In this document: positions 1 to 64,000 of the stretch, one piece after another
How the letters are laid out: each line of letters starts with the position of its first letter
Position numbering within the stretch: position 1 is the stretch's first letter
From: Myxococcota bacterium
Lineage (GTDB): Bacteria; Myxococcota_A; Polyangia; Polyangiales; Houyiibacteriaceae
Direction: 5' to 3'
DNA: 64,000 nt
Assembly: GCA_028284955.1 (NCBI GenBank)
Contig: JANQQS010000022.1
Location: 1 to 64,000, forward strand
The notes under the pieces: generated by a model
The model's database searches: none
The model's input: only the letters and a program-made list of their open reading frames with translations
Told to the model about the DNA's origin: nothing
Program-made: the position numbers and the translations under genes

Positions 1-90
1 TCTTCGAAGAGGTCTAGAACGAGTCCTCGCTACCGCGATCGGTCTCGCCGAAGGACGGAAATCGAAGCGCTAGATGTGATGAATGGTCAG

Positions 91-164
91 TGGCACCCAG
101 ACCCTCTCGCCCGGGATACGATCCCGGGCGATTCACCCAAACTCCCCCGCCAGGAGACACGTGA
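91..164. repeat. 74-bp direct repeat, copy 1, with a perfect palindrome
   Basis: This block is repeated almost exactly 221 bases later. It holds a perfect inverted repeat, CGCCCGGGAT at 108-117 and ATCCCGGGCG at 121-130, separated by ACG. No reading frame in it looks like a gene. It lies directly before the first multi-stem block, so the two may form one composite repeat. Confidence 0.85.
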
Positions 165-192
165 CTTGGTTGCGTGAGTGGTGTGCTTCTGG

Positions 193-296
193 GCCCCGCC
201 GCTACGCGGTGGGGCGGCCGCGCAAGCGGCCGGCGGTGGAAGGGGGGCCCCGCGGAATCGTATTCCGTGGGGGGAGGGTCTGCGGCCAGACCCTCC
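193..296. repeat. multi-stem hairpin repeat, copy 1
   Basis: Four consecutive inverted repeats are visible. Stem 1 pairs 193-202 with 206-215. Stem 2 pairs 215-221 with 226-232 around a GCAA loop. Stem 3 pairs 248-258 with 262-272 around CGT. Stem 4 pairs 273-282 with 287-296 around CGGC. A second full copy lies at 613-716. Arms of stems 1 and 3 differ in sequence between copies yet stay self-complementary, which implies selection on structure. Confidence 0.8.
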
Positions 297-311
297 GAAC
301 AATACTGTGTC

Positions 312-385
312 TGGCACCCAGACCCTCTCGCCCGGGATACGATCCCGGGCGATTCACCCAAACTCCCCCGCCAGGAGACACGTGA
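312..385. repeat. 74-bp direct repeat, copy 2, with a perfect palindrome
   Basis: Second copy of the block at 91-164. The palindrome is at 329-338 and 342-351. It is again followed, about 30 bases later, by a hairpin block (415-455), so the order 74-bp repeat then hairpin block occurs twice. Confidence 0.85.
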
Positions 386-414
386 ACTGCTGGCGTGAGT
401 AGTGAACTGCTGGG

Positions 415-455
415 GCCCCGTCGCGAAGCGATGGGGCGGACGCGCAAGCGGCCGG
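415..455. repeat. partial multi-stem hairpin repeat, copy 2
   Basis: Only the first stem is intact: 415-424 pairs with 428-437 around GAA, allowing one G-T pair. The second stem is imperfect and stems 3 and 4 are absent. This looks like a truncated member of the family at 193-296 and 613-716. Confidence 0.65.
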
Positions 456-612
456 ATAGGGACTGAGCCAGTCCTCCAGAACATTCAGTCGGAGCAGTTC
501 GTCGAGGCAGCAGTTCACTCCGAACACTACACAAAGAACAAGCGGTGCACCCCGAACACCGCACGAAGAGGCGTCGGGATTTTACGCGACGCTGAAGCCC
601 AACGAAACCGGG

Positions 613-716
613 GCCCCATCGCGGAGCGATGGGGCGGCCGCGAAGCGGCCGGCGGCGGGAGGGGGCCCCAGTCGGGTCGTACCCGACTGGGGGGAGGGTC
701 TGCGGCCAGACCCTCC
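613..716. repeat. multi-stem hairpin repeat, copy 3
   Basis: Stem 1 pairs 613-622 with 626-635. Stem 2 pairs 635-641 with 645-651. Stem 3 pairs 666-677 with 681-692 and is perfect over 12 bp. Stem 4 pairs 693-702 with 707-716. Stem 3 arms (CCCCAGTCGGGT here) differ from copy 1 (CCCCGCGGAAT) but remain complementary. The block ends 48 bases before the ATG of the downstream PLP enzyme, so it could lie in that gene's leader or promoter. Confidence 0.8.
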
Positions 717-764
717 GGTAACACGGTTGAACTCGGTTTGATTTGGGGTCACACTCCGCGCCAC

Positions 765-1946
765 ATGGCCGAGGAAACGCCTACTCGACGCTCTCCGCTT
801 ACTGTTGCCGTACACGGTGGCGAGCCGCGTTCCTATCCGCATGACGCGTTGACGGCGCCGATCGTGCAGACGGCGACCTATTCGTTTGCCGAGACGGCCG
901 AACTCGTGGCGTATTTTGAGGGACGAAAGCAGCGCGAAGAATATGGTCGCTACGGCAATCCCACGGTTCGATTGGTAGAGGACAAGGTTGCCGCGCTTGA
1001 GGGTACGGAGGCAGCAGCAGCGTTCACCAGTGGCATGTCCGCGGTAACAAGCGCGATTCTTGGATTGGTAAAAGCGGGTTCACACGTGGTGCTGTTTGCC
1101 GATTGTTATCGGCGAACGCGTCAGTTCGTGACCACGTTGCTGGAGCGTTTTGGTGTCACGCATACGCTCGTGCCACCCACCGATTTAGCGGCTTTGGAGC
1201 AAGCTCTCACACCAGACACACGTTTGGTGGTGAGCGAGCTTCCCACAAATCCCTACCAAACAGTCGTTGATTTGGAACGGCTCGGAGCCCTGTGTCGAGC
1301 GCGTCGCGTGAAGACGTTGATTGACTCCACGTTTGCGACACCGATCAACCTGCGGCCCGCAGAATGGGGCATCGACCTCATCGTACACAGCGCGACCAAA
1401 TATCTCGCGGGCCACAATGATGTGCTTGGAGGCGTGCTCGCGGGAAAACGTGGCCTTGTGTCACTCGTGAGAGAGCTTCGCGACGTGGTGGGCGGCGTAC
1501 TCGACCCCCACGCGGCGTATCTGATTCATCGGGGCATGAAAACACTTCCGCTACGGGTAGCTCAGCAAAACGCGACTGCGCTTCGGCTCGCCCAGGCGCT
1601 TGAGCAACATCCGCGGATCAGTCGCGTCTGGTATCCCGGGCTTGAATCACACCCGCATCACGATGTGGCGAAACGCCTGATGGATGGTTTCGGCGGCGTA
1701 GTGACGTTCGAGGTAGACGCAGATTTGGACGGAACTAGTGCGTTCATCGACGGCTGCAAGATCCCCCGCATTGCGCCCAGCCTTGGTGGCGTGGAATCGC
1801 TGATCGAGCAGCCAGCGCTCATGAGTTTTTTCGAGCTGACGACGGAGCAGCGCGAAGCGGTAGGCATCAAGGACAATCTCGTGCGCTACGCGGTAGGAAT
1901 CGAAGATGCGGATGACCTAACCCGAGACATCCTCCAAGCCCTCTAG
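765..1946 (+). CDS. PLP-dependent trans-sulfuration enzyme (cystathionine gamma-synthase/lyase family)
   Basis: A 393-residue protein of the Cys/Met metabolism PLP enzyme family, whose members make or cleave cystathionine and related thioethers in the cytoplasm. The N-terminal part carries the family signature Y-G-R-Y-G-N-P-T. The PLP lysine is in SATKYLAGHND, and the C-terminal PSLGGVESL motif is also present. The length is normal. The frame is open back to 402, but the upstream part is hairpin repeat sequence. The ATG at 765 starts a sensible N-terminus, so it was chosen. The substrate cannot be decided: gamma-synthase, gamma-lyase and homocysteine-forming enzymes share these motifs. No other methionine or cysteine gene is next to it. 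Confidence 0.9.
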   Translation: MAEETPTRRSPLTVAVHGGEPRSYPHDALTAPIVQTATYSFAETAELVAYFEGRKQREEYGRYGNPTVRLVEDKVAALEGTEAAAAFTSGMSAVTSAILGLVKAGSHVVLFADCYRRTRQFVTTLLERFGVTHTLVPPTDLAALEQALTPDTRLVVSELPTNPYQTVVDLERLGALCRARRVKTLIDSTFATPINLRPAEWGIDLIVHSATKYLAGHNDVLGGVLAGKRGLVSLVRELRDVVGGVLDPHAAYLIHRGMKTLPLRVAQQNATALRLAQALEQHPRISRVWYPGLESHPHHDVAKRLMDGFGGVVTFEVDADLDGTSAFIDGCKIPRIAPSLGGVESLIEQPALMSFFELTTEQREAVGIKDNLVRYAVGIEDADDLTRDILQAL

Positions 1947-1989
1947 AGCGGCGGCCTTTTGGCCTGAGCGCGGCTTTCCTCCCCTGCTC

Positions 1990-2091
1990 GGCCCGACGAA
2001 GCACTGTTCGTGCGTCATCGGGCCTGCGCTGCCCAGTTGGGGGTGAGGCCCCATCGGATGCATTCGATGGGGCGGGGGCGGCATCGCCCCC
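1990..2091. terminator. hairpin cluster downstream of the PLP enzyme
   Basis: Three inverted repeats follow the stop codon: GGCCCGA at 1990-1996 with TCGGGCC at 2018-2024, 2048-2056 with 2065-2073, and GGGGGCG at 2074-2080 with CGCCCCC at 2085-2091. The middle stem (GCCCCATCG) has the same arm as stem 1 of the upstream repeat blocks. No T-run follows, so a classical Rho-independent terminator is uncertain. It may instead be another member of the structural repeat family. Confidence 0.5.
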
Positions 2092-2194
2092 GGAGAACGC
2101 AGCCGCTCGCGCTCAGGCAAAATTCCACTGCTTTATGGGATGCTTCCTGAGCTGCAGTCAACCCATTTGATCACTGCCATCTATAGAATGTCGA

Positions 2195-2266
2195 TCCCAG
2201 ATCCGTCATAATTGGCAGTGCGTACAAACCGGTCGCGAGCCTGAGAAGATCAAAGCGCTGGAATAA
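2195..2266 (+). pseudogene. 3' remnant of a DUF4160-like gene
   Basis: A short frame ending in TAA at 2264-2266 reads IRHNWQCVQTGREPEKIKAL. This resembles the usual end of DUF4160 proteins (NW, a G-R/K-x-P segment, KI, L). DUF4160 genes typically sit directly before DUF2442 genes, and a broken DUF2442 frame begins two bases later. No N-terminal half was found upstream. The call rests on a short match plus context. Confidence 0.35.
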
Positions 2267-2267
2267 T

Positions 2268-2539
2268 ATGCCTAGACTCATTCGTATCGAGCCTCGTCAG
2301 GGTCTGAAGCTGTATGCGGTATTTTCCGATGGGATTCAGGGGAGATCGATCTCTCTGCTCGCCTCAATGGACCGATGCTCGAACCGCTCCGCGAAGAACA
2401 CGTGTTCGCGCAGGTGACGTTGGATCACTTCGGCGCGCCGACATGGCCGAATGGGGCCGACTGGGCACCTGACGCGATCTACAAAGAACTCAAAACAAAG
2501 TCAGACTACCGGCTCACCATTCCGGTGGAAAACTCCTGA
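2268..2539 (+). pseudogene. frameshifted DUF2442 gene
   Basis: From ATG 2268 the frame reads MPRLIRIEPRQGLKLYAVF, then FSDGIQG, as in DUF2442 proteins, small partners often paired with DUF4160. After about 2340 the frame goes out of register. The family continuation (EIDLSARLNGPMLEPL) is found one base out of phase and runs to TGA at 2537. A single-base loss in a G-run near 2338-2342 explains the break. The C-terminal half includes the WPNGADWAPDAIY segment typical of the family. Either a genuine pseudogene or a sequencing error in the homopolymer. Confidence 0.7.
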
Positions 2540-2600
2540 GTTCGATGGTTTCGCCGCCGAATGGCGGGCTTTGCGTTTTGCGCAGCCTGGGAGTTGCTGC

Positions 2601-4766
2601 CTATCGGCTGCATAAGAATCCTCTGGGAGAGTTGGCACAAATTTCTCCGGGGGCGTCGCCATCGACTTCGGCGGCTTGAATGGTGGACCAATACGTGGCC
2701 GAGCCGCCGACTCCGTCGCTGTCGGCCATTCCGTCGATCACCCTACGGGTGGTCGCGACGCGGATGTGGCTCGAGGCGGGGTTGGGTTCGGCGTTTGCGC
2801 ACCAGATGCCTTCGTGGCCGCTTCCGCAGATGTCCATCGCGCCGTCTCCGGTTACGTCCATGAGCTTGACGGTGCGGTAGTAGCGCGCTGAGCCCCAGCC
2901 GTTGGCGTCGCTAAACGCGGTGGCTTTGAGGCCGAGATGGCTGTCGAAACGATGGCCGAGAGATGCGGCGCAGTAGACGCCGGCGGTGCCGCGTCCGCAT
3001 AGGTCTGCGCGCCCGTCGCCGTTGAGGTCGCCGAGTTGAATGGTCTGCCAGTATTTCTCGGCGCCCCAACCATAGCTGTCACGAAAGTTGCCGTGCCATT
3101 GGCTCGCGGTTCCAAACTGAGATCCGGTGCTTCGTGCGCAGTAGATGCCGGTCGATCCGCGTGCGCATACGTCGTCACGACCATCGCCGTCAAGATCGGC
3201 AAACTGGATCGTCTCGTAGTACGAAGGGCTTGCCGACCAACTGTTCGCGTTGCTGAAGAAGTTGGACGCCAAGCGGAAGCCTGTAAATCCCGTCGAGCCG
3301 TTGGAGGTTGCGCAGTAGATTCCCGCGGAGCCCCGACCGCAGATGTCGGCTCGCCCATCCCCGTTGATGTCCGGATAGCGAATCGTTTTCCAGTAGGAAG
3401 GATGGGAATGCCACCCGGCCGAGTTGCTGAAGTTGGTGTGCCAGTAGCGAGCGCTCGCAAAGCTGCTGCCCGTGGATAGGGCACATTGTATTCCGCCGCT
3501 GCGCCGGGCGCATACATCAGACCGGCCGTCGCCATTGAGGTCGGGAAAGCGAACGGAAAGCCATTGGTTGTCGCTCGGCAAGTCGTCGTAGCCAAACAAC
3601 GCGCTCCAGCTTCGCGCCGAGCCAAAACTGCGATTGCTTTGCGCGGTGTGACAATACAAGTCGCTGTTGTTCACGTAACAAACGTCATCGCGGCCATCGC
3701 CACTGACATCGGTGAAGGTCATGGTTTTGTAGTTGATGCCCGTCCAGAGGGTTTGCTGGCGCCATACGTCGGGGCCGCCCATCTCCCGGTCAAACTCCAT
3801 GGTGTCGGGCGTGACGGCGGTCAGCGGAGTCCCTGGCGGATGCTGTCCGTCGAGGTACCAGCCAGTGGGCGCGAAGGTGACCCCGTAGGAGCCGCTCCAA
3901 GACGATTCTTCGAGAAAAGGCATGTTGAACTGAACGCCGAACGCGCCTACTCGGCGACTGTCCGTACCGGCGGTTCCTTGAAAGTCGCCGGCTACCATCG
4001 TGTCGATATCGCCTACGGTGGAAATCGTACCCACGTTGGGACGAGGCGGTCCGATGTTGCTCGGCAATTGGGTGCCGGATTGACCGTTGACCATGAATTC
4101 GGAGGCGCCCGTGCCGCCAATGAATTGTCCGCCGATATGGGTCGCGTGATGCCAGTCGTTCCCCGTCAACGGGTCGTACGAACCAATCCCAAAGTCAAAA
4201 CGGGTGGGGTCGCACTGAGGGCCTGGCTGAAAGGTGGCGGACTGCAGCGCAATCCACATGAAGAACTTTCGAGAAGCACCTCCCGTGGGAATGGTTTCGC
4301 CGTAGATGATGATGTCGCCGCAGAAGCCAGGAAAGATTTGGCCGCTGTCTGTCGCGGGAAGGGGTGACCCAATCCGGTCGCCCGAGCGCCGCACCAAGCC
4401 GTTGTAGTTGATGGGAAACGAGACGTTGGGGTCTCGCTGGTAGATCGAATCCAAGCTCCCGTTCAAGTTGGAATCGAAAAATGCGAGCACCAAGTCGGCA
4501 TCAAAGCGGTTCGGAAAGTTAAAATCAGGCTTTACGCGAAACGTCTCCGCGGCGAGGCGTTCAGCGATAACCTCATCCGCCGAAAAACGATAGCGCGGAT
4601 AGTTCTCCCAGTTGGCGGTGAGATGTTCCCTCCGGCGCGCCACGTCGTCGCCGCCGAAGCCATCGCCGAACTCTCCGTCATTCGTGGTGCAGCCTCCGGC
4701 TAAGGACAACGCTGCTACGAACAACAAGACAAACGCCGCACGGGCGCGACCCGAAAATCCGCACAT
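2601..4766 (-). CDS. FG-GAP/VCBS repeat lipoprotein
   Basis: A 721-residue secreted lipoprotein. The ATG at 4766 follows a purine-rich GAGGGGGAAG ribosome site and gives a short signal peptide ending in the lipobox LAGGC. The open frame reaches 4901, but that extension has no signal peptide. The C-terminal half is a series of FG-GAP/VCBS-type calcium-binding repeats, each with D-x-N/D-G-D-G-R-x-D (for example DLNGDGRSDVC, DINGDGRADIC, DLDGDGRDDVC), and most are followed by Cys. Such repeats form beta-propellers. About 300 residues before them have no recognised domain. It is likely surface-exposed; the ligand is unknown. Confidence 0.85.
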   Translation of the reverse strand: MCGFSGRARAAFVLLFVAALSLAGGCTTNDGEFGDGFGGDDVARRREHLTANWENYPRYRFSADEVIAERLAAETFRVKPDFNFPNRFDADLVLAFFDSNLNGSLDSIYQRDPNVSFPINYNGLVRRSGDRIGSPLPATDSGQIFPGFCGDIIIYGETIPTGGASRKFFMWIALQSATFQPGPQCDPTRFDFGIGSYDPLTGNDWHHATHIGGQFIGGTGASEFMVNGQSGTQLPSNIGPPRPNVGTISTVGDIDTMVAGDFQGTAGTDSRRVGAFGVQFNMPFLEESSWSGSYGVTFAPTGWYLDGQHPPGTPLTAVTPDTMEFDREMGGPDVWRQQTLWTGINYKTMTFTDVSGDGRDDVCYVNNSDLYCHTAQSNRSFGSARSWSALFGYDDLPSDNQWLSVRFPDLNGDGRSDVCARRSGGIQCALSTGSSFASARYWHTNFSNSAGWHSHPSYWKTIRYPDINGDGRADICGRGSAGIYCATSNGSTGFTGFRLASNFFSNANSWSASPSYYETIQFADLDGDGRDDVCARGSTGIYCARSTGSQFGTASQWHGNFRDSYGWGAEKYWQTIQLGDLNGDGRADLCGRGTAGVYCAASLGHRFDSHLGLKATAFSDANGWGSARYYRTVKLMDVTGDGAMDICGSGHEGIWCANAEPNPASSHIRVATTRRVIDGMADSDGVGGSATYWSTIQAAEVDGDAPGEICANSPRGFLCSR

Positions 4767-4910
4767 AGCTTCCCCCTCTCGCGATCCTGGAAATGAATCG
4801 CCCGTAGGGATCCATAGCCGATCCTGAGTGCGAATACGAAGCAACAAGTTGGTGAGCCTTTGCGGTGGCTCACGAATGGCGAAACTCCGGGAAACTGTCA
4901 CTCTGGTGAG

Positions 4911-5135
4911 ATGGATGATCCGGCCATCGATATCGAAGCTTTATCCAAGGACCAAAGGTTGGATCTGCTGGAGCGACTCTGGGACAGCCTGCGAAGTGAC
5001 CCAGCGAGTTTTGGTTTGAGTGAGGGGCATCGACAGGAGCTCGATGGCCGACTCGACCGATTGGACGCGGAAGGGCCCATGGGAGTTCCTTGGGAAGACG
5101 TGCTTCAAGAGATGGACGACGCGGATCTGGTTTGA
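4911..5135 (+). CDS. putative addiction-module antitoxin (orphan)
   Basis: A 74-residue acidic protein. The segment ALSKDQRLDLLERLWDSL and the downstream GHRQELDGRLD and GVPWEDVLQEM segments match the small addiction-module antitoxin family (PF09720/TIGR02574), normally encoded just before a RelE/ParE toxin. The start at 4911 (MDDPAIDIE) was chosen over the longer frame from 4860 because family members start there. The 210 bases that follow hold no recognisable RelE/ParE frame, so the toxin seems lost or unrelated. Confidence 0.65.
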   Translation: MDDPAIDIEALSKDQRLDLLERLWDSLRSDPASFGLSEGHRQELDGRLDRLDAEGPMGVPWEDVLQEMDDADLV

Positions 5136-5346
5136 GCGTGCGGACCCGAAACATGGCGGATGGCGACGCCAAAACGTAAGGACGGAGGCTGCTGATCCGT
5201 TCGGCCCACTGCCAGGTTGTTCCTCTGTCACCCCGTCGGTATTGCTCCAGCATCGCGAGTGGGCGCTATCAATGATTGGCCGTCAACGACCCGTCTTCGG
5301 GCATCAATGCTCGAATGCTTGAGGTCGGGTACGCTTGCGCCGGGAC

Positions 5347-7116
5347 ATGCGGTTTTTGGGCGAGGCGACACTCACGGGATTCCGCTGCTACGAAGATGAA
5401 CGGATTGCGCTTGGCGACGTCAACATCTTTGCAGGGCCGAACAACGTGGGAAAGTCGGCGCTGCTGAGCGCGCTGCGACGGCTCGCGTCCGTGAACCTGG
5501 AGCGGCACCCGCGAATCGCAAACCCTGGTGGCGCCGCATTCTTTGGACCGGTAAGCCACTTGGAGCTGCGCCCGCACGACGTCACCGATGGAGCGCAGCG
5601 TTGCTCTTTGACGCTCACCGTGGAGCGGCAAGCGTACGAGCGCAGTACTCACAACACAGCCAGCTCGGCCCATCACCGACACTCGGATGCCAGTACTGCG
5701 CTCGAGCAGAAGTCATGGCCGATCGTGGTTCGAGCAGAGTTCGACGCGTCGGGGGGATCGGTACGTTCGCTTTCGCTAGTGGAGTGCGAGTCGGGAGACC
5801 GCCGGCAGAAGACGAATAACAACCACCACGAAGCAGAGGCTGCGATTCGTTTGATCGAGATGCTGCCAATTGTCATCTTGCCGGAGCGCCGGCTATTTAC
5901 GCGCGCGCTGGATGTCGTCGAAGAAGTCTCTGCGACAGAAGTTGCCGAGACGATCTTTACGGCCGACTCGCTTTTGTCGCGCCTGGTGAACTGGCAGTGC
6001 GAGGAGCCCTCTCGTGTTGAGCAGGTCGAGAGCGTAGTCAAGGAAGTGCTCGAGGATAAATGCAGCATTTCGTGCCATCCGCGCTCGAAGGAGCTTCGTG
6101 TCGCCATCGGCGGTGCACCGTCGCGTTCGGTCCTCGACGTCGGAAGCGGAATCGTCGAGGCGCTCGTTCTCGCCTGTGCGCTGACCGAGCACGACGGCGG
6201 GTTGCTCCTCTATGAAGAACCCGAGCAGCATTATCATCCAACGGTTCAGAGGCGGATAATGGAGACCGTAAAGCGCCGGTGCATCGAGGGAAAATGGCAG
6301 GCCATGCTGACGACACACAGCAATCACATTCTCGATTGCTCGGTCAGCGAGCGAGTCCGACAGTTTGAGGTGCGCCCAGCTAAAGGTGGTTCGCGCATTA
6401 TCCGCGCCAACGAGCGTGTCGACAGGCTCGCGGTTGTGATGGAGAGCCTGGGAGCTCGCCCCAGCGGCATGATCGCCGCGAACACTGTTGTCTGGGTGGA
6501 AGGTCCATCGGACGCGATATACTTGGGCTACTTCATCCAGCAGCGTGCGGAAGAGAACAAGATCAATATTGAGCCCGTCGACTACTGCTTCGCGTTCTTC
6601 GGCGGAGCCAACCTTCGGCATGTCCGTCTGTCGGAGAAGCCACGCGAGGAGGTGGTCGATCTGTTCGCCATTCATCCCTGCAGTTTCGTGGTTTTTGACT
6701 CCGACCACGCTGCAGCTGGCGACGTTGGGAAGCGGTACGCGGAAGAATTCAAGAAAACAGCGCTTGAAGGACGTGTGTGGGTCTCGGCTGGCCGTGAAGT
6801 TGAGAATTATCTTGCCGACGAGGTGCTCGTCTGGGCCGCAACGGACAAGGTCGATTGTCTGGGTGGCCTGCCCGATCTCGACCGACAGTTCACGATCTTT
6901 CACGACCAGGTGGAAGCGTTGAAGAGACACGCAAAAAGGGAGCGGGCGGCGCACGACACAAGCGATAGAGCTAAGGTCCGGTTTGCGCGAAACGCCGTCC
7001 AGATGATGCAGCAACACGCCGATCGACAATGGTTGGGTCGTCTCGATCTGAAGGAGCGGCTAGACGAGTTGATCCATTTCATCGAGGTCAACGCCGGTTC
7101 TTCAACGTCCCGATGA
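5347..7116 (+). CDS. OLD-family AAA ATPase with TOPRIM nuclease domain
   Basis: A 589-residue protein with an SMC/RecF-like ATPase and a C-terminal TOPRIM domain, the architecture of OLD-family nucleases. The Walker A motif GPNNVGKSA is at about residue 30. The signature region (LDVGSGIVEALVLA), the Walker B segment GLLLYEEPEQHYHP and the H-loop TTHSNHILD follow at about 260-330. The TOPRIM part shows VEGPSDAIYLGYF and VVFDSD, the acidic residues that bind metal. OLD proteins act in phage defence, alone or with a helicase (Gabija). No UvrD-like partner lies next to it. The ATG at 5347 was preferred to a TTG at 5335. An AbiE pair follows 171 bases later. Confidence 0.85.
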   Translation: MRFLGEATLTGFRCYEDERIALGDVNIFAGPNNVGKSALLSALRRLASVNLERHPRIANPGGAAFFGPVSHLELRPHDVTDGAQRCSLTLTVERQAYERSTHNTASSAHHRHSDASTALEQKSWPIVVRAEFDASGGSVRSLSLVECESGDRRQKTNNNHHEAEAAIRLIEMLPIVILPERRLFTRALDVVEEVSATEVAETIFTADSLLSRLVNWQCEEPSRVEQVESVVKEVLEDKCSISCHPRSKELRVAIGGAPSRSVLDVGSGIVEALVLACALTEHDGGLLLYEEPEQHYHPTVQRRIMETVKRRCIEGKWQAMLTTHSNHILDCSVSERVRQFEVRPAKGGSRIIRANERVDRLAVVMESLGARPSGMIAANTVVWVEGPSDAIYLGYFIQQRAEENKINIEPVDYCFAFFGGANLRHVRLSEKPREEVVDLFAIHPCSFVVFDSDHAAAGDVGKRYAEEFKKTALEGRVWVSAGREVENYLADEVLVWAATDKVDCLGGLPDLDRQFTIFHDQVEALKRHAKRERAAHDTSDRAKVRFARNAVQMMQQHADRQWLGRLDLKERLDELIHFIEVNAGSSTSR

Positions 7117-7207
7117 TGTAGTTCGATCTTGCGAGCACCCGCTGCCAGCGGAACTTCGGGTTGAAATAACTAAGTTTTGTGAATCTTGTATTTCGATGAC
7201 GCTAAAC

Positions 7208-7277
7208 AACGTTATCAGTTAATTTCAGTCATTGAAATTCTATTTTTGAGTGTCATGATGCCAGTAATAAACGTTAT
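7208..7277. promoter_or_regulatory. possible AbiE operator: two AACGTTAT sites in an AT-rich promoter region
   Basis: The 171 bases before the antitoxin are clearly more AT-rich than the neighbours. The octamer AACGTTAT, with palindromic core AACGTT, occurs at 7208-7215 and again at 7270-7277, the second 10 bases before the start codon. AbiEi proteins repress their own operon by binding repeats in the promoter, so these are candidate sites. The assignment is inferred. Confidence 0.4.
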
Positions 7278-7287
7278 GTGTATATAA

Positions 7288-8088
7288 ATGGCATGCGTAA
7301 ACAATATTGGGCTCGAATTTGTTGATGATCTCGTTGCGGATGGAAGGACACACTTTACATTCGCCGAAGCGTGCGCGCGCCTGGGGCGTTCGCCCGGAGC
7401 CACGGCGAACATGCTCCGGCGCTTGGTCCATAGTGGACTCGTGGACCGCGTTCGGCGGGGGCACTATGTGGTCCGTTCGCTAGGTGTGCTTGGCACTCGC
7501 GCAGTAGCGGAGAGCTTGCCGCTGGCGGTTGCTGCTGCGTTTGCTGATCTCCCACATCGAATCGCGTATCGAAGCGCATTGGATGAACATGATCTCATCT
7601 CTCATCCATCCCGGACCGTCCAGATTGCATGTACTCGTCGCGTCCGTGCGGCTCAGCTGTCTGGAAGGCCTCTTCGCACAATCCTCGAAGCTGAGGGTGT
7701 AATCGATGTGGGAAGCCAACCTCGCGGCGACTCCAACGTGTCCGATATCGACCGTGCGCTTCTCGACGCTGCGGCGCGGCCCGAGTTGGTCGGTGGCGCC
7801 GCTGTCCTCGCGGAGGCGCTTGCCTCGGCGGGCTCGAAAACCGATCCGCAGCGCCTTACCTACTATGCTGCTCGACTCAACTGGGCACCGGCGCTTTGCC
7901 GGATTGGCTCGTTAGCCGACGCGCTGGAACTAGGCGCGCTTGCCGGGAAACTCAGCCCGTTGTCGAGTCGAGGGTTCGACATTGCTCTCGAGCCACGCGC
8001 AGGTGCCCCAATAGCTTGGCGTGATGCTCGGTGGCGGGTCCGCTGGGCACAGCCGCTAGACGAGTTGGCCAACGTTGTGTGGCAATGA
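7288..8088 (+). CDS. abiEi: AbiEi-type antitoxin of a type IV toxin-antitoxin system
   Basis: A 266-residue protein. The first 65 residues form a winged helix-turn-helix (EACARLGRSPGATANMLRRL, then a wing ending GHYVV). The rest matches the AbiEi C-terminal antitoxin region (RIAYRSALDEHDLISHPS). In known AbiE systems this protein represses its own promoter and counteracts the nucleotidyltransferase toxin without stable contact. The stop codon overlaps the start of the next gene (ATGA), which indicates translational coupling. The start at 7288 is the only reasonable one. Confidence 0.8.
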   Translation: MACVNNIGLEFVDDLVADGRTHFTFAEACARLGRSPGATANMLRRLVHSGLVDRVRRGHYVVRSLGVLGTRAVAESLPLAVAAAFADLPHRIAYRSALDEHDLISHPSRTVQIACTRRVRAAQLSGRPLRTILEAEGVIDVGSQPRGDSNVSDIDRALLDAAARPELVGGAAVLAEALASAGSKTDPQRLTYYAARLNWAPALCRIGSLADALELGALAGKLSPLSSRGFDIALEPRAGAPIAWRDARWRVRWAQPLDELANVVWQ

Positions 8089-8852
8089 TCACGAAAGCAA
8101 AGATCACGCGAACAGCATCAGCCGAGGGAGTTTCAGCCAAGACGGTGGAGCGCGACTACGCGCTCGCGCATATTGTCGCCGCTATTGCGGCGGCAGACTT
8201 TCAACGCAAGCTTGTTTTTAAGGGAGGCACATCCCTTCGCTTGTGTCATTTCGAGGACTATCGCTACTCGGCCGACTTGGACTTTTCAGTTATCGATGCG
8301 ACCACAAACGAGGGGCTGGAACTCATCGCCCATGCGCTGGACGGAGTTGGTGACGCGTTGTTCGAGCTTCGGCTCACTGATTCCTTTCCCACGCGGATTT
8401 CGTACATCGGCCCCTTGGAGCGGTGTCGTGAAGTCAAGTTGGATCTCGCCGGTGACGAGCTCGTGGAGAACACCGAGGAACGTACGTTGATTCGGCGTTG
8501 GGGCAACCTTCCGCACGATCGAGCGATACGGGTGTACACGACCCTAGAGGTCGCTGCTGAGAAACTTCGGTGTGTGATCCAGCGTCTGCAGTGTCGAGAT
8601 CTATTTGATCTCAATGTACTACTCAACGAGAGCGGCGTTGACATTGCCGAAGCGTCCTTGCTCTTCCAGAAGAAGGCGAAGCATCGCAAGATCAACCCAG
8701 CATCTTTCGGCCAGCGCTACGAACGGCGGATTGCAGAATATGAAAAACGGTGGGAGCGAGAGCTCGCAGAGCATGTGTGTGGTGAACCTCCGCGCTTCGA
8801 TGCCGTCCAGCGAGCAGTGGCTAGGCATTTGAGAAGCGTCGATCTGATCTAG
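8085..8852 (+). CDS. abiEii: AbiEii-type nucleotidyltransferase toxin
   Basis: A 255-residue DNA polymerase beta-like nucleotidyltransferase. The GGTS motif is at residues 48-51 within KGGTSLRLCHF, and the metal-binding D-x-D is in SADLDFSV at about 64-66. A helical C-terminal half follows, with the EKLRCVIQR and CRDLFDLNVLL segments typical of AbiEii. Such toxins modify tRNA ends or nucleotides and cause growth arrest after phage infection. The ATG at 8085 overlaps the antitoxin stop by four bases. It is the first of two AbiE systems in the window. Confidence 0.82.
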   Translation: MITKAKITRTASAEGVSAKTVERDYALAHIVAAIAAADFQRKLVFKGGTSLRLCHFEDYRYSADLDFSVIDATTNEGLELIAHALDGVGDALFELRLTDSFPTRISYIGPLERCREVKLDLAGDELVENTEERTLIRRWGNLPHDRAIRVYTTLEVAAEKLRCVIQRLQCRDLFDLNVLLNESGVDIAEASLLFQKKAKHRKINPASFGQRYERRIAEYEKRWERELAEHVCGEPPRFDAVQRAVARHLRSVDLI

Positions 8853-8969
8853 ATCTATTCGAACCGATCCAGAGTATTTGCGTGTCCCCTCAGGCGTATT
8901 TCGACTTTTAGAACTTTGTTGGCCGTGTTGGGCGTATCGTGGGGCTGCCGCCGATTGATTCCGCCATGC

Positions 8970-9887
8970 TTATCGGCGCGTTTTGCCTTGGAGCAGATCT
9001 CGGTCCGCTTCGAGTTGTTGCGTCATGGAGTCGACGAATGCGCGAATGCGCGCTGCGCGGCGTAGGTCTCGATGCACTACGAGCCATAGCTCGTTGTCGA
9101 GCTCGGGTTCGCATGCGAAGAGGCGAACCACGTTTGGGTTGCGGTCGAGCATGAAGCAGGGGAGGGCGGCGATGCCGAGTCCTTGCTCTACGGCCATGCA
9201 TTGGGTGAGCAGGCTTGAGCATCGCATGGCGATGCTCGCGTCGCCGACCAGGTTGTCGACGTGTCGCGCGTAGCGTACGTGGGCCAGGCTTTCGTCGACG
9301 CCGATGATGCGATGACGAACGAGGTCGGCTCGGCGGCGCGGTGTTCCGTTGCGCGCGACGTAGTCTGCCGATGCGTAGAGGGCGCCTGCGACGCGGCAGA
9401 TTCGGCGGGGGACGACGTCTTGTTCCGTTGGGCGAGCGCCGGGGCGGATCGCGACATCCGCTTCGCCGCGGCCAAGGGCAAACATCCGGTTGTCGACGTT
9501 GACGCTCACGCGCACGCCCGGGCATTTCTTCGCAAACTCGGCCAGGTAGGGTCCTATCAGCTGGATCGCGAGGGTATCGGTGGTGGTGACGCGGACGTCG
9601 CCTCGCAGTTGTTGATCGGAGCCAACCAGTTCTCGTTCGATGGCGTGAACATCGTCTTCCATGCGCGCGACCAGAGCGCTCAGTCGTTCGCCGGTGGCGG
9701 TCAGGACGTATCCGCGGCTGCGTCGTTCGAATAGCTGCGCGCCCAATCGCTCTTCGAGCGCACCGATGCGTCGAAACACAGTCGATTGGTTGATGCCTAG
9801 GGCTTCGCCCGCGCGCGCCAAAGTGCCGGCCCGCGTGGTCGCGAGAAAGATACGTAGATCGTCCCAGTTATCGACGGGCCCGCTCAT
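8970..9887 (-). CDS. LysR-family transcriptional regulator
   Basis: A 305-residue LysR regulator. The N-terminal helix-turn-helix reads WDDLRIFLATTRAGTLARAG, followed by INQSTVFRRIGALEERLG. The C-terminal part is the periplasmic-binding-like effector domain. The start at 9887 (MSGPVDNWDD) fits family length; an upstream extension to 9953 runs through the promoter. It is transcribed away from the DoxX gene with a 97-base intergenic region, the usual arrangement for a LysR gene and its target. Confidence 0.9.
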   Translation of the reverse strand: MSGPVDNWDDLRIFLATTRAGTLARAGEALGINQSTVFRRIGALEERLGAQLFERRSRGYVLTATGERLSALVARMEDDVHAIERELVGSDQQLRGDVRVTTTDTLAIQLIGPYLAEFAKKCPGVRVSVNVDNRMFALGRGEADVAIRPGARPTEQDVVPRRICRVAGALYASADYVARNGTPRRRADLVRHRIIGVDESLAHVRYARHVDNLVGDASIAMRCSSLLTQCMAVEQGLGIAALPCFMLDRNPNVVRLFACEPELDNELWLVVHRDLRRAARIRAFVDSMTQQLEADRDLLQGKTRR

Positions 9888-9904
9888 TCTGTTCAATCTT
9901 GCAC

Positions 9905-9928
9905 GAATGCAACTTTTGGTTGCGATTC
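9905..9928. promoter_or_regulatory. inverted repeat between lysR-type gene and doxX
   Basis: GAATGCAAC at 9905-9913 and GTTGCGATTC at 9919-9928 form an imperfect inverted repeat in the divergent promoter region. The position and symmetry suit a LysR binding box. Confidence 0.4.
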
Positions 9929-9984
9929 TGTCTATAGATTTCTTTGTGCGCAAGAGCCATGTTGACCCTCAAGGAGATAGGAAC

Positions 9985-10506
9985 ATGCAAGCAACGGAAC
10001 AAAACGCTTTTCCCACGTCACCGGAGGCTCCCAACGTACGCTCAGTCGTTCACTGGCTCTCGCGCACCGACGATTCAGCGGCCCTTGCCGTGGCCCGCAT
10101 CGCGCTCGCACTGGTCATCCTGCCCCACGGCGCGCAGAAGCTGCTCGGACTATTCGGAGGCCACGGTTTCGCGGGCACCATGGGGTTTCTCACCGATACG
10201 ATGGGGTTGCCCTGGATCGTGGGCTTTCTCACCATCATGGCCGAATCCATCGGTGCGCTTGCTCTGCTGGTAGGCGCGGGCAGTCGCGTCGCCGCGCTCG
10301 GCATCGGCGCAGTCATGGTGGGCGCTGTCGTCACCGTGCACGGTCAGTTTGGTTTCTTCATGAACTGGTTTGGCAACCAATCGGGCGAGGGCTTTGAATA
10401 CCACCTGCTGGCGCTTGGCCTGGCTGCGGCAGTCGTTCTCGGCGGCGCCGGTCGCTGGTCGCTCGATCGCGCCTTCAGCCGAGCGACTGAGTCATCGAGC
10501 GATTGA
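9985..10506 (+). CDS. DoxX family membrane protein
   Basis: A 173-residue integral membrane protein with about four hydrophobic segments. It matches the DoxX family by ARIALALVILPHGAQKLLG near the N-terminus and the central GLPWIVGFLTIMAESIGALA. The start at 9985 follows a strong AAGGAG site six bases upstream. DoxX proteins have been tied to redox and sulfur stress, but the role here is open. The divergent LysR gene probably controls it. Confidence 0.88.
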   Translation: MQATEQNAFPTSPEAPNVRSVVHWLSRTDDSAALAVARIALALVILPHGAQKLLGLFGGHGFAGTMGFLTDTMGLPWIVGFLTIMAESIGALALLVGAGSRVAALGIGAVMVGAVVTVHGQFGFFMNWFGNQSGEGFEYHLLALGLAAAVVLGGAGRWSLDRAFSRATESSSD

Positions 10507-10550
10507 GTCATAGAGCCGAGCGGCTGCAAGGCTGAGCGGACCTAGGTCGA

Positions 10551-10587
10551 GCGTTGCAACGTTCGGTGATCATCCGAACTGCAACGC
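10551..10587. other. long perfect stem-loop after doxX, in a gene-poor stretch
   Basis: GCGTTGCA, a two-base AC bulge and GTTCGG at 10551-10566 pair with CCGAAC and TGCAACGC at 10574-10587 around the loop TGATCAT. No T-run follows, so it may be a Rho-type processing hairpin or an operator rather than a terminator. The remaining bases 10588-10989 hold no convincing gene. A GAGCTGGGAGC segment is repeated near 10790 and 10842. Confidence 0.5.
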
Positions 10588-10989
10588 GTCGCTGCTTAGG
10601 AAGGCGGCGCGTAGAAAGACCGCTGTTCTCTAACGGTTCGATCGACGCGACCGTGGTGCATGGGTGCATCCAGCGTCGGTCTAGCGTTGCAAGTTCACCG
10701 TGTCCTCGGGTCGACCGCCCAAAGGAATTAGGGACAGTCCGCACTTATCGAACTTTTGGCGCTCAATACGCAACTTGAGCGCTGCGAGCTGGGAGCACCA
10801 ACAAGACACCCATAAATTCTATCCAATGTATCGGGTGCTCGAGCTGGGAGCCCGGCGACACGCACCAGGTACGGCCCGACGAACTTTGCGTTCTCCGGAG
10901 CGACGAATGTCGTCCGTACTTGCGATGCGCTACGTATCACCGATCTTTCTTTGGCCGCACTCGCGCCTGCTTGCTAGTGTCAGGGCGCA

Positions 10990-11283
10990 ATGGCTGAAGG
11001 AATAAAAGCCACCCGCAAACACGCGACTTGGGATCAGGTTCGAGACATCCACCGGGATCGGTGGGTCCTTATCGAAGCGACTCGAGCACACTCGATCGAC
11101 GGTCGACGCATCGTCGAAGAGGTTTCCGTCGTTCGGGTTGCCGACCAGTCACAATCATTGCTAGAGGAATATCTAAGGCTGCACCGGAGCGACCCAGCCC
11201 GAGAGCTTTACGTCTATCATACCGGCCGGCCCACGCTCGACATTGGCGAGACTCGGTGGGCTGGTATTCGAGCCACGGGGTGA
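10990..11283 (+). CDS. small conserved-looking partner of a retropepsin-like protease
   Basis: A 97-residue protein with no recognised domain. It starts ATWDQVRDIHRDRWVLIEA and ends RELYVYHTG, then IGETRWAGIRATG. Predicted content is mixed helix and strand, with no signal peptide. Its stop codon overlaps the GTG of the protease gene (GTGA), so the two are translationally coupled. A degraded copy of its C-terminal region lies at 54874-54981, again directly in front of a protease fragment. That shows the pair is inherited as a unit. Function unknown. Confidence 0.75.
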   Translation: MAEGIKATRKHATWDQVRDIHRDRWVLIEATRAHSIDGRRIVEEVSVVRVADQSQSLLEEYLRLHRSDPARELYVYHTGRPTLDIGETRWAGIRATG

Positions 11284-11675
11284 ACCTCGTCATCCGGCAT
11301 GGCCTACCGTTCGCGAAGACGACGTTGTCCTTCCGTGGTCGGGTGATCGAGATGGAAAACGTTCTACTGGACACAGGTTCCGGAGGTTCGATTTTCTCCG
11401 TCGACAAACTACTTACGCTGGGAGCGGCGCCCGAGCCCACAGACCAAGTTCGCCGAATCACCGGTATCGGCGGCTCGGAATACGTCTATGAGAAGGAGGT
11501 CGACTACCTTGCAATTGGCTCGCTACGCCGCGACGCATTCAAGATACAGGTGGGCAATACGCAGTACGGATTAGACTTCGACGGCATTGTGGGCACGGAC
11601 TTTTTCATCGCGATGGGCGCTGTGATCGACTTCGACGCAATGACGGTCGCTGGGCGCATGCCGAATGAGGCGTGA
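11280..11675 (+). CDS. retropepsin-like aspartic protease
   Basis: A 131-residue single-domain aspartic protease of clan AA. The catalytic motif is DTGSG in VLLDTGSGGSIFSVDKL, preceded by an RHGLPFAKTTLSFRG strand region. The C-terminal half has the second hydrophobic-Gly motif GIVGTDFF. Retropepsins work as homodimers, each giving one catalytic Asp. No signal peptide or membrane anchor is present, so it is cytoplasmic. The GTG start at 11280 overlaps the upstream stop, and its last 11 bases overlap the downstream gene. The start is supported by the same GTG context in the fragment at 54978. Substrate unknown; neighbouring proteins are obvious candidates. Confidence 0.8.
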   Translation: MNLVIRHGLPFAKTTLSFRGRVIEMENVLLDTGSGGSIFSVDKLLTLGAAPEPTDQVRRITGIGGSEYVYEKEVDYLAIGSLRRDAFKIQVGNTQYGLDFDGIVGTDFFIAMGAVIDFDAMTVAGRMPNEA

Positions 11676-12666
11676 GCGCTCGACTGACCGCGCCTTGCAG
11701 CTGGTTGAGCAGGCGCAACAGGAACTGCTTGGGATTCGGCGGCGGATCACCACACTCGAGGCGTTCGAGACCGAACTCAACCGAGTAACCAGAGGTGAAC
11801 CCTTTACGATCATGAACGAGCTGATCTGGGTCGCCATGATCGATGCGCGTGACATGCTCCTGATCCACTTTGCGCAATGGATCCTCTCAGCTCGAGGTTC
11901 CGCGGGTCTTTTCGGCAAACTCCGGCAATGCAAGCTGAGTAACTTCTACGTACCGACCAAGCCGTCTGCCGCCTACCACGAGCGCGTCAACCTGATCACA
12001 CCGGCATCGGAGAAGGTGCGCGCCGAACTTGAACGTGACCTGGCTTGCGAAACGCACGCGGGCCGCCGTGCTCTTTTTGCAGAGGTGTTCCCTGACGCGA
12101 TGGCCAGGGGAGGTGCTCCGAACCACGAAGATCTCGACCGCCTTCAGAAGCAGTTTGAGAGTGCTCTGTGCGAGGTCGTTGCGGATCGAAATCAAAACAG
12201 GGCTCATCCGCCATACGGGCCGGCCCCCAAGAAGGCGAGCGCGCGTATGCTCGGATTTGGGGATCTGCGAAACCACGTCGAGTGGGCCGACGATTTCCTA
12301 AACAAACTTAGGCTCTTGATCGACCAGTCCCGGTGGATGGCCACCGACCCGCAGAGCCAAGCTGAGGAAACCGCCCGCGACCTCGTAGATGCGCTTCTAC
12401 TCGGGGGCCGACGCCGAATGGACTTCCTTACCGGGCTGAGCGAGGCAGCCTATGAGTCCGGTGGACGCTACGCCTGGCAATACCGTGACGCACTCTACGA
12501 GGCCATGTGGTCGCAGCGCCGCACTGAGGACGACCCTTTCAACGACCCCGCCCAGCTTCGCGATCGGGAGGGCTACCGCCTTTTCGTTGTCGAGGACTCC
12601 CACGAGGGCGAGGGCATGCCGAGCACTGATTGCGGCCGGCCCGATGGTGGAGGGACGCCGGATTGA
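11665..12666 (+). CDS. HEPN-like protein coupled to the retropepsin unit
   Basis: A 333-residue, largely helical cytoplasmic protein. The middle contains ADRNQNRAHPP, which fits the R-x(4-6)-H motif of HEPN ribonucleases. The earlier helix MNELIWVAMIDARDMLLIHF has the acidic residues and spacing of AbiU2-like HEPN proteins. The C-terminal third (LVDALLLGGRRRMDFL onward) is not recognised. The start at 11665 lies inside the protease gene, an 11-base overlap that implies coupled translation. The HEPN call is from motif and helix pattern only. If correct, the unit pairs a protease with a potential RNase effector. Confidence 0.5.
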   Translation: MRRERSTDRALQLVEQAQQELLGIRRRITTLEAFETELNRVTRGEPFTIMNELIWVAMIDARDMLLIHFAQWILSARGSAGLFGKLRQCKLSNFYVPTKPSAAYHERVNLITPASEKVRAELERDLACETHAGRRALFAEVFPDAMARGGAPNHEDLDRLQKQFESALCEVVADRNQNRAHPPYGPAPKKASARMLGFGDLRNHVEWADDFLNKLRLLIDQSRWMATDPQSQAEETARDLVDALLLGGRRRMDFLTGLSEAAYESGGRYAWQYRDALYEAMWSQRRTEDDPFNDPAQLRDREGYRLFVVEDSHEGEGMPSTDCGRPDGGGTPD

Positions 12667-12841
12667 GCCGGTTTCTCAAGCGCCGGGAGCGGAACTGGTT
12701 GCCCGAGGAGTTCCAGCACGGGCACGATCTTTGTTTCAGACACCACTCGATTGGTGACAAGTAGCCGATTTCATTCTTCCGCGCGGACGTGCCGTGATAT
12801 CCAGGCGTCTCAAACGATGTTGAACACACGGGAGGTCTACG

Positions 12842-13798
12842 ATGGCGAAACGATACGGGGCACGTCTGCCAGCGGTTTCTTCACACTCAGCATGTCTTGC
12901 TACACGATCGCTGCGACTGTTTGTGTCGGTCAGCGTTGCGTTGGCTTTGGGTTCTTGCGCTGAGTTCGACTCGGTGGACGAGCACGATTCGGTTGGGGAC
13001 GTGGCAGGAGCCGAAGCCGAGCTTTTGGGAGCACGCTCTTGCCGCACGGGGTTCGAGGAACACGGCGTGTACGAAACCACATTGGTGTACGGCATCGATG
13101 AACAGATTGAAGACACCTTTATTCTCGCCATGGATCCAGAGCGCAACACAGTGGAATATCGAACGGGCGCGTTCGATTTTTTTCGTGAGCGCTACGGCAT
13201 GGATTTCGACCCGTCCGTGGAGGGAGACCAGATCACGACCGATGGGCAGGGTGGACAAGCGTTGGTTCGTGCGGGGAAGCTGGATGAGGGCAGCACCCAT
13301 CAGGTGTACGCGCTCGATGCGCAGCGCATTCCGCAGTGGCGTGGTCGTTTGCCGATCACCAACACCGCGTTTTTCGATGACGGCTACTTCGTGTTTTTGC
13401 TCTCTGACTACGAGGCGCATGGCACCTACGGCGGCGCGGATGGCCTTCGGATACGCGCTGGTGATGTCGTCGTTCAGGGAGAATATCGGATGTTCGACGA
13501 TCGGGGACGGTTGCTCGATACCATCGCCTATTTTGCCGATACCCCTGCGACGGTAAATCCCTTTGCCGGCGACGAAGAAGCATCGGCGGGGGCCACGTTC
13601 ATCAGCATTACCTGCCGCGTGGAAAGCGAGATTTTCGGAACCGGGCTCACCCGTGGCATCGGAGAACAGCGACCGCTCCCCGGGGGCGGAGAAGATGTCG
13701 ATTTTCGCTACGTGATGCGTTTTCCGTCGCGCGTATCCGATTCGAATGTCGCCCGTAGTCGTTGCGATCGACTGCGACCGCTGGGCCGCCGTCTTTAG
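12842..13798 (+). CDS. secreted lipoprotein of unknown function
   Basis: A 318-residue protein preceded by a good GGGAGG ribosome site. A long n-region leads to the hydrophobic stretch SLRLFVSVSVALALGSC, with Cys as the lipidation site. The mature part is acidic at first and rich in beta-strand, with no domain recognised. It is monocistronic as far as can be seen, followed by a 171-base gap before the GH5 gene. Confidence 0.7.
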   Translation: MAKRYGARLPAVSSHSACLATRSLRLFVSVSVALALGSCAEFDSVDEHDSVGDVAGAEAELLGARSCRTGFEEHGVYETTLVYGIDEQIEDTFILAMDPERNTVEYRTGAFDFFRERYGMDFDPSVEGDQITTDGQGGQALVRAGKLDEGSTHQVYALDAQRIPQWRGRLPITNTAFFDDGYFVFLLSDYEAHGTYGGADGLRIRAGDVVVQGEYRMFDDRGRLLDTIAYFADTPATVNPFAGDEEASAGATFISITCRVESEIFGTGLTRGIGEQRPLPGGGEDVDFRYVMRFPSRVSDSNVARSRCDRLRPLGRRL

Positions 13799-13908
13799 GG
13801 TCGCCGCCTTTATGAGAGGGGTCGGTGGAAGGATGAACCGGGCGCCGCGGACAACTCGCGATGTGTTGCCGCGGTCGCGGTTTGCCACCCGGAACGGTTT
13901 TGGGAATG

Positions 13909-13930
13909 CTACATACATAAACCTATGTAG
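13909..13930. promoter_or_regulatory. inverted repeat upstream of GH5 copy 1
   Basis: CTACATA at 13909-13915 and TATGTAG at 13924-13930 form a perfect inverted repeat 39 bases before the GH5 start, a plausible operator. The GH5 paralogue at 20039 shares the preceding TTTTGGGAAT but lacks the palindrome, so the two copies may be regulated differently. Confidence 0.45.
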
Positions 13931-13969
13931 GTTTGTGTATCCGGAAAATATCTATCGGAAGGTAGCCAC

Positions 13970-15283
13970 ATGTCGACTAGAAGTATCCGACTCGTGGGGT
14001 TTTGTATCCTTTCTTTCGCCATCTCGAGCTGCAGCGAGGACCTCGAGGGGACCGGCGATAATTCTGAACTCGGCGGTTCGTGTGACGCTTCTGCCCAGGG
14101 ATGCGACAACTCCGGCAACAAGTGCGACGACGGTTCTCGTCAGCCAAGCGCAGTAGATCCTTGGACGATGGTGAATCGATTGGGGGTTGGAATCAACGCC
14201 ACCATCAGAGGGACGAACTCGGACGGTGGCGATCCAGTATGGCAAAAGCAATTTGCCACGGATATTGCGAACGCTGGATTCAATACCGTTCGCTTGTGGG
14301 CCAAGCCGAGTTCACAAGATATGGGTCCTGGGCCCGACTACGTCGTCAAAGCGAGTTACTGGGCCAATATTGAAGCCCAGATCGATGACAGTTTGAATGC
14401 TGGTCTCAACGTCGTCCTGGTGGTCGACGAAAAATGGTACTCGGGTTCTTATAATCAATACAACCGCCCGAACAATACGGCTGCTCAGAAGAAGGCAATT
14501 CTAGATCGCATCGTTCAGTTCTGGGCCCAAGCTTCTGAACGTTGGAAAAACAAATCCGAAAACCTGGTGTATCAAATATTGAATGAACCCGCGGCGAAGC
14601 ATGGTCTCGAATGGGATATGCCTTCGGAGGAAGTATATCTACGACTCCTTAGAGATAGTGTCGCAGCCATACGTGCCCATGATGCCATGCGAAACATCAC
14701 TTTTTTTGCCAGAAATCACGGCGATATCTCGCAGATAAATCCTAAAGATATCCCAGAGCTCGGGGCGTACTACTTCGGCTCGCAGCACGGGTATCCTGGT
14801 AAAGATTTTCATTCGCGCGGAACCAAGCTGTGGGGCCCGACCGCAGAGCAAACGTCCGAAATGGACGACTACTTCGAGAGAATTTCGACCTTTGTTAACG
14901 ACGAATCTCGACACGTTGATGGCAAGACCCACCCTGTTGCCATCACCGAATTCGGCACGCGCCACAAAGCAGGATTCGGAAACGCGAACACCTGGGTCTA
15001 TCGCGATGGTCGCATCGAGGAAGGCGAAAGAGCCCAGTACACAGACGATTTCGTCAAGCGAGCCCGGAGTAGCGACATCGCTGCCGTCGTCCATTCTGGC
15101 CCCGCGGGCGGAGACGGATTCAACTTTTCGATCTATCGACACTCTAGCGCCGTGGGTCAACGGTGGGTGTACCCGAGAATCGTTGATGCGATGACGAAGT
15201 ATGCCAGCAGCGACCCCGGCAGCGGTGCTGGTTCATCTAGCGATCGAAGTGATCCTGCCCAGTGCTCATCGAGCAGCCGGTGA
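13970..15283 (+). CDS. GH5-type glycoside hydrolase lipoprotein, copy 1 (acidic form)
   Basis: A 437-residue lipoprotein with signal peptide and lipobox ISSC at residue 21. A clan-A TIM barrel follows: RLGVGIN at the first strand, then the acid/base Glu206 in LNEPAAKHG and the nucleophile Glu327 in ITEFGTRHKAG. This is the pattern of family 5 cellulases/endoglucanases, which hydrolyse beta-1,4-glycans by retention. The C-terminus is a short Ser-rich tail. A close paralogue lies at 20039-21328. Relative to it, this copy has many Asp/Glu where the other has Lys/Asn/Arg. It may act at the cell surface on plant or microbial polysaccharide. Confidence 0.9.
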   Translation: MSTRSIRLVGFCILSFAISSCSEDLEGTGDNSELGGSCDASAQGCDNSGNKCDDGSRQPSAVDPWTMVNRLGVGINATIRGTNSDGGDPVWQKQFATDIANAGFNTVRLWAKPSSQDMGPGPDYVVKASYWANIEAQIDDSLNAGLNVVLVVDEKWYSGSYNQYNRPNNTAAQKKAILDRIVQFWAQASERWKNKSENLVYQILNEPAAKHGLEWDMPSEEVYLRLLRDSVAAIRAHDAMRNITFFARNHGDISQINPKDIPELGAYYFGSQHGYPGKDFHSRGTKLWGPTAEQTSEMDDYFERISTFVNDESRHVDGKTHPVAITEFGTRHKAGFGNANTWVYRDGRIEEGERAQYTDDFVKRARSSDIAAVVHSGPAGGDGFNFSIYRHSSAVGQRWVYPRIVDAMTKYASSDPGSGAGSSSDRSDPAQCSSSSR

Positions 15284-15402
15284 CCGGGACGCGCGGATCG
15301 TCTACCCGGCATAGCCCGTGCCGATTTTGAAGCAGAGTACGCAATTCCGATGAAAAAGGAATTTGTTTGGCCCCGCGACATGCGTGCTCCATAGTTAAGG
15401 GG

Positions 15403-16866
15403 ATGCGGAAGTTGGACGTTGCGCTGTTTTTTGGATTGTTGAGCGCAGCCTGGGGAGTCGGGTGCAACACCGGGATTCGCGATCTCGAGTTGCCGAGTGA
15501 CGCAGATGGATCCGTCCCGGAGGCGAGCGCGGACGGGTCCCAAGAATCGATGGTATTCAATACCGAGTCTCTAGATCCCGGAGCTACCCGTTTGGTATTC
15601 GCGGTGGCCGGCGATGGGAATCCGCAAACGCGAGTGTGGGCTTCGGGGGCATGGACCGAGCCGCGATCGGTGGCCACGCCCCGCATGGCACGTTGGGTGA
15701 CGGGCGCCGCCGCGCCGAGCGGCACTGAGGAGTTGGTGATGTTCCTCGGAAGCTCGGCGGATGATCCAGCGATGCGTGTGTTGCGACACGATGCTGGCGT
15801 ATGGACCGAGGAATGGTCCGCGGCGATTCAAACCAGCTCGGGCGTAAGTAGACAGCGCTTTGCAGACGTCGCCTATGAAACCACGTCTGGCGATGCACTG
15901 GTGGTGCATGCTGATTCTGGGCCCACGCCCACGTTTCGTACGTATCGAAACGGAGTATGGTCTGAGCCGAGACCGGTGCCGGTGAACGGCGGTGATGGCG
16001 CTGCGCCTGATACCAATACCGGTTCGCCGGAGTGGGTGGAATTGGTGGCCCATCCCGCGACCGACCAAGTTGCGTTGCTCTACGCGGATTCGGACGGCGC
16101 GTTGGTTGTCGCGATCTGGGACGGAGACGACTGGGTCAGCGAGCGTACGCGAGCGCTACAACGAGCGCCCTTCCCAACCAGCCACCGCGCGTTTGACGCG
16201 GCCTATGAACAATCGAGCGGAGAGTTGGTGGTGGTCTGGTCCAACCGGGAAGAAGGAGGAGAACAAATTGCCTTTGCCCGGCTCTCGTCGGGTGGAGACT
16301 GGGTATCCGCGACGACAGCTCTTTCGGGCTTTCAAGTGGATTACGTTGATCTCGAGGCCGCCCCTTCGGGAAATCGAATTGCGCTCGCAGTCGGCGATCT
16401 GTCGGGAACGCTTCGCCTGGGCCTCGCCATGTGGGATGGAGATGCGTGGATCGAGGCTTCGGAGCACGACCGGAGTATTCGCGGCGGAAACGGCGATGAA
16501 GTTGCAGTGGTCTCTTGGTCGAACGAGAACGAGGCCATTTGCGTCTACGCCGACGAAGAAACAGGCGTTCTCGATTGGGCTCGATGGAGCCCGGCGCAGG
16601 GATGGGAAGTGCAAGCGGATGTACCGGTCGATTCCGCCAAAGGGTTCACTGAATCAGTGCGACTGAGCCCCCGTCTGGCGCGAGGCGAACTCATCGCCGG
16701 TCTTCTTGATTCCACCGGCTTGCTCTACTCCCTGGTCTACGACAGGGGTTCTTGGAACCAGACTGCTGCTGAAGGACCGCTCTGGCCATCCGCGCTGAGG
16801 CCGGCCGATCCTCAGAGCGCAGATTCCACTCCGTTCGATCTGTACGCGCGACGGGTGATCCCGTGA
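15403..16866 (+). CDS. lipoprotein with repeated beta-strand units
   Basis: A 487-residue lipoprotein. The start at 15403 follows AAGGGG and gives MRKLDVALFFGLLSAAWGVG then Cys as lipidation site. The mature protein contains several repeats ending in W-D-G-D-D/A-W, as in AIWDGDDW and AMWDGDAWIE, suggesting a beta-propeller. No enzymatic motif was seen. Its stop overlaps the GTG of the next lipoprotein gene, so the two form an operon. Confidence 0.75.
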   Translation: MRKLDVALFFGLLSAAWGVGCNTGIRDLELPSDADGSVPEASADGSQESMVFNTESLDPGATRLVFAVAGDGNPQTRVWASGAWTEPRSVATPRMARWVTGAAAPSGTEELVMFLGSSADDPAMRVLRHDAGVWTEEWSAAIQTSSGVSRQRFADVAYETTSGDALVVHADSGPTPTFRTYRNGVWSEPRPVPVNGGDGAAPDTNTGSPEWVELVAHPATDQVALLYADSDGALVVAIWDGDDWVSERTRALQRAPFPTSHRAFDAAYEQSSGELVVVWSNREEGGEQIAFARLSSGGDWVSATTALSGFQVDYVDLEAAPSGNRIALAVGDLSGTLRLGLAMWDGDAWIEASEHDRSIRGGNGDEVAVVSWSNENEAICVYADEETGVLDWARWSPAQGWEVQADVPVDSAKGFTESVRLSPRLARGELIAGLLDSTGLLYSLVYDRGSWNQTAAEGPLWPSALRPADPQSADSTPFDLYARRVIP

Positions 16867-17993
16867 ATCGATTCTTGCTGCTCTTCTCTCTACTTGTGAT
16901 GGGGCTACTTGTGATGGGGCTACTTGTGATGGGGGCCGGTTGTCGAACTGGGCTTGAGCGAATTCGCGACGCAGCGCCTCAAGAAACTCCCTCCGATGCA
17001 TCCACTCCAGAACAAGACGCCGCGCCGCCGGATGTGGATGCGGCTGCGGAAACGCAGCTGGCTTCGCGAACCGTCGATGGGGTCATGTATCAAGTCCGTC
17101 GAGGCTTTGTGTTGGACGCGCCCTTTGGTCTTTCCGAACAGCAAAAAGCGCGGTTTGCGGATCGGTTCCAGACTCTCGCGCTTCCCAGCTCGGGCAGCGC
17201 CTATCCGGCCGGCGTCTACTTGGGGCTCAAGGAACCATCCGAAATCGTGTATCTCTCGGATGGCGACGAAAACGAGCGCGTTTTGGCCACGATGCATCCG
17301 CGACGCTTACTGATGCATTTTGCGTTCACGGATGCGACGTCAGATTTTGGTGACCAGCTCTTCGGCACCTTTCGTTCTTCCTTGGCCAATGAACGAGGAA
17401 TCTTTCGGATCGGTCAGGATGGGTCCTTAGACCAGTTTGCGGAGCTATTTCTTGGCGCGGATCTTTTCCTCGATACCCACGGGCTCTTGGCCACCGGCGT
17501 TTCGGCCGGGCGGCTCTACCTGCTTATGGAAACCGATCCGCGGCGCATTCGGAGATTTCGCAGCGATGGGTCGTCTCAGCAGGCGACCATGGACATCGAC
17601 CCAGTGATTTCAGGTTTCTACGCTGCAGACCGCGGCTTTTTCGCAGACCGACTCTGGATCGCCGCCAACGGAAGCCACGAGCTCGCAATTTTTTCCTCGG
17701 AGGCGCGCGAGACGACACAACAGGTCCTCAATGGTCGGCAGGTGTGGGTCACGCCGAGCTCGATTCATGGAAGACATTCGATCGCGTTCGGCAACGACGG
17801 ACCTTTCGGCGACTTTCTCTACCTACGAGACCGCAACGAAGGGCGAATCGTCCGCTACGATGCCGATGGCACGCTCAGCGTTGTGCTTACTGGGGTCTCC
17901 GGGATCACGGGCATTGCCATGGACGGCGCGGGAGAGGCGCTGTGGGTGATGGAACACGCACGCGGCCAGATTCTGCGGCTGCGGCGAGAATAA
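16863..17993 (+). CDS. lipoprotein with NHL/beta-propeller-like fold
   Basis: A 376-residue lipoprotein translationally coupled to the gene before it (GTGA overlap). The signal peptide contains three in-frame copies of LLVMG encoded by a perfect 15-bp tandem repeat, then the lipobox MGAGC. The C-terminal repeats such as GNDGPFGDFLYLRDRNEGRI and TGVSGITGIAMDGAGEALWV resemble NHL-type propeller blades. It probably works with its upstream neighbour at the cell surface; no activity can be assigned. Confidence 0.75.
   Translation: MNRFLLLFSLLVMGLLVMGLLVMGAGCRTGLERIRDAAPQETPSDASTPEQDAAPPDVDAAAETQLASRTVDGVMYQVRRGFVLDAPFGLSEQQKARFADRFQTLALPSSGSAYPAGVYLGLKEPSEIVYLSDGDENERVLATMHPRRLLMHFAFTDATSDFGDQLFGTFRSSLANERGIFRIGQDGSLDQFAELFLGADLFLDTHGLLATGVSAGRLYLLMETDPRRIRRFRSDGSSQQATMDIDPVISGFYAADRGFFADRLWIAANGSHELAIFSSEARETTQQVLNGRQVWVTPSSIHGRHSIAFGNDGPFGDFLYLRDRNEGRIVRYDADGTLSVVLTGVSGITGIAMDGAGEALWVMEHARGQILRLRRE
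16890..16934 (+). repeat. three perfect 15-bp tandem repeats in a signal peptide
   Basis: The unit CTACTTGTGATGGGG occurs three times without mismatch (16890-16904, 16905-16919, 16920-16934), extending the hydrophobic core of the lipoprotein signal by five residues per unit without a frame change. Loss or gain of a unit would change signal length only. Confidence 0.95.
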
Positions 17994-17998
17994 TCTGC

Positions 17999-18043
17999 GC
18001 CGAGCTCAATGCCTGTCGGCGGCCGAGCTCAATGCTCGTCGGC
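17999..18043. terminator. two tandem hairpins downstream of the lipoprotein operon
   Basis: A 22-base unit with complementary ends GCCGA and TCGGC occurs at 17999-18020 and 18022-18043 with small differences in the loop, just after the stop codon. It could act as a transcription end or 3' processing signal. No T-run follows. The rest of the gap to 18236 shows no gene. Confidence 0.4.
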
Positions 18044-18236
18044 GTCCACTAGCGACCCCAGAAAACCAGGCCAGGTGTCTCCACGCCTCGTCGGCGCGGC
18101 GCTCGTTTGAGGCTAAATAATCAATGCTTTTTTCAGACAGTCAGGCGTGTGGGCGTGGCATGGGGAATGCATGCCATATCGTCGTGGAGCCTCCGATCAC
18201 GAGCTCCACCGTTGTGAGAAAGCAGTCGCAAGAAGT

Positions 18237-19049
18237 ATGCGGAATACGCTGTTCCGACCGATAAGTGGGCTCGCCCTAGTGGCTGCGGGAGCCCTTGGAT
18301 GCGTCGCGGAGGGGGCGGCCACCAGCGACCGGGAGCTCAAAACCGAATGCGCCCGAACCGTCAAGTCCACTGGGGAATGCATCAACAAGTGGTTCAAAGA
18401 CGAGCAGAACAATGAGATCTGGGTATTCAATAAACCCGCGACCAAATCTGTGACGAAGATCTTAGCTGCAAGCTATAACTCCGATACGGACGCCGTGGCC
18501 CTTGAGTTTTCTTGGAATCGAGAGGTCTGTCGACGAACAACGAGCGAAACGAATCCGAAAGACCCAACATCGGGCGAACCCAACGCTTCAGACCTTGTCG
18601 AAACGTGCCACATAGACGAATCGTTCGAAGGAAGCCTCATGCTCACGCTAGACGTGAGCAGCGCAGAGTTCGAGGCGCCAGAGGCTCTGTTCGGAGAGAC
18701 GCCACCGCCGCAACTCAAAGTAGACGCCATCGTTCGCGAAGCGAGCTCCGACATGATTGAGTTTTTTGGAAAAGCGCGAAACAAGCTTTGGGCCTTCGTG
18801 CCTGATGTGGATCCGAACGCGTGCACGAGTGAGAGGTCGATTGCCGCGTCCCCGACGCTTGAGCTTCATGTTCCCACCGTGATCAAGAAAGTCGTCGAGC
18901 CAGACGGCACAACTAGTGTTCGAATCGTGGAGCACAGCAATGCGGAAATCGCGTTTGAGATTTCCCAAGCAACTCAGAATTTGAGCCCCTATTTGAGGAT
19001 GGGGCAAAGCATTGTCGAAGATATCCAGCCGCATGTTTGCGGGAACTGA
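18237..19049 (+). CDS. secreted lipoprotein of unknown function
   Basis: A 270-residue protein. The ATG at 18237 gives a compact signal peptide and the lipobox AAGALGC; the longer frame from 18147 has no signal at its own N-terminus. Four or more Cys follow in pairs (TECARTVKSTGEC, then REVC and ETC), suggesting disulfides after export. No known domain was recognised. Confidence 0.7.
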   Translation: MRNTLFRPISGLALVAAGALGCVAEGAATSDRELKTECARTVKSTGECINKWFKDEQNNEIWVFNKPATKSVTKILAASYNSDTDAVALEFSWNREVCRRTTSETNPKDPTSGEPNASDLVETCHIDESFEGSLMLTLDVSSAEFEAPEALFGETPPPQLKVDAIVREASSDMIEFFGKARNKLWAFVPDVDPNACTSERSIAASPTLELHVPTVIKKVVEPDGTTSVRIVEHSNAEIAFEISQATQNLSPYLRMGQSIVEDIQPHVCGN

Positions 19050-19215
19050 GGCCCGCACGACGGAGGCGCTTCGAAATCTGCAGCGGTGTGATGCAGAGCG
19101 TGGCAGGGCGAATTCAGCTGAAAGTTTTTGATCGGAACGGGTCATTGTGGGTACCTAAGGGATGCTCTCTTCAAAGCACTCGGAGGTTTGCTATTCGCCT
19201 GGTTACTCAGGAAAC

Positions 19216-19902
19216 ATGGTGTCGTTGCGGTCAAGCAGCGAAAGCGGCAAGGAAGAAGTCAATTTTCTGCGTCTCCTGGTCGTTCTCGTTGTCCTCTTTG
19301 TCGTCCACCCGCTGATCAGTGGAACAGGGGTGTTGTCTTCATCGCTGGTCAATCTGCTCTTCATCGCGGCGGTGGCGATCGCGGCGACTTCGGTACCGGG
19401 GCGGCGCGTTGTTCGGTCGACCGTCTATTCCACGGGCGCAGTCGCTTTTCTCTCAAGCTGGGCGGCGATTCTTTGGGGACAAACCTGGGTCGAGCTTGTC
19501 GTGTATGGAAGCTATCTGGGTTTCTTCACTCTCGTATGTGCGAACGTCTTGGGCCACGTCTTTCGAGGAGGAGAAGTCGACACCAACAAACTCTACGCGG
19601 TCTGCTGCGTGTACTTGCTGGCTGGTATCGCCTGGGCGTTCTTGTATGCATTGATCGAGACGAGCGCTCCCGGATCGTTCCATCTCGCAGACGGAGTGGT
19701 CGGAAGCCGCGACCGCATATCTCAGTTGATCTACTTCAGCCTCGTTACCCTAACCACACTGGGCTACGGCGACATCGTGCCGATATCCGGCTTTGCTCGA
19801 ACCACAGCTTCTCTGGAAGCAATTTTCGGCCAGGCTTACCTTGCTGTTTTGGTGGCTCGCCTAATCGGGCTGAGACTGTCTTCGAAAAGGGAAGTGTCTT
19901 AG
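19216..19902 (+). CDS. two-TM-pore potassium channel-like membrane protein
   Basis: A 228-residue membrane protein with about six hydrophobic segments. The last third holds a pore helix and the K+ selectivity filter TTLGYGDIVP, flanked by two membrane helices, as in Ion_trans_2 channels. No C-terminal RCK or cyclic-nucleotide domain is present. The ATG at 19216 after AGGA was preferred; an in-frame ATG at 19162 would add 18 residues. Likely an inner-membrane K+ channel. Confidence 0.8.
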   Translation: MVSLRSSSESGKEEVNFLRLLVVLVVLFVVHPLISGTGVLSSSLVNLLFIAAVAIAATSVPGRRVVRSTVYSTGAVAFLSSWAAILWGQTWVELVVYGSYLGFFTLVCANVLGHVFRGGEVDTNKLYAVCCVYLLAGIAWAFLYALIETSAPGSFHLADGVVGSRDRISQLIYFSLVTLTTLGYGDIVPISGFARTTASLEAIFGQAYLAVLVARLIGLRLSSKREVS

Positions 19903-20038
19903 TCGGTTGAACCGGCGACGACCCGTTTCGGAAGCAAATTTGCGGAAAATCGATAGCCTCGGTTTGCTGCGTGGAGCTTTTTTGGGAATACTAAGGTCGC
20001 AAAACAGGGAGGGTTGACAGTTCCAAGAAGGTAACGGT

Positions 20039-21328
20039 ATGTCGACCAGATGCGCCCCGAACGCGGGATTTTGTATTCTTTCTTTTGCCATTTTTGGATG
20101 CGTTAGTGATGCTGATCGGACCGATGTTGGCTTTGAAGGTGAAGACGCGTTTTGCGACGCGTCTGCCGATGGATGCGAAGATTCACGGGGCAGCGGCGAA
20201 AACGCCGTAGCCTATGGATGTGAAGATTCAGACGACAACTGCATAATCAGTTTTAATCAATCGAGAGCCGTAGATCCGTGGACCATGGTGAAACGGCTTG
20301 GTGTTGGAATCAATGCTAACGCCAGAGGAACGCATCAGAACGGTGGTGATCCGGTATGGCAAAAACGATTTGCCACCGACATCGCGAATGCTGGATTCAA
20401 TACGGTTCGCTTGTGGGCTAAGCCTAGTTCGCAGGACACTGGACCAGGACCTAACTACAAGGTCAAAAAAAGCTATTGGACCAACATTGAGACTCAGATC
20501 AACGACAGTCTGAATACGGGTCTCAATGTGATTCTGGTGGTCGATGAAAAATGGTACTCTGGCTCTTACAATCAGTACAACAACCCGAAAAATACGGCTG
20601 CTCAGAAAAAAGCAATCCTCGATCGCATCGTCAAATTCTGGGCCCAGGCTTCGAATCGCTGGAAAAACAAATCCGAAAGACTCGTCTATCAAGTACTGAA
20701 TGAACCCGCTGCGAGGCATGGTCTCAAATGGCAGATGCCTTCAAACGAAGTGTATCTTCGACTATTGAGAAATAGTGTAGCCGCTATACGTGCGAATGAT
20801 GCCACACGGAACATCACTTTTTTCGCCAGAAATCATGGTGATATTTCACAAATAAGACCCAAAGATATTCCGAAGCTTGGAGCCTATTATTTTGGCTCAC
20901 AGCACGGATATCCCGGCAAAGATTTTCATTCACGAGGAAAGGTGCTGTGGGGCCCGAGCGCATCTCAAAAGGCTGAAATGAACACCTATTTCAGAAGAAT
21001 TTCAACCTTTGTCAACGACAGGTCTCGGCACGCGGATGGTAAGACTCATCCCGTGGCCATTACCGAGTTCGGCACTCGGAACAAGGCTGCATGGGGAAAT
21101 GCGAACACTTGGGTCTATAACAATGGTCGCATCGAGGAAAGCGAAAGAGCCCAGTACACGAACTACATCGTTAATCGAGCTCGCAACAATAATATCGCTG
21201 CAGTCATCCATTCTGGCCCGGCTAGCGGAAATGGATTTAACTTCTCCATCTATCGACACACCAAACCCTCGGGTCAGCGCTGGGTATATCCGCAGATCGT
21301 AAAGGCAATTACGAAACATGCGGAGTAA
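20039..21328 (+). CDS. GH5-type glycoside hydrolase lipoprotein, copy 2 (basic form)
   Basis: A 429-residue paralogue of the protein at 13970-15283, alignable over the whole catalytic domain with few gaps. Catalytic residues are kept: Glu222 in LNEPAARHG and Glu343 in ITEFGTRNKAA. The lipobox region is AIFGC, with Phe at -2, so lipidation is a little less certain. An AGAAGG site precedes the ATG. Surface positions are enriched in Lys, Arg and Asn compared with copy 1, and codon use is more AT-rich. The Ser-rich tail of copy 1 is missing. The copies probably arose by duplication and then specialised. Confidence 0.9.
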   Translation: MSTRCAPNAGFCILSFAIFGCVSDADRTDVGFEGEDAFCDASADGCEDSRGSGENAVAYGCEDSDDNCIISFNQSRAVDPWTMVKRLGVGINANARGTHQNGGDPVWQKRFATDIANAGFNTVRLWAKPSSQDTGPGPNYKVKKSYWTNIETQINDSLNTGLNVILVVDEKWYSGSYNQYNNPKNTAAQKKAILDRIVKFWAQASNRWKNKSERLVYQVLNEPAARHGLKWQMPSNEVYLRLLRNSVAAIRANDATRNITFFARNHGDISQIRPKDIPKLGAYYFGSQHGYPGKDFHSRGKVLWGPSASQKAEMNTYFRRISTFVNDRSRHADGKTHPVAITEFGTRNKAAWGNANTWVYNNGRIEESERAQYTNYIVNRARNNNIAAVIHSGPASGNGFNFSIYRHTKPSGQRWVYPQIVKAITKHAE

Positions 21329-21375
21329 CTTGCCTATGTTCACGCGCCGGATCGCTTTTTGCTGAAGCCCTCGAC

Positions 21376-22959
21376 ATGCAGAATCACCTGGGGCCAGGGT
21401 ACCCCGTTCACCATCCGCGTTCGGCGACGCCACAGCGTTCGAGGTGTCGAGCGTTGCTCGTTGTCGCAACATGCGCGCTGTTCGGAGTCGAAACGCTTGG
21501 ATGTGGTTCATCAGGCGCGGAAAGCGAGGGCGGGGACGAGCGCGAGAGCCCGTCGTCTCAAAGTGAAGACGGGCTGAGCAACGGTTCTGGAGATTCGGGC
21601 GACGCCGATCGTGATGGGGACTTGCTTTCCAATGATCGGGAGGAGGAACTGGGTACGGACCCAGATAAGGCGGACACCGATGGAGACGGTGCTTCCGACT
21701 TTATCGAGGTGGACGTGCTCAAAACCGATCCAAACGACGCAAGCGAAGGCTTCCTGGAAACGGAATTCGCTTTGAGATTACCTCATCGGGGTGAAGAACA
21801 AGTTCGCACCGAACGCTTCGAAACCCGAATCAATAACGCTGATGTGTTGTTCTTGGTCGATGCGACGCCGTCGATGTTTGAAGAGTGCGCCCGCCTGCTG
21901 GAAAGCTTCGGCGGCACGATCATCCCCGGTATTCAAAACGAGATTCCTGGTCTTCACATCGGCGCAGCAGTCTTGGGTGACTACCCCAGCTCTCCATCCG
22001 CGGCTGATGACGTGCCCTTCTATTTGCTTCGCGAAATCGCGCCTGTCGACGAAGATATTGGAGCATGGAGCACGGACGCCCGCCGCTGTTCCGCTGTGGG
22101 TCAGTTCGGCAAACTTACGGGTGCTGCAAACGGGCGCCCAGATATTCTCGAAGCTATGGAAGGGATTCCCTGTTTGTTGGGCGGTGACATCCCCGAGAGT
22201 TACCCGCAAGCTCTGTGGGCGGTCGCGACCGGTAATGCCTTGTCGTGGCCGAATGGGCAAACGCCCCCTGCGGCGTGCACCGCAGATGCGGAAAACCCGT
22301 CACCCAGAGGATATCCATGCTTTCGCTCCGGAGCGCTTCCTGTCGTGGTTATGTTCGGCGACGCGCCCTTTCACCATGGACCTGGGGGAACCCTCCCTTA
22401 CTCAGACGTGCCCGGGGCGCCTACCTACGAAATGGCGATTGCCGAGCTTCGCGCGCTAAAGGCTCGTGTCGTAGGAGTGCACTCCGGCTCTTTTAATGCA
22501 GCGGCAGATTTCAGACGAGCCGCAATTGACACCAAAGCTGTGGATTTGGCAGGAACCCCGCTTGTGTCGGCGATTAAGTTTGACGGAACGGGAATCAGCA
22601 CCGCGACGGTCGACGTCGTGCGCAATGTGGTCCGTGGAACCCCGCTCGACATCGCCACGCGAGTCGAAAACGTCGCCGGCAATCCGGAGGACTTCGACGC
22701 GACCCAGTTTGTCAAATCTGTTCGCGCACGAGAGGGGTATCGCGACGGGAACGCCGGGGAAGGGTACACGAGTTCCGACGAGCGTTCGTTCTACGGAACG
22801 ATTCCGGGTAGCGAGGTGGAGTTCGATTTCGCGTTTCGAAACGACGTGCAGGCCCCCGCGGCTGAACCTGCGGTATTCAAAGTGCAGATCACCGTAACAG
22901 GTGATGGAATCGTCGATTTGGATGAGCGTTCCGCGTACATCGTTGTTCCTCCCGAATGA
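21376..22959 (+). CDS. vWA-domain lipoprotein with thrombospondin type 3-like repeats
   Basis: A 527-residue lipoprotein. A long n-region precedes the hydrophobic stretch ALLVVATCALFGVETLGC. Residues 70-120 are calcium-binding D-x-D-G-D repeats (DADRDGDLLSNDREEELGTD). A vWA domain starts at about 155 with DVLFLVDATPSM, a MIDAS variant with Thr at the middle position of D-x-S-x-S. The C-terminal strand region ends in YIVVPPE. It is paralogous to 36713-38242 and more distantly to 55136-56779. Probably a surface adhesion protein. Confidence 0.85.
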   Translation: MQNHLGPGYPVHHPRSATPQRSRCRALLVVATCALFGVETLGCGSSGAESEGGDERESPSSQSEDGLSNGSGDSGDADRDGDLLSNDREEELGTDPDKADTDGDGASDFIEVDVLKTDPNDASEGFLETEFALRLPHRGEEQVRTERFETRINNADVLFLVDATPSMFEECARLLESFGGTIIPGIQNEIPGLHIGAAVLGDYPSSPSAADDVPFYLLREIAPVDEDIGAWSTDARRCSAVGQFGKLTGAANGRPDILEAMEGIPCLLGGDIPESYPQALWAVATGNALSWPNGQTPPAACTADAENPSPRGYPCFRSGALPVVVMFGDAPFHHGPGGTLPYSDVPGAPTYEMAIAELRALKARVVGVHSGSFNAAADFRRAAIDTKAVDLAGTPLVSAIKFDGTGISTATVDVVRNVVRGTPLDIATRVENVAGNPEDFDATQFVKSVRAREGYRDGNAGEGYTSSDERSFYGTIPGSEVEFDFAFRNDVQAPAAEPAVFKVQITVTGDGIVDLDERSAYIVVPPE

Positions 22960-23066
22960 ACGAAGTGAACAGCAGGACGACCTCGTACGTTTGTTGAAGG
23001 GGGTCTGTTGACGTGGAACGCGAGAATTTGTGCCGTGCGTCGCAATACACGGCATTGTGTTATGCC

Positions 23067-24464
23067 CTAGGCGCCTGGGCCTGACGCGTTGCCTTCGATG
23101 AGGCCATCGCTGGCTGAAGGGGCTGGGCCTAAGGTCCGGCCGGCGGTGACGGTTGCGGGGCAGCTGCCTTGTTCGGATTCCAAGCGCACCAGGCCGCCGC
23201 CACCCCCGCCGCCGTCTTTCTGGGAGCCGCCTCTTGGCGCGACGCCTCCGTTGGCGGAGAGACTCGGGCAGCTTTCGACAGTCCGGGTTACCGTCCACAC
23301 CATGCCGCCCGCGCCGCCGCCGCCGCCGCCGCCGGCGCCCCCGCCGGTTGGATCTCCGTTGGCGTTCTGGCCGTTCGCCGCGATCGAGCCGCTTCCCGCG
23401 AGATTTTCGGCCTGCACGTAGAGCACGCCGCCGCCGTTGCCGCCAAGCCGGCCACCCCACGAGCCGCCCGCGCCACCAAAGATGATTTTGTCGCCAAAGT
23501 TGGTTAGCGGTGCGCCACCAAAGCCTTCGTCGCCGTTTCCAGACGCGCCTGCTCCAGCGTGACTGCCGCCGCCTGCGCCGCCTCTGCACGCGGCTCCCGC
23601 GCCGCCTCCACCGGTGGCTAGGTTGCCGCGACCGGTTTGCGCCATGCCAGTCGGATCGAAAAGATCGAGAAAGAAGCTTTCTCCCCGTCCGCCCCCGTAG
23701 GGCGGCTCTGCCTCGAGTGCTTCGCAGCGGGGGTCGTCCGAGCTGCCACCTTCGAACGTCCCATCAGACCTGCGATAGCCAAGTGCGCTCGCGTCGATAC
23801 GGCCATCGACTTGCAACGAGTCGTTCACCATAAGCGCGACCACACCACCCACGCGGCCGTTCCAAGGGCTTCCCGTGATCGTGCTGTCCGAGTGGACGAC
23901 GAGCGTGGTGTATTCGGGGATCCGCACGACTTGGGTGGCCGTCGCGTCGTAACTCTGGGTGAGCGCGCCTTCAAAGCGAAGCCGAAGCGTGTCGGCCGCT
24001 ACCTCGACGGAGTCCACACGCGCGAGTTCCCAATGGCCAAACGACAGGATCGATGCATCGATTGCAGAGCGGTCGCCGATCGCGGGGGGACTGGCCTGCG
24101 AACCCGCGGTGGACTGGATAATCATGATCAGGTCTTTGGCGCGGAGTTCTGTCGATCCCAAACGACGTATGCTGAGCTGTGTTGCAGCCGTTTCGGGATC
24201 GAACTCGACTGCTTCGAAGTAGGCGTTGAGCACCTCCCCCTCTCGCCCTTCGAGCACCAAGTCTCCGTCCCGCCCCGCGCCGAAGGGTGGCAGCCCCAAC
24301 GGAGCCTCAGACGTAGTCGACCCGTCGGACGAGGTTTGGCCTCCGTCGACGACCACGATGACGTCGCCAGAGTTCTCGATCGTTTCAAAGCCTGATCGGC
24401 AGCCGGCTCCGATAATGAAAATTCCACTGAAACCAACTGCAAGAAGCCGACGGCAATGCCCCAT
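23067..24464 (-). CDS. glycine-rich lipoprotein
   Basis: A 465-residue lipoprotein (signal ending IFIIGAGC). The first half is beta-rich; the second half has long Gly-rich stretches (GGGAGAACRGGAGGGSHAG, GGGAGGGGGGGAGGM) with Asn/Ala. Such glycine-rich regions resemble those of myxobacterial surface proteins linked to gliding and adhesion, but the similarity is only in composition. GC is high because of the Gly codons, and large false frames exist on the opposite strand. Confidence 0.8.
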   Translation of the reverse strand: MGHCRRLLAVGFSGIFIIGAGCRSGFETIENSGDVIVVVDGGQTSSDGSTTSEAPLGLPPFGAGRDGDLVLEGREGEVLNAYFEAVEFDPETAATQLSIRRLGSTELRAKDLIMIIQSTAGSQASPPAIGDRSAIDASILSFGHWELARVDSVEVAADTLRLRFEGALTQSYDATATQVVRIPEYTTLVVHSDSTITGSPWNGRVGGVVALMVNDSLQVDGRIDASALGYRRSDGTFEGGSSDDPRCEALEAEPPYGGGRGESFFLDLFDPTGMAQTGRGNLATGGGGAGAACRGGAGGGSHAGAGASGNGDEGFGGAPLTNFGDKIIFGGAGGSWGGRLGGNGGGVLYVQAENLAGSGSIAANGQNANGDPTGGGAGGGGGGGAGGMVWTVTRTVESCPSLSANGGVAPRGGSQKDGGGGGGGLVRLESEQGSCPATVTAGRTLGPAPSASDGLIEGNASGPGA

Positions 24465-24571
24465 CGTCTTTAATATTACTACAAAAAATAAGTGTTAACG
24501 AATTAGCCTGCTTTTCCTGAGAATCGCCTGGTTCCGTGTTCGGAGTTGGGGAGACAACGGTTCGTCGAGCG

Positions 24572-26710
24572 CTACTGCAGCTCACCCCTGCCGCAATCCG
24601 GAGGGGGCAGCCGTGCCTGGTTGTTGGCTTCTTTGCATTCGTCCACCGTTCCTCCGGCCCCGCTGTCGTCCGCTGCGAACCATAGCTCGGGAAGATCGTC
24701 TGGCGGATCCGTGAGGGCGCAGTTGACGGCTTCGCATGCGCCGGGAGCCAACACAGTCGTTGTCGACGTGGAACAAGCGGCGGTGCCGCCTTGCGCCGGG
24801 TCTCCCAAATAGAAGGTCCCAGGAACTCCGGCGGCGATTTCGAGGGTGCCGCGATTGCATATTCGAGCGCCCAGCGTCACGCCCTCGGAGCAGTCTGGAT
24901 CTGAGTCTGACGGCCCGCTGGTGAGATCCGGAGCGGGAGCGCCTCCCGTCGTCGTCGGGGAAACGTTTTGCCGGTAGTTGTTGAATGTCTCCCAGTTGTT
25001 CTCTTCCGTTGCGGGTATCGACAGATCATCGTTCACATTGGTGATGTGGTACGTGTGTTGATTCCACACCGCGCGCGCTGGCCGCCACTGGTTTTCTGGG
25101 TCTTGAAACACAAAGACACCCTGGGTCACTCCAGGATGCGCGATGTTCAAGTCAGCTTCTGGAATGCTGTTTTGGCATTGGCCAATATCCGTAATCCCGC
25201 CGGAAGGCACCACGAGGTCTGCGTGTCCGTCCCGATTGGTGTCGGCGATGACTGGGTTTTCCAATATCGTTCCGCTTGTCACCGGCTGCGCGAACTGAAC
25301 GCTGCCTGTGGTTCCGTCAAACACTCGGAGCCAGCATTCGTCGCGGTACACAACCTCCGCTTTCCCATCGCCATTAAAGTCGAACACGCTCGACCCCGTC
25401 GCGCCCGAAGACTCGTCCTGAGTCGTCTTCTTCCATCGAACCCCGCGTGCTTGACATCCGGCGGGGAGAGGTGTCGCCAAGCAATCCGCATCAAACACGG
25501 TGTATGACTCAAAGGTAGAAGCCCCTGCCTCAGGCTCTCCATCGCCGTCGAAGTCCGCCACCGTCGGCGCACCGCCCCACTGCGTTCCAAACGAAATCGG
25601 CCCGAACACGATGTTGCCCGTCTTCGGGTGATAGACTTGAAACGTCGCGCCGCGCCTTTGTTCGGACGACACAAAGATCACCTCGGGCTCGGGCGTCGAT
25701 TTGTCCCATTGCGCGATCGCAACAAACCCGGCGCCAAGTTGAGCCACGTTTGCCGGCGTTTCATCCGCTCCCGTCATGCCATCGAAGATGCGATTGCCGG
25801 TCACCAGCTCTACTTGACCATCTAAGTCTACGTCCGCTGCCGCGGTGATCAGGCTCCAGTGGCTTCCTACCACGGCGTTGTTCGACACCACTTCGAGTTT
25901 GGTTCCGTCAAAGCGCAGGGCAAGTCCTGCGTACGCCAACTCAGGCGGGCCCTCGCCATCGAGGTTGACAATGGCCACGCCTCCGTCGGGAAATGGAGCG
26001 GAATCATTTGCTCGAGTCACGACCGCAGGGACAGGGCTACGTGCGATCCGTTCCCCGGTGTTGTCGAATACCACGACAAATTGTTCGCTGACCGTGCGGC
26101 CGCTGTCTCCTTCGATGCCGACAATCTCGGGCACTCCGTCCCCGGTCAAGTCGGCAATTGCCAAATGCGAGCGATCAGCAAGGCCTGCGTCTTTGTTGAA
26201 CACCTCCTCGCAATTGTCTCCCCGAATCGCGACGAGTCGCCCGATACCGCCACCCGATATTCCAGATGTCGGGAACACAATCTCTGGCTGACCGTCTCCG
26301 TCGAGGTCGGCGACCATTGGCGTCGACACCACCGCGTCTTTTTTCCACGAGCAACGCTCCGCAGGCTCTCGAAGAGGTACGGCGGCTATTTCCTCTTGGC
26401 TGGTGCACGCAGGATCGGTTTCCGGGTTGCCGTTGCCGAATGGAACGCACATGCCGTCTTGGCAAAACCGGTCGGCCATGCAGCGATCCTCTGCTGGCGT
26501 GGAAGGGCTGCAGGCTTGCCCGGAACTGGTACCCGAATCCGCGACGCAACTTCCATCGACGCAGACCTCCCCTGACGGGCAAAGTTGGCCCTGCCCGCAG
26601 AGCTCCCCGAGACCGTTGTCGCCAGTGCGAGACGAGTCGGAGAGAGAACACGCCACTGCGGTCAACACCACCGCTGGAACGATCCATCGAGTACGTCGTT
26701 GAACATCCAT
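24572..26710 (-). CDS. FG-GAP/VCBS repeat lipoprotein with C-terminal CARDB-like domain
   Basis: A 712-residue lipoprotein (signal ending LTAVAC). Cys-rich segments follow (CGQGQLCPSGEVCVDGSC), like EGF or myxobacterial modules. Then come at least six FG-GAP repeats with calcium-binding D-x-D-G-D motifs (DLDGDGQPEIVFP, DFDGDGEPEAGAS, DFNGDGKAEVVY, DTNRDGHADLVVP). The region WNQHTYHITNVNDDLSIP is typical of this myxobacterial family. The last about 120 residues look like a CARDB adhesion domain. It is a surface protein with probable ligand binding. Confidence 0.87.
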   Translation of the reverse strand: MDVQRRTRWIVPAVVLTAVACSLSDSSRTGDNGLGELCGQGQLCPSGEVCVDGSCVADSGTSSGQACSPSTPAEDRCMADRFCQDGMCVPFGNGNPETDPACTSQEEIAAVPLREPAERCSWKKDAVVSTPMVADLDGDGQPEIVFPTSGISGGGIGRLVAIRGDNCEEVFNKDAGLADRSHLAIADLTGDGVPEIVGIEGDSGRTVSEQFVVVFDNTGERIARSPVPAVVTRANDSAPFPDGGVAIVNLDGEGPPELAYAGLALRFDGTKLEVVSNNAVVGSHWSLITAAADVDLDGQVELVTGNRIFDGMTGADETPANVAQLGAGFVAIAQWDKSTPEPEVIFVSSEQRRGATFQVYHPKTGNIVFGPISFGTQWGGAPTVADFDGDGEPEAGASTFESYTVFDADCLATPLPAGCQARGVRWKKTTQDESSGATGSSVFDFNGDGKAEVVYRDECWLRVFDGTTGSVQFAQPVTSGTILENPVIADTNRDGHADLVVPSGGITDIGQCQNSIPEADLNIAHPGVTQGVFVFQDPENQWRPARAVWNQHTYHITNVNDDLSIPATEENNWETFNNYRQNVSPTTTGGAPAPDLTSGPSDSDPDCSEGVTLGARICNRGTLEIAAGVPGTFYLGDPAQGGTAACSTSTTTVLAPGACEAVNCALTDPPDDLPELWFAADDSGAGGTVDECKEANNQARLPPPDCGRGELQ

Positions 26711-26728
26711 ATTTCGAACCTTACATCT

Positions 26729-27039
26729 CTACCGTGATGAATGTGCAATCAGACCGATGAACGTGCAATCAGACTCGTGAAGCGCACTCTGGAACGGCGC
26801 GTTTCGCACGGGTGCGTTTGAGGAACCTGCGGTGGTGTTTCCGATGAACGAGCGGCTGCTCTCCACGAACTCGCCGTTGCACACCCGCTCTTCTGCAGAA
26901 CCACCGTCCGCCATGCCTGTTTCTGCCGGCAAGTTTGTGGTCAGGGTGCGGATGCCAGCGCAATCGGTGGCAGACGCGAACAACAGCGCAAGAACGAGAA
27001 AACGAAGGCCAGCCCCGAGGGCGATGGGATAGTGTTCAC
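26729..27039 (-). pseudogene. small lipoprotein gene with probable frameshift
   Basis: A GTG at 27039 overlaps the stop of the preceding gene (GTGA) and starts MNTIPSPS, but this frame stops after 32 residues. In the next frame the sequence LRFLVLALLFASATDC followed by 65 hydrophilic residues is a good signal peptide plus lipobox, yet has no start codon of its own. One missing C in the run ATCCCATC near 27026 would join the two. Two similar repeats of about 18 bases (GTGCAATCAGAC) close the frame. It is either a pseudogene or a phase-variable tract. Confidence 0.4.
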
Positions 27040-28091
27040 TCCATCTTCAAAACTTCGGGGCAGTCGTTTTCGATCATCGCGCACACATTCGGCCGGTTGA
27101 GGAAGTCGGCGATCTTTTGTCGCTGCGCTTCATCGACTCCGTTAATTTCAGCGGTCGACCACGGAACGCCTGATAGAATTTTGTCTATAACGATGACCAG
27201 CGCGGATCCATCACCCCTCACTCGCCTGATCCGCGCATCGAGCGCGGGCCTGTGGGGCAAATTTGCTATGCATGCCAAAGCTGCTTGCAATGCTCTTGGG
27301 CTGGATGTCTTAGAGAACTTGCAGTTGCCTGAGCCGTAACCCGCATTCTGTATCATTGCATCGCGCATTCCTTCTGATATCGGCGGAACGTCATGGTACA
27401 CGGCGTAGGTGTCCGCTGCGCTGAGACCCGTGACGAGAGGTCCGACGTCAGTAGAGTCCCGACGAGTCGGTTTCGCGTTTTCTGCCATGAACGCGAGCAT
27501 CTGCATGGTTGCGACAAACTGCTCCAAGTTCAGCTGTTTGTATTCAGCATGTTCGCTCCAAATCAGATCTGCTGAGTTGCCGAATTGTGCATTGAGTTGG
27601 TGAATCATAAGTTCGCTGGTCTTGAACTTCGGCAACGCCTTGAGTCGCGTCAAGTAGCGCTGGAGAGAGGCCTTATCCAACTTGATTGTCGCGCGCGCCA
27701 AGCTCAGCCAAGCCAATCGGCGAATGTTTTGTGAGTACACCGCGAGCCGAAAGGCACGAATCACTGGTCGGAGCACAGCAGCCTCCCAGATGGCCACTGC
27801 AGCCGCCGATAAACCGAGCACTGCAGCCGCGGATCCAATGGCTGCGGTCCATTTAAAGGCTACCGGGAGGGCTTGGGGCGCGGCCGTCTTGGCTTGAAAG
27901 AGCAGCGGAGCTGCAGCGCCCGGGTTGCCCACTAGCTTTTCCACGTTTTCCTCTGCCGCATCCTCAGGGGTGGAGGCCGCACACCCGGGGGCGACGCTCG
28001 CTCCCAACAGAGCGAGAACACACAGCCATGAAACATGTTTCGAACGGAAAGACCGAGGGGCTACTGCGGTCACAAACATCTTGAACAACAC
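27036..28091 (-). CDS. lipoprotein with internal hydrophobic segment, unknown function
   Basis: A 351-residue protein. The GTG at 28091 follows AAAGGA. The signal ends LLGASVAPGC with Cys at 37. A strongly hydrophobic Ala-rich stretch at about 80-110 (IGSAAAVLGLSAAAVAIWEA) may be a second membrane segment. The remainder is helical with four Cys near the C-terminus. No family is recognised. Confidence 0.7.
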   Translation of the reverse strand: MLFKMFVTAVAPRSFRSKHVSWLCVLALLGASVAPGCAASTPEDAAEENVEKLVGNPGAAAPLLFQAKTAAPQALPVAFKWTAAIGSAAAVLGLSAAAVAIWEAAVLRPVIRAFRLAVYSQNIRRLAWLSLARATIKLDKASLQRYLTRLKALPKFKTSELMIHQLNAQFGNSADLIWSEHAEYKQLNLEQFVATMQMLAFMAENAKPTRRDSTDVGPLVTGLSAADTYAVYHDVPPISEGMRDAMIQNAGYGSGNCKFSKTSSPRALQAALACIANLPHRPALDARIRRVRGDGSALVIVIDKILSGVPWSTAEINGVDEAQRQKIADFLNRPNVCAMIENDCPEVLKME

Positions 28092-28350
28092 AACTCGGTC
28101 CTTTCTCTATCCAGCCAGTCTTATTCGCGCCTTACCCAAGCACGACTCGTGCCACGTTGTCGCGGTGTCCCCGATCGCGGCTACCCCGACATGCGCGTCC
28201 GTCGTTGTTTCGGGCGCGCCAGTACGATCGATTGCAGTTTCCCACACGGTATGACGTAAAACGATTCCCTGTGCAGCTACTTAAGTGTAGTGGGCCGGGG
28301 TAAGCGATCGCTCCGGGGGTCACCCAAGTGATCGCCCCCGGTTCATCCAA

Positions 28351-28632
28351 AGTGATCGCGCAAGTTACGCGGTTGCTCGAGATATCCTCGAATACGGCGT
28401 CGCTGTCCACGGCCGCTACTTTTCGGTTTTGGCCGCAGTTGCCGCCGACCCCGCCACAGTGATGGTCAAGGTGGCTGCTGACCCCAAGTGGGCGTGAAGT
28501 CCAGACGTTGCATCGATCGTCTTGGTCGGCGTCGGCGAATCGTTGACGCCGGCTATCGTTGGTTTCACGCTGATCGCTTTGACGTGGTTCTTGCTGGCGG
28601 TCGGCTTTCGGCGCGACGTACGAGGCGTGTAG
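28351..28632 (+). pseudogene. possible decayed membrane-protein fragment
   Basis: One continuous frame of 94 codons, interrupted only by TGA at 28495, encodes a plausible membrane segment after the stop: ASIVLVGVGESLTPAIVGFT, then ALTWFLLAVGFRRD. The part before reads ARDILEYGVAVHGRYFSVLA. The ending is reminiscent of MotA/TolQ/ExbB proton-channel proteins, but this is weak. No start codon or ribosome site is evident. The preceding bases 28092-28350 contain two AAGTGATCGC repeats (about 28325 and 28350) and no gene. Confidence 0.3.
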
Positions 28633-28672
28633 TTCCTTCGCTCTTCTATTGGATTGTGTTTCGGTATGCGTT

Positions 28673-29764
28673 TCAGAACGCTTGTATGCCCAGTCTGACA
28701 AAAGGTCTGGCTACCCAAGGCGCTACCACCACGATGTCGTCCACCAGCCATTGGGATCGCAAAAAGTATATGTCCACGCCGCTTTCTGCGTAGATGGCAA
28801 GATCATCCAGAAGGGGATGAGAGAGACGCAGGGATGGTGAAACAAAGCCGTCTACCATGATGCGCGCGCTGTCTTGGTGAGAGGGGACCGCGTTGATGAA
28901 CGGAAAGACGAAGTCGATCCCAAGCGAAGCTCGGAACGCGATACGTGGTCGTCCCCCACCCAGAGAGACTCCTGCCTGAGTGCTCAATCGGTCGAGACGG
29001 CCCGCGATAGACTCATGGTTGATCTGCGAACCAAAATGGTAGGCGACCTCAACAAAGCCGAGAAACGCATCGTTTCGATGCGGTGCGAACAATGCGCCGA
29101 TGCGAGGGCCGTGCTCCCATAGTCCGCGGCCTGAAGCGACTCCATCGTACCCGAGCGAGGCCATGACGTCGATGCCTCGAGCGGGCTTCTGAGGAAGGGG
29201 CCTTTCGTTTTGGGCGGGCGTTGGTTCCGACTCCGGAGTGGATGTAGAGTCGTTCGATTGCGTCTCGCTCTGCTCCTTCGTGTCACCTTGTTGTGTCGCT
29301 GTGTCACCTTGCTGTGTCGCATTGCGCACGTCCGCGAGCGCATCGTCTTGGGCGGTGCCGATCGCCATGCCGTGCTGCAGCGCATGCAAAGACGAGGAGA
29401 TTGCGTGCAGTAGCTCCTCTTGAAGAACCTCTGCTTCATCTGTTCTATCGAATCGACGGACAAGTATGCGTTCTCGGTGGTCGTCTGCGATGATGAGAAG
29501 CGCCGTTCCCGCGCGAGTCTTGTCGACAAATATGCGTGCCAGTCCAGCTTGGGTCGGTTTTTCGATCACCTGGGCGAACGTCACTTTGCGAACGCTGTGG
29601 GTCGCCATCGTGTACTGATGGTCGAAAAGGTCGTGAAGGGCGTGTTCTAGCGATCCTTCGTCTCCCGCGATTGCGACCGTGACCTTCGGCGATTGTGCTT
29701 TCGCAGACGAAGCCCACAAGCATCCTCCGAGCACCGCGAGCGTAGCGAGTGTGCGTTTGGTCAC
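28673..29764 (-). CDS. exported protein with outer-membrane beta-barrel-like C-terminal half
   Basis: A 363-residue protein divergent from the sigma-factor operon. A GTG at 29764 gives MTKRTLATLAVLGG and a signal cut after SSAKA; a TTG at 29785 is also open. Residues to 160 form a soluble domain. A low-complexity linker holds two ATQQGDT repeats. The C-terminal 190 residues alternate hydrophobic and polar residues and end in an aromatic residue (RLGIQAF), as outer-membrane barrels do. It lies 87 bases from the sigma-factor start and may belong to the same regulon. Confidence 0.7.
   Translation of the reverse strand: MTKRTLATLAVLGGCLWASSAKAQSPKVTVAIAGDEGSLEHALHDLFDHQYTMATHSVRKVTFAQVIEKPTQAGLARIFVDKTRAGTALLIIADDHRERILVRRFDRTDEAEVLQEELLHAISSSLHALQHGMAIGTAQDDALADVRNATQQGDTATQQGDTKEQSETQSNDSTSTPESEPTPAQNERPLPQKPARGIDVMASLGYDGVASGRGLWEHGPRIGALFAPHRNDAFLGFVEVAYHFGSQINHESIAGRLDRLSTQAGVSLGGGRPRIAFRASLGIDFVFPFINAVPSHQDSARIMVDGFVSPSLRLSHPLLDDLAIYAESGVDIYFLRSQWLVDDIVVVAPWVARPFVRLGIQAF
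29281..29322 (-). repeat. 21-bp tandem repeat in the linker of the barrel-like protein
   Basis: Two units of 21 bases (29281-29301 and 29302-29322) encode ATQQGDT twice. The repeat is in frame, as in several other genes of the window. Confidence 0.85.
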
Positions 29765-29815
29765 ATTCAGTGCGCCAGAAGCCAATCGAGCGAAATGGGT
29801 TTTTTAGGGATGATA

Positions 29816-29844
29816 TGATCGATCGGGGTCGGTCATTCCGACTC
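29816..29844 (+). promoter_or_regulatory. shared element upstream of the ECF sigma gene
   Basis: TGATCG at 29816-29821, nine bases, then GGTCATTCCGACTC at 29831-29844, ending seven bases before the ATG. The same two blocks with the same 9- and 7-base spacings occur before the cytochrome gene at 34265. This is a strong candidate for a common promoter, operator or leader element of this regulon. Confidence 0.65.
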
Positions 29845-29851
29845 TAAGGTT

Positions 29852-30466
29852 ATGGTAGTGAATCGGCAGCCTCGGCGCGACTCTTTGTGTGAGGAAGAGG
29901 ATGATTTCGCGTCACTCGTCGAGGCAACAGTCGACGGAGATCGTCAAGCCGCCCGGGCTCTCTTTGATGCGATCGCACCCATTTTCCTGAAAGCGGCACG
30001 ACGTACGCTGGGCCGCGCTCATCCGGATATCGACGACTTCGTTCAGGACGCGAGCCTTCGATTTTTTCGTAGCCTTCCCGCGTTTCAAGGAGAGAGTCAT
30101 GTTCGACGCTACGCGTACCGTATCGCAGTCCATGCCTCTGCAGATTGGATTCGGAGCCGCCGGGCATTGAAGCGAGAGCGAGTGCGCGGCGAGATACCGG
30201 AAAGCGCGGCAACTGACGAGAACTCGCTCGACATCGTGAGACGCCGTCGCATCGGGCAGATGTTGGGTCGCTGTCTTCCCAAAGCGCAGCTCGATGCGTT
30301 TCTTTTTCGCAATATTCTCGGATGCACGCTCGACGAGGTGGCGGTCATGACTGGTGTTTCGACCAATACAGTGCGCAGCCGCCTGCGCATCGCCCGTGAC
30401 CATCTTCGGCGCGAACTTGAGAAAAATCCGGAGCTTGTGGCGCTCTTGGGAGAGAATCATGAGTGA
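29852..30466 (+). CDS. ECF-type RNA polymerase sigma factor
   Basis: A 204-residue sigma-70 family protein of ECF size. Region 2 includes ALFDAIAPIFLKAARRTLG and DIDDFVQDASLRFFRSLPAF. Region 4 is QLDAFLFRNILGCTLDEVA, followed by the recognition helix GVSTNTVRSRLRIARDHL. The gene overlaps the anti-sigma gene by eight bases, which couples their synthesis. The shared upstream element suggests that it controls both its own operon and the downstream cytochrome gene. Confidence 0.9.
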   Translation: MVVNRQPRRDSLCEEEDDFASLVEATVDGDRQAARALFDAIAPIFLKAARRTLGRAHPDIDDFVQDASLRFFRSLPAFQGESHVRRYAYRIAVHASADWIRSRRALKRERVRGEIPESAATDENSLDIVRRRRIGQMLGRCLPKAQLDAFLFRNILGCTLDEVAVMTGVSTNTVRSRLRIARDHLRRELEKNPELVALLGENHE

Positions 30467-31352
30467 ATTTCATCTTGATGCGTTGGTTGACGCCGACATC
30501 GAAGGAAGGCTCGATGCGGCCGGACGCGTGCGTCTGCAAGCGCACCAACGAAGTTGCTCGATATGCCAACTGGAGAGCTGCATTCGACAAGGAGGCGAGC
30601 GCGAGCCTGGCGATGAAGCACGCCTTGCAGTGATTTTTGAGTCGCTCGACCTGTCGTCGGTCGACATCGCAACGCCTGCGAGAACGGGCGAGACACGGAC
30701 CCGAAGTAGACTGCTGGGGATGCGTTTGGCGGTTGCTGCCGTATTGGTCGCGGTCACGAGCGTCACTGCGTTTGCGAGCGTGCAATGGGTAATCGCGCGG
30801 GTAGCGCGCGAGTCGCCGACGATCATCCATGAGCCGCCGGATGTTCTTCGCAAGCGAACTCAAAAACCACAAAGAGATAGGCCGACGCCGACTCTCGTGG
30901 CTCCACTTCCGGATCGTGCTCCGCCGACGGTGACACGACCAGCTCGACATCACGCCGTTTTCGACGGCGCAGAAACGTTTAAGAAAGCGAACCAAGCAAG
31001 GCGCAACGGACACCACGCAGAGGCGGTACGCCTCTATCGGAGGCTGTTGAGAAAGGAAGGAGGATCCTCTCGAGCTCAAATCGCACGGATGAGCTTGGGA
31101 GACCTCCTTCTCACAAAGTTTGGCGACTCGAGAGGTGCTCTGCGGCAGTTCGATGCCTACCTCAAACGACAACCGCGAGGTTCCCTTGCCGAAGAAGCGG
31201 TAGTGGGACGAGCTCGAGCGCTCTCAAGGCTCGGACGACAGAAGGAGGAGCGAGCGGCTTGGCGCCTTCTTCTTCGAAGATATCCGGATTCACTTCATGC
31301 CGCGCGGGCGATTCAGCGGCTTGAACAGATTGGCGATGGAGACCCACGATGA
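30459..31352 (+). CDS. ZAS-type anti-sigma factor with periplasmic TPR-like domain
   Basis: A 297-residue protein. The N-terminus has the zinc-binding anti-sigma motif H-x3-C-x2-C in AHQRSCSICQ at about residue 30. One membrane helix (LAVAAVLVAVTSVTAFASV) is at about 90-110. The periplasmic part is basic, then carries TPR-like helices (FKKANQARRNGHHAEAVRLY and ARALSRLGRQKEERAAW). Such proteins hold their sigma factor at the membrane until an envelope signal arrives. The ATG at 30459 lies within the sigma gene; its stop overlaps the start of the next gene (ATGA). Confidence 0.87.
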   Translation: MSEFHLDALVDADIEGRLDAAGRVRLQAHQRSCSICQLESCIRQGGEREPGDEARLAVIFESLDLSSVDIATPARTGETRTRSRLLGMRLAVAAVLVAVTSVTAFASVQWVIARVARESPTIIHEPPDVLRKRTQKPQRDRPTPTLVAPLPDRAPPTVTRPARHHAVFDGAETFKKANQARRNGHHAEAVRLYRRLLRKEGGSSRAQIARMSLGDLLLTKFGDSRGALRQFDAYLKRQPRGSLAEEAVVGRARALSRLGRQKEERAAWRLLLRRYPDSLHAARAIQRLEQIGDGDPR

Positions 31353-33043
31353 GCACGAACACCGCAGGAGTCATCAGGCTCATATGCACTTTGGGATACG
31401 GTACTCTTGGATACGGAGTTATTGGATACGGCGCCTTCGGGTGCACAGGTTCGAACATGGCCAATGACCGTGCGCAGAACTCGGGTTCACGCGTGCAGAC
31501 ATCCGCTTCCAACACGGATATCCCTGTTTCGTTCAATCGCATCCAACCTATCGTTTGTAAGGCTGCCGACCCATTTGAAGTCGATCATTGGGTGACGTCG
31601 GAAGCATCGAATGGACAAGGTTCTCTTCCGATGGTGCTGAGCAGGGCTGCGGACGGCGATGTGATCGGCTTTGATCCCGCGCTGTCGGGAAAGACTCTGG
31701 CATTCGAGGATACATTGCGCATCGACCGCGACGTGATTCTGGATGCGAGAATGGCGCCCGAAGTTCAGCTTGACGGGCAGAACAGAAGGCGAATCGCGGA
31801 AATCGCGCGCGGCAGAGACGTAGAAATCTACGGGCTTCGCTTCGTTCGAGGAACAGCGGAGGACGGACCAGGAGGCGCGATTCATGCGCTCCAGACCTCT
31901 CGGCTAGTGCTCGAGTCCTGTGATTTCGAAGACAATCGAGCCGCCATCGGTGGCGCGGTGCGGGCAGGTTTTGAAGTCTATCTAGAGGTTCGCGACTGTC
32001 GCTTCCGTCGAAACGATGGATCGATCGACGACAATGGGTTCAGCGCTGGTGCGATCGCAACCAACGGCTCGGGTGAGCTGCACATATCAGCTTCCGTTTT
32101 TGAAACAAACACAGGCTACAACGGTGGCGCAGTGTACAACCTGCTTGGCAAGCTTTCTATTGACGACTCGGTGTTCGTGAACAACCGCTCCACCCACGCT
32201 GGTGGAGCCGTATTTTCGGATGGCGCAGAAGGCGGCGGACCAAAACAAACCGAAGGTGGCCACATGGTCATTCGACGAAGCCACTTCGAGAACAATGAAA
32301 CCGTGCTCGAAGGAGGCGCAGCTCTCCTTTGGTTGTACGGAGATGATTCGCTCTTGATTGAGGACTCCGTCTTCCTGCGCAACGCTGTTCGACGAAACGA
32401 AGATGGAAAAGCACGCGGCGGAGCCATACGCAGCCGCGGTCGAATCCGCATACGAAGGAGCGCGTTTGTAGACAACGAGTCGGACCGTCAGGGCGGTGCG
32501 CTGTGGCTGGATGGACGCGGGCCAATCAGCTTTGAAAACACCCTCTTTGATAGCAACCGCGCTCTAGGTGATGCGGGGGGTGCGCTCCGGATTCAAACGG
32601 AAGGCACCATCGACATTCGCGCGTCCACGATCGTGCACAACCAGGCGGGCAAGGTCAGCGGTGGGCTTTGGTATCCACGGACTGCGAACGTCCGTCTCGC
32701 AGACTCGATCGTTGCGTTCAACGTTGCGGGGTCAGCGGGCAGGCTCGACCAACGCGCTTTTCCGCTGGAAGATCTCGGCGGCAATTTGGAGTTTCCGAAC
32801 CCTTCGCGGAATGATCGAAGAGTAGCCGAGTCGAGCATCATCGAGGATCCAAAGCTGCTGGAAGGCGTATTGGAGAGGAATATGTGGGTGAGGCCATTGG
32901 CGCCAGATAGCCCCGCGGTCGATGCGCTCGATGCACGTCGCAACCAGTACGACCAACGCGGTGCGCTCCGCGTTGGCGAACGAGATATCGGCGCCTACGA
33001 AATCGGAGCGGAGACGCCGATGCAGAGTTGTGATTCCCGCTGA
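31349..33043 (+). CDS. right-handed beta-helix lipoprotein
   Basis: A 564-residue lipoprotein coupled by a four-base overlap to the anti-sigma gene. The signal region holds three G-Y-G-containing 15-bp repeats and ends in GAFGC. The body is a series of parallel beta-helix coils with G-G-A/G-x and F-x-x-N/D-x-A patterns (FEDNRAAIGGAVRAG, FVNNRSTHAGGAVFSDG, FVDNESDRQGGALWLDG). The end (DIGAYEIG) is the usual end of CSLREA/choice-of-anchor beta-helix proteins. A paralogue is at 53089-54822. Confidence 0.87.
   Translation: MSTNTAGVIRLICTLGYGTLGYGVIGYGAFGCTGSNMANDRAQNSGSRVQTSASNTDIPVSFNRIQPIVCKAADPFEVDHWVTSEASNGQGSLPMVLSRAADGDVIGFDPALSGKTLAFEDTLRIDRDVILDARMAPEVQLDGQNRRRIAEIARGRDVEIYGLRFVRGTAEDGPGGAIHALQTSRLVLESCDFEDNRAAIGGAVRAGFEVYLEVRDCRFRRNDGSIDDNGFSAGAIATNGSGELHISASVFETNTGYNGGAVYNLLGKLSIDDSVFVNNRSTHAGGAVFSDGAEGGGPKQTEGGHMVIRRSHFENNETVLEGGAALLWLYGDDSLLIEDSVFLRNAVRRNEDGKARGGAIRSRGRIRIRRSAFVDNESDRQGGALWLDGRGPISFENTLFDSNRALGDAGGALRIQTEGTIDIRASTIVHNQAGKVSGGLWYPRTANVRLADSIVAFNVAGSAGRLDQRAFPLEDLGGNLEFPNPSRNDRRVAESSIIEDPKLLEGVLERNMWVRPLAPDSPAVDALDARRNQYDQRGALRVGERDIGAYEIGAETPMQSCDSR
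31391..31435 (+). repeat. three imperfect 15-bp repeats in a signal peptide
   Basis: Units at 31391-31405, 31406-31420 and 31421-31435 each encode L/I-G-Y-G plus one residue. They lie in the hydrophobic core, directly before the lipobox. Confidence 0.85.
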
Positions 33044-33070
33044 CACGCAGAACCAGGTATTCTGGTTACG

Positions 33071-34231
33071 ATGACGCCCGCGTTCATGCCCGCCTCAATG
33101 CACAGGGTGGCGGGAGCCCTTGTCGTTGCGATGTTGGTGACCAGCGGCTGCGTCCGAGAACAGACTTTGGCCCGCGCGCGGGAGCGATGTCTCGAATCAA
33201 ACGCGACCGTAGTCGCCCAGCACACTTTGGCGCGCCTGCGCGCGCTGTTGCCAGAGCCCTCTGGTTACACCCTTGTCTACAACGAGGGCCGATACCTAAA
33301 CGTGTTGTCGCTCGACGAGCTAGGGTCCGCACGCTCGACGCCGCAGAGAATCGGTGCGTCCAAGCAGTTTCCCGACGCTCAGGTCGTTGCTGTGCTAAAC
33401 GTCACTGTGCCAAACGTCACTGTGCCAAACGTCACTGTGCCAAACGGGTATCGAGTCGTGTTCAGTCGAGACAGCGAGGACATATCTCAACTCTTCTCCG
33501 GGCAGTTGTCCGATCGTATTCCGGAAGAAGGCGACAGCGCACTCGTGGATGTTGCCCAGCTTACCTTTGCATCCGAAGATGCACGCAACCCTCTTGTTCT
33601 TGCCGACGAAGCGCTCGGGAGTTGGATTGCGTGGCGCGCTGATTCCGCGGTGATGCTGGGCTCGTGGACCGACGACTCGCTTCAAACGGTCACTTCCTTC
33701 GAAGTGGAAGCGAGCGACGTCGAACTACTTGCCTTCGCGCTGGATGCAGGAATCGTGATCTTCGTGCGAGATGGAGAAGATCTGGCGCTGCACCACTACG
33801 ATCCGACGAGCGGCGCGTCGACCACGGATCGGTGGTCGGTCGGCCCAATGCTTCGAAGCTCCGAAGGAACAACCCTTGCCGCACTTACGCGAGGCCCAGA
33901 GCCAAGCGTCGTTTGGTACTCGGGCGCAGCGTTTGAGGTGCGCAGAGTCGAAGGTGGTCGTGTGCAAGATTCCGTCGCGTCGATTCCATACACTAAGGCA
34001 CCTTTGCATCTCGCGGCAGCCATGCTTTCCGCGAGACAAACGAGTTTGGCGCTGGTTGCAACCGACGGAACGGTCGAGCTTGCACGCGTGGGAGAAGAGA
34101 AAACGACCGTGGTGGCTGCTGCGGGAGGGCTCCAGACGCGGGCGAGCGCGCTCGGCAGTGGAACCTTGCTCGCCGCTGAGCTCAGAGACTCGCGGCGCGT
34201 CGAATTGCGTCGTGTTTGCGAAAACGAGTGA
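33071..34231 (+). CDS. lipoprotein of the ECF operon, beta-propeller-like
   Basis: A 386-residue lipoprotein (signal ending AMLVTSGC) 27 bases after the beta-helix gene, so in the same operon. It contains three in-frame NVTVP repeats encoded by a perfect 15-bp tandem. The body is rich in beta-strand with regular spacing, suggesting a propeller, but no known family is recognised. The last codons overlap the TGATCG block of the element upstream of the cytochrome gene. Confidence 0.75.
   Translation: MTPAFMPASMHRVAGALVVAMLVTSGCVREQTLARARERCLESNATVVAQHTLARLRALLPEPSGYTLVYNEGRYLNVLSLDELGSARSTPQRIGASKQFPDAQVVAVLNVTVPNVTVPNVTVPNGYRVVFSRDSEDISQLFSGQLSDRIPEEGDSALVDVAQLTFASEDARNPLVLADEALGSWIAWRADSAVMLGSWTDDSLQTVTSFEVEASDVELLAFALDAGIVIFVRDGEDLALHHYDPTSGASTTDRWSVGPMLRSSEGTTLAALTRGPEPSVVWYSGAAFEVRRVEGGRVQDSVASIPYTKAPLHLAAAMLSARQTSLALVATDGTVELARVGEEKTTVVAAAGGLQTRASALGSGTLLAAELRDSRRVELRRVCENE
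33397..33441 (+). repeat. three perfect 15-bp tandem repeats (NVTVP)
   Basis: The unit AAACGTCACTGTGCC is present three times without mismatch (33397-33411, 33412-33426, 33427-33441) within the lipoprotein gene. Copy-number change would stay in frame. Confidence 0.95.
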
Positions 34232-34257
34232 TCGCTTTTTGAAGGTCATTCCGACTC
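34229..34257 (+). promoter_or_regulatory. shared element upstream of the cytochrome gene
   Basis: TGATCG at 34229-34234, nine bases, and GGTCATTCCGACTC at 34244-34257, seven bases before the ATG at 34265. This matches the arrangement upstream of the ECF sigma gene. It implies that the cytochrome gene has its own start signal, although it follows the operon closely. Confidence 0.65.
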
Positions 34258-34264
34258 AGAGTGT

Positions 34265-36079
34265 ATGTCTCAAAAACCGGTCGCGATCTGCAGTATGTTG
34301 TTTGCATGTTTGGGATGCTCAAGTACGACATCGACTTCGTCTCCCAGCTCAACGGAAGGAGTCGACAACCCGTCTCAGGCGCTTATGGACGCGGTCGGAT
34401 CGGTGGAGCAGGTCACGACGGCTGACCCGCCGGTGTATGGAGACGGGCTTCTGGATTGTCCGACCACCAGCGCTCCTGAATATACGGGAACGCGAGCTGC
34501 GCCGGGCTCGTGGTCGCCGGCGGAACGTTCGGAAGTGTGGTCTCGAGGGCTTGAAGCATGGCGGCGACCGGACGCGCAGGGAGCAGCGTGCGCGGATTGC
34601 CACGGGTTCGATGGTCTTGATTTGGCCGCGCACGCGTTCTCCGATGCGGATTTGGAACGGCGAGGACAGGATCACATTCCACCTTCGGATGTTGCTGCGA
34701 TCGTAGACTTTGTCCACGAACACCGTCTTCGCTACTCGATCAAGCGACCGTGCACACTTGAGTCGCGTACCTTCCAACCGGGCGGACAAGTCGTTGCGGG
34801 AGACACCGCGGTAAAGCGCGAACTTGCATTCGGCAAACAGCTCGAGGACATGGGTTTCTTGGTGCTCACCCACGACTCGATCGACGACGTGGAAACCGCG
34901 GTGCAGGTATACCAGCAGCTTATGGACGCCGACGTGCGCTCGATTCCAATTCCTATGCCGCTGCCGCGCTGGAGTGACGACCATACGCGCGGCGAAGAGT
35001 ACCGAAACCTCAACGATTGGATTACCGACGAAGGCGTGATTCCGCAAAGTTCACAACGCGAGCGATGGTACGGCATGCACGATGCCTATCTTGAAGACCC
35101 GTCGGAAGAGAACCTCTTCGCGATCCTTGAGTTGATTTCGGACACCATGGTTCCCATGCCGCGGAACAAGCACAAAGTCATCAATCGGCTTCTCGACATG
35201 TTGAACGATCAGCGCTACCTCGCCGCCATTCTCGCGCAGCACTTTTTCCGCATGGCGCTTGTGGATGGGCGCGGTTGGCACAACTCTGGCGCGGTCGTGT
35301 TCGATTTGGCGTATACGTATCGCCACAAATCGCCCGGCGATCATTCTCAACTGGGCGACATCAAACCCTTTGGTGCGCTCATCGGCGTATCCGGGCTGGC
35401 CACCACGGATTGCCGCGATAGCGACCACACCTGCCTCCTACCGATTCCACAAGGCATGATCGACGAACTCTCGCCGCTCGATTCGCTTTCGCACGAACGC
35501 GCGCTCGGATCTTTTTCTCCGACGTGGGGTGTCCTCGATTGGCTATGGGACGCGTCGATGATGAGTTCGGCGCGGCATAGCGGCAACATGAAGTACTGGC
35601 GAAGCGAAATGCGCGTACGTGATTATCACCTTCTGCTGACGTGGATGCGTGTGACTTCGTTTGCGCTCAAGATGAATCTTCTTCCGACGACGCGCGGCCC
35701 GATTCGACCGAGCCCAGAAGGGCTCGACCCGACCCCACGGATCATTGATGGGCGCTGGTGGCGTCACTTCTTGGTGCCGGAGAACAATAAGAAATTCAAT
35801 CGAGGAAATGAAGCGGAGCTCGGACCACGCAATGAATACGTGCTGCGCATGGCCCGCAACTTTCACGTCGCCACGCTGTTGATCATGGAATCCCTGCTGC
35901 GCGAAGGAGGCACTGTCAACGATCCACAAACCTTGCTCTCGGAGATGGGCGATGCAGCCGACGTGATTCTCGAATATCCAATGAGCGATTCCGAACGGGC
36001 GAGGATCCGGACACTTGAGGATCAAGTCGAAGCGTTGGTCCGAGACGCGCCGTCGACTGACCTCATCACGGTCTACTAG
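34265..36079 (+). CDS. c-type cytochrome lipoprotein
   Basis: A 604-residue lipoprotein (signal and lipobox ACLGC). One haem c motif, CADCH at residues 109-113, sits in a region starting PDAQGAACADCHGFDGLDLA. The following 450 residues are helical and rich in Trp, His and Met, without a known domain (for example MKYWRSEMRVRDYHLLLTWM). Haem attachment needs the periplasm, which fits the signal. It may be an oxidase or electron-transfer protein controlled by the ECF sigma factor. A second haem was not found. Confidence 0.8.
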   Translation: MSQKPVAICSMLFACLGCSSTTSTSSPSSTEGVDNPSQALMDAVGSVEQVTTADPPVYGDGLLDCPTTSAPEYTGTRAAPGSWSPAERSEVWSRGLEAWRRPDAQGAACADCHGFDGLDLAAHAFSDADLERRGQDHIPPSDVAAIVDFVHEHRLRYSIKRPCTLESRTFQPGGQVVAGDTAVKRELAFGKQLEDMGFLVLTHDSIDDVETAVQVYQQLMDADVRSIPIPMPLPRWSDDHTRGEEYRNLNDWITDEGVIPQSSQRERWYGMHDAYLEDPSEENLFAILELISDTMVPMPRNKHKVINRLLDMLNDQRYLAAILAQHFFRMALVDGRGWHNSGAVVFDLAYTYRHKSPGDHSQLGDIKPFGALIGVSGLATTDCRDSDHTCLLPIPQGMIDELSPLDSLSHERALGSFSPTWGVLDWLWDASMMSSARHSGNMKYWRSEMRVRDYHLLLTWMRVTSFALKMNLLPTTRGPIRPSPEGLDPTPRIIDGRWWRHFLVPENNKKFNRGNEAELGPRNEYVLRMARNFHVATLLIMESLLREGGTVNDPQTLLSEMGDAADVILEYPMSDSERARIRTLEDQVEALVRDAPSTDLITVY

Positions 36080-36088
36080 TTACGCTGA

Positions 36089-36107
36089 CTCCGCGCTTCG
36101 TGCGGAG
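36089..36107. terminator. short hairpin after the cytochrome gene
   Basis: CTCCGC at 36089-36094 pairs with GCGGAG at 36102-36107, shortly after the stop codon. There is no T-run, so only a weak terminator candidate. Confidence 0.3.
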
Positions 36108-36192
36108 ATCAGTCCCCAAAAGGTGACTGACTCAGGCAAACTCTCGAAAAAGTACTTGCCTGCGTCCGCCAAATATTAAAAATTTATCTTAG

Positions 36193-36690
36193 ATGGAAAA
36201 CAATGCCCCTTTCTGTTCGACTCGGCCAGACCATCCATGGTTCGACAACTCCCATCGGGCTGTCATCCACATGCGGCTTCCTGCCGATGACACCCCGGAC
36301 GCGCATCAGTCGTGTCGCGAAGCGATCACAGATTGGATGCTTCATCACGTCGATGGACCCTACGCATTCATTGTCGATCTCTCAGCCAATCCGAGATTCT
36401 CCGCAAGAGAGCGAAAGCTCTGGGGTGGCGCGGAGGCTTCGTACGCCCACATCGAACTTCGATACAGCCTGGGGCAGGCCAATGTCGTTCCGGGGGCCAT
36501 GACTCGCGGATTCATGACCGCGATGTATTGGTTCGCTCCCGCCGTCTATCCCCTGTACGTATGCAAGGACGTCGACAGCGCGTGGCCATGGCTCGACCGC
36601 CAGATTTCAAGAGGGATGCGCGAGTACCCTTACGGCGATTTCTGGACCAAGCGCAAAGGCTGGGTCGACGTGAACGAGCGAGCTGCGTAG
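36193..36690 (+). CDS. hypothetical cytoplasmic protein (STAS-like size)
   Basis: A 165-residue soluble protein. The central segment PYAFIVDLSANPRFSARERK and the end DVDSAWPWLDRQISRGM give a pattern of alternating strands and helices reminiscent of SpoIIAA/STAS-like proteins seen in myxobacteria. This is weak. It is preceded by an AT-rich region (36160-36190), so it has its own promoter. No partner gene is adjacent. Confidence 0.6.
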   Translation: MENNAPFCSTRPDHPWFDNSHRAVIHMRLPADDTPDAHQSCREAITDWMLHHVDGPYAFIVDLSANPRFSARERKLWGGAEASYAHIELRYSLGQANVVPGAMTRGFMTAMYWFAPAVYPLYVCKDVDSAWPWLDRQISRGMREYPYGDFWTKRKGWVDVNERAA

Positions 36691-36712
36691 AGCGCTCCTT
36701 TTCTCTTCGTAG

Positions 36713-38242
36713 CTACTGAAGCTCTCCGGGATTCCCTGGTTCGCCGCTTGGCGGCACGAGGATGTAGATGATGCGGCTGCCAAGGTCGACAAATCCGTCG
36801 CCGATGAGTGAGATTCGCGCTTTGAAGAACTGAGGCTCGCTCTGATGAGGTCGGACATCGTTCTGGAGCTGAAGTTCGAATTCGATCTCGGTGCCCGACA
36901 CGATCTGCTCGCGCTTCTCTGGCGTGATCGAAAGTACGAACTGGGTCGCATCGAAATCATCCGGATTCCCCATCACGTTTTCGAGCTTGGTGGTGACATC
37001 AAAGGGCAGCGTCGATACGAGCTTGGCAATCGCCTCGACCACCGTTTCGGAGAGACCGGAGCCATCGAATGGAACGGTGAAGGTAATGGGTTCGCCGTCA
37101 GCGGTCACCGTGTTCGTATCTCGAGCCAGAGTCTTGTAGTCGCGCTGGAGAGTAACTCCGCCGGTGGGGTCGATGGGAATCACGCGCGCCCCGATTGCGC
37201 GGAGTGCTTCGGTTGCTTGGGCAAAGGTTGGAGCGCTCGATAGCTGTCCCCCATAGCGATGAGAGCCATCTGGAGCGTTGTGAAATACGGTGTTTCCAGC
37301 CGTCAAAATCACGGGCAGCGCATGCTGGCGAAAACACGGCATGCCTTTGTGCCCTACCGGGCAATCCGCATCTGGCGTACTCCCTCTGGACCACGTCAGC
37401 CCCTTCCCTGTCGCAGTGCTCCACAGAGCTGGCACGAGCGACTCAGGAATATTTCCGCCCCCCGAGCATGGCATGCCCTCCACCGCATCGAGGACATCCA
37501 TGCGTCCATTGGGCGCGCCGACGATGCTGCCAATGTGATGGTTCGCGAGGTCTTGAGGACAGGTGGTCGCGTTTCCATCGAGCGACCATGCGCCCTTGTC
37601 TTCTTCGATGGGTGCGGTCTTGCGCAACAGGAAGTAGGGAAGATCGGAATACGCATCGTTTACCGATCCGTGACCATCCACAGGGTAGTCTGCGTAGCCC
37701 GCTACGCTGAGGTGCACGCTGGGAATCTCCGCCTGAATGCCGGGGATGATCGTGTCTACGAGGCCTCGAATGATGTTGGTTCGAGCGCCCAACATCGACA
37801 CCGTAGTGTCGAGCAGCAGGTTGACGTCGGCCGCTTCAATCCGAGGAGTGAGCGTGATGGTTCGTGTTTGCGGATCGCCTTGGTAGGGAAGCTCAGCAAA
37901 CAAATCGCCATCGGGAAGCGCATCGTTCGGGTCGTTGGGGTCGCTCTCGAATCCGCGCACCTCCACGAAGTCGGAGTAGCCGTCGCCGTCGCTATCGATC
38001 ACGTTGGGATCGGTGCCGAGTCGGGCCTCTTCTCCGTTGGTGAGATAGTCGCCGTCGGAGTCCCCGTCGCTCGGAGCTCGCGCGGGTCCCGACGCTGCGT
38101 TTGGGTCGTTTTCATTTTGGCTCCGGCGGCTGCCAGAGCCGCCCGATGCACACGATCCGATTGCCACACACAATCCGCCGAGCGCGAGCGCTGAAGGAAC
38201 TCGTCTCGCGCCCGCTTTTCTGTACATGAAGCGGTAGCTCAT
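36713..38242 (-). CDS. vWA-domain lipoprotein with thrombospondin type 3-like repeats, paralogue
   Basis: A 509-residue lipoprotein. The ATG at 38242 after GAGGTGACG gives a signal ending LCVAIGSC. Calcium-binding D-x-D-G-D repeats (GDSDGDYLTNGEEARLGTD) precede a vWA domain starting DVNLLLDTTVSM, where Thr replaces the usual second Ser of D-x-S-x-S. The C-terminus (GDGFVDLGSRIIYILVPP) corresponds to the end of 21376-22959, so the two are paralogues. Surface location likely. Confidence 0.85.
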   Translation of the reverse strand: MSYRFMYRKAGARRVPSALALGGLCVAIGSCASGGSGSRRSQNENDPNAASGPARAPSDGDSDGDYLTNGEEARLGTDPNVIDSDGDGYSDFVEVRGFESDPNDPNDALPDGDLFAELPYQGDPQTRTITLTPRIEAADVNLLLDTTVSMLGARTNIIRGLVDTIIPGIQAEIPSVHLSVAGYADYPVDGHGSVNDAYSDLPYFLLRKTAPIEEDKGAWSLDGNATTCPQDLANHHIGSIVGAPNGRMDVLDAVEGMPCSGGGNIPESLVPALWSTATGKGLTWSRGSTPDADCPVGHKGMPCFRQHALPVILTAGNTVFHNAPDGSHRYGGQLSSAPTFAQATEALRAIGARVIPIDPTGGVTLQRDYKTLARDTNTVTADGEPITFTVPFDGSGLSETVVEAIAKLVSTLPFDVTTKLENVMGNPDDFDATQFVLSITPEKREQIVSGTEIEFELQLQNDVRPHQSEPQFFKARISLIGDGFVDLGSRIIYILVPPSGEPGNPGELQ

Positions 38243-38567
38243 CACGTCACCTCGCATGACCTGTATCGCCCGGTAGAACTACGCAGGCGAACCCTTGCAG
38301 AGTTCACGCAAGAAACATTCCCTTTCCCTGGCCCCGCCTCGCCCTTCGACGGAACGTCGTTTATCTGATGGATATCATGCGCGTTTCTTGCGCGATTCGA
38401 TGGTCCATGGGGGGCAAGTTTCCTGGCGCACCCGAACGCGTGGGGACAACTCGCCCACGTCTTCAGTCACCTGCGCTGGGGACCACCCGCCCCTCCAAGT
38501 CTTGTGACGGAGGCACTCCGAGCTCGTGTGTCGTGAGAAACTCGAGCTCGATCGCGGTGGTGGGCGC
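38243..38567. other. intergenic stretch without recognised gene
   Basis: About 325 bases between two leftward genes. It holds the promoter region of the vWA gene at its left end. Two GGGGAC boxes (near 38430 and 38476) were noted, but no frame with family similarity was seen. Confidence 0.5.
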
Positions 38568-39086
38568 TTACTCCAGACCGATCTTGAGACCCATCTCTTT
38601 CATGGCAAGCAGCGCCTCGGCGTTTCCGAGCGCATCGTCGACAGGGTGATGCGTGTGTCGGGTCTTTCTCAGATGTTTGAAGTTCTTGAACGTGTCGTTC
38701 ACAAGACCCTTGTAGAGCGAGCCGAGATTCTGCGAGCTAAACCCGAACGGGTTCGTTCCCAGGAAATGGTGAAAGTACCAGTTGATGAACTGCCAATCGA
38801 AACCGTTGTTGTCGGAAATGAAGAACTTGCGCGGCCCACATTGTTCGGACAGCCACTCAGCGAACGAGGCCATCACGGTTTTGGGATCATCAAACTCAAG
38901 TGTCTCTTCGCGCGAGAAACCGCTGACCTGGAGCGCCTCGGGCACCCATTTCTGGGAGATGGGCTTTAGCCTGCCGTAGAACGTCCGGTTGAGATCGGGT
39001 TCGACGACCACCGCGCCGAAGCAGACCATCGAATAGTCTCCGGGAATCGGCCCATCGGCTTCAATGTCGACCATCACGTAGGTCAT
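38568..39086 (-). CDS. DEDDh-type 3'-5' exonuclease
   Basis: A 172-residue single-domain exonuclease. Motif I is VDIEADGP (Asp7, Glu9), motif II is in NGFDWQFINWYF, and motif III is HHPVDDALGNAEAL with the catalytic His and Asp. It resembles the small exoribonuclease family of mycobacterial Rv2179c type rather than the DNA polymerase proofreading subunit. Cytoplasmic. It stands alone, 86 bases from the AbiE operon, which is read in the same direction. Confidence 0.85.
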   Translation of the reverse strand: MTYVMVDIEADGPIPGDYSMVCFGAVVVEPDLNRTFYGRLKPISQKWVPEALQVSGFSREETLEFDDPKTVMASFAEWLSEQCGPRKFFISDNNGFDWQFINWYFHHFLGTNPFGFSSQNLGSLYKGLVNDTFKNFKHLRKTRHTHHPVDDALGNAEALLAMKEMGLKIGLE

Positions 39087-39172
39087 GTGTCCATATGGTC
39101 ACGAACGGTGGCGACACGCCAGCGCGATCCAACGCCGCGCGTTGTCTAGAAGATTCATCGAGGTTTGATTTG

Positions 39173-40093
39173 CTACACTCCGTTGGTACGTGAACGCCAA
39201 GGGCCGCCAGGCGGCCAGTGTTCAGCGACGGGGCTATTGCATGGAGGCACCAGGAAATCGCGGAGCGCTGTGACAACGATCCGGAGTTCAGGTTTTTCCG
39301 ATGCATCTGTGCGGCGCAGGAATGCTCTCCATTGGGATGCCTTGGTTGGATCGTCGGCGAAGGCATCAACGAGGCCCTCAGGTATACCTACAGGTACGTC
39401 GGTTCTTCGACGGGAGAAGGTTGAAGAGATCGCCGCGGTGAGTGCTGGTCCGTCGAACGGATAGCGACGGCTTAGGATGAACATGTCATAGTAGTCTTTC
39501 ATGCGGGTATTCAGCATTCCTCTATCGACGATCGCGTGAAACTTCTCGGCGACAACCAGCTCGCGCGAATACACGCGAAGCCGTGGCGCAGGTTGATCAG
39601 TCAACAGCGTGGGGAGTTCTGCTTCTACCGGAGAAATCGCGGTCGCATCTCCAAATGCGATGTCGATCTGCAACGGAATCCGCGCGGAACCGAGGAAGGC
39701 GGTGAACGTCGCACGAATTCCATCATATTCATGCCCCTCACGAATCGCTCGCACCTTCAGGCTATCGATGTCGAATCGGATTCCGTCCCGTTCAACCTCC
39801 TGGGTCGCTATCGTGCGCAATATGGAGGCGAGTCGATCGATGTCAGGTGAGCCGAAGCCTAGGAGGTCGATGTCTTTTGTACTGCGATGTGGCGCATCAG
39901 CCCAAATGGCAAACAGAGTGGCGCCCTTCAAAACGAATCGTTGGACATGTTCTGATCGATACAGCCGGTACAAGAAGCGTTCATTGCCGTAGCGCACAAG
40001 GACGCGTTGAAACTCCTCTTTGTGCTTGCGTGCTCTGTTGAGAAGGCGAGCGCGAATTGAAGCGGAACCGTGACGGTCGGTCGAGCGGGTCAT
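39173..40093 (-). CDS. AbiEii/AbiGii-type nucleotidyltransferase toxin, second system
   Basis: A 306-residue nucleotidyltransferase-like protein. The glycine motif is KGATLFAIW at about residue 56, with Ala replacing the second Gly, and the metal-binding residues are in STKDIDLLGFG. The segment ELVVAEKFHAIVDRGMLNTR and the following RMKDYYDMFILSRRY are typical of the AbiEii family. The ATG at 40093 overlaps the stop of the antitoxin by four bases; the longer frame to 40192 lies inside the antitoxin gene. Sequence divergence from the first AbiE toxin is large, so they were acquired separately. Confidence 0.82.
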   Translation of the reverse strand: MTRSTDRHGSASIRARLLNRARKHKEEFQRVLVRYGNERFLYRLYRSEHVQRFVLKGATLFAIWADAPHRSTKDIDLLGFGSPDIDRLASILRTIATQEVERDGIRFDIDSLKVRAIREGHEYDGIRATFTAFLGSARIPLQIDIAFGDATAISPVEAELPTLLTDQPAPRLRVYSRELVVAEKFHAIVDRGMLNTRMKDYYDMFILSRRYPFDGPALTAAISSTFSRRRTDVPVGIPEGLVDAFADDPTKASQWRAFLRRTDASEKPELRIVVTALRDFLVPPCNSPVAEHWPPGGPWRSRTNGV

Positions 40094-40662
40094 CCCACGC
40101 TCTCCAGGTATGGTCGAATGGGTGTGAGGGAGCGTGTGCGCTTCGCGATCTGCGTTAGTTCTGCAATCGAAGCACGCCGCTCTCTCACGCACTCGTTCAG
40201 CACCTCGAGAGCGACGTCAAGACCGATCTTGTTTCGATATCTGAAAAGGTCCACGACAGTTTTCGCTACTGAAAAAACTCGAACCACAACGCCCTCTATC
40301 ACCCGCTCTTGTACCTCGGTCGCGAAGCGCGTGCCTGAGAACCGGACCACCTGAACCGATACACTTTCGATCCGGGGTGGCCACACTCGAGGCGGAAGGG
40401 CGATCCACACTTTGTGGGGTACTTGAGTGCCAAGGCTGTGAAAGGCGGCTGCGGACAGCAAGGCAACCACGGCTTGGGGTGACCTTGCGGCTACGATCGC
40501 GAGGTCATGGTACTCGGTGGGGACGAAATCTGGGCGAGCGTAGATTCCGCGGTCGATGCGAAGCAGTTCGCCGCGACCCACGCGCCGGCCTACCTCGGTG
40601 CGACTGATTCCCTCTTGCATCAGACGAGCGAGCGAGATGAGACCACACGACTGATCGTCCAT
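40090..40662 (-). CDS. AbiEi-type antitoxin/repressor, second system
   Basis: A 190-residue protein with an N-terminal winged helix (LISLARLMQEGISRTEVGRR, GELLRIDRGIYA) and the C-terminal antitoxin region that includes VQERVIEGVVVRVFSVAKTV. It is shorter than the first AbiEi of the window. Coupled to the toxin by ATGA overlap. An inverted repeat starts exactly at its start codon, consistent with self-repression. Confidence 0.8.
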   Translation of the reverse strand: MDDQSCGLISLARLMQEGISRTEVGRRVGRGELLRIDRGIYARPDFVPTEYHDLAIVAARSPQAVVALLSAAAFHSLGTQVPHKVWIALPPRVWPPRIESVSVQVVRFSGTRFATEVQERVIEGVVVRVFSVAKTVVDLFRYRNKIGLDVALEVLNECVRERRASIAELTQIAKRTRSLTPIRPYLESVG

Positions 40663-40709
40663 GTTACAAATCCTAGCTTAATGGAGCCAGTGAGCAAGGT
40701 TTTGTAACA
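40662..40709. promoter_or_regulatory. inverted repeat at the AbiEi start, probable operator
   Basis: TGTTACAAA at 40662-40670 and TTTGTAACA at 40701-40709 are perfect inverted arms with a 30-base spacer. The left arm begins at the antitoxin start codon. AbiEi proteins are known to bind paired inverted repeats in their promoter, which makes this the likely operator. Confidence 0.6.
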
Positions 40710-40841
40710 GATGTGGGGTCGTTGTAGGCTGGCGATCTAAGTTGGTTACCGTTTGTCTACAGCGCTGTGCAAGCATTGGCGGTCCTCGGTCCAGCCATCA
40801 CGATCATGAGGGCGTGATTCACGAGCTACGGTGTAGCGCAG

Positions 40842-41642
40842 CTAGCCGTCATCCAGATCGCCATCTTGGCGAAGCTTTTCGAGGTAGCAACGGAGGTTGC
40901 CTGATATCTTGTCCAGAAAGCGCGGGATGTATCTCGCGATCTCCTCGAACGAAGAATCCGGCGATGCACAGCCGCCGTGATAGGTGCGAAGGTGATACGC
41001 GATCGACTCACGTTCCTCGCTGGGCAGAGCTTGAAACGGATCACGAGCATGATAGTCGTGGAAGTCGGACAAGTGGATGAAGCCGCATCCGAAACGGTAC
41101 ACGGATCTAGTCCAGCCGTTCAGCGTCTGAGCTAGATCCACCATGTGCTTGTCGGCAACGTTTTGTAGCTTTCCTTTCGCCGTGGGAGTCCTCCACTTCT
41201 CACCGCGAATAGCTGCTTGCACGAGTTTCGTACGAGCGACGCGATCCTGCGTCGATAGTAGATAGATGACTCGCACCATGGAATCGAGCTCCTGGCGGAG
41301 AATCCCGATCGCGATCGACCTCCATCCGCGACGGTTTGCCTCAAACATTGCGTCATGGTGCTCACGCGATCGCTCTTCAATCCGACGACAAAAGTGAGCC
41401 AGGTCGTCCGAATGCACGCCAGGGTCGGCGCGGGTGTTGTCTTCTTGGTCCTCCTCATGCTTTCGAAGCGCTTCCGCTTCCTCAGTGGTCACGCTTCCTT
41501 TGCGACCGAAGTAGTCTTCAAAAGCGCGCAATGCTTCTTCGTGGTGACGTTTCTCCTCGATGAGCTCGGAAACCAGACCCGAGAAGGTGGTGTTGCGCGC
41601 CCGCGCAACCTTCTTCGCCCAGCGGGCTTGGTCTCTAGGCAA
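40842..41642 (-). CDS. RHH-like protein with HEPN-like C-terminal region
   Basis: A 266-residue protein. The N-terminal KLSLSLPRDQARWAKKVARA pattern and TTFSGLVSELIEE look like a ribbon-helix-helix DNA-binding unit. The helical C-terminal half includes VYRFGCGFIHLSDFHDYH, an R-x6-H arrangement as in HEPN ribonucleases. The first start codon in frame is TTG 41642 (TTG CCT AGA), but the beta-strand of the RHH (VEKLSLS) lies upstream from 41663, where the codon is GTT. The true start is therefore unusual or damaged. It might be a fused antitoxin-toxin protein. Confidence 0.5.
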   Translation of the reverse strand: MPRDQARWAKKVARARNTTFSGLVSELIEEKRHHEEALRAFEDYFGRKGSVTTEEAEALRKHEEDQEDNTRADPGVHSDDLAHFCRRIEERSREHHDAMFEANRRGWRSIAIGILRQELDSMVRVIYLLSTQDRVARTKLVQAAIRGEKWRTPTAKGKLQNVADKHMVDLAQTLNGWTRSVYRFGCGFIHLSDFHDYHARDPFQALPSEERESIAYHLRTYHGGCASPDSSFEEIARYIPRFLDKISGNLRCYLEKLRQDGDLDDG

Positions 41643-41813
41643 GGACAGTGAAAGTTTTTCAACGCTAGCGATAGCCGTACCACGGTAGCAGCCAACCCGC
41701 CGAAGGCCGAGTCGTAGTATTCACGGTCACTGCGATTTGCTCCGCAGTGCGGAACCTCGGTGTCCATCGCTGGTCTTGAGAGGCACAGTTTGACACAAGG
41801 GGTTGAAACACGC

Positions 41814-41846
41814 TTTGTCGCCAACCCTTCGGGATGTGGCGATAAA
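41814..41846. other. stem-loop in a gene-free stretch
   Basis: TTTGTCGCCA at 41814-41823 pairs with TGGCGATAAA at 41837-41846 (one G-T pair), with an inner CCC/GGG pair. The surrounding 41664-41974 shows no gene. The stem may be a terminator or a leader structure for the lipoprotein gene that follows. Confidence 0.4.
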
Positions 41847-41974
41847 CGCCGGAGTCATTCATGCGGCACGGTGTTTGCTCGGCTCAGTGCTCACGATGTT
41901 CGGTTGTTCCAATGTTTTTGAAGCTTCGTGGAACGATCGGTGCGTGAACGCGCCAGTAAGGAGTGATTTAAGCC

Positions 41975-42568
41975 ATGACGGGTGCAGTACGAGAAGTTCT
42001 CTTCCGCACGTTGCACGTTGGATGCGCCGTTGCGGGAATTGGAGCCTTGGGTTGCGGTGGTTCGGATTCTGTGACGGGTTCATCTTCGATGGACAGCGGG
42101 AGCGCGCAAAACGAAGTGGATGGGAGCGCTCGCAGCCGCGCGGACAGCGGGACGGTTTCTAGCGAGCTTCATTCGAGCTGCCCTGGCTCTTTGCCTCGCT
42201 CAGGGGATGCGTGTTCGGACATCGACTTGGCGTGTGAATACGGTGCGGACGATGAGCCTCGCTGCAACGTCATCGCATCGTGCGTTCAGGCGGACGGGAG
42301 CACGACGTGGCGTGTCCCCGATACGAGCGCCGATGATTCGTCGATTCCGTGCCGTGTCGACCTTACGTTTAATACTCCTCAAGCCGGGTGTCCGGCGGCC
42401 CGCCCCCGGATTGGGTCGGAGTGCGATGGAAGAGTGAGGACCTGTTTGTACAACAACTGTGACCCGGACGGTCGCAACCAAACCGCTGTCTATGTTCTCA
42501 TGAACTGTGAAGCGGGCATTTGGCAGGTTCCACCTGACAGCAGATTTCAATGCCCGGCGCCGTCGTAG
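41975..42568 (+). CDS. Cys-rich secreted lipoprotein
   Basis: A 197-residue lipoprotein (signal ending GIGALGC). After a Ser/Asp-rich linker come 10 or more Cys in two similar halves. Each half has an S/A-C-P-x4-P-R-x-G-x2-C segment (SSCPGSLPRSGDACSD and AGCPAARPRIGSECDG), so the domain is duplicated and disulfide-rich. Function unknown. Confidence 0.75.
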   Translation: MTGAVREVLFRTLHVGCAVAGIGALGCGGSDSVTGSSSMDSGSAQNEVDGSARSRADSGTVSSELHSSCPGSLPRSGDACSDIDLACEYGADDEPRCNVIASCVQADGSTTWRVPDTSADDSSIPCRVDLTFNTPQAGCPAARPRIGSECDGRVRTCLYNNCDPDGRNQTAVYVLMNCEAGIWQVPPDSRFQCPAPS

Positions 42569-42581
42569 ACGCTAGCAGCCC

Positions 42582-42998
42582 TTAGTCCTCCAGGGCCCAC
42601 CGCAAGAAGTCGGCTTCGGTGACGATGCCCACGAGCGTGCCTTCTGCGACGACGGGTAGACCACCGATCTTACGCTCGAGAAGCGTTTTTGCGGCTTCCT
42701 TGGCTGGCGTGTCCGGCGTTACGGTGGCGACATCTTTGGTCATGATGTCCGCGACAGTGACCGACATGAATCGCTTTCCTTCGTCGGTCGATTCTTGGTT
42801 GGCTTGCACCAAAAACTTCGCCTGCGCTTTCAGCAAGTCGCGATGGGTGATCATGCCTACCAGTTTTTCTCCGCGAAGCACCGGGATGTGGCGGATGCGC
42901 CGAAGCTTCATGACTGCCTGGGCGAGTACCAGGTCTTCCTCGGCGGCGAGGGAAACCACATCTGTTGTCATGAGATCACTTACGCTGGCGGCTTTCAT
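42582..42998 (-). CDS. CBS-domain protein
   Basis: A 138-residue protein made of two CBS motifs (VSDLMTTDVVSLAAEEDLVL to VGMITHRDLL, and VADIMTKDVATVTPDTPA to VGIVTEADFL). CBS pairs bind adenosine nucleotides and sense energy state. The start at 42998 (MKAASVSDL) fits the domain edge. It is divergent from the ATP-grasp gene, with 39 bases between them. Confidence 0.88.
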   Translation of the reverse strand: MKAASVSDLMTTDVVSLAAEEDLVLAQAVMKLRRIRHIPVLRGEKLVGMITHRDLLKAQAKFLVQANQESTDEGKRFMSVTVADIMTKDVATVTPDTPAKEAAKTLLERKIGGLPVVAEGTLVGIVTEADFLRWALED

Positions 42999-43037
42999 AG
43001 GATAAGAGGATAAGAACCCAGTGAGCAGCTGGCAAGC

Positions 43038-44606
43038 GTGATGCAGCACCGAGCGGGCACCCAATCAGAAGACGAAAAGTTTGCGTCGCTCCAGGCGGAG
43101 CTTCCCGCGCGGTGGAGCCAGTTGCGCGACGATTGGACGGGCACGTTTGATGTCGTCGTCGTTCCGTCGCTCTCGCTGGAAGGCATCGATGGAGCGTCCA
43201 TTGCGGGCATCAATCGCTACGAAGAGCGTCTGCTATTCGCTTTGAACTTGCTGCGTCATCCGCGCGCTCGCGTGTTCTACATGACGTCTCAGCCCATTCA
43301 TCCTGCGACCATCGACTACACCCTGTCGCTCATCGGGGGCATTCCTGCTTCCCACATGCGGTCACGGCTCCATGTGCTGTCGGCGTACGACGCATCCCGC
43401 ACGCCGCTGAGCCAGAAGTTGCTGCAGCGCCCTCGTTTGCTTGAGCGCATCGCTCGCAGCATTCAACCCGAGGTGGCGATGATGAGCTGCTTTTCTGTCT
43501 CAAAAGCCGAGCGTTCGCTCGCGTTGCGTCTGGGGATCCCCTTGTATGGAAGCGATCCTAGCTTGCGCTGGTTGGGGTCGAAAAGCGGTTCGCGCGGTCT
43601 ATTTCGGCGGGCCCATGTGCCCGCGCCGCCGGGAGCGGAAGACCTACGGGATCGAAAAGACGTGATCGATGTGCTCGTGCGCCTGACGAAAGAACATCCT
43701 GCGAAAAGATTTGCGATCAAGCATAACTATGGCTTCAGCGGGCAGGGAAACGCAGTCATCGATTTCGCAGAGCGCTCCGATGAGCTCGCGGAAATGAACG
43801 ATTCGGGGCGTCGAAGAGAAATTGAGGCACGGATGGCGACGCTCCGTTTTGGCGATGCATCGCAAAACGAAGATCGCTTCTTCGGGGAGTTTGCGGCTCA
43901 GCAAGGCATCGTCGAGCAATTCGTTGAGCATGAACACGGTGTAAGTTCACGCGTTGCCGCATCGAACGCGCCGCTCCCCACCCCGAGCGGCCAGCTCCGC
44001 CTCACGCCCACCGGTCGGGTAGAGCTCGTCTCCACGCACGATCAGCTGGTAGAAGGGGCCGACGGGCAGGTCTATAGCGGATGCCAATTTCCGGCGAACG
44101 ATGCCTACAATCGCGGGATTCAAGACGACACCCTACGGGTAGGAGAACTCTTGCGCGAACACGGAGCGGTGGGCCGGATGGGCGTGGACTTCATCTGCCG
44201 CCAGCGACGCGACGGCGGTTGGGACCGCTACGCGATCGAAATCAACCTTCGCCTGGGCGGAACCACTCATCCCTTGATGCTGATGAAAATGATGACGGAT
44301 GGAGAATACGATCCAGACTCCGGCCTCTACTACACCAAGCGAGGTGAACCTCAGTTCTATATCGCGACCGATTCGCTCTACGACGACTCGTTTCGCGGTC
44401 TACTCGTCGATGATCTGCTCGACATTGCGGCGCTTCGAGGTCTCCACTACCAGCCCTGGCACGAGGCGGGGGTTTTATTTCATTTGACGGGTGCGCTGAG
44501 CGAACACGGGAAACTTGGCATGACCGCGATTGGCAAGTCGCGGCACGAGGCTGCGGAGTGGTTTGAGCGCGCAAAGCGCACGCTCCTCGAAGAGTGCGCG
44601 TCATGA
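43038..44606 (+). CDS. ATP-grasp ligase related to PGM1-type peptide ligases
   Basis: A 522-residue cytoplasmic ATP-grasp enzyme. The N-terminal half is a pre-ATP-grasp domain (FDVVVVPSLSLEGIDGASIA, then RARVFYMTSQPIHPATIDY). The ATP-grasp part has RFAIKHNYGFSGQGNAVIDF (Lys and Gly-rich loop) and the metal site YAIEINLRLGGTTHPLM. PGM1-type proteins join amino acids to peptides. The downstream gene overlaps by four bases and encodes a zinc acyl-hydrolase. The pair may make and break the same amide. Confidence 0.78.
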   Translation: MMQHRAGTQSEDEKFASLQAELPARWSQLRDDWTGTFDVVVVPSLSLEGIDGASIAGINRYEERLLFALNLLRHPRARVFYMTSQPIHPATIDYTLSLIGGIPASHMRSRLHVLSAYDASRTPLSQKLLQRPRLLERIARSIQPEVAMMSCFSVSKAERSLALRLGIPLYGSDPSLRWLGSKSGSRGLFRRAHVPAPPGAEDLRDRKDVIDVLVRLTKEHPAKRFAIKHNYGFSGQGNAVIDFAERSDELAEMNDSGRRREIEARMATLRFGDASQNEDRFFGEFAAQQGIVEQFVEHEHGVSSRVAASNAPLPTPSGQLRLTPTGRVELVSTHDQLVEGADGQVYSGCQFPANDAYNRGIQDDTLRVGELLREHGAVGRMGVDFICRQRRDGGWDRYAIEINLRLGGTTHPLMLMKMMTDGEYDPDSGLYYTKRGEPQFYIATDSLYDDSFRGLLVDDLLDIAALRGLHYQPWHEAGVLFHLTGALSEHGKLGMTAIGKSRHEAAEWFERAKRTLLEECAS

Positions 44607-45496
44607 ACGTGATCCATCGCGAATCTTTGGCCCCCGGAGTTACACGCCTATCGACCGATGCCTCGTTACCGCGACCGCACCTTGCGATCTGCGGCGGCAT
44701 TCACGGCAACGAACCTTGCGGGGTGGCTGCGCTTCGTTGGCTCGACGGTCGATTGGCGGATGCGCCGACATGGGTTCGCGCGGGCACCGTTTTGCTCGCT
44801 AACGGCAACCTTCGGGCGATCGCGCAAGGTCGGCGGCATAGTGAGGGCGGCGTGGATCTCAACCGCATTTGGGACTTTCGCTACCAGACGCGACTGGTGC
44901 GCGATGCGTGGGCCTACGAGCACGCTCGCGCGCTCGAACTGGCTCCCGTATTCGAAGACGTCGATGCGGTGCTGGATTTGCATTCATCCACCAGCGCATC
45001 GCCTCCTTTTGCCATCTGCAACGCCGCCCCAGGTTCGGCAGCGTTGGCCAAACACATGAGCGTGCCTTTTGTGGTTGAGCAGTGGATCAGCCTCGAGAAC
45101 CGCGTGCTCACCGGTCATCTCGCCCAGCGTTCGATTCCCGCCGTGGTTGTAGAATGCGGAGCACATCAGGCCCCATCGAGCCTTCAGGTCGCGCAGCAAG
45201 TGTCCCAACGATTTTTGGCGCACTGGGGCTTGCTTCAAGAGCCCGATGAAACCCCAGCGAGCGATACAACCCGCTTCGTCCGCATCGCCGCCACGCTCAC
45301 CAAGCCATCTGAGCGCTTTCGTTTCTCAACTCCGATCGAAGGCTTTCAGAAACTCTCGCGCGGAACGATCATCGGTCGAGACGACTTCACCGAGCTGAAA
45401 CTCGTTCACGACTGCTACGCGGTGCTACCCAACGATCAAGTCGCGCCGGGAGACGACGTCCTCTATCTCGCCGTGCCTAGTTCCACCTCGACCTAG
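44603..45496 (+). CDS. succinylglutamate desuccinylase/aspartoacylase family hydrolase
   Basis: A 297-residue zinc hydrolase. The first metal motif is GGIHGNEPCG (His and Glu), and DLHSST contains the third ligand. PAVVVECGAHQ has the catalytic Glu of the carboxypeptidase-like fold. The C-terminal beta domain (TPIEGFQKLSRGTIIGRD) is typical of this family. The ATG at 44603 overlaps the ATP-grasp stop (ATGA). It probably removes an acyl group from an amino acid or peptide produced by the partner ligase. Confidence 0.83.
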   Translation: MNVIHRESLAPGVTRLSTDASLPRPHLAICGGIHGNEPCGVAALRWLDGRLADAPTWVRAGTVLLANGNLRAIAQGRRHSEGGVDLNRIWDFRYQTRLVRDAWAYEHARALELAPVFEDVDAVLDLHSSTSASPPFAICNAAPGSAALAKHMSVPFVVEQWISLENRVLTGHLAQRSIPAVVVECGAHQAPSSLQVAQQVSQRFLAHWGLLQEPDETPASDTTRFVRIAATLTKPSERFRFSTPIEGFQKLSRGTIIGRDDFTELKLVHDCYAVLPNDQVAPGDDVLYLAVPSSTST

Positions 45497-45519
45497 GCCC
45501 AGTGTGGTCGAAACAGCGG

Positions 45520-45918
45520 CTAGCCCTTTGCAAACCAGTCGGCGAGCATCACCACGGCGTCGGTGGTGGTAAAAATGCCGACGACTTTTCCTTGCTCTGC
45601 GACAACCGCCGACCCGTACTTCTTTGTGCCCATTTCTCTCAGCACCTCACCCAGCGGCGCGCTTGGAGGGACGACGTAGGTTTCGGAGCTCATGGCTTCT
45701 TGGACCGGCGTTGAGTCTGGATTGACGTCGTTGAGGCCTGCGACCAGGCCGAGGTCGCGGTCGCTCACGATGCCTGCAAGCTCTCCGCCATGCAGTACGG
45801 GCAAGTGCCGCACTTTGTGACGAACCATCAGTTCTTGCGCAAATGTGATCGTTTGCTCGCTGCCCACGGTGTGCGGAAGCGCGCTCATGTGGTCTCGAAT
45901 GGTTGCTTGCTTATCCAT
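45520..45918 (-). CDS. CBS-domain protein
   Basis: A 132-residue protein of two CBS motifs (HTVGSEQTITFAQELMVRHK to LAGIVSDRDL, and PVQEAMSSETYVVPPSAPLG to VVGIFTTTDAV). Convergent with the hydrolase gene, 23 bases from its stop. Together with 42582-42998 it brackets the ligase/hydrolase pair, although the two CBS proteins are not closely similar. Confidence 0.87.
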   Translation of the reverse strand: MDKQATIRDHMSALPHTVGSEQTITFAQELMVRHKVRHLPVLHGGELAGIVSDRDLGLVAGLNDVNPDSTPVQEAMSSETYVVPPSAPLGEVLREMGTKKYGSAVVAEQGKVVGIFTTTDAVVMLADWFAKG

Positions 45919-45971
45919 GCCGCGGTCGTATCACGGAATCGCGAGACGTGCCGCGACCACCGATGCGGCGT

Positions 45972-46322
45972 TTAGTCGCAGTCTCGGCGTTGCCCCCAAA
46001 AGCCTCCGTGCTTTTTGACTGCGACATCGCCGAAGACGCGTATCTGGCAGGCAAGCCGGAGGCCGGCGTTGCGATCGTGTGGCGGAAAGCCCAGGCGCCA
46101 GCGCTCGACGCCATTGGGTTCTGCGGGTTCGACCTTGCCGTGTACTTCCACGGCGCACGTGCCGCAGGTGCCGAACCCTTGGCAACTTGCTACGCGGCTC
46201 TGGTTGTGTGGCGACTGCCCGGATCTCAAGAGGGCGGAACGAAGCGTTTCGCCCTCCCGCGCTTCGGCTTCGAACGTTTGTCCGCCGTGCTCGTAGCGGA
46301 TGCAAAACATCTTCTTGGACAT
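45972..46322 (-). CDS. 2Fe-2S ferredoxin
   Basis: A 116-residue ferredoxin. The cluster ligands are Cys47, Cys53, Cys56 and Cys92 in ASCQGFGTCGTCAVEV and RLACQI; the first spacing is five residues. The start at 46322 (MSKKMFCIRY) was chosen; the frame is open upstream to 46424. A redox partner gene was not found nearby, though the CBS gene may be in the same unit (53 bases away). Confidence 0.85.
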   Translation of the reverse strand: MSKKMFCIRYEHGGQTFEAEAREGETLRSALLRSGQSPHNQSRVASCQGFGTCGTCAVEVHGKVEPAEPNGVERWRLGFPPHDRNAGLRLACQIRVFGDVAVKKHGGFWGQRRDCD

Positions 46323-46498
46323 ACCGCGCGAAGTGTAGTCGTCTGCGGGTCCTCGTGCTCGGAACTGATGCCCGCCGCGGCCGATCATCGAAACGTGACA
46401 CGAGCACAGTGGGCGCTTCCTCAAACTTCCGCCGCTCGGTGGGTCAGCGTTGTGTCGCGAGATGGTCTAGGAAGGTCACTGTCACAATCTAGGGACGG

Positions 46499-46517
46499 TT
46501 TGTCGCGATGAGACAAA
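46499..46517. promoter_or_regulatory. small inverted repeat upstream of FG-GAP gene
   Basis: TTTGTC at 46499-46504 and GACAAA at 46512-46517 form an inverted repeat about 65 bases before the ATG at 46582, in the promoter region. A possible operator or hairpin. Confidence 0.3.
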
Positions 46518-46581
46518 TTTCACCTTTGGGACTGATTGTTTGCCGTTGACAGTCAGAGAAGTTGCGTGGTGTTGATGGTCC

Positions 46582-48213
46582 ATGAAGATCTCGACATTCA
46601 TCGTTTTGGTCACGCTTGCCGTGTCCTCTGTGGCGGCCGCGGATAGTTGTCCCCGAGTGTTCCGCAAGGGCACGCTTGATCTCGATTGGAACCCAGCGTT
46701 CGTTCACGTCGATCGATACGACACGCCTTGGGGATTCAAAGCAGCTGGCTTAACCGTTTCGAGCTTTTTCAACTCGTTCATCATCCCTGGCGGTACCCCG
46801 CCGCGAGGTTTTTTTGAACGAGACCTAGTGGCGAGGATTCCAGGCATCGCGTGGGTCAACCCGAGTTCATTTGATGCCAGCCGCGATGTTGAGGTGCTGA
46901 CCGACCTCGGGCCGGTGATGCCAGCCACCGTGTGGCCGAACGAAGCGGTGCGTGCGCCCGACGGAGTGTTTCCTTTTGAAGCAGTGGTCGTTCCGCAGGG
47001 GTTCTTTACCGCGCAGGTGCAAGGCCGGCTCACGGCCATTGATGTGAGCGACCCGTCGCGAACCGAGTATATCATCGACCAAAGCACCCAAGCTCCGGGC
47101 GGGTTTACGTTTCCCGGCGACCCAAGTAACTCGCCTAAATTTTACCATCGAGCGCTGTTCATCGACATGAACGGCGATGGGATGAAAGACATTGTATCGG
47201 TGCGATCGGGGTTTCGAGTAGGGCCGTCGGTGTATCCCCCGTTTGGCGAGTTGGTGTATTTCGAAAACCCGGGCGCAGCGATCGACCCGTCGACCGAATG
47301 GGCCGAGACAGTGTTGTGGGGCGGCCCCCCAGCCGGGTTTCTCGGGCCGGATATTCACCTCGACGCGCATGATTTTGAAGGCGACGGAGTTCCCGAAATT
47401 GTGGCGACGCATTTCTTCAGCGGTGAAGCGGCTCCGCCAGGAGGGCCTCCACCCATGAACGGCACCATCAATATCTATGGCGCTCCTGTGGGCGGAACCT
47501 GGGCTGACGTCGATGCTGCTGCATTTGCGCTTCCCCGTGTCGCCGTGATCAGCGCGAACCGCGGTTTTCCTTTCGACATTGAAATCGTCGACCTCAACAA
47601 AGACGGCCGATCCGACATTCTGGCGACGAACCATCAGCCGGACGGCTGCTCGCCGCCTACATCGAGCGCGACTCCGGGTCGGGTGTATGCGTTTGAACCG
47701 CCGGCTTCCGGCGACCTTTTTGGAGAAGCCTGGCCCGAGCATGTGTTGCTGGACGGCATCTTCCCGCAGCCCACCCCGCCACCGGTCAGTCCGCCGGGCC
47801 GGCTGGCCCCCGGAAGCGCACAAGCGTTCTGGCCGATCGGCGCGTTTCGCAACGTGGCCAAGCCGAACATCATCGTAGGCGGTGACGAGGCAGGAAAGGT
47901 ATGGGTGCTCACGCCAGAAAATCGCTGGGCATCGACCGCGTGGAACTACGACGCCGCGGTGGTCTTTGACATCAACGATGTGTACGGCCCCAATACGACG
48001 CAAACGCCGCTCGCCGATCCCTTTGGCATCACCATCTCCACCATTGGCACCGTGGCCGTACGCAACGCTGGCCCTCGCGGCAGAGGCTTGGCCGAAATCT
48101 ATATTCCAGTATTCGAAGCCAAACAGATACACATACTCTCCTATCGAAGAACTCCCGGTAGTGAGCGTGTCGCATGTGTCGAAGATGTGCTCTTGGCTTG
48201 CGCGGCTCCGTGA
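46582..48213 (+). CDS. secreted FG-GAP repeat protein
   Basis: A 543-residue exported protein with a cleavable signal peptide (FIVLVTLAVSSVAAAD). It contains at least three FG-GAP/VCBS blades with calcium loops (DMNGDGMKDIVSVRSG, DFEGDGVPEIVATHF, DLNKDGRSDILATNH). No lipobox, unlike the other FG-GAP proteins of the window; a single Cys follows the signal and one pair is at the C-terminus. Large false frames exist on the opposite strand. Probably extracellular. Confidence 0.85.
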   Translation: MKISTFIVLVTLAVSSVAAADSCPRVFRKGTLDLDWNPAFVHVDRYDTPWGFKAAGLTVSSFFNSFIIPGGTPPRGFFERDLVARIPGIAWVNPSSFDASRDVEVLTDLGPVMPATVWPNEAVRAPDGVFPFEAVVVPQGFFTAQVQGRLTAIDVSDPSRTEYIIDQSTQAPGGFTFPGDPSNSPKFYHRALFIDMNGDGMKDIVSVRSGFRVGPSVYPPFGELVYFENPGAAIDPSTEWAETVLWGGPPAGFLGPDIHLDAHDFEGDGVPEIVATHFFSGEAAPPGGPPPMNGTINIYGAPVGGTWADVDAAAFALPRVAVISANRGFPFDIEIVDLNKDGRSDILATNHQPDGCSPPTSSATPGRVYAFEPPASGDLFGEAWPEHVLLDGIFPQPTPPPVSPPGRLAPGSAQAFWPIGAFRNVAKPNIIVGGDEAGKVWVLTPENRWASTAWNYDAAVVFDINDVYGPNTTQTPLADPFGITISTIGTVAVRNAGPRGRGLAEIYIPVFEAKQIHILSYRRTPGSERVACVEDVLLACAAP

Positions 48214-48402
48214 GGGTTGCTCGGTAGAACGCGCTGAATGCCTGCGACGGTGGCGAACGCCACCGATCACGGAATACTCGACGATCAGCGCAGCTTTGCA
48301 GTGTGACGACTGTGGACCGTCGTAGGTCGTCACGATGGCGTGCACGTCGGCATAGTTAGTGCAGGTTGTATTCGACGTATGCGTTCAACCGCCTTGCTGC
48401 TC

Positions 48403-49227
48403 ATGGCTGCTCGAATCCCCAATCACGAAGTCGATGTGGGCGTCGCTCCGTGGATCCTTTGGTTGGGGCTGGCGGTGGCAAGCGGGTGTACCCCGTCTGC
48501 GGACATCCACGATCGCGAGGAAAAGCAGGTCCAGACTTCGCCTGCTGTGGATCACACGAACTGCAACCGGACCCAAACCGCTCTATTGCTTGGGGCCGAC
48601 TGTGGGGAAACCCCGGCTGCCGCGACGGCGCTCGCGATGCTCGAATCGAAGATCTACACGCGAGTATACCTCAACGATAGTGAGTGCGATGTACCGGGAT
48701 TCTACGCGGCGGCGGCAAAGTTTATTTCGTTCACTGGACAACATCAACTCACGAAATATCTCAACGATGGTTCGATCAATTTTCGTTTTGCCAATCAAGA
48801 TGCAGCGGACCTTGATGTTGGTGACCTTGGCGTGATCGACGTCTATGTGATCGCTCCGTACCCGCAACAATTTCCGGGAAGCGCGACGCAGAACCAAGTA
48901 AGAACTCAAGGAGATCCGCTGTCGGCGACAGTGACCGGCTTTGTGACGAATACGCTAGTATTCCCGCGATCACGGGCCTTCGTGTTCACCGATACCCCTG
49001 GCGAGCGAAAGACCGCTCAGTTCAAGAGACTTTTGAGACCACACAACATCTCCGTGCCAACGTCTCGTGAGATAAAGTCCGCCGCTTTGGTTTTGTCACT
49101 GGGTGCAGACGTTAGCTTCGTCTTGAAGTTTTCCCCGTATCCAGACAAACCAGCCTTCAATATCTACTCAGGGTTTTTTGGCACGGACCCAGTGTGGTTC
49201 GTTGAGGCAATCAAAGGCGACGGGTGA
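48403..49227 (+). CDS. lipoprotein of unknown function
   Basis: A 274-residue lipoprotein. The signal reads VAPWILWLGLAVASGC. The start is uncertain: ATG at 48403 (used), 48379 and 48340 are in frame and none has a clear ribosome site. The mature protein has a likely alpha/beta fold (NDGSINFRFANQDAADLDVG) and no recognised family. Confidence 0.6.
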   Translation: MAARIPNHEVDVGVAPWILWLGLAVASGCTPSADIHDREEKQVQTSPAVDHTNCNRTQTALLLGADCGETPAAATALAMLESKIYTRVYLNDSECDVPGFYAAAAKFISFTGQHQLTKYLNDGSINFRFANQDAADLDVGDLGVIDVYVIAPYPQQFPGSATQNQVRTQGDPLSATVTGFVTNTLVFPRSRAFVFTDTPGERKTAQFKRLLRPHNISVPTSREIKSAALVLSLGADVSFVLKFSPYPDKPAFNIYSGFFGTDPVWFVEAIKGDG

Positions 49228-49252
49228 CCGAGCGTCCACGTTGTGTGAGACG

Positions 49253-50770
49253 TTAACGCGTCGGTCTTTCTTGCTGACCCGGAAAACGCAGCTCTACGCA
49301 GCTGCCGCGTAGGCGCGGGACGAACGTCAGCGTTCCGCCGGCTCGCTGAAGCAAGGCTTCGGCGATGGAGATGCCGAGGCCAGACCCTTCAGGTTTGGTC
49401 GTTTGGGTGGGTGTGCCCAGGGCGTCGAGATCATCGGGGCTGATGCCTGGGCCGTCGTCTACCACGCAGATGACTAGGCCGTTGGGCGTTCCGCGGTACG
49501 TCACCGAGACCTTCGTTTGGGCAGCTTCGATGGCGTTTTCGATGATGTTGTGCAGAGCCTGTCGAATCGCGGTCGCATGCATCACGGTCTGGTGACCGTC
49601 GGTCGAGGCGTTGGGTTCGACATCCAGTTGGATCCCGAGGTCGCGTGCCGTCAAAGACAGAAGCCGGGTTGAAGTCGAGACGACACTGGCGAGTGTGGCG
49701 GATGCTTGGGAGTTTTCGTGCCTGTGAGGATCGTTGATCGGTTTTTCGCTGTCACTTGTTTGTCGAAGAGCGCTGGGTTGCTGAAGAACACTGGGTTGCT
49801 GAAGCATGTCCAGCGCGTCACGAATGGCGGAGTGCACCAATTGAATTCGCGGAATCTCCTCCCGAACGACGGGTTCCGACGCGCTGGAAGAACCATGCCG
49901 ACGTAGACTTTCTGAATCGAGACGAGACAGGCTCATGCCCAGTATGCCTAGTTGGTGCCGAATCTGATGGGCGATGCGGCGTAGATTATCCTGCGTATGT
50001 ACGAGTTGGCGGAGGTACGCGGACTCTCGCTCCAGATTCTGCCGGCTTGATCGTGCGAACGCTTGTTGAATGCCAGCAACATGCATCGCGGTCGCCCAAA
50101 GCGAAATCGCCGCGCCAGGCCACCACGAGTCTTGCAGGTAGAATATGTGCCCGAGCACTTGCAGCGGACCCAGGAACAGTAGCGCGACACCAAAGTTCGA
50201 CTTCTCGCGATGAACACGAACACGAAACATCGGAGCGAGTTCGAGTCGATCCGTGATGCTGGTCAGAGCCCACGCAAACGGAATCGCGAGCGCCGTTTGC
50301 GTAGCGAACAGAGCCAACAGATAGAGTACATAGCGACCCAGCGGGCCCGCCTCATCGATGGGCAAGGGATAGCGAAGCTCGTGTCCGAGGCCGATGCATG
50401 TGTCCGCAACGACGATCGCGATGACCTGACTGCCCATCGCAATCGCAAGGCTGCCCGCGCGATGGAACCATTCTGCCCTTGTTTCCCGCTGTACGATCGT
50501 CTGCGGCGTCTCCCTTCCGCGACGCGGCGTGCCAATCGAAACCCGAATCGGAATCGCCATTCCGAGCAGGTGGCTCACTAGGAGAAAGGGAATCGCTTGG
50601 GGGCCGACCAGCGTCGCGATGGCGATACCAAGATATCCGGATAGAGAAAAGATCAGTCGACCGGCTCCGACGCGCTGAGGCAAGAACCCGGCCACCAGGT
50701 GAGCGACCCATAGATGCCATTGGTGCGAGTGTTCGAAGAGCGGGCCGTACGCGGTGATATCAGTGCCCAT
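49253..50770 (-). CDS. sensor histidine kinase
   Basis: A 505-residue membrane kinase. The N-terminal half has about six hydrophobic segments. The phosphoacceptor region is RRIAHQIRHQLGILGMSLSR, followed by a linker with VLQQPS repeats. The HATPase domain has N-box LHNIIENAIEAAQ, G1 VVDDGPGIS and G2 GSGLGISIAEALLQRAGG. The partner response regulator gene is directly upstream in the same direction (70 bases), so the two form one operon. The signal is unknown. Confidence 0.88.
   Translation of the reverse strand: MGTDITAYGPLFEHSHQWHLWVAHLVAGFLPQRVGAGRLIFSLSGYLGIAIATLVGPQAIPFLLVSHLLGMAIPIRVSIGTPRRGRETPQTIVQRETRAEWFHRAGSLAIAMGSQVIAIVVADTCIGLGHELRYPLPIDEAGPLGRYVLYLLALFATQTALAIPFAWALTSITDRLELAPMFRVRVHREKSNFGVALLFLGPLQVLGHIFYLQDSWWPGAAISLWATAMHVAGIQQAFARSSRQNLERESAYLRQLVHTQDNLRRIAHQIRHQLGILGMSLSRLDSESLRRHGSSSASEPVVREEIPRIQLVHSAIRDALDMLQQPSVLQQPSALRQTSDSEKPINDPHRHENSQASATLASVVSTSTRLLSLTARDLGIQLDVEPNASTDGHQTVMHATAIRQALHNIIENAIEAAQTKVSVTYRGTPNGLVICVVDDGPGISPDDLDALGTPTQTTKPEGSGLGISIAEALLQRAGGTLTFVPRLRGSCVELRFPGQQERPTR
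49773..49808 (-). repeat. 18-bp tandem repeat in the kinase linker
   Basis: Two units of 18 bases (49773-49790, 49791-49808) encode the repeated VLQQPS segment in the linker before the kinase core. Confidence 0.8.
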
Positions 50771-50839
50771 TTTGTCTCGCTGTCTATTTGCGTCGCTGCC
50801 TATCTATTTGGCTGCCTATTTATTTCGTTGTTGGGTATC

Positions 50840-51511
50840 TCACGGCTCAGGATCTCGTGGCTGGGGAAAGCTGCCGTTGTAGTCGATATGCGCCAGCTTG
50901 ACGGCTAGCTTGGCTCGATTTGAAACGCCTAGTTGCGCCATGATTTTTGTCACGTGATTTTTTGCCGTACCAGGGCTGATAAACAACTCTTTTGCGATTT
51001 CTTTGGTGGTCTTGCCGCGCGCGAGTAGAGCGAGGACTTCCAGATGGCGCGGGGATAGTTTGGCGATCTTTTCACGTAGCTGTGAGGATTCTGGAGTGCG
51101 ATGCACGGCGGTTGCGAGTCGAGTCGCAAGGCTTGGGTCGACGAATACTTTGCCGCGCAGGGCTGCACGGATCGCGCGGACCAGTACGTCGACGTGGGCA
51201 TCTTTTCGAACATAGCCCAGTGCTCCACCTTGAAGTGCGGCGCGGACCCGCAAGGGTTCGTCGAACGCGGAAACCACCAGCACGGGCACCGTCGCGACAA
51301 TTCCTTCGATCAGTTCGAGACCGTCAGCATCCGGAAGCTCCATATCGAGTAGAAGAAGTTTGGGCGAATGCGCCACTAGTGCGGCACGAAGCGCCTCGGC
51401 CGTAGAGACTTCAAATGCGATCTCAAACCCACAGTCTTCACGAAGGATTCGTGATAGGCCGGCGCGAAACACCGGGTGGTCGTCGCAGATAGCAATCGAT
51501 GGTCCGGTCAT
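50840..51511 (-). CDS. NarL/LuxR-type response regulator
   Basis: A 223-residue regulator. The receiver domain has the acidic pair in IAICDDHPVFRAG, the phosphoacceptor Asp in LLLLDMELPDADGLEL, and the conserved Lys in GYVRKDAHVD. The C-terminal LuxR-type helix-turn-helix is LSPRHLEVLALLARGKTTKE and FISPGTAKNHVTKI. It lies upstream of its kinase and is probably phosphorylated by it. The target is unknown; the 70 bases to the kinase gene carry short CTATTT repeats. Confidence 0.92.
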   Translation of the reverse strand: MTGPSIAICDDHPVFRAGLSRILREDCGFEIAFEVSTAEALRAALVAHSPKLLLLDMELPDADGLELIEGIVATVPVLVVSAFDEPLRVRAALQGGALGYVRKDAHVDVLVRAIRAALRGKVFVDPSLATRLATAVHRTPESSQLREKIAKLSPRHLEVLALLARGKTTKEIAKELFISPGTAKNHVTKIMAQLGVSNRAKLAVKLAHIDYNGSFPQPRDPEP

Positions 51512-51520
51512 TGACCCCGC

Positions 51521-52015
51521 TCAATCGAACTTTGTGAGTATCGCGTCTTGTTCACTGGAGCAAGACCGGTCCCAGCCGGCATGGATGATCCGAACGCTTC
51601 CCATGAAGTTTGAGGAGCCAGCATGTTGCGCAAAACGTCCGGTAATGGATTCGTACGAATGTGTGGTGCTGCAGCCGACCTTGATGGTGATTGCGCATGT
51701 ACTGGGATCGAACTCGTGCTCGCTTGCGCATCCTCGATCCCAAACGAACTGCGCCGACCAGGACACCACACGAGATGGCTCTGCGGGGCAATCGCCAGAA
51801 CGGGGCATCGTGACGAGTTGGTATTGGCCAAGCGGTGGCAGGCACGAACTCGTGGGTCCGGCGGCGGGTTCGCTTGGGTCTCGGAGAGAGCCATCACGAT
51901 CGGGCTCCGGCAACCAATCCTCTTCAGGGACCGACAGGATGCACCCAGGCAGCGCTCCCGTGATAAAGAAGGCTCCCGCGACAAGAGGAAGACAGATCCA
52001 AGTGTTGGTTTTCAT
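51521..52015 (-). CDS. small secreted lipoprotein
   Basis: A 164-residue lipoprotein. The ATG at 52015 follows AAGGAAC and gives a signal ending FFITGALPGC. The Asp/Pro-rich linker is followed by a Cys-containing domain (SCLPPLGQYQ, CAITIKVGCS, RSCSSEQDAI). It lies 10 bases from the response regulator gene, so it may share its transcript and could be sensed by, or controlled with, the two-component system. Confidence 0.7.
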   Translation of the reverse strand: MKTNTWICLPLVAGAFFITGALPGCILSVPEEDWLPEPDRDGSLRDPSEPAAGPTSSCLPPLGQYQLVTMPRSGDCPAEPSRVVSWSAQFVWDRGCASEHEFDPSTCAITIKVGCSTTHSYESITGRFAQHAGSSNFMGSVRIIHAGWDRSCSSEQDAILTKFD

Positions 52016-52108
52016 GAGCTTGTTCCTTTCGATATGGCGTGCGTACGAACAAAACGCCCCTGAATCGATAGGCGAGGAGCCCAAAGGAATGTGCCAAAGG
52101 CACATTCG

Positions 52109-52846
52109 TCACTGGAACTCGAACGGGAGAACGTTGAGCATGTTGGGTGGTTCCCAGTTGCATCGTGATCCGACCAACGTCGCAACAATAGGGCCTCTTG
52201 GCTTGCCCACGCTGAAGTGAACGGTCACATCGCGGTGAACTTGGTCGGCCTCCGGCAGCACCAGCTGCTTGACATATACGCGGCCTTCCGTGGTTTCAGC
52301 GATTCTGGCGCCCGAGCGTTGTTTTAGAACGACGCCATTATGCGGTCGTTGGCACGAGGTGGGGAAGAACGACACGATTCCGCAGAGGTCTCGCGGCACG
52401 TCGAAGAGTTTTCTTTGCGGATCGTGTGCAACATGACGAGGTTTGTTTGACTCAAACTCCGCCACGAAGTGTAACGCTGTGACGCCTGAAGCACGCACCC
52501 CGATGGGGTCGAGTGAACGGCGACAAGTTCCATGGCGGTTGCTCGTCTCGCTACGGAGAGGAAACTGACCATGCATCACTGCGACCTGATCGAGGGTGAG
52601 CATCAAAGACGGCGCTGCGAGCCCCCAGGCCGATGGCGGACAGCTCTCCTGCGTGGAATCGCTCCAATCCCAATCTTCGCAGGCAAGTATTCGGGAGGAG
52701 CTAGCCTCGATGATGGAATCGAGTTGTTTGGGCGCGAGTTCGCGTGATGAAGCTCCGTCTACCGCGTCGCGGTCTACCTCTGCGGCGCATGCGACCATCA
52801 ATGCGCAACCCGTCGCGACTGCCTTCGTTTTGAATCGGTGATGCAT
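52109..52846 (-). CDS. secreted lipoprotein of unknown function
   Basis: A 245-residue lipoprotein with a strong AAGGAG site before the ATG at 52846 and a signal ending ALMVAC. The mature part includes SWRS-free hydrophilic strands and two Cys pairs (DLCGIVSFFPTSC among them). It is 93 bases upstream of the small lipoprotein gene in the same direction and may be in one operon with it. Confidence 0.7.
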   Translation of the reverse strand: MHHRFKTKAVATGCALMVACAAEVDRDAVDGASSRELAPKQLDSIIEASSSRILACEDWDWSDSTQESCPPSAWGLAAPSLMLTLDQVAVMHGQFPLRSETSNRHGTCRRSLDPIGVRASGVTALHFVAEFESNKPRHVAHDPQRKLFDVPRDLCGIVSFFPTSCQRPHNGVVLKQRSGARIAETTEGRVYVKQLVLPEADQVHRDVTVHFSVGKPRGPIVATLVGSRCNWEPPNMLNVLPFEFQ

Positions 52847-52942
52847 GAACCAACTCCTTCGTGCTTGGCGCTTTCGGGAGATGTTTCATGCAAAGATGGG
52901 CGCGTCGTTGTGCGCAGGGCATGTAGTCGTGTGCAAACAGCA

Positions 52943-52968
52943 CGTTGGGTGCTGGTCCGCACCCAACG
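52943..52968. promoter_or_regulatory. perfect 10-bp palindrome in divergent promoter region
   Basis: CGTTGGGTGC at 52943-52952 and GCACCCAACG at 52959-52968 form a perfect inverted repeat with six-base spacing between the leftward lipoprotein gene and the rightward beta-helix gene. Candidate operator for either gene. Confidence 0.5.
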
Positions 52969-53088
52969 CTCGAAGCCAGCGCATAGCAATTTGCTGGCTG
53001 AATATGTGGCCGATATTCTGATCTTGTGGCGAAATCCCAGATCAATGCGCGGGCGACCGCAGCTTTACGACGTTTGATGAAGGAGGCG

Positions 53089-54822
53089 ATGAGGGTTGGC
53101 GTCGGTCTCGTACTGTGCGCGGTCTCGATGGTTTCTGGCTGCGGGTCGGACGATGTCAGCGTGTACATGCCCGACGGGTTGCGCGAAGAGGGGTGCGCAG
53201 ACTGCTCGGACTGCGCGGACTGTTCGAGCGCTTCGGGTGGTCCGGGGAGCGAAGTTCCCGGCTCGACGACGGGCGGTTGCGTGGGGCGCGACTTCGACCC
53301 TTTGGCGAACTGGACGCGCGAAGCGCTGCCGGCCGATCGAGTGGTGACGACTGCAGCGGATAGCGGGCCTGGCTCGTTGCGTGCGCAACTCGCGGAAGCG
53401 GCGGACGGTGAGGTCATCGGCTTTGATTCATCGCTCGCGGGAGCCACCATTTCACTTTCGCAGGAGCTCGAGGTCACCCGATCCATCACCTTGGATGGTC
53501 GTGGAGCGCCGGGGGTCACGCTGGATGGGGCAGGGCGCACGCGAGTCTTGTCCACCGCGAAGAATCGCCGCGTTCGATTTTTCGGCCTTCGCTTCGTGAA
53601 CGGTCGAGACTCAGGCCCCGGCGGTGGCGTACACGTTCGGCAAGCAGACGAAAACCAGCCCGAATCATCGGTCGAGTTTCATGGGTGCGTGTTCGAGAAC
53701 AACGCCGGTGGCCGCGGCGGAGCCTTGCGCATCGGTTGGCGGGTCAACGCAGTGGTGGCGGATTGCGTATTTCGAGACAACGACGGCACCATTGGCGCAG
53801 GCGACGATCCGGGGTTCAGCGGCGGCGCGATTTCGACCAGTCAAGATGCTAGTGAAGGCTTGCAGGTGCTGCGCTCGCGCTTCGAAGACAACATCGGCAC
53901 AGTCTCCGGCGCGGTGTACAACATCTTGCAGCCGCTCCAGGTGCTCGACTCAGTCTTCCTCAACAACGAAGCCACGCGAGGCGCAGGCGCCGTATTCACC
54001 GATGGCGGCAATACTGTGGGGCCGCGCAACGATCCCGCTACCGGCGAAGAAGGCGAAATCACGCTCGCCCGATTGTGGATGGAGGGCAACGAAGGCCGAG
54101 GCGAAGGCGGCGCGATGATGCTTTGGGGCTATCCCCGCGATCGCATGACGCTGCAAGACTTGGTGGTGATCGACAGCGTGGTGCACACCGGCGGCCAGTT
54201 CGATAACTCCAAAGGCGGCGGCGCACGGCTTCACGCCCTCGATGATCTCGAGATTCGAAACAGCGTGTTCGCGCGCAACCGCAGCACGCAGCAGGGAGGG
54301 GCGCTCTGGATTGACGGCACAGGTGACGTCGAGATTATCAACAGCACGTTCTCGGACAACCACGTTGAAAACGACACAGGCGGCGCGTTTACCTACAACG
54401 GCCGTGAAGGCACGATTCGGATTGAGAGCTCGGCGTTTGTCGACAACTTTGCCGGCCGCGCCTGCGGCGCGTTCTGGTGGGCATCGGGGGACCAGGACAT
54501 CGAAGTGAAGAACTCGATCTTCGCGCGCAACCAAGTGCCGCGCGATCTGGCCCAGCGGCACGTGCGCGAACCGCGTCCCACGGATGGCGGCGGCAACCTG
54601 GAGTTTGTCGAAAGCGACCCCGGGCGCGGGCGTATCTTCGACGGCAGCGCATTCGCGGACCCGATGCTCGAGCCACTGGGCCCGATGGGATGCACCCTAG
54701 GCCACGCGCTGATGAACGAAAGCCCCGCGCGCGACACCGGCGTCTCATCATCGATCGAGCGCGACGCACAAGGACAAGAACGCAAAGACCCGCCCGACAT
54801 AGGCCCTTTCGAAGCCGATTGA
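53089..54822 (+). CDS. right-handed beta-helix lipoprotein, paralogue
   Basis: A 577-residue lipoprotein. The ATG at 53089 lies just after AAGGAGGCG and gives MRVGVGLVLCAVSMVSGC; a start at 53077 is also possible. A CADCSDCADCSS linker is followed by beta-helix coils (FENNAGGRGGALRIGW, FRDNDGTIGAGDDPGFSGGA, FLNNEATRGAGAVFTDGG) and the ending DIGPFEAD. Similar to the beta-helix lipoprotein in the ECF operon (31349-33043), but with no sigma element upstream. Confidence 0.87.
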   Translation: MRVGVGLVLCAVSMVSGCGSDDVSVYMPDGLREEGCADCSDCADCSSASGGPGSEVPGSTTGGCVGRDFDPLANWTREALPADRVVTTAADSGPGSLRAQLAEAADGEVIGFDSSLAGATISLSQELEVTRSITLDGRGAPGVTLDGAGRTRVLSTAKNRRVRFFGLRFVNGRDSGPGGGVHVRQADENQPESSVEFHGCVFENNAGGRGGALRIGWRVNAVVADCVFRDNDGTIGAGDDPGFSGGAISTSQDASEGLQVLRSRFEDNIGTVSGAVYNILQPLQVLDSVFLNNEATRGAGAVFTDGGNTVGPRNDPATGEEGEITLARLWMEGNEGRGEGGAMMLWGYPRDRMTLQDLVVIDSVVHTGGQFDNSKGGGARLHALDDLEIRNSVFARNRSTQQGGALWIDGTGDVEIINSTFSDNHVENDTGGAFTYNGREGTIRIESSAFVDNFAGRACGAFWWASGDQDIEVKNSIFARNQVPRDLAQRHVREPRPTDGGGNLEFVESDPGRGRIFDGSAFADPMLEPLGPMGCTLGHALMNESPARDTGVSSSIERDAQGQERKDPPDIGPFEAD

Positions 54823-54873
54823 GGGACCCGTTCTCACCCACGTGTCCCACCCAGGGCGGCGCGGTCGTTTGGA

Positions 54874-55141
54874 CAACTACATCGTCACAATCGTGCGCGA
54901 GAGCTCTAGGTGGCTCACACCAGTCGCGAAGCATTAGAAAATGGCGAAATCAGATGGGCAGGGGCTCGGGCCGCGGGGTGAGGATCATTTTTCGCGACGG
55001 ATTGCCGTTCGTTGCGGTGACTTTGCGTTACAAAGAACAGATCGCTGAGTTGCCCGACGTGCTCCTGGATACGGGTTCGGGCGGATCGATATTCTCGGCA
55101 GATAAACTCATGGCCCTCGGAGCGACACCAAAGGACTACAG
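54874..55141 (+). pseudogene. decayed copy of the small-protein/retropepsin pair
   Basis: From 54874 one frame reads QLHRHNRAREL, then TAG at 54907, then VAHTSREALENGEIRWAGAR to TGA at 54979. This aligns with the end of the 97-residue protein at 10990-11283 without gaps; the stop replaces a Tyr codon. A GTG at 54978 overlaps that TGA, as in the intact copy, and starts VRIIFRDGLPFVAVTL with the catalytic VLLDTGSGGSIFSADK. The frame then runs into the 3' end of the vWA gene at about 55141, losing the last half of the protease. Confidence 0.75.
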
Positions 55142-56779
55142 CAGCTCTGATTTACAGTTTTCGTCGCAGCCGTCGCCCGGCGTTCGGTTGCCGTCGTCGC
55201 ATTCTTCTTCGCCGGTGACGTTGTTGTCGCCGCAGTCGAGGGTGCACGTTCGGCTGCAGCCATCGTCTGGAATATCGTTTCCGTCGTCGCATTCTTCGTC
55301 GGCATCGACGTTTCCATTGCCGCATTCGGACGTGCACGCGACGCGCACTGAGATCTGAGCCTGGGCGTCGGCTTCGACGACGGAGCACGTCGAGGGGCAA
55401 AGCTGAATCTGGTCGCTCTCGACGTAGAAGTTGTCTTCTCCGCATTCACCGGCATTTGCCACCTGAGCGAGGCGTCGCGTGGTGCCTTCTCCGGGCTCGT
55501 AGATCACGATGACGCGGTCGTAGTCTGGCACAGGGCCGCCGCTCACCGCGTCGGGGGTGAACCGGCACGGCACGGTGGAGCCTGAGACGACGTCGGTGGC
55601 GACGGCTTGAAAGATGACGTTGAAGTTCGAGTTCTGGCAGATCGGAAAACGCAGGCCTTCGCTTTCGCGACTCAGACGCTGATAGTCCTCGCCGGCTCCG
55701 CTGCCTCGGCCCACTCCGGGAACATTGCATTCCTCGGATACGATGGGGTCATCCGGGAGCCATGGATCGGTGGCCGGGTCGTTTTCGTCCATGCCTAGGA
55801 TCGAGTGAAAAATCCAGTTTGGGTTGTCCTCGGTGCCAAAGAAGCCCGGATCTTTGGAATACATCCACGCTTTGAATCGAGAATCGCTTTCGTTGGAGTC
55901 GTCGTCGGTGATCTCCAAAAACGTGCGCGTCGCGCCGGGTCGAAGCCAGGTGCTCCAGCCGTCGGGTGCATCGCTCAGCGCGACGAGTTCGTCGTCCGCG
56001 TCAAAGTAGCCGCTTGGCTTGAAGCTTCCTGCCCACGAAGGCGGAGAACGGTCGAAGCTCGAGGCAAGCTTGCGAAACGAATCTTCGCTGTTGATGCAAA
56101 TGCTGTAGTGCTTGAAGCGATCGGTGAGTTTGGGTGGTCCTACGGGATCGCAGGCGCCGCCCGCCAGCCCGTCGCCGATGCAGATGCCGTGGTCGTCGCA
56201 AGAGTTCGCGCTGAGCCCCGTGGGACCATGGCGCGAGACGAGAATGACACGGTAGTCGATGTCTGCGTTGGCGAGGATGGTTGCAAAGTCCATGTTGATT
56301 CGAGCGACCACCGCGTCGATTTCCGCGCTCATGCTCGACGAGTTGTCGACCACGACGATGATGTCGGCGGGTCGACGAACGATGGTCGCGTTGCCGGCTG
56401 CGTCGGCGCATGCTTCGTCGGGATTCAGCGGGTCTGTGCCGAGAAACACTTCGTCTCCGTCGTTGGTTCCATCGCCGTCGGAGTCAGGGTTGAGAGGATC
56501 GGTGCCGCGGGCGACTTCGTCGCCATCGGAAAGACCGTCGTCGTCGCTGTCGGGATCGTTTGGGTCGGTTCCCCGGGCCATCTCGGCGGCGTCGCTCAGA
56601 CCGTCTCCGTCCGTATCGGGGCCATCGTCGACCGCTGAATCTCGCGCACCAGTAAAGCCAGCGTCCGACACGCTTCCGTCGAACGCACCGCCATCTTCTG
56701 CGTCGCCGGAGGGTGAGCTGCTGCAGCCAATCGCCAGCGCAACGCCGACACACAAAGTCCAAGTTCGCGATACATTCAT
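55136..56779 (-). CDS. vWA-domain lipoprotein with myxobacterial Cys-rich repeats
   Basis: A 547-residue lipoprotein (signal ending GVALAIGC). Residues 45-110 are thrombospondin type 3-like calcium repeats ([18 protein letters not shown]). A vWA domain starts with [18 protein letters not shown], a canonical D-x-S-x-S MIDAS motif. The C-terminus has two Cys-rich E-E-C-D-D-G-N repeats ([12 protein letters not shown] and [12 protein letters not shown]), typical of myxobacteria. Its last bases overlap the truncated protease remnant. Surface adhesion protein. Confidence 0.87.
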
Positions 56780-56876
56780 GGCACAATTGTACACAAACTC
56801 GTCGACGCATGCCTACTCGGACCGCGCGCGTAGAGCCGATTGCGCGCACCGAGGACTACGTGGACCCACATTGCAC

Positions 56877-56924
56877 GAGGGTTTACCCAGCGGAGGGTTT
56901 ACCCAGCGGAGGGTTTACCCAGCG
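56877..56924. repeat. three perfect 16-bp tandem repeats
   Basis: The unit GAGGGTTTACCCAGCG occurs at 56877-56892, 56893-56908 and 56909-56924. Each has the small palindrome GGGTTTACCC. The TAA of the methyltransferase gene is inside the third unit (56915-56917). Period 16 would shift the frame if it were coding. Confidence 0.95.
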
Positions 56925-57772
56925 GAGGAGTCCGCCGGGCGAGACAAAAAGAGCTCGGCGTGAAGATAGTCGTCTTGCGCTTCGTGTTCGCTCGGGTCGA
57001 TTCCGCGACGCTCCAGTGACTGCAGGACTTTGCGTCGTTCGTCTGAGCCGTGAAAGCGTCGTTGTCGAAATGTCCCGGCCATTTTCCGAGTGACCAACCC
57101 CTGAGACGCGAGTCGCGACGCGATGGCGTCGTAGGAGAACATGCGCAGGACGAAGCTTGCGACCCACGGCGGCTTGGAGGAGCTGACGACGGAGTCGACA
57201 ACAGTCCCGAGCGTCCGTTCGGTGACGTAGCCGATGCAGCCTGTCGAAATGACCAGGTCGACGCCTTGGAGATGCTTCTTGCCGTTCGACGAGATATTGC
57301 CCTGTTCGAGGTTCTCGGCGATCGCGCCGTCCAACAGACCGACTTGGCGGGCGTACTGCTGTGCGTTTTGTGAGGTGTCGAGGCCCACGAACGAGAGCGC
57401 GTCGTCCGCTATCGTCCTATTCCGAAAGAACGCTTGGTCGTCGGCGGGTACCGCCGACGGAGATCTCGTTTCGAGGTATCGATGGCCCAGCGTGGCGAAG
57501 GTCAGCCCATAACGGAGAACAGCGGCATTGATGCCGTACGAACATCCGACGTCGAGGACTTTGACGTGGCGCTGTTGGTACCGTGACCGCCACTGCGTGA
57601 TGATCTCGCGGAACATCGGCGCCGCTTCGTCGACAATCCGGTAGTCCAGAGGCAAGAGGGCCCGGTAGTAAGCGGATGGCTCGGTCTGGTTATAAACGTC
57701 GCCAAAAGAGGCTTTTGCCTGGTTCGCTCGCTGAAAGCGGTCTCCGGGTTCACTATGCGTTTGGAGAGTCAT
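56915..57772 (-). CDS. class I SAM-dependent methyltransferase
   Basis: A 285-residue protein with a class I methyltransferase core. Motif I is VKVLDVGCSYGINAAVLRYG at about residue 70. A long insertion follows, then the acidic strand SFVGLDTSQN and VDLVISTGCIGYVTE. The N-terminal part (YYRALLPLDYRIVDEAAP) and the C-terminus are not characteristic of a known small-molecule methyltransferase. The stop codon lies in a tandem repeat, so the last three codons (SAG) may have been generated by it. Substrate unknown. Confidence 0.8.
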   Translation of the reverse strand: MTLQTHSEPGDRFQRANQAKASFGDVYNQTEPSAYYRALLPLDYRIVDEAAPMFREIITQWRSRYQQRHVKVLDVGCSYGINAAVLRYGLTFATLGHRYLETRSPSAVPADDQAFFRNRTIADDALSFVGLDTSQNAQQYARQVGLLDGAIAENLEQGNISSNGKKHLQGVDLVISTGCIGYVTERTLGTVVDSVVSSSKPPWVASFVLRMFSYDAIASRLASQGLVTRKMAGTFRQRRFHGSDERRKVLQSLERRGIDPSEHEAQDDYLHAELFLSRPADSSAG

Positions 57773-57828
57773 ACGTCGAGGACCGCGTTACTCGAAGTCA
57801 CCGTGTGAGGCAACTTTGACGCTTCGGT

Positions 57829-59253
57829 CTACGGCGCGGTGAACGAGACTTCGTCGAACTCTGGGCTGGCGCTGTCGGTCGCGGTTTGGAGGGTCGCTCG
57901 GTATTGAATGTAGCGTCCTCGGAGGCCAGTGATCTGCGTGATCGTGTCAAGAGACAACGAGCCTGCTGAGTCATCGAACACGCTGTTTTCGGTTCCGTCT
58001 GGCCCGACGAACGGGGGATTGTTCGCGCAATCGGCGTCGTCGCACAGGCGAATCTGGAACGAGAGGTGTAGTGCGCCGCGCCGATAGAGCGCACCAGCTT
58101 CTTCGTCGCTGAGCGCGCGGAGAAATACCGCGGCTTCGTCAAACTCGGCGTCGGCTGAAAATGCCCCGCCGCTGAACGCACCGATGGCAAACTCTTCGTT
58201 CCCATTCACGCGAAAGGGAGGCGAAAACGAAACGCTTTCCGTACTCTCGAGCGCCCCGTCAAAGTATAGGCGCACGGTCGCATTGTCGTGACCGGTTTTG
58301 GTGTAGGTGATTTGGTGCCAAACGTCGTCGTTGACTATGTTGGTGCTGCAGGAGACGCCGCCCGAGGTACTGTTTTGCGGTGAAAACGAGAGGACCGCGG
58401 CCTGTCCACCCGGAGCCGTCCCGTTGCATTTTTGTCGGCAGCCGAGCCACAGATGGGTGCGCGACGAAGGTGGTTCCCCGCGGTCTTCGATGCCCATGTG
58501 TACCCTGTTCGAGTCGTTGGTTTCAAAGGATTCACAGGATTGCGTCGTGCGCACCCAGAGTGCCCACGTGTAGTCGCCCGTATCAAACTGAAAGCTTTCG
58601 CCAGCGCGCGCGAAGACGTAGTTGTTGGTCGTACTCTTCGCTCCTTGCTTTACGGGGCCTGGCGCGAACGTTAGGTCGTCGCTCCCTCCCACGGTGACGT
58701 CGTTCCCGGTTCCCGAACCATCGGGCAGCGTTGCGCCAGGTTCGACACCTTGGTTGGAATCGAAATGGACCAACAGCACATTGTCTGCCATGTCGACCGC
58801 GTCGTTCGTGTACCCTGTTTCTTGGCCACCGTCGTTCGGGAGCGGTTTGCCGTAGGGTGCGCGCGGCGACCACTCGAACGTAGTCCATTCGACTTCCTGC
58901 AAAGCATCGAACACTCGGGACGTGAACGTGCCCTCGCGTTCGCCGGCCACGAGCCGAACGCTGTCGCCGCTCCACTCGGTACGGTCAAACGTTCCGGCCA
59001 TGAAGTGCTCGGGCGTGCGGTCAACAAAGGTCAGCGAGCCTGGAACCACGCCGCCGTCCCGACCGACCGGTGTCGACGCATCGCGATCTTGAAGGTTCGA
59101 CTCGGAAAAGCACTGGTTGTTGACGCACACAAAGCCGCTCGCGCAGGGACAAGGCTTCCCGTCGATATTCGCGCTGACCTGGCAACCTGCAACTACGAAA
59201 AACGCGAGGCACAGCAGCATACGGCCCCAACAATCAGGCAGTGGAACGTTCAT
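57829..59253 (-). CDS. LamG-domain lipoprotein
   Basis: A 474-residue lipoprotein (signal ending LAFFVVAGC). A Cys-rich segment (KPCPCASGFVCVNNQCF) follows. A LamG/concanavalin A-like domain spans about 180-390 (YTWALWVRTTQSCESF, VRLYFDGALESTESVSFSPP, DEAAVFLRALSDEEAGALYR). The end has strands with Cys, possibly a second sugar-binding unit. Start at 59253 or 59220; both give the same mature protein. Surface protein. Confidence 0.83.
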   Translation of the reverse strand: MNVPLPDCWGRMLLCLAFFVVAGCQVSANIDGKPCPCASGFVCVNNQCFSESNLQDRDASTPVGRDGGVVPGSLTFVDRTPEHFMAGTFDRTEWSGDSVRLVAGEREGTFTSRVFDALQEVEWTTFEWSPRAPYGKPLPNDGGQETGYTNDAVDMADNVLLVHFDSNQGVEPGATLPDGSGTGNDVTVGGSDDLTFAPGPVKQGAKSTTNNYVFARAGESFQFDTGDYTWALWVRTTQSCESFETNDSNRVHMGIEDRGEPPSSRTHLWLGCRQKCNGTAPGGQAAVLSFSPQNSTSGGVSCSTNIVNDDVWHQITYTKTGHDNATVRLYFDGALESTESVSFSPPFRVNGNEEFAIGAFSGGAFSADAEFDEAAVFLRALSDEEAGALYRRGALHLSFQIRLCDDADCANNPPFVGPDGTENSVFDDSAGSLSLDTITQITGLRGRYIQYRATLQTATDSASPEFDEVSFTAP

Positions 59254-59372
59254 TCTTGAGGTACAGCGTAGTCGATAGGTTCGGTAAGTTCGAACTGTCC
59301 CTCACCGCGTCTAGCGACCCGTGGCATCGGCCGCGTTATTGGCACGCTACGTGCTCGCCGCTTCTACATCAA

Positions 59373-59475
59373 TCAAACGTCTGTCCACACAACGCGGCCA
59401 ATCCACGTCTGCTCCCGGCGTTCCAATCGATCGTCCACACTTTCGCCATCGAAGTTGGTGGAGATTGGTTGGGCT
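59373..59475 (-). pseudogene. 3' remnant of a GFA-family gene
   Basis: The 94 bases 59382-59475 are nearly identical to 62087-62180, the 3' end of the intact GFA gene. In the same frame they encode QPISTNFDGESVDDRLERR and a C-terminus ending VVWTDV before TGA at 59375-59373. No upstream part of the gene remains. Either a duplication followed by deletion or a piece brought in by recombination. Confidence 0.75.
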
Positions 59476-59497
59476 TTGGGTTTTCGCGTAGGCTGCC

Positions 59498-60046
59498 ATG
59501 GTGCCAAGCATTTACGAGGTCGATGGCAGTTCGATTGCGGAAGCGTACCGCGCCTACCAACTCGCCTCCGGCGCCGGTGCGCTCTTCGAACTGCAGGGGC
59601 GCATGTTGGCAGAGGTCAGCCCAAGCATTGGACCTGACATCGCCCACTCTAAGCGTTTCAACGAGCCGTTCTTGCAGATTTTGGGAGTCTATGCCGCGGA
59701 GCTTGGGGAGGACGGAATCGCCGATCTGAAGGCAGCTAAGAAGTTACGCGACACGGTCGTGCACGCAGATTTTGCAGTCGCCGACAAGAAACATCGGGAG
59801 GTCACGGGTCCCGGCACGGTGCCGGATGGCGGGGTGGTTCAAATCAACATCGCTGGCTTGAAAGGCCCCGAAATGCTGGAACGGCTTATCGCTGGGGAGG
59901 GCCAATCGGTGGCCGCTATGAAGAAGACCAAAGATGGGTCGTTCTTTGGCTGGCTTCTGGAGATTCGACCCCAGCTGCCGATAATTGAGCAGCGACTACT
60001 GGAAGGAGCCGGTCGATTCTACCAACTGGCTGAGCGTGAGCAGTGA
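59498..60046 (+). CDS. small HEPN-like protein
   Basis: A 182-residue protein, helical in its first half. The segment LRDTVVHADFAVADKK contains R-x4-H as in HEPN ribonucleases. The C-terminal part (GVVQINIAGLKGPEMLERLI) is not recognised. No clear ribosome site precedes the ATG. It follows the GFA remnant, and the 315-base gap to the AlbA_2 gene (60047-60361) shows no other gene. Function inferred from the motif only. Confidence 0.5.
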   Translation: MVPSIYEVDGSSIAEAYRAYQLASGAGALFELQGRMLAEVSPSIGPDIAHSKRFNEPFLQILGVYAAELGEDGIADLKAAKKLRDTVVHADFAVADKKHREVTGPGTVPDGGVVQINIAGLKGPEMLERLIAGEGQSVAAMKKTKDGSFFGWLLEIRPQLPIIEQRLLEGAGRFYQLAEREQ

Positions 60047-60361
60047 ACATTTGCTTCAGGTCTTGAGCTCTTTCACTGCTCGGCGCGTGGTCCCTAGATT
60101 GCCCCGTCATGTACACCAGTTTCCTATCCATGAAGTTGGATCAGCCACCAGGCGAGGTTTGCGCCGTTTCGAGGGCAATAGCGAGTGCTGTGTGACCTCT
60201 CTCTGGGCAGATCCCATCATTTCGCGTACCCTTCCGAGTACGAAAGCCACGAGGATCGCAATGCGATTCGGCGGGCGCGCTCGCCTTCGAGGCAGCCGAT
60301 CCGTTCTCGCGGTGCGACTCCTCTGACGAGAACCCATGAGCCAGGGGGTCGAGGTAGAGCC

Positions 60362-61846
60362 ATGACACTGGAGCGACCTGCATCCTATTGGTATGCGCTC
60401 GTCAAAGAGTTGTGTGCCTTGACGTCGGAAACTGAGTGGTGCGAGTTCAAGGTCGACAACTCGGACCCAAAGGAGATCGGCGAGTACATATCCGCTCTCG
60501 CGAACGCGGCTACGCTGGCCAGCAAGGTTCACGCATACCTAGTTTGGGGCGTCGAAGACACTACCCATCGTGTTGTGGGGACATCGTTTGTCCCTGCCCA
60601 GGCAAAGAAGGGCAACGAGGAACTGGAAAACTGGTTGCTGCGGAAGCTGTCGCCAAAGATTGGGTTTCAGTTTCGTTCCGTGAACATCGACGGCAGGACC
60701 GTGGTTGTTCTGGAGATTGAACGTTCAGCTCGGCAACCCGTTCAGTTCGAGGGTGGCGAGTGGATACGGATCGGGTCTTACAAGAAGAAGCTAAAAGACT
60801 TTCCCGAGAAAGAACGAGCGTTATGGAGAGCCTTCGACGCCACACCAATTGAGGCTCAGATTGCACACTCCGATGTACGTACCGAAGACGTGGTGCGACT
60901 TCTGGACTATCCCCGGTACTTCGATCTGGTTGAGAGGCCACTTCCGGAAACAAGGGCCCTTATTCTCGACACGCTCAAGCAGGAGTCATTCATCGTCCGT
61001 GACGACGCGGGTCATTGGAACATTACCAATCTCGGCGCGCTGCTTTTCGCCAAACGGCTATCTGACTTCCCCAGAGTCAAGAGGAAGGCTGTTCGAGTAG
61101 TCGTCTACCGCGGGCGTGGTCGGGTTGAAGCAATACGGGAGCAGGAGATCGGTCGTGGATATGCTGCGGGCTTCGAAGGCCTCGTAGGCTTCGTCAACGA
61201 ACTTCTGCCGACGAATGAGGTAATTCAGAAAGCACTGCGTCGCGATGTACCCATGTACCCGGAGATCGCGATACGCGAGGTGGTTGCGAACGCCCTCATT
61301 CACCAAGATCTAACCGTTCGAGGCGCGGGGCCTACGGTAGAAATATTCGATGATCGGATGGAAGTGACGAGTCCGGGCGAGCCACTCATGCCTACCGACA
61401 GATTTCTGGACACGCCACCGCGGTCGAGGAATGAGGCACTGGCGTCGTTCATGCGTCGCGTAGGAGTGTGCGAAGAACGAGGAAGCGGGATTGACAAAGT
61501 CGTATCCGCAACGGAGACGTTTCAGTTGCCTGCGCCGCTGTTCGAAGTGACCGGCGGATCGACAAGAGTTGTACTTTTTGGGGCTCGCGGTCTCGCGGAG
61601 ATGGATTCGGACGATCGGATTCGGGCCTGCTATCAACACGCCTGCCTGCGCTACGTAATGCGGGAGTTCATGACGAACAGCTCGGTTCGTGAGCGCTTCG
61701 GTATCGCGAGCCAGAACTCGGCGAAGGCCTCCCGGCTTATCAAGGAAGCGGTGGAGTCAGGGAAAGTTGAGGCGGACAACGCCGATGCATCAAGAAAGCA
61801 CATGAAATACGTGCCTTTCTGGGCGAAGGAGGTCCGTTCCCGATGA
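60362..61846 (+). CDS. Schlafen-like AlbA_2 ATP-binding protein
   Basis: A 494-residue protein. The AlbA_2 domain starts ETEWCEFKVDNSDPKEIGEY and continues with SALANAATLASKVHAYLVWG. The middle has NLGALLFAKRLSDFPRVKRK and the GHKL-like ATPase segment IREVVANALIHQDLTVRGAG, then VTSPGEPLMPTDRF, as in AAA_4/HATPase_c_4 proteins. The C-terminus has a winged helix (RERFGIASQNSAKASRLIKE). The ATG at 60362 after GAGGTAGAG was preferred. Such proteins are regulators or defence-linked nucleic acid binding proteins. Confidence 0.82.
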   Translation: MTLERPASYWYALVKELCALTSETEWCEFKVDNSDPKEIGEYISALANAATLASKVHAYLVWGVEDTTHRVVGTSFVPAQAKKGNEELENWLLRKLSPKIGFQFRSVNIDGRTVVVLEIERSARQPVQFEGGEWIRIGSYKKKLKDFPEKERALWRAFDATPIEAQIAHSDVRTEDVVRLLDYPRYFDLVERPLPETRALILDTLKQESFIVRDDAGHWNITNLGALLFAKRLSDFPRVKRKAVRVVVYRGRGRVEAIREQEIGRGYAAGFEGLVGFVNELLPTNEVIQKALRRDVPMYPEIAIREVVANALIHQDLTVRGAGPTVEIFDDRMEVTSPGEPLMPTDRFLDTPPRSRNEALASFMRRVGVCEERGSGIDKVVSATETFQLPAPLFEVTGGSTRVVLFGARGLAEMDSDDRIRACYQHACLRYVMREFMTNSSVRERFGIASQNSAKASRLIKEAVESGKVEADNADASRKHMKYVPFWAKEVRSR

Positions 61847-62074
61847 GCCGTGGGCTATTTGACGAGAACGCCATTGGTGAGCCGAGACTGGGCTGCTAAA
61901 TAGGAAAAATGTTGTGTTTTCAGGGTGTTGCAGAGGCGGTTGCTATTTGACGGCTATTTGATGACCTAGCGGACGAGGCCCTTATGGTGGGCACCAACCG
62001 AAAGGAGTTCGACACCACGAAGGTCATCGAAGCTGGGCAGGTACAGAAAGGCAAGCGTCGCGACTTCGAGCTGA

Positions 62075-62515
62075 TCAGGGTTCGCGTGTCCACACAACGC
62101 GGCCAGTCCACGTCTGCTCCCGGCGCTCCAACCGATCGTCCACACTTTCGCCATCGAAGTTGGTGGAGATTGGTTGGGCTGTGAAATCGTAGTCGGGCAT
62201 GGACAGCACGTTGATCACGGCGCGTTCGCGGCCTGAAATCTTGCACGTTGCCACCGTCAGGACGCCACAGACTTTGCAGCACAGGAAGTCGGCTGTCTGG
62301 TGGCCCATGCGGTACACGCTGATCTCGCTGCGTTTGGCCTCGCGCATCTCCAACCGGCCGTGTCGGTCCGAAATATATCGGGCACCGTGCCGCCGGCAAA
62401 AGCTGCACGAACATTCCCGGGGGACGAAGTCTGACGCCTGCTGATTCGTGTGAAGAACAAAGCGAATGTTGCCGCAGTGGCAACTTCCGGTGAGCTGGTT
62501 TGCGTGGTTCGTCAT
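62075..62515 (-). CDS. GFA family (CENP-V/GFA domain) protein
   Basis: A 146-residue zinc-binding protein of the glutathione-dependent formaldehyde-activating family. Cys ligands are in GSCHCGNIRF, CSCSFCRRHG and CCKVCGVLT. Function in most bacteria is not formaldehyde detoxification, so only the family is given. Its 3' end is the source or sister of the remnant at 59373-59475. The gene is divergent from the LysR gene, with an intergenic region of 108 bases. Confidence 0.88.
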   Translation of the reverse strand: MTNHANQLTGSCHCGNIRFVLHTNQQASDFVPRECSCSFCRRHGARYISDRHGRLEMREAKRSEISVYRMGHQTADFLCCKVCGVLTVATCKISGRERAVINVLSMPDYDFTAQPISTNFDGESVDDRLERREQTWTGRVVWTREP

Positions 62516-62594
62516 GGGTCTGCTCTCCGAGTTGGTGAACCAAGTGCTAGCCTAATTTTATCATTCGAAAATCGTATTTTAGTTATACTATTCA

Positions 62595-62611
62595 TTCATT
62601 TTCAGAATGAA
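62595..62611. promoter_or_regulatory. inverted repeat between GFA and LysR genes
   Basis: TTCATT at 62595-62600 and AATGAA at 62606-62611 form an inverted repeat in the AT-rich divergent promoter region, 12 bases from the GTG at 62624. Compatible with a LysR binding box. Confidence 0.35.
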
Positions 62612-62623
62612 ACGGGTGCCTCG

Positions 62624-63511
62624 GTGAAAAAGCTAGATTTGCGAATCCTGCAAGCCGTGGTGCTCACGTTTGAAGAGCGAAGCATCACCAAAGCGGCGAT
62701 GCGCATGGACATTTCTCAGCCGTCGATGAGCCGGTTGATATCGCGTGCGCGCGTTTTCTTTGACGATCCGCTCTTTCTCACGTCGCCGCACCGAGTCGTT
62801 CCCACGGCGAGAGCGAGCGAAGTTACCGACCAATGCCGCGCCGTGCTGGCGAGCATCGAAACGCTCCGCAAGCCTTCTGTGTTCGATCCTAAGACCGACA
62901 CGCGTACGTTCTCGATTTCTGCCACCGACTATATTGGCAAGGTGGTTCTCGCTCCAATCATTGGTCAGCTCATCCGTGCCGCGCCCGAGGCGAGCTTCCG
63001 CATCCACGATCGACGAGAGAATATCCTTCTCAAGCGTGACGATTCATGTCATGTCGCGATTGGCAGCTTTCCGAAACCCGAAGATGACTTTCGTCGCATC
63101 AAGCTATACCGAGAATCATTTTTGTCGCTCGCCCGCAAGGGCCATCCGCTTTCCAAAAAACAGCGTTCGCTCGCCGACTTTCTGAACGCAAAGCACTTGC
63201 TGGTCACCATCCCCGATGCCGGACGCAGCGCGATTGACGAGGGGCTCAAACGGCATGGTTCGAAGCCTCGCGAGGTAGTCGTTCGGACGCCTCATTTCCT
63301 ATCGACTCCCGACATGCTCAGAGAAACTGATCTCGTCACCACGCTGCCCACTCGACTCGCGAACGCGCTCGCCGAGCAATATGATTTGTTCACCTTCAAG
63401 CCACCACTGAAAGTCAGTTCGTTTACGGTGTGGATGATGTGGCACGAACGCATGCAGCTCGACCCGGCACACCGCTGGCTACGTCAGCAAATCACTCGCG
63501 CGATCCGCTGA
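62624..63511 (+). CDS. LysR-family transcriptional regulator
   Basis: A 295-residue LysR protein. The helix-turn-helix is LRILQAVVLTFEERSITKAA and DISQPSMSRLISRAR. The effector domain follows (TFSISATDYIGKVVLAPIIG). The GTG at 62624 gives the normal N-terminus; the frame is open upstream to 62450, but that part overlaps the GFA gene on the other strand. It probably controls the divergent GFA gene. Confidence 0.88.
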   Translation: MKKLDLRILQAVVLTFEERSITKAAMRMDISQPSMSRLISRARVFFDDPLFLTSPHRVVPTARASEVTDQCRAVLASIETLRKPSVFDPKTDTRTFSISATDYIGKVVLAPIIGQLIRAAPEASFRIHDRRENILLKRDDSCHVAIGSFPKPEDDFRRIKLYRESFLSLARKGHPLSKKQRSLADFLNAKHLLVTIPDAGRSAIDEGLKRHGSKPREVVVRTPHFLSTPDMLRETDLVTTLPTRLANALAEQYDLFTFKPPLKVSSFTVWMMWHERMQLDPAHRWLRQQITRAIR

Positions 63512-63540
63512 AAGCGGAGTGTTCGACCGAAGACATGGGC

Positions 63541-64000
63541 TCAATCGAAAGACATGGGTCGCCGGCAGTTGCTTTTTTGGCCAAAGGTCTCGACGTCGAC
63601 GCCCATCGAGCGACACACCGCGACGAGGAAGTTGTTGACCCAACGTTTTTCGCCGTCGCTTTTACCATTGCCGACGATCTGATAGCGACCGCCTCGAACG
63701 CCAACCCCGTCTCCGCCGGCCACGACCCACATCAGATTCGTGCGGCTGTGGTTTGTGCCCATCGGTTTGATGTGCGCGACGAGGGTATTTTCGATCATGG
63801 GTCGGCCATCGGTGTCGATGGTGTTTTTTAGCCGATTGATCAACTCCGCGAAGAGCTTATTGTAGACGCGTTGCATCTTGATTCCCTGGGTGATTCCGGT
63901 GGAGCGAGGCAAACATGTCCTCACGTTGTTGACCGTCTTGCAGCGCCCGGCGCCATCGAGGTCGGCAAACGCATGCGCGATGGCGTGGTCTGCGTACGTC
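63541..64000 (-). CDS. DUF1552-like protein, C-terminal part (runs off the window)
   Basis: The frame enters from the right edge and ends at 63541. The visible 152 codons show AELINRLKNTIDTDGRPMIE and NTLVAHIKPMGTNHSRTNLM, the Gly-rich VVAGGDGVGVRGGRY and RWVNNFLVAVCRSMGVDVET. This is the pattern of the C-terminal region of DUF1552/DUF1501-like proteins, exported proteins abundant in myxobacteria and planctomycetes and often paired with DUF1592 genes. The N-terminus and signal are outside the window. Confidence 0.65.
   Translation of the reverse strand, partial: TYADHAIAHAFADLDGAGRCKTVNNVRTCLPRSTGITQGIKMQRVYNKLFAELINRLKNTIDTDGRPMIENTLVAHIKPMGTNHSRTNLMWVVAGGDGVGVRGGRYQIVGNGKSDGEKRWVNNFLVAVCRSMGVDVETFGQKSNCRRPMSFD

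Follow-up and report, generated by a model that had tools for sequence, protein, structure and literature searches.

Hairpin blocks at the edge of a Myxococcota contig probably belong to a non-autonomous, modular mobile element

Results and Discussion

Organization of the hairpin array

The window, which is the first 64 kb (64,000 nucleotides) of contig C163 in a Myxococcota genome of 6.07 Mb and 223 contigs, carries an array of hairpin units at its left edge, all of its features being described here on the + strand. A 23-codon open frame runs off the left edge, which is the start of the contig, and ends with a TAG stop at 71–73, 17 nt before the element match begins. This frame is likely the end of an upstream gene, although coding is unproven at such length. 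The downstream gene (765–1946) starts 48 nt past the array and encodes a Cys/Met metabolism PLP-dependent enzyme (PF01053).

Unit 1 begins with a left end that we call H0 (83–178; the nhmmer match covers 91–178 and the start at 83 is extrapolated). It consists of a decayed outer hairpin, an inner hairpin at 107–131 (TCGCCCGGGAT ACG ATCCCGGGCGA, an inverted repeat of 107–117 and 121–131) and a C-rich linker, and is the inverted counterpart of the linker, stem 3 and stem 4 that close the unit. The remainder, as seen in the fold, comprises stem-loop 1 (193–215) with the loop TAC and one G.T pair, stem-loop 2 (216–231), a purine-rich linker (232–247) conserved in A1 and across genera, stem-loop 3 (248–272, CCCCGCGGAAT CGT ATTCCGTGGGG) and stem-loop 4 (273–296, GGAGGGTCTG CGGC CAGACCCTCC), the sequence of which is conserved in other Myxococcota. 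Unit 2 has an H0 at 307–409 (nhmmer, H0 positions 4–103) with its inner hairpin at 328–352, followed by a truncated core at 413–458 (nhmmer positions 1–46) in which the fold shows stem 1 intact and stem 2 broken, stems 3 and 4 being missing. A repeat search places a 12-nt inverted repeat (401–412 and 508–519) around this truncated core. Unit 3 is made of stem-loop 1 (613–635, loop GGA), stem-loop 2 (636–650), the linker GGCGGCGGGAGGGGG (651–665), stem-loop 3 (666–692, CCCCAGTCGGGT CGT ACCCGACTGGGG) and stem-loop 4 (693–716), which has the same sequence as stem 4 of unit 1.

The stretch from 510 to 568 contains tandem 'AGCAGTTCACCCCGAACACCGCACGAAGA' repeats (nhmmer T30) that are present in several clusters. 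These repeats of about 30 nt also occur in the arrays L070, L077, L078 and L095, together with the GTTGAACTGC end of H0 in inverted, complementary form.

An earlier note on this DNA had described two blocks of four consecutive stem-loops each, and our folds agree with it at 193–296 and 613–716, with minimum free energies of -75.8 and -78.1 kcal/mol and z-scores of -4.2 and -4.6 relative to dinucleotide-shuffled sequence. Its observation that stem 4 and its loop are alike in both blocks extends to 30 identical nucleotides (268–297 and 688–717). The inner arms of stem 3, noted to differ and yet to pair, read GCGGAAT/ATTCCGT in one block and AGTCGGGT/ACCCGACT in the other and are fully paired in both, while the two-sided change reported in stem 1 with its one G-T pair consists of G.T to A-T and C-G to T-A. 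Also confirmed is the partial third block, at 413–458, with stem 1 intact and stem 2 damaged. Analysis of the whole array reveals two features beyond that description, namely the inverted end hairpins at about 83–178 and 307–409, and a repeating unit of about 220 nt (91–311, the next from 312 onwards) of which the four-stem block is only the right part; positions 91–197 recur at 312–418 with 92% identity.

A separate repeat element lies at about 1943–2140 and starts at the stop codon of the PLP-dependent enzyme gene (TAG|AGCGGCGGCCTTTTGGCC ... CAAAATTCCACTGCTTTA). It contains two hairpins (2048–2073 and 2074–2093) and has blastn relatives in about ten other stretches. Its ends, TAGAGCAG..CTGCTCTA, suggest a MITE with a TA target. 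Gene ends of the form TAG|AGCRR occur in 13 of the 686 called genes.

A dispersed family behind stop codons

The block belongs to a short, non-coding, dispersed element with a high copy number in its own genome. A BLAST search with block 1, in which 40 of 227 candidates were scored, yields at least 41 matching sites at E < 1e-29, and a covariance model built from 31 copies, the genome search that the earlier note had proposed, gives at least 152 listed matches in the 6.07 Mb, with covarying stems. The exact stem 4 pattern matches 118 + 73 times, where one hairpin may score on both strands, against none for the reversed-pattern control. The number of copies counted in the assembly is a minimum, because many contigs, C163, C143, C103 and C221 among them, begin or end inside such arrays.

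Modules were mapped by profile HMMs in about 850 kb of the genome, taken in stretches. All modules lie in a single orientation in 61 of the 62 clusters mapped, in the order H0, an optional spacer (UA or UC) and a core formed by stem 1, stem 2, linker, stem 3 and stem 4, and units are often in tandem. A full unit starts with a T-rich tip, the outer hairpin, the inner hairpin with its ACG loop and the C-rich linker, and it ends with stem 4 and an A-rich tip. H0 read in reverse is a version of the linker, stem 3 and stem 4; the outer hairpin GAGGGTCTGG..CCAGACCCTC is common to both, and in the copies read the inner hairpin has the complementary loop (ACG against CGT) and a linker that is likewise complementary. 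Inverted ends of two hairpins each thus delimit the element. Core copies are 72–86% GC against 54.6% for the genome.

Gene positions come from a home-made codon-pair finder (686 genes), on which the placement part of our explanation also rests. No cluster lies inside a called gene, in agreement with the intergenic location that the earlier note had suggested checking. In 37 of 50 clusters, two of them corrected by hand, a gene on the same strand has its stop codon next to the left end, usually within 60 nt (P = 1e-5; 43% expected from intergenic length); to say that every left end lies behind a stop codon would be too strong. At the right end a convergent gene stops in 31 of 59 cases (P = 0.10), and gaps with divergent promoters are avoided (6/47, P = 0.003).

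The core in related genomes

A scan of named genomes with stem 4 (GGGAGGGTCTG..CAGACCCTC) gives matches almost only in Myxococcota, among them the MAGs Prado145 and nzgw260, Sandaracinaceae SSF7, Loc090402 bin-0916, ACE_MYX12, a Kofleriaceae MAG and others. Three single matches outside the phylum (Flexivirga, Stenotrophomonas and Bipolaricaulota) come without linker and stem 3. A slightly looser pattern is found in 7 of 229 genomes of the phylum, all seven in the class of our genome, and its reversed control gives none; the matches number 191 in our genome and 28, 26, 19, 2, 2 and 2 in the six others (both strands may count). Linker, stem 3 and stem 4 together are likewise patchy and confined to this class among the 229 genomes. 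One carrier of the core, G035, has its 10,327,335 bases in a single contig.

In 31 of 31 cross-genus copies a hairpin stands at the stem 3 position, mostly with 10–12 pairs and with a lineage-specific sequence according to single-sequence folds. A consensus fold of the cross-genus alignment (RNAalifold) misses this stem, as MAFFT aligns the runs of C and of G out of register. Stem 4, which follows it, keeps its sequence across genera in the same copies, and the sequence around the core varies by lineage.

Some variants were observed at the margins of this set. In G117 (L240 and L241) a change in the linker goes with one in the 5' arm of stem 4 (GGAGAGGAGG with GGAGAGGTCTG/CAGACCTCTCC), and the linker there resembles a direct repeat of that arm; in L031 about 13 nt are repeated likewise. 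An alternative pairing between the linker and the 3' arm of stem 4 finds no support in our own genome, where an A-to-T change in the linker is unmatched in stem 4, although the G117 lineage changes both. L245 (G070), from another family of the order, is a MITE with CAGGCTGCTGAAAAAC ends and the same layout in different sequences, namely a G-rich linker, a CCCC..GGGG stem and a GGGGAGG..CCTCCCC stem. G273 contains 34 matches to the CAGGCTGCTGAAAAAC end sequence, and the copies read are without the core.

Transposition in two relatives

Members of the hairpin family do jump, as seen in two relatives, nzgw260 and Prado145. Family A of nzgw260 is a 143-bp element that starts with CAGGCTGCTGAAAAAC and has the inverted end CAGGGTGCGGAAAAAC at a fixed spacing. 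Matching 4-mers flank 12 of its 18 complete copies (5.4 expected; 0 of 10000 shuffles as high), and these duplications read CTAG, TTAG or CTAA (YTAR). In another genome of the class (L227), an insertion sequence with family A ends encodes a 357-aa IS5-family transposase (NF033581, 285 bits against a cut-off of 140); no autonomous element with these ends was found in nzgw260 itself. Family B of nzgw260 has other ends and the same core, with apparent TGA/TCA duplications, seen in four copies only. In Prado145 (L124), a 137-nt element flanked on either side by CTGA lies in-frame inside an FMO-like flavin monooxygenase gene. The ortholog in a genome of the same genus (L250) has an empty site with a single CTGA, and the palindromic insertion (L124:2216-2360) accounts for about 52 extra residues relative to this ortholog.

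This proof of mobility comes from relatives with different element ends, and the core alone is common to them and to our genome. Flanking duplications are undetectable in our genome (a shared 4-mer in 5 of 31 clusters; 6.6 expected). Their absence fits old or rearranged arrays, yet it is a gap in the argument. No DDE_Tnp_1 gene was found in our genome.

Pairing, loops and the source of covariation

Among 80 copies from our genome, 97.3% of 2952 stem cells pair, against 42–54% in slid-structure controls, and double-sided changes fill 279 cells against 108 in shuffles (0 of 500 shuffles as high). Mean pairwise identity reaches 93–94% in stems 1 and 2 and falls to 35% in loop 1, and the pairing is therefore not due to recent spread alone. 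The earlier note had taken such covariation to suggest selection on an RNA or a single-stranded DNA structure. The pairing is indeed kept, but the inference is weaker than it looks, because the copies of a mobile element have a common origin and because template switching can alter both arms at once. Covariation by itself is no proof of selection on an RNA.

The alternative that survives best is a structured RNA, that is, an mRNA 3' end that acts in cis as a stabiliser, a terminator or a pause and is selected at each site, with dispersal as a secondary matter, which we regard as possible but on balance unlikely. It would account for the co-orientation of the arrays behind stop codons and for the conserved core with stem 3 covarying across genera, and REPs of E. 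coli within 15 nt of a stop codon are known to influence translation (PMC12306157). The loops of stem 2 are GNA/GNRA-like on the + strand. Departures from pairing also point to the + strand, with 64 G.T against 9 A.C cells (one fixed G.T pair excluded); however, the excess is small when counted by columns (14 against 9), and a strand-biased (C-to-T) mutation could equally yield it. In the loops of stem 1, copies with a T-A inner pair have GNA in 27 of 36 cases, and copies with a C-G inner pair have TNC in 24 of 42, which is GNA on the opposite strand. GNA triloops form very stable DNA hairpins. The loop sequences hence fit a structure in DNA no less well than one in RNA, and with the GNA loops of one class on the + strand and of the other on the - strand, DNA would suit better. 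Against the structured RNA also stand the scattered occurrence of the element, carrier genomes having between 2 and 191 pattern matches, and the copy in frame within a coding gene of Prado145. Neither end is followed by a U-tract, stem 4 in the copies read being followed by the A-rich tip and not by T's, unlike an intrinsic terminator, and no Rfam covariance model matches at either of two thresholds. A structured RNA with a function of its own may nevertheless be present.

According to the next alternative, the covariation is a by-product: template switching in replication would copy one arm onto the other and leave perfect stems in the absence of selection. Switching between hairpin arms is a documented route to simultaneous two-sided change (PMC8794818; PMC7202029), and among the loops of stem 1 both a sequence and its reverse complement occur more often than expected (240 pairs against 126 shuffled). 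However, these reverse-complement loops track the C-G and T-A stem classes and are not found within one class, and in loop 1 only the middle base varies freely, the outer bases being under constraint. Template switching also leaves the constant sequence of stem 4 across genera unexplained. As the whole explanation it appears rather improbable to us.

A probable modular mobile element

We consider it quite probable that the blocks belong to a non-autonomous mobile DNA element of modular build, which works like a MITE, is arranged like a BIME and carries a conserved two-hairpin module. The linker, stem 3 and stem 4 sit in several transposon backbones of one Myxococcota class, each amplified separately in its own genome. 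The copies in our genome would have spread as in the relatives, by a transposase since lost or unrecognised. Their placement could reflect a target of the TNA/YTAR type together with selection against gene damage: copies would settle at stop codons because such targets include them and because insertions that break genes are removed. With less confidence, we suppose that the perfect hairpins are kept as tolerated or useful mRNA 3' ends, as required hairpin DNA, or as both, and that template switching helps to restore their pairing.

A role at mRNA 3' ends or the binding of a conserved host factor may explain why one module is common to several backbones, and these are the leading ideas. It is conceivable, if doubtful, that the linker, stem 3 and stem 4 form a portable functional module, acquired separately by several unrelated Myxococcota transposons, which acts as a host-factor recognition site or as a strand-polar mRNA 3'-end module and allows settlement at stop codons without harm to expression. 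Host retention, not transposase binding, would then fix the sequence of stem 4 and leave stem 3 free as long as it is paired.

Transfer of palindromes as single-stranded DNA by a RAYT (Y1) transposase, as in REP/BIME systems, is by comparison very improbable. The element is palindromic, has many copies in arrays, is 3'-intergenic and lies near stop codons, and stop codons can come from its tips, a property described for GTAG REPs (PMC3733652). The GTAG or CGTC tag, however, is absent from the foot of the palindromes, the feet in the copies read being GGAG...CTCC followed by AGAAAA. The core carriers G016, G035 and G011 have no Y1_Tnp match, the single match in our own genome is weak (30.6 bits) and has no copy near it, and the strong match in G026 has no match to the element models nearby. 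We therefore rejected RAYT as the driver, its presence being uncorrelated with that of the element and no copies flanking it. The relatives, moreover, show 4-bp direct repeats upon insertion. Such repeats are not expected of IS200/605-type transposition. The 'REP-like' reading in the earlier note thus came close in anatomy and location, and departs from the findings in the tag, in the flanking RAYT gene and in the insertion with target duplication, in the fashion of a DNA transposon, in the relatives.

That GC-rich sequence at a contig edge merely folds anyhow, by chance or through an assembly artefact, as the position of the array at the start of C163 and of many other copies at contig ends might suggest, is refuted by dozens of internal copies with unique flanks, by fold z-scores below -4 and by the slid and shuffled controls, and can practically be discarded.

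In the modular mobile element, nature has provided a series of hairpins in which one helix is variable but paired and its neighbour fixed in sequence, across genera and backbones. Such a series separates selection on structure, selection on sequence and repair by template switching, the mixing up of which affects every claim of the type 'covariation, therefore RNA' on repeated DNA. It also shows how transposons can live at stop codons, which offer them a cheap niche where genomes are compact.

Comparison with known repeat systems

In the largely open-access literature searched, we found no description of this hairpin family. It resembles MITEs, especially those of the IS5 family, in being short and geneless, with inverted ends, many copies and an intergenic bias. 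The 4-bp target duplications (YTAR; CTGA) are shared with MITEs in the relatives only, and terminal repeats matching an insertion sequence with an IS5-family transposase in nzgw260 only. The defining features of a MITE are hence present in the relatives and incomplete in our genome, where no driver was found. Classical MITEs are AT-rich (PMC3049150), whereas the present element is GC-rich, has six or more separate hairpins at its most complex and forms polar tandem arrays, and its internal two-hairpin module is common to several backbones with differing ends.

REP/BIME elements of enterobacteria and pseudomonads share with it the palindromic units, the mosaic arrays and the location 3' of genes near stop codons. 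The present units are much longer, however, and their modules all have one orientation, in contrast to the alternating one of REP/BIME, and they lack the GTAG tag and the RAYT link. BOX elements of Streptococcus pneumoniae are also modular composite repeats with strong secondary structure and variable internal modules and array length (PMC3049150). The organisms and sequences are unrelated, and the two ends of the hairpin element, unlike those of BOX, are mutually inverted. Finally, Rickettsia palindromic elements (RPE) offer a parallel to the palindrome in frame within a protein gene of Prado145; they differ from the present family, in which the copies of our genome lie outside called genes and the relatives show a clear target duplication.
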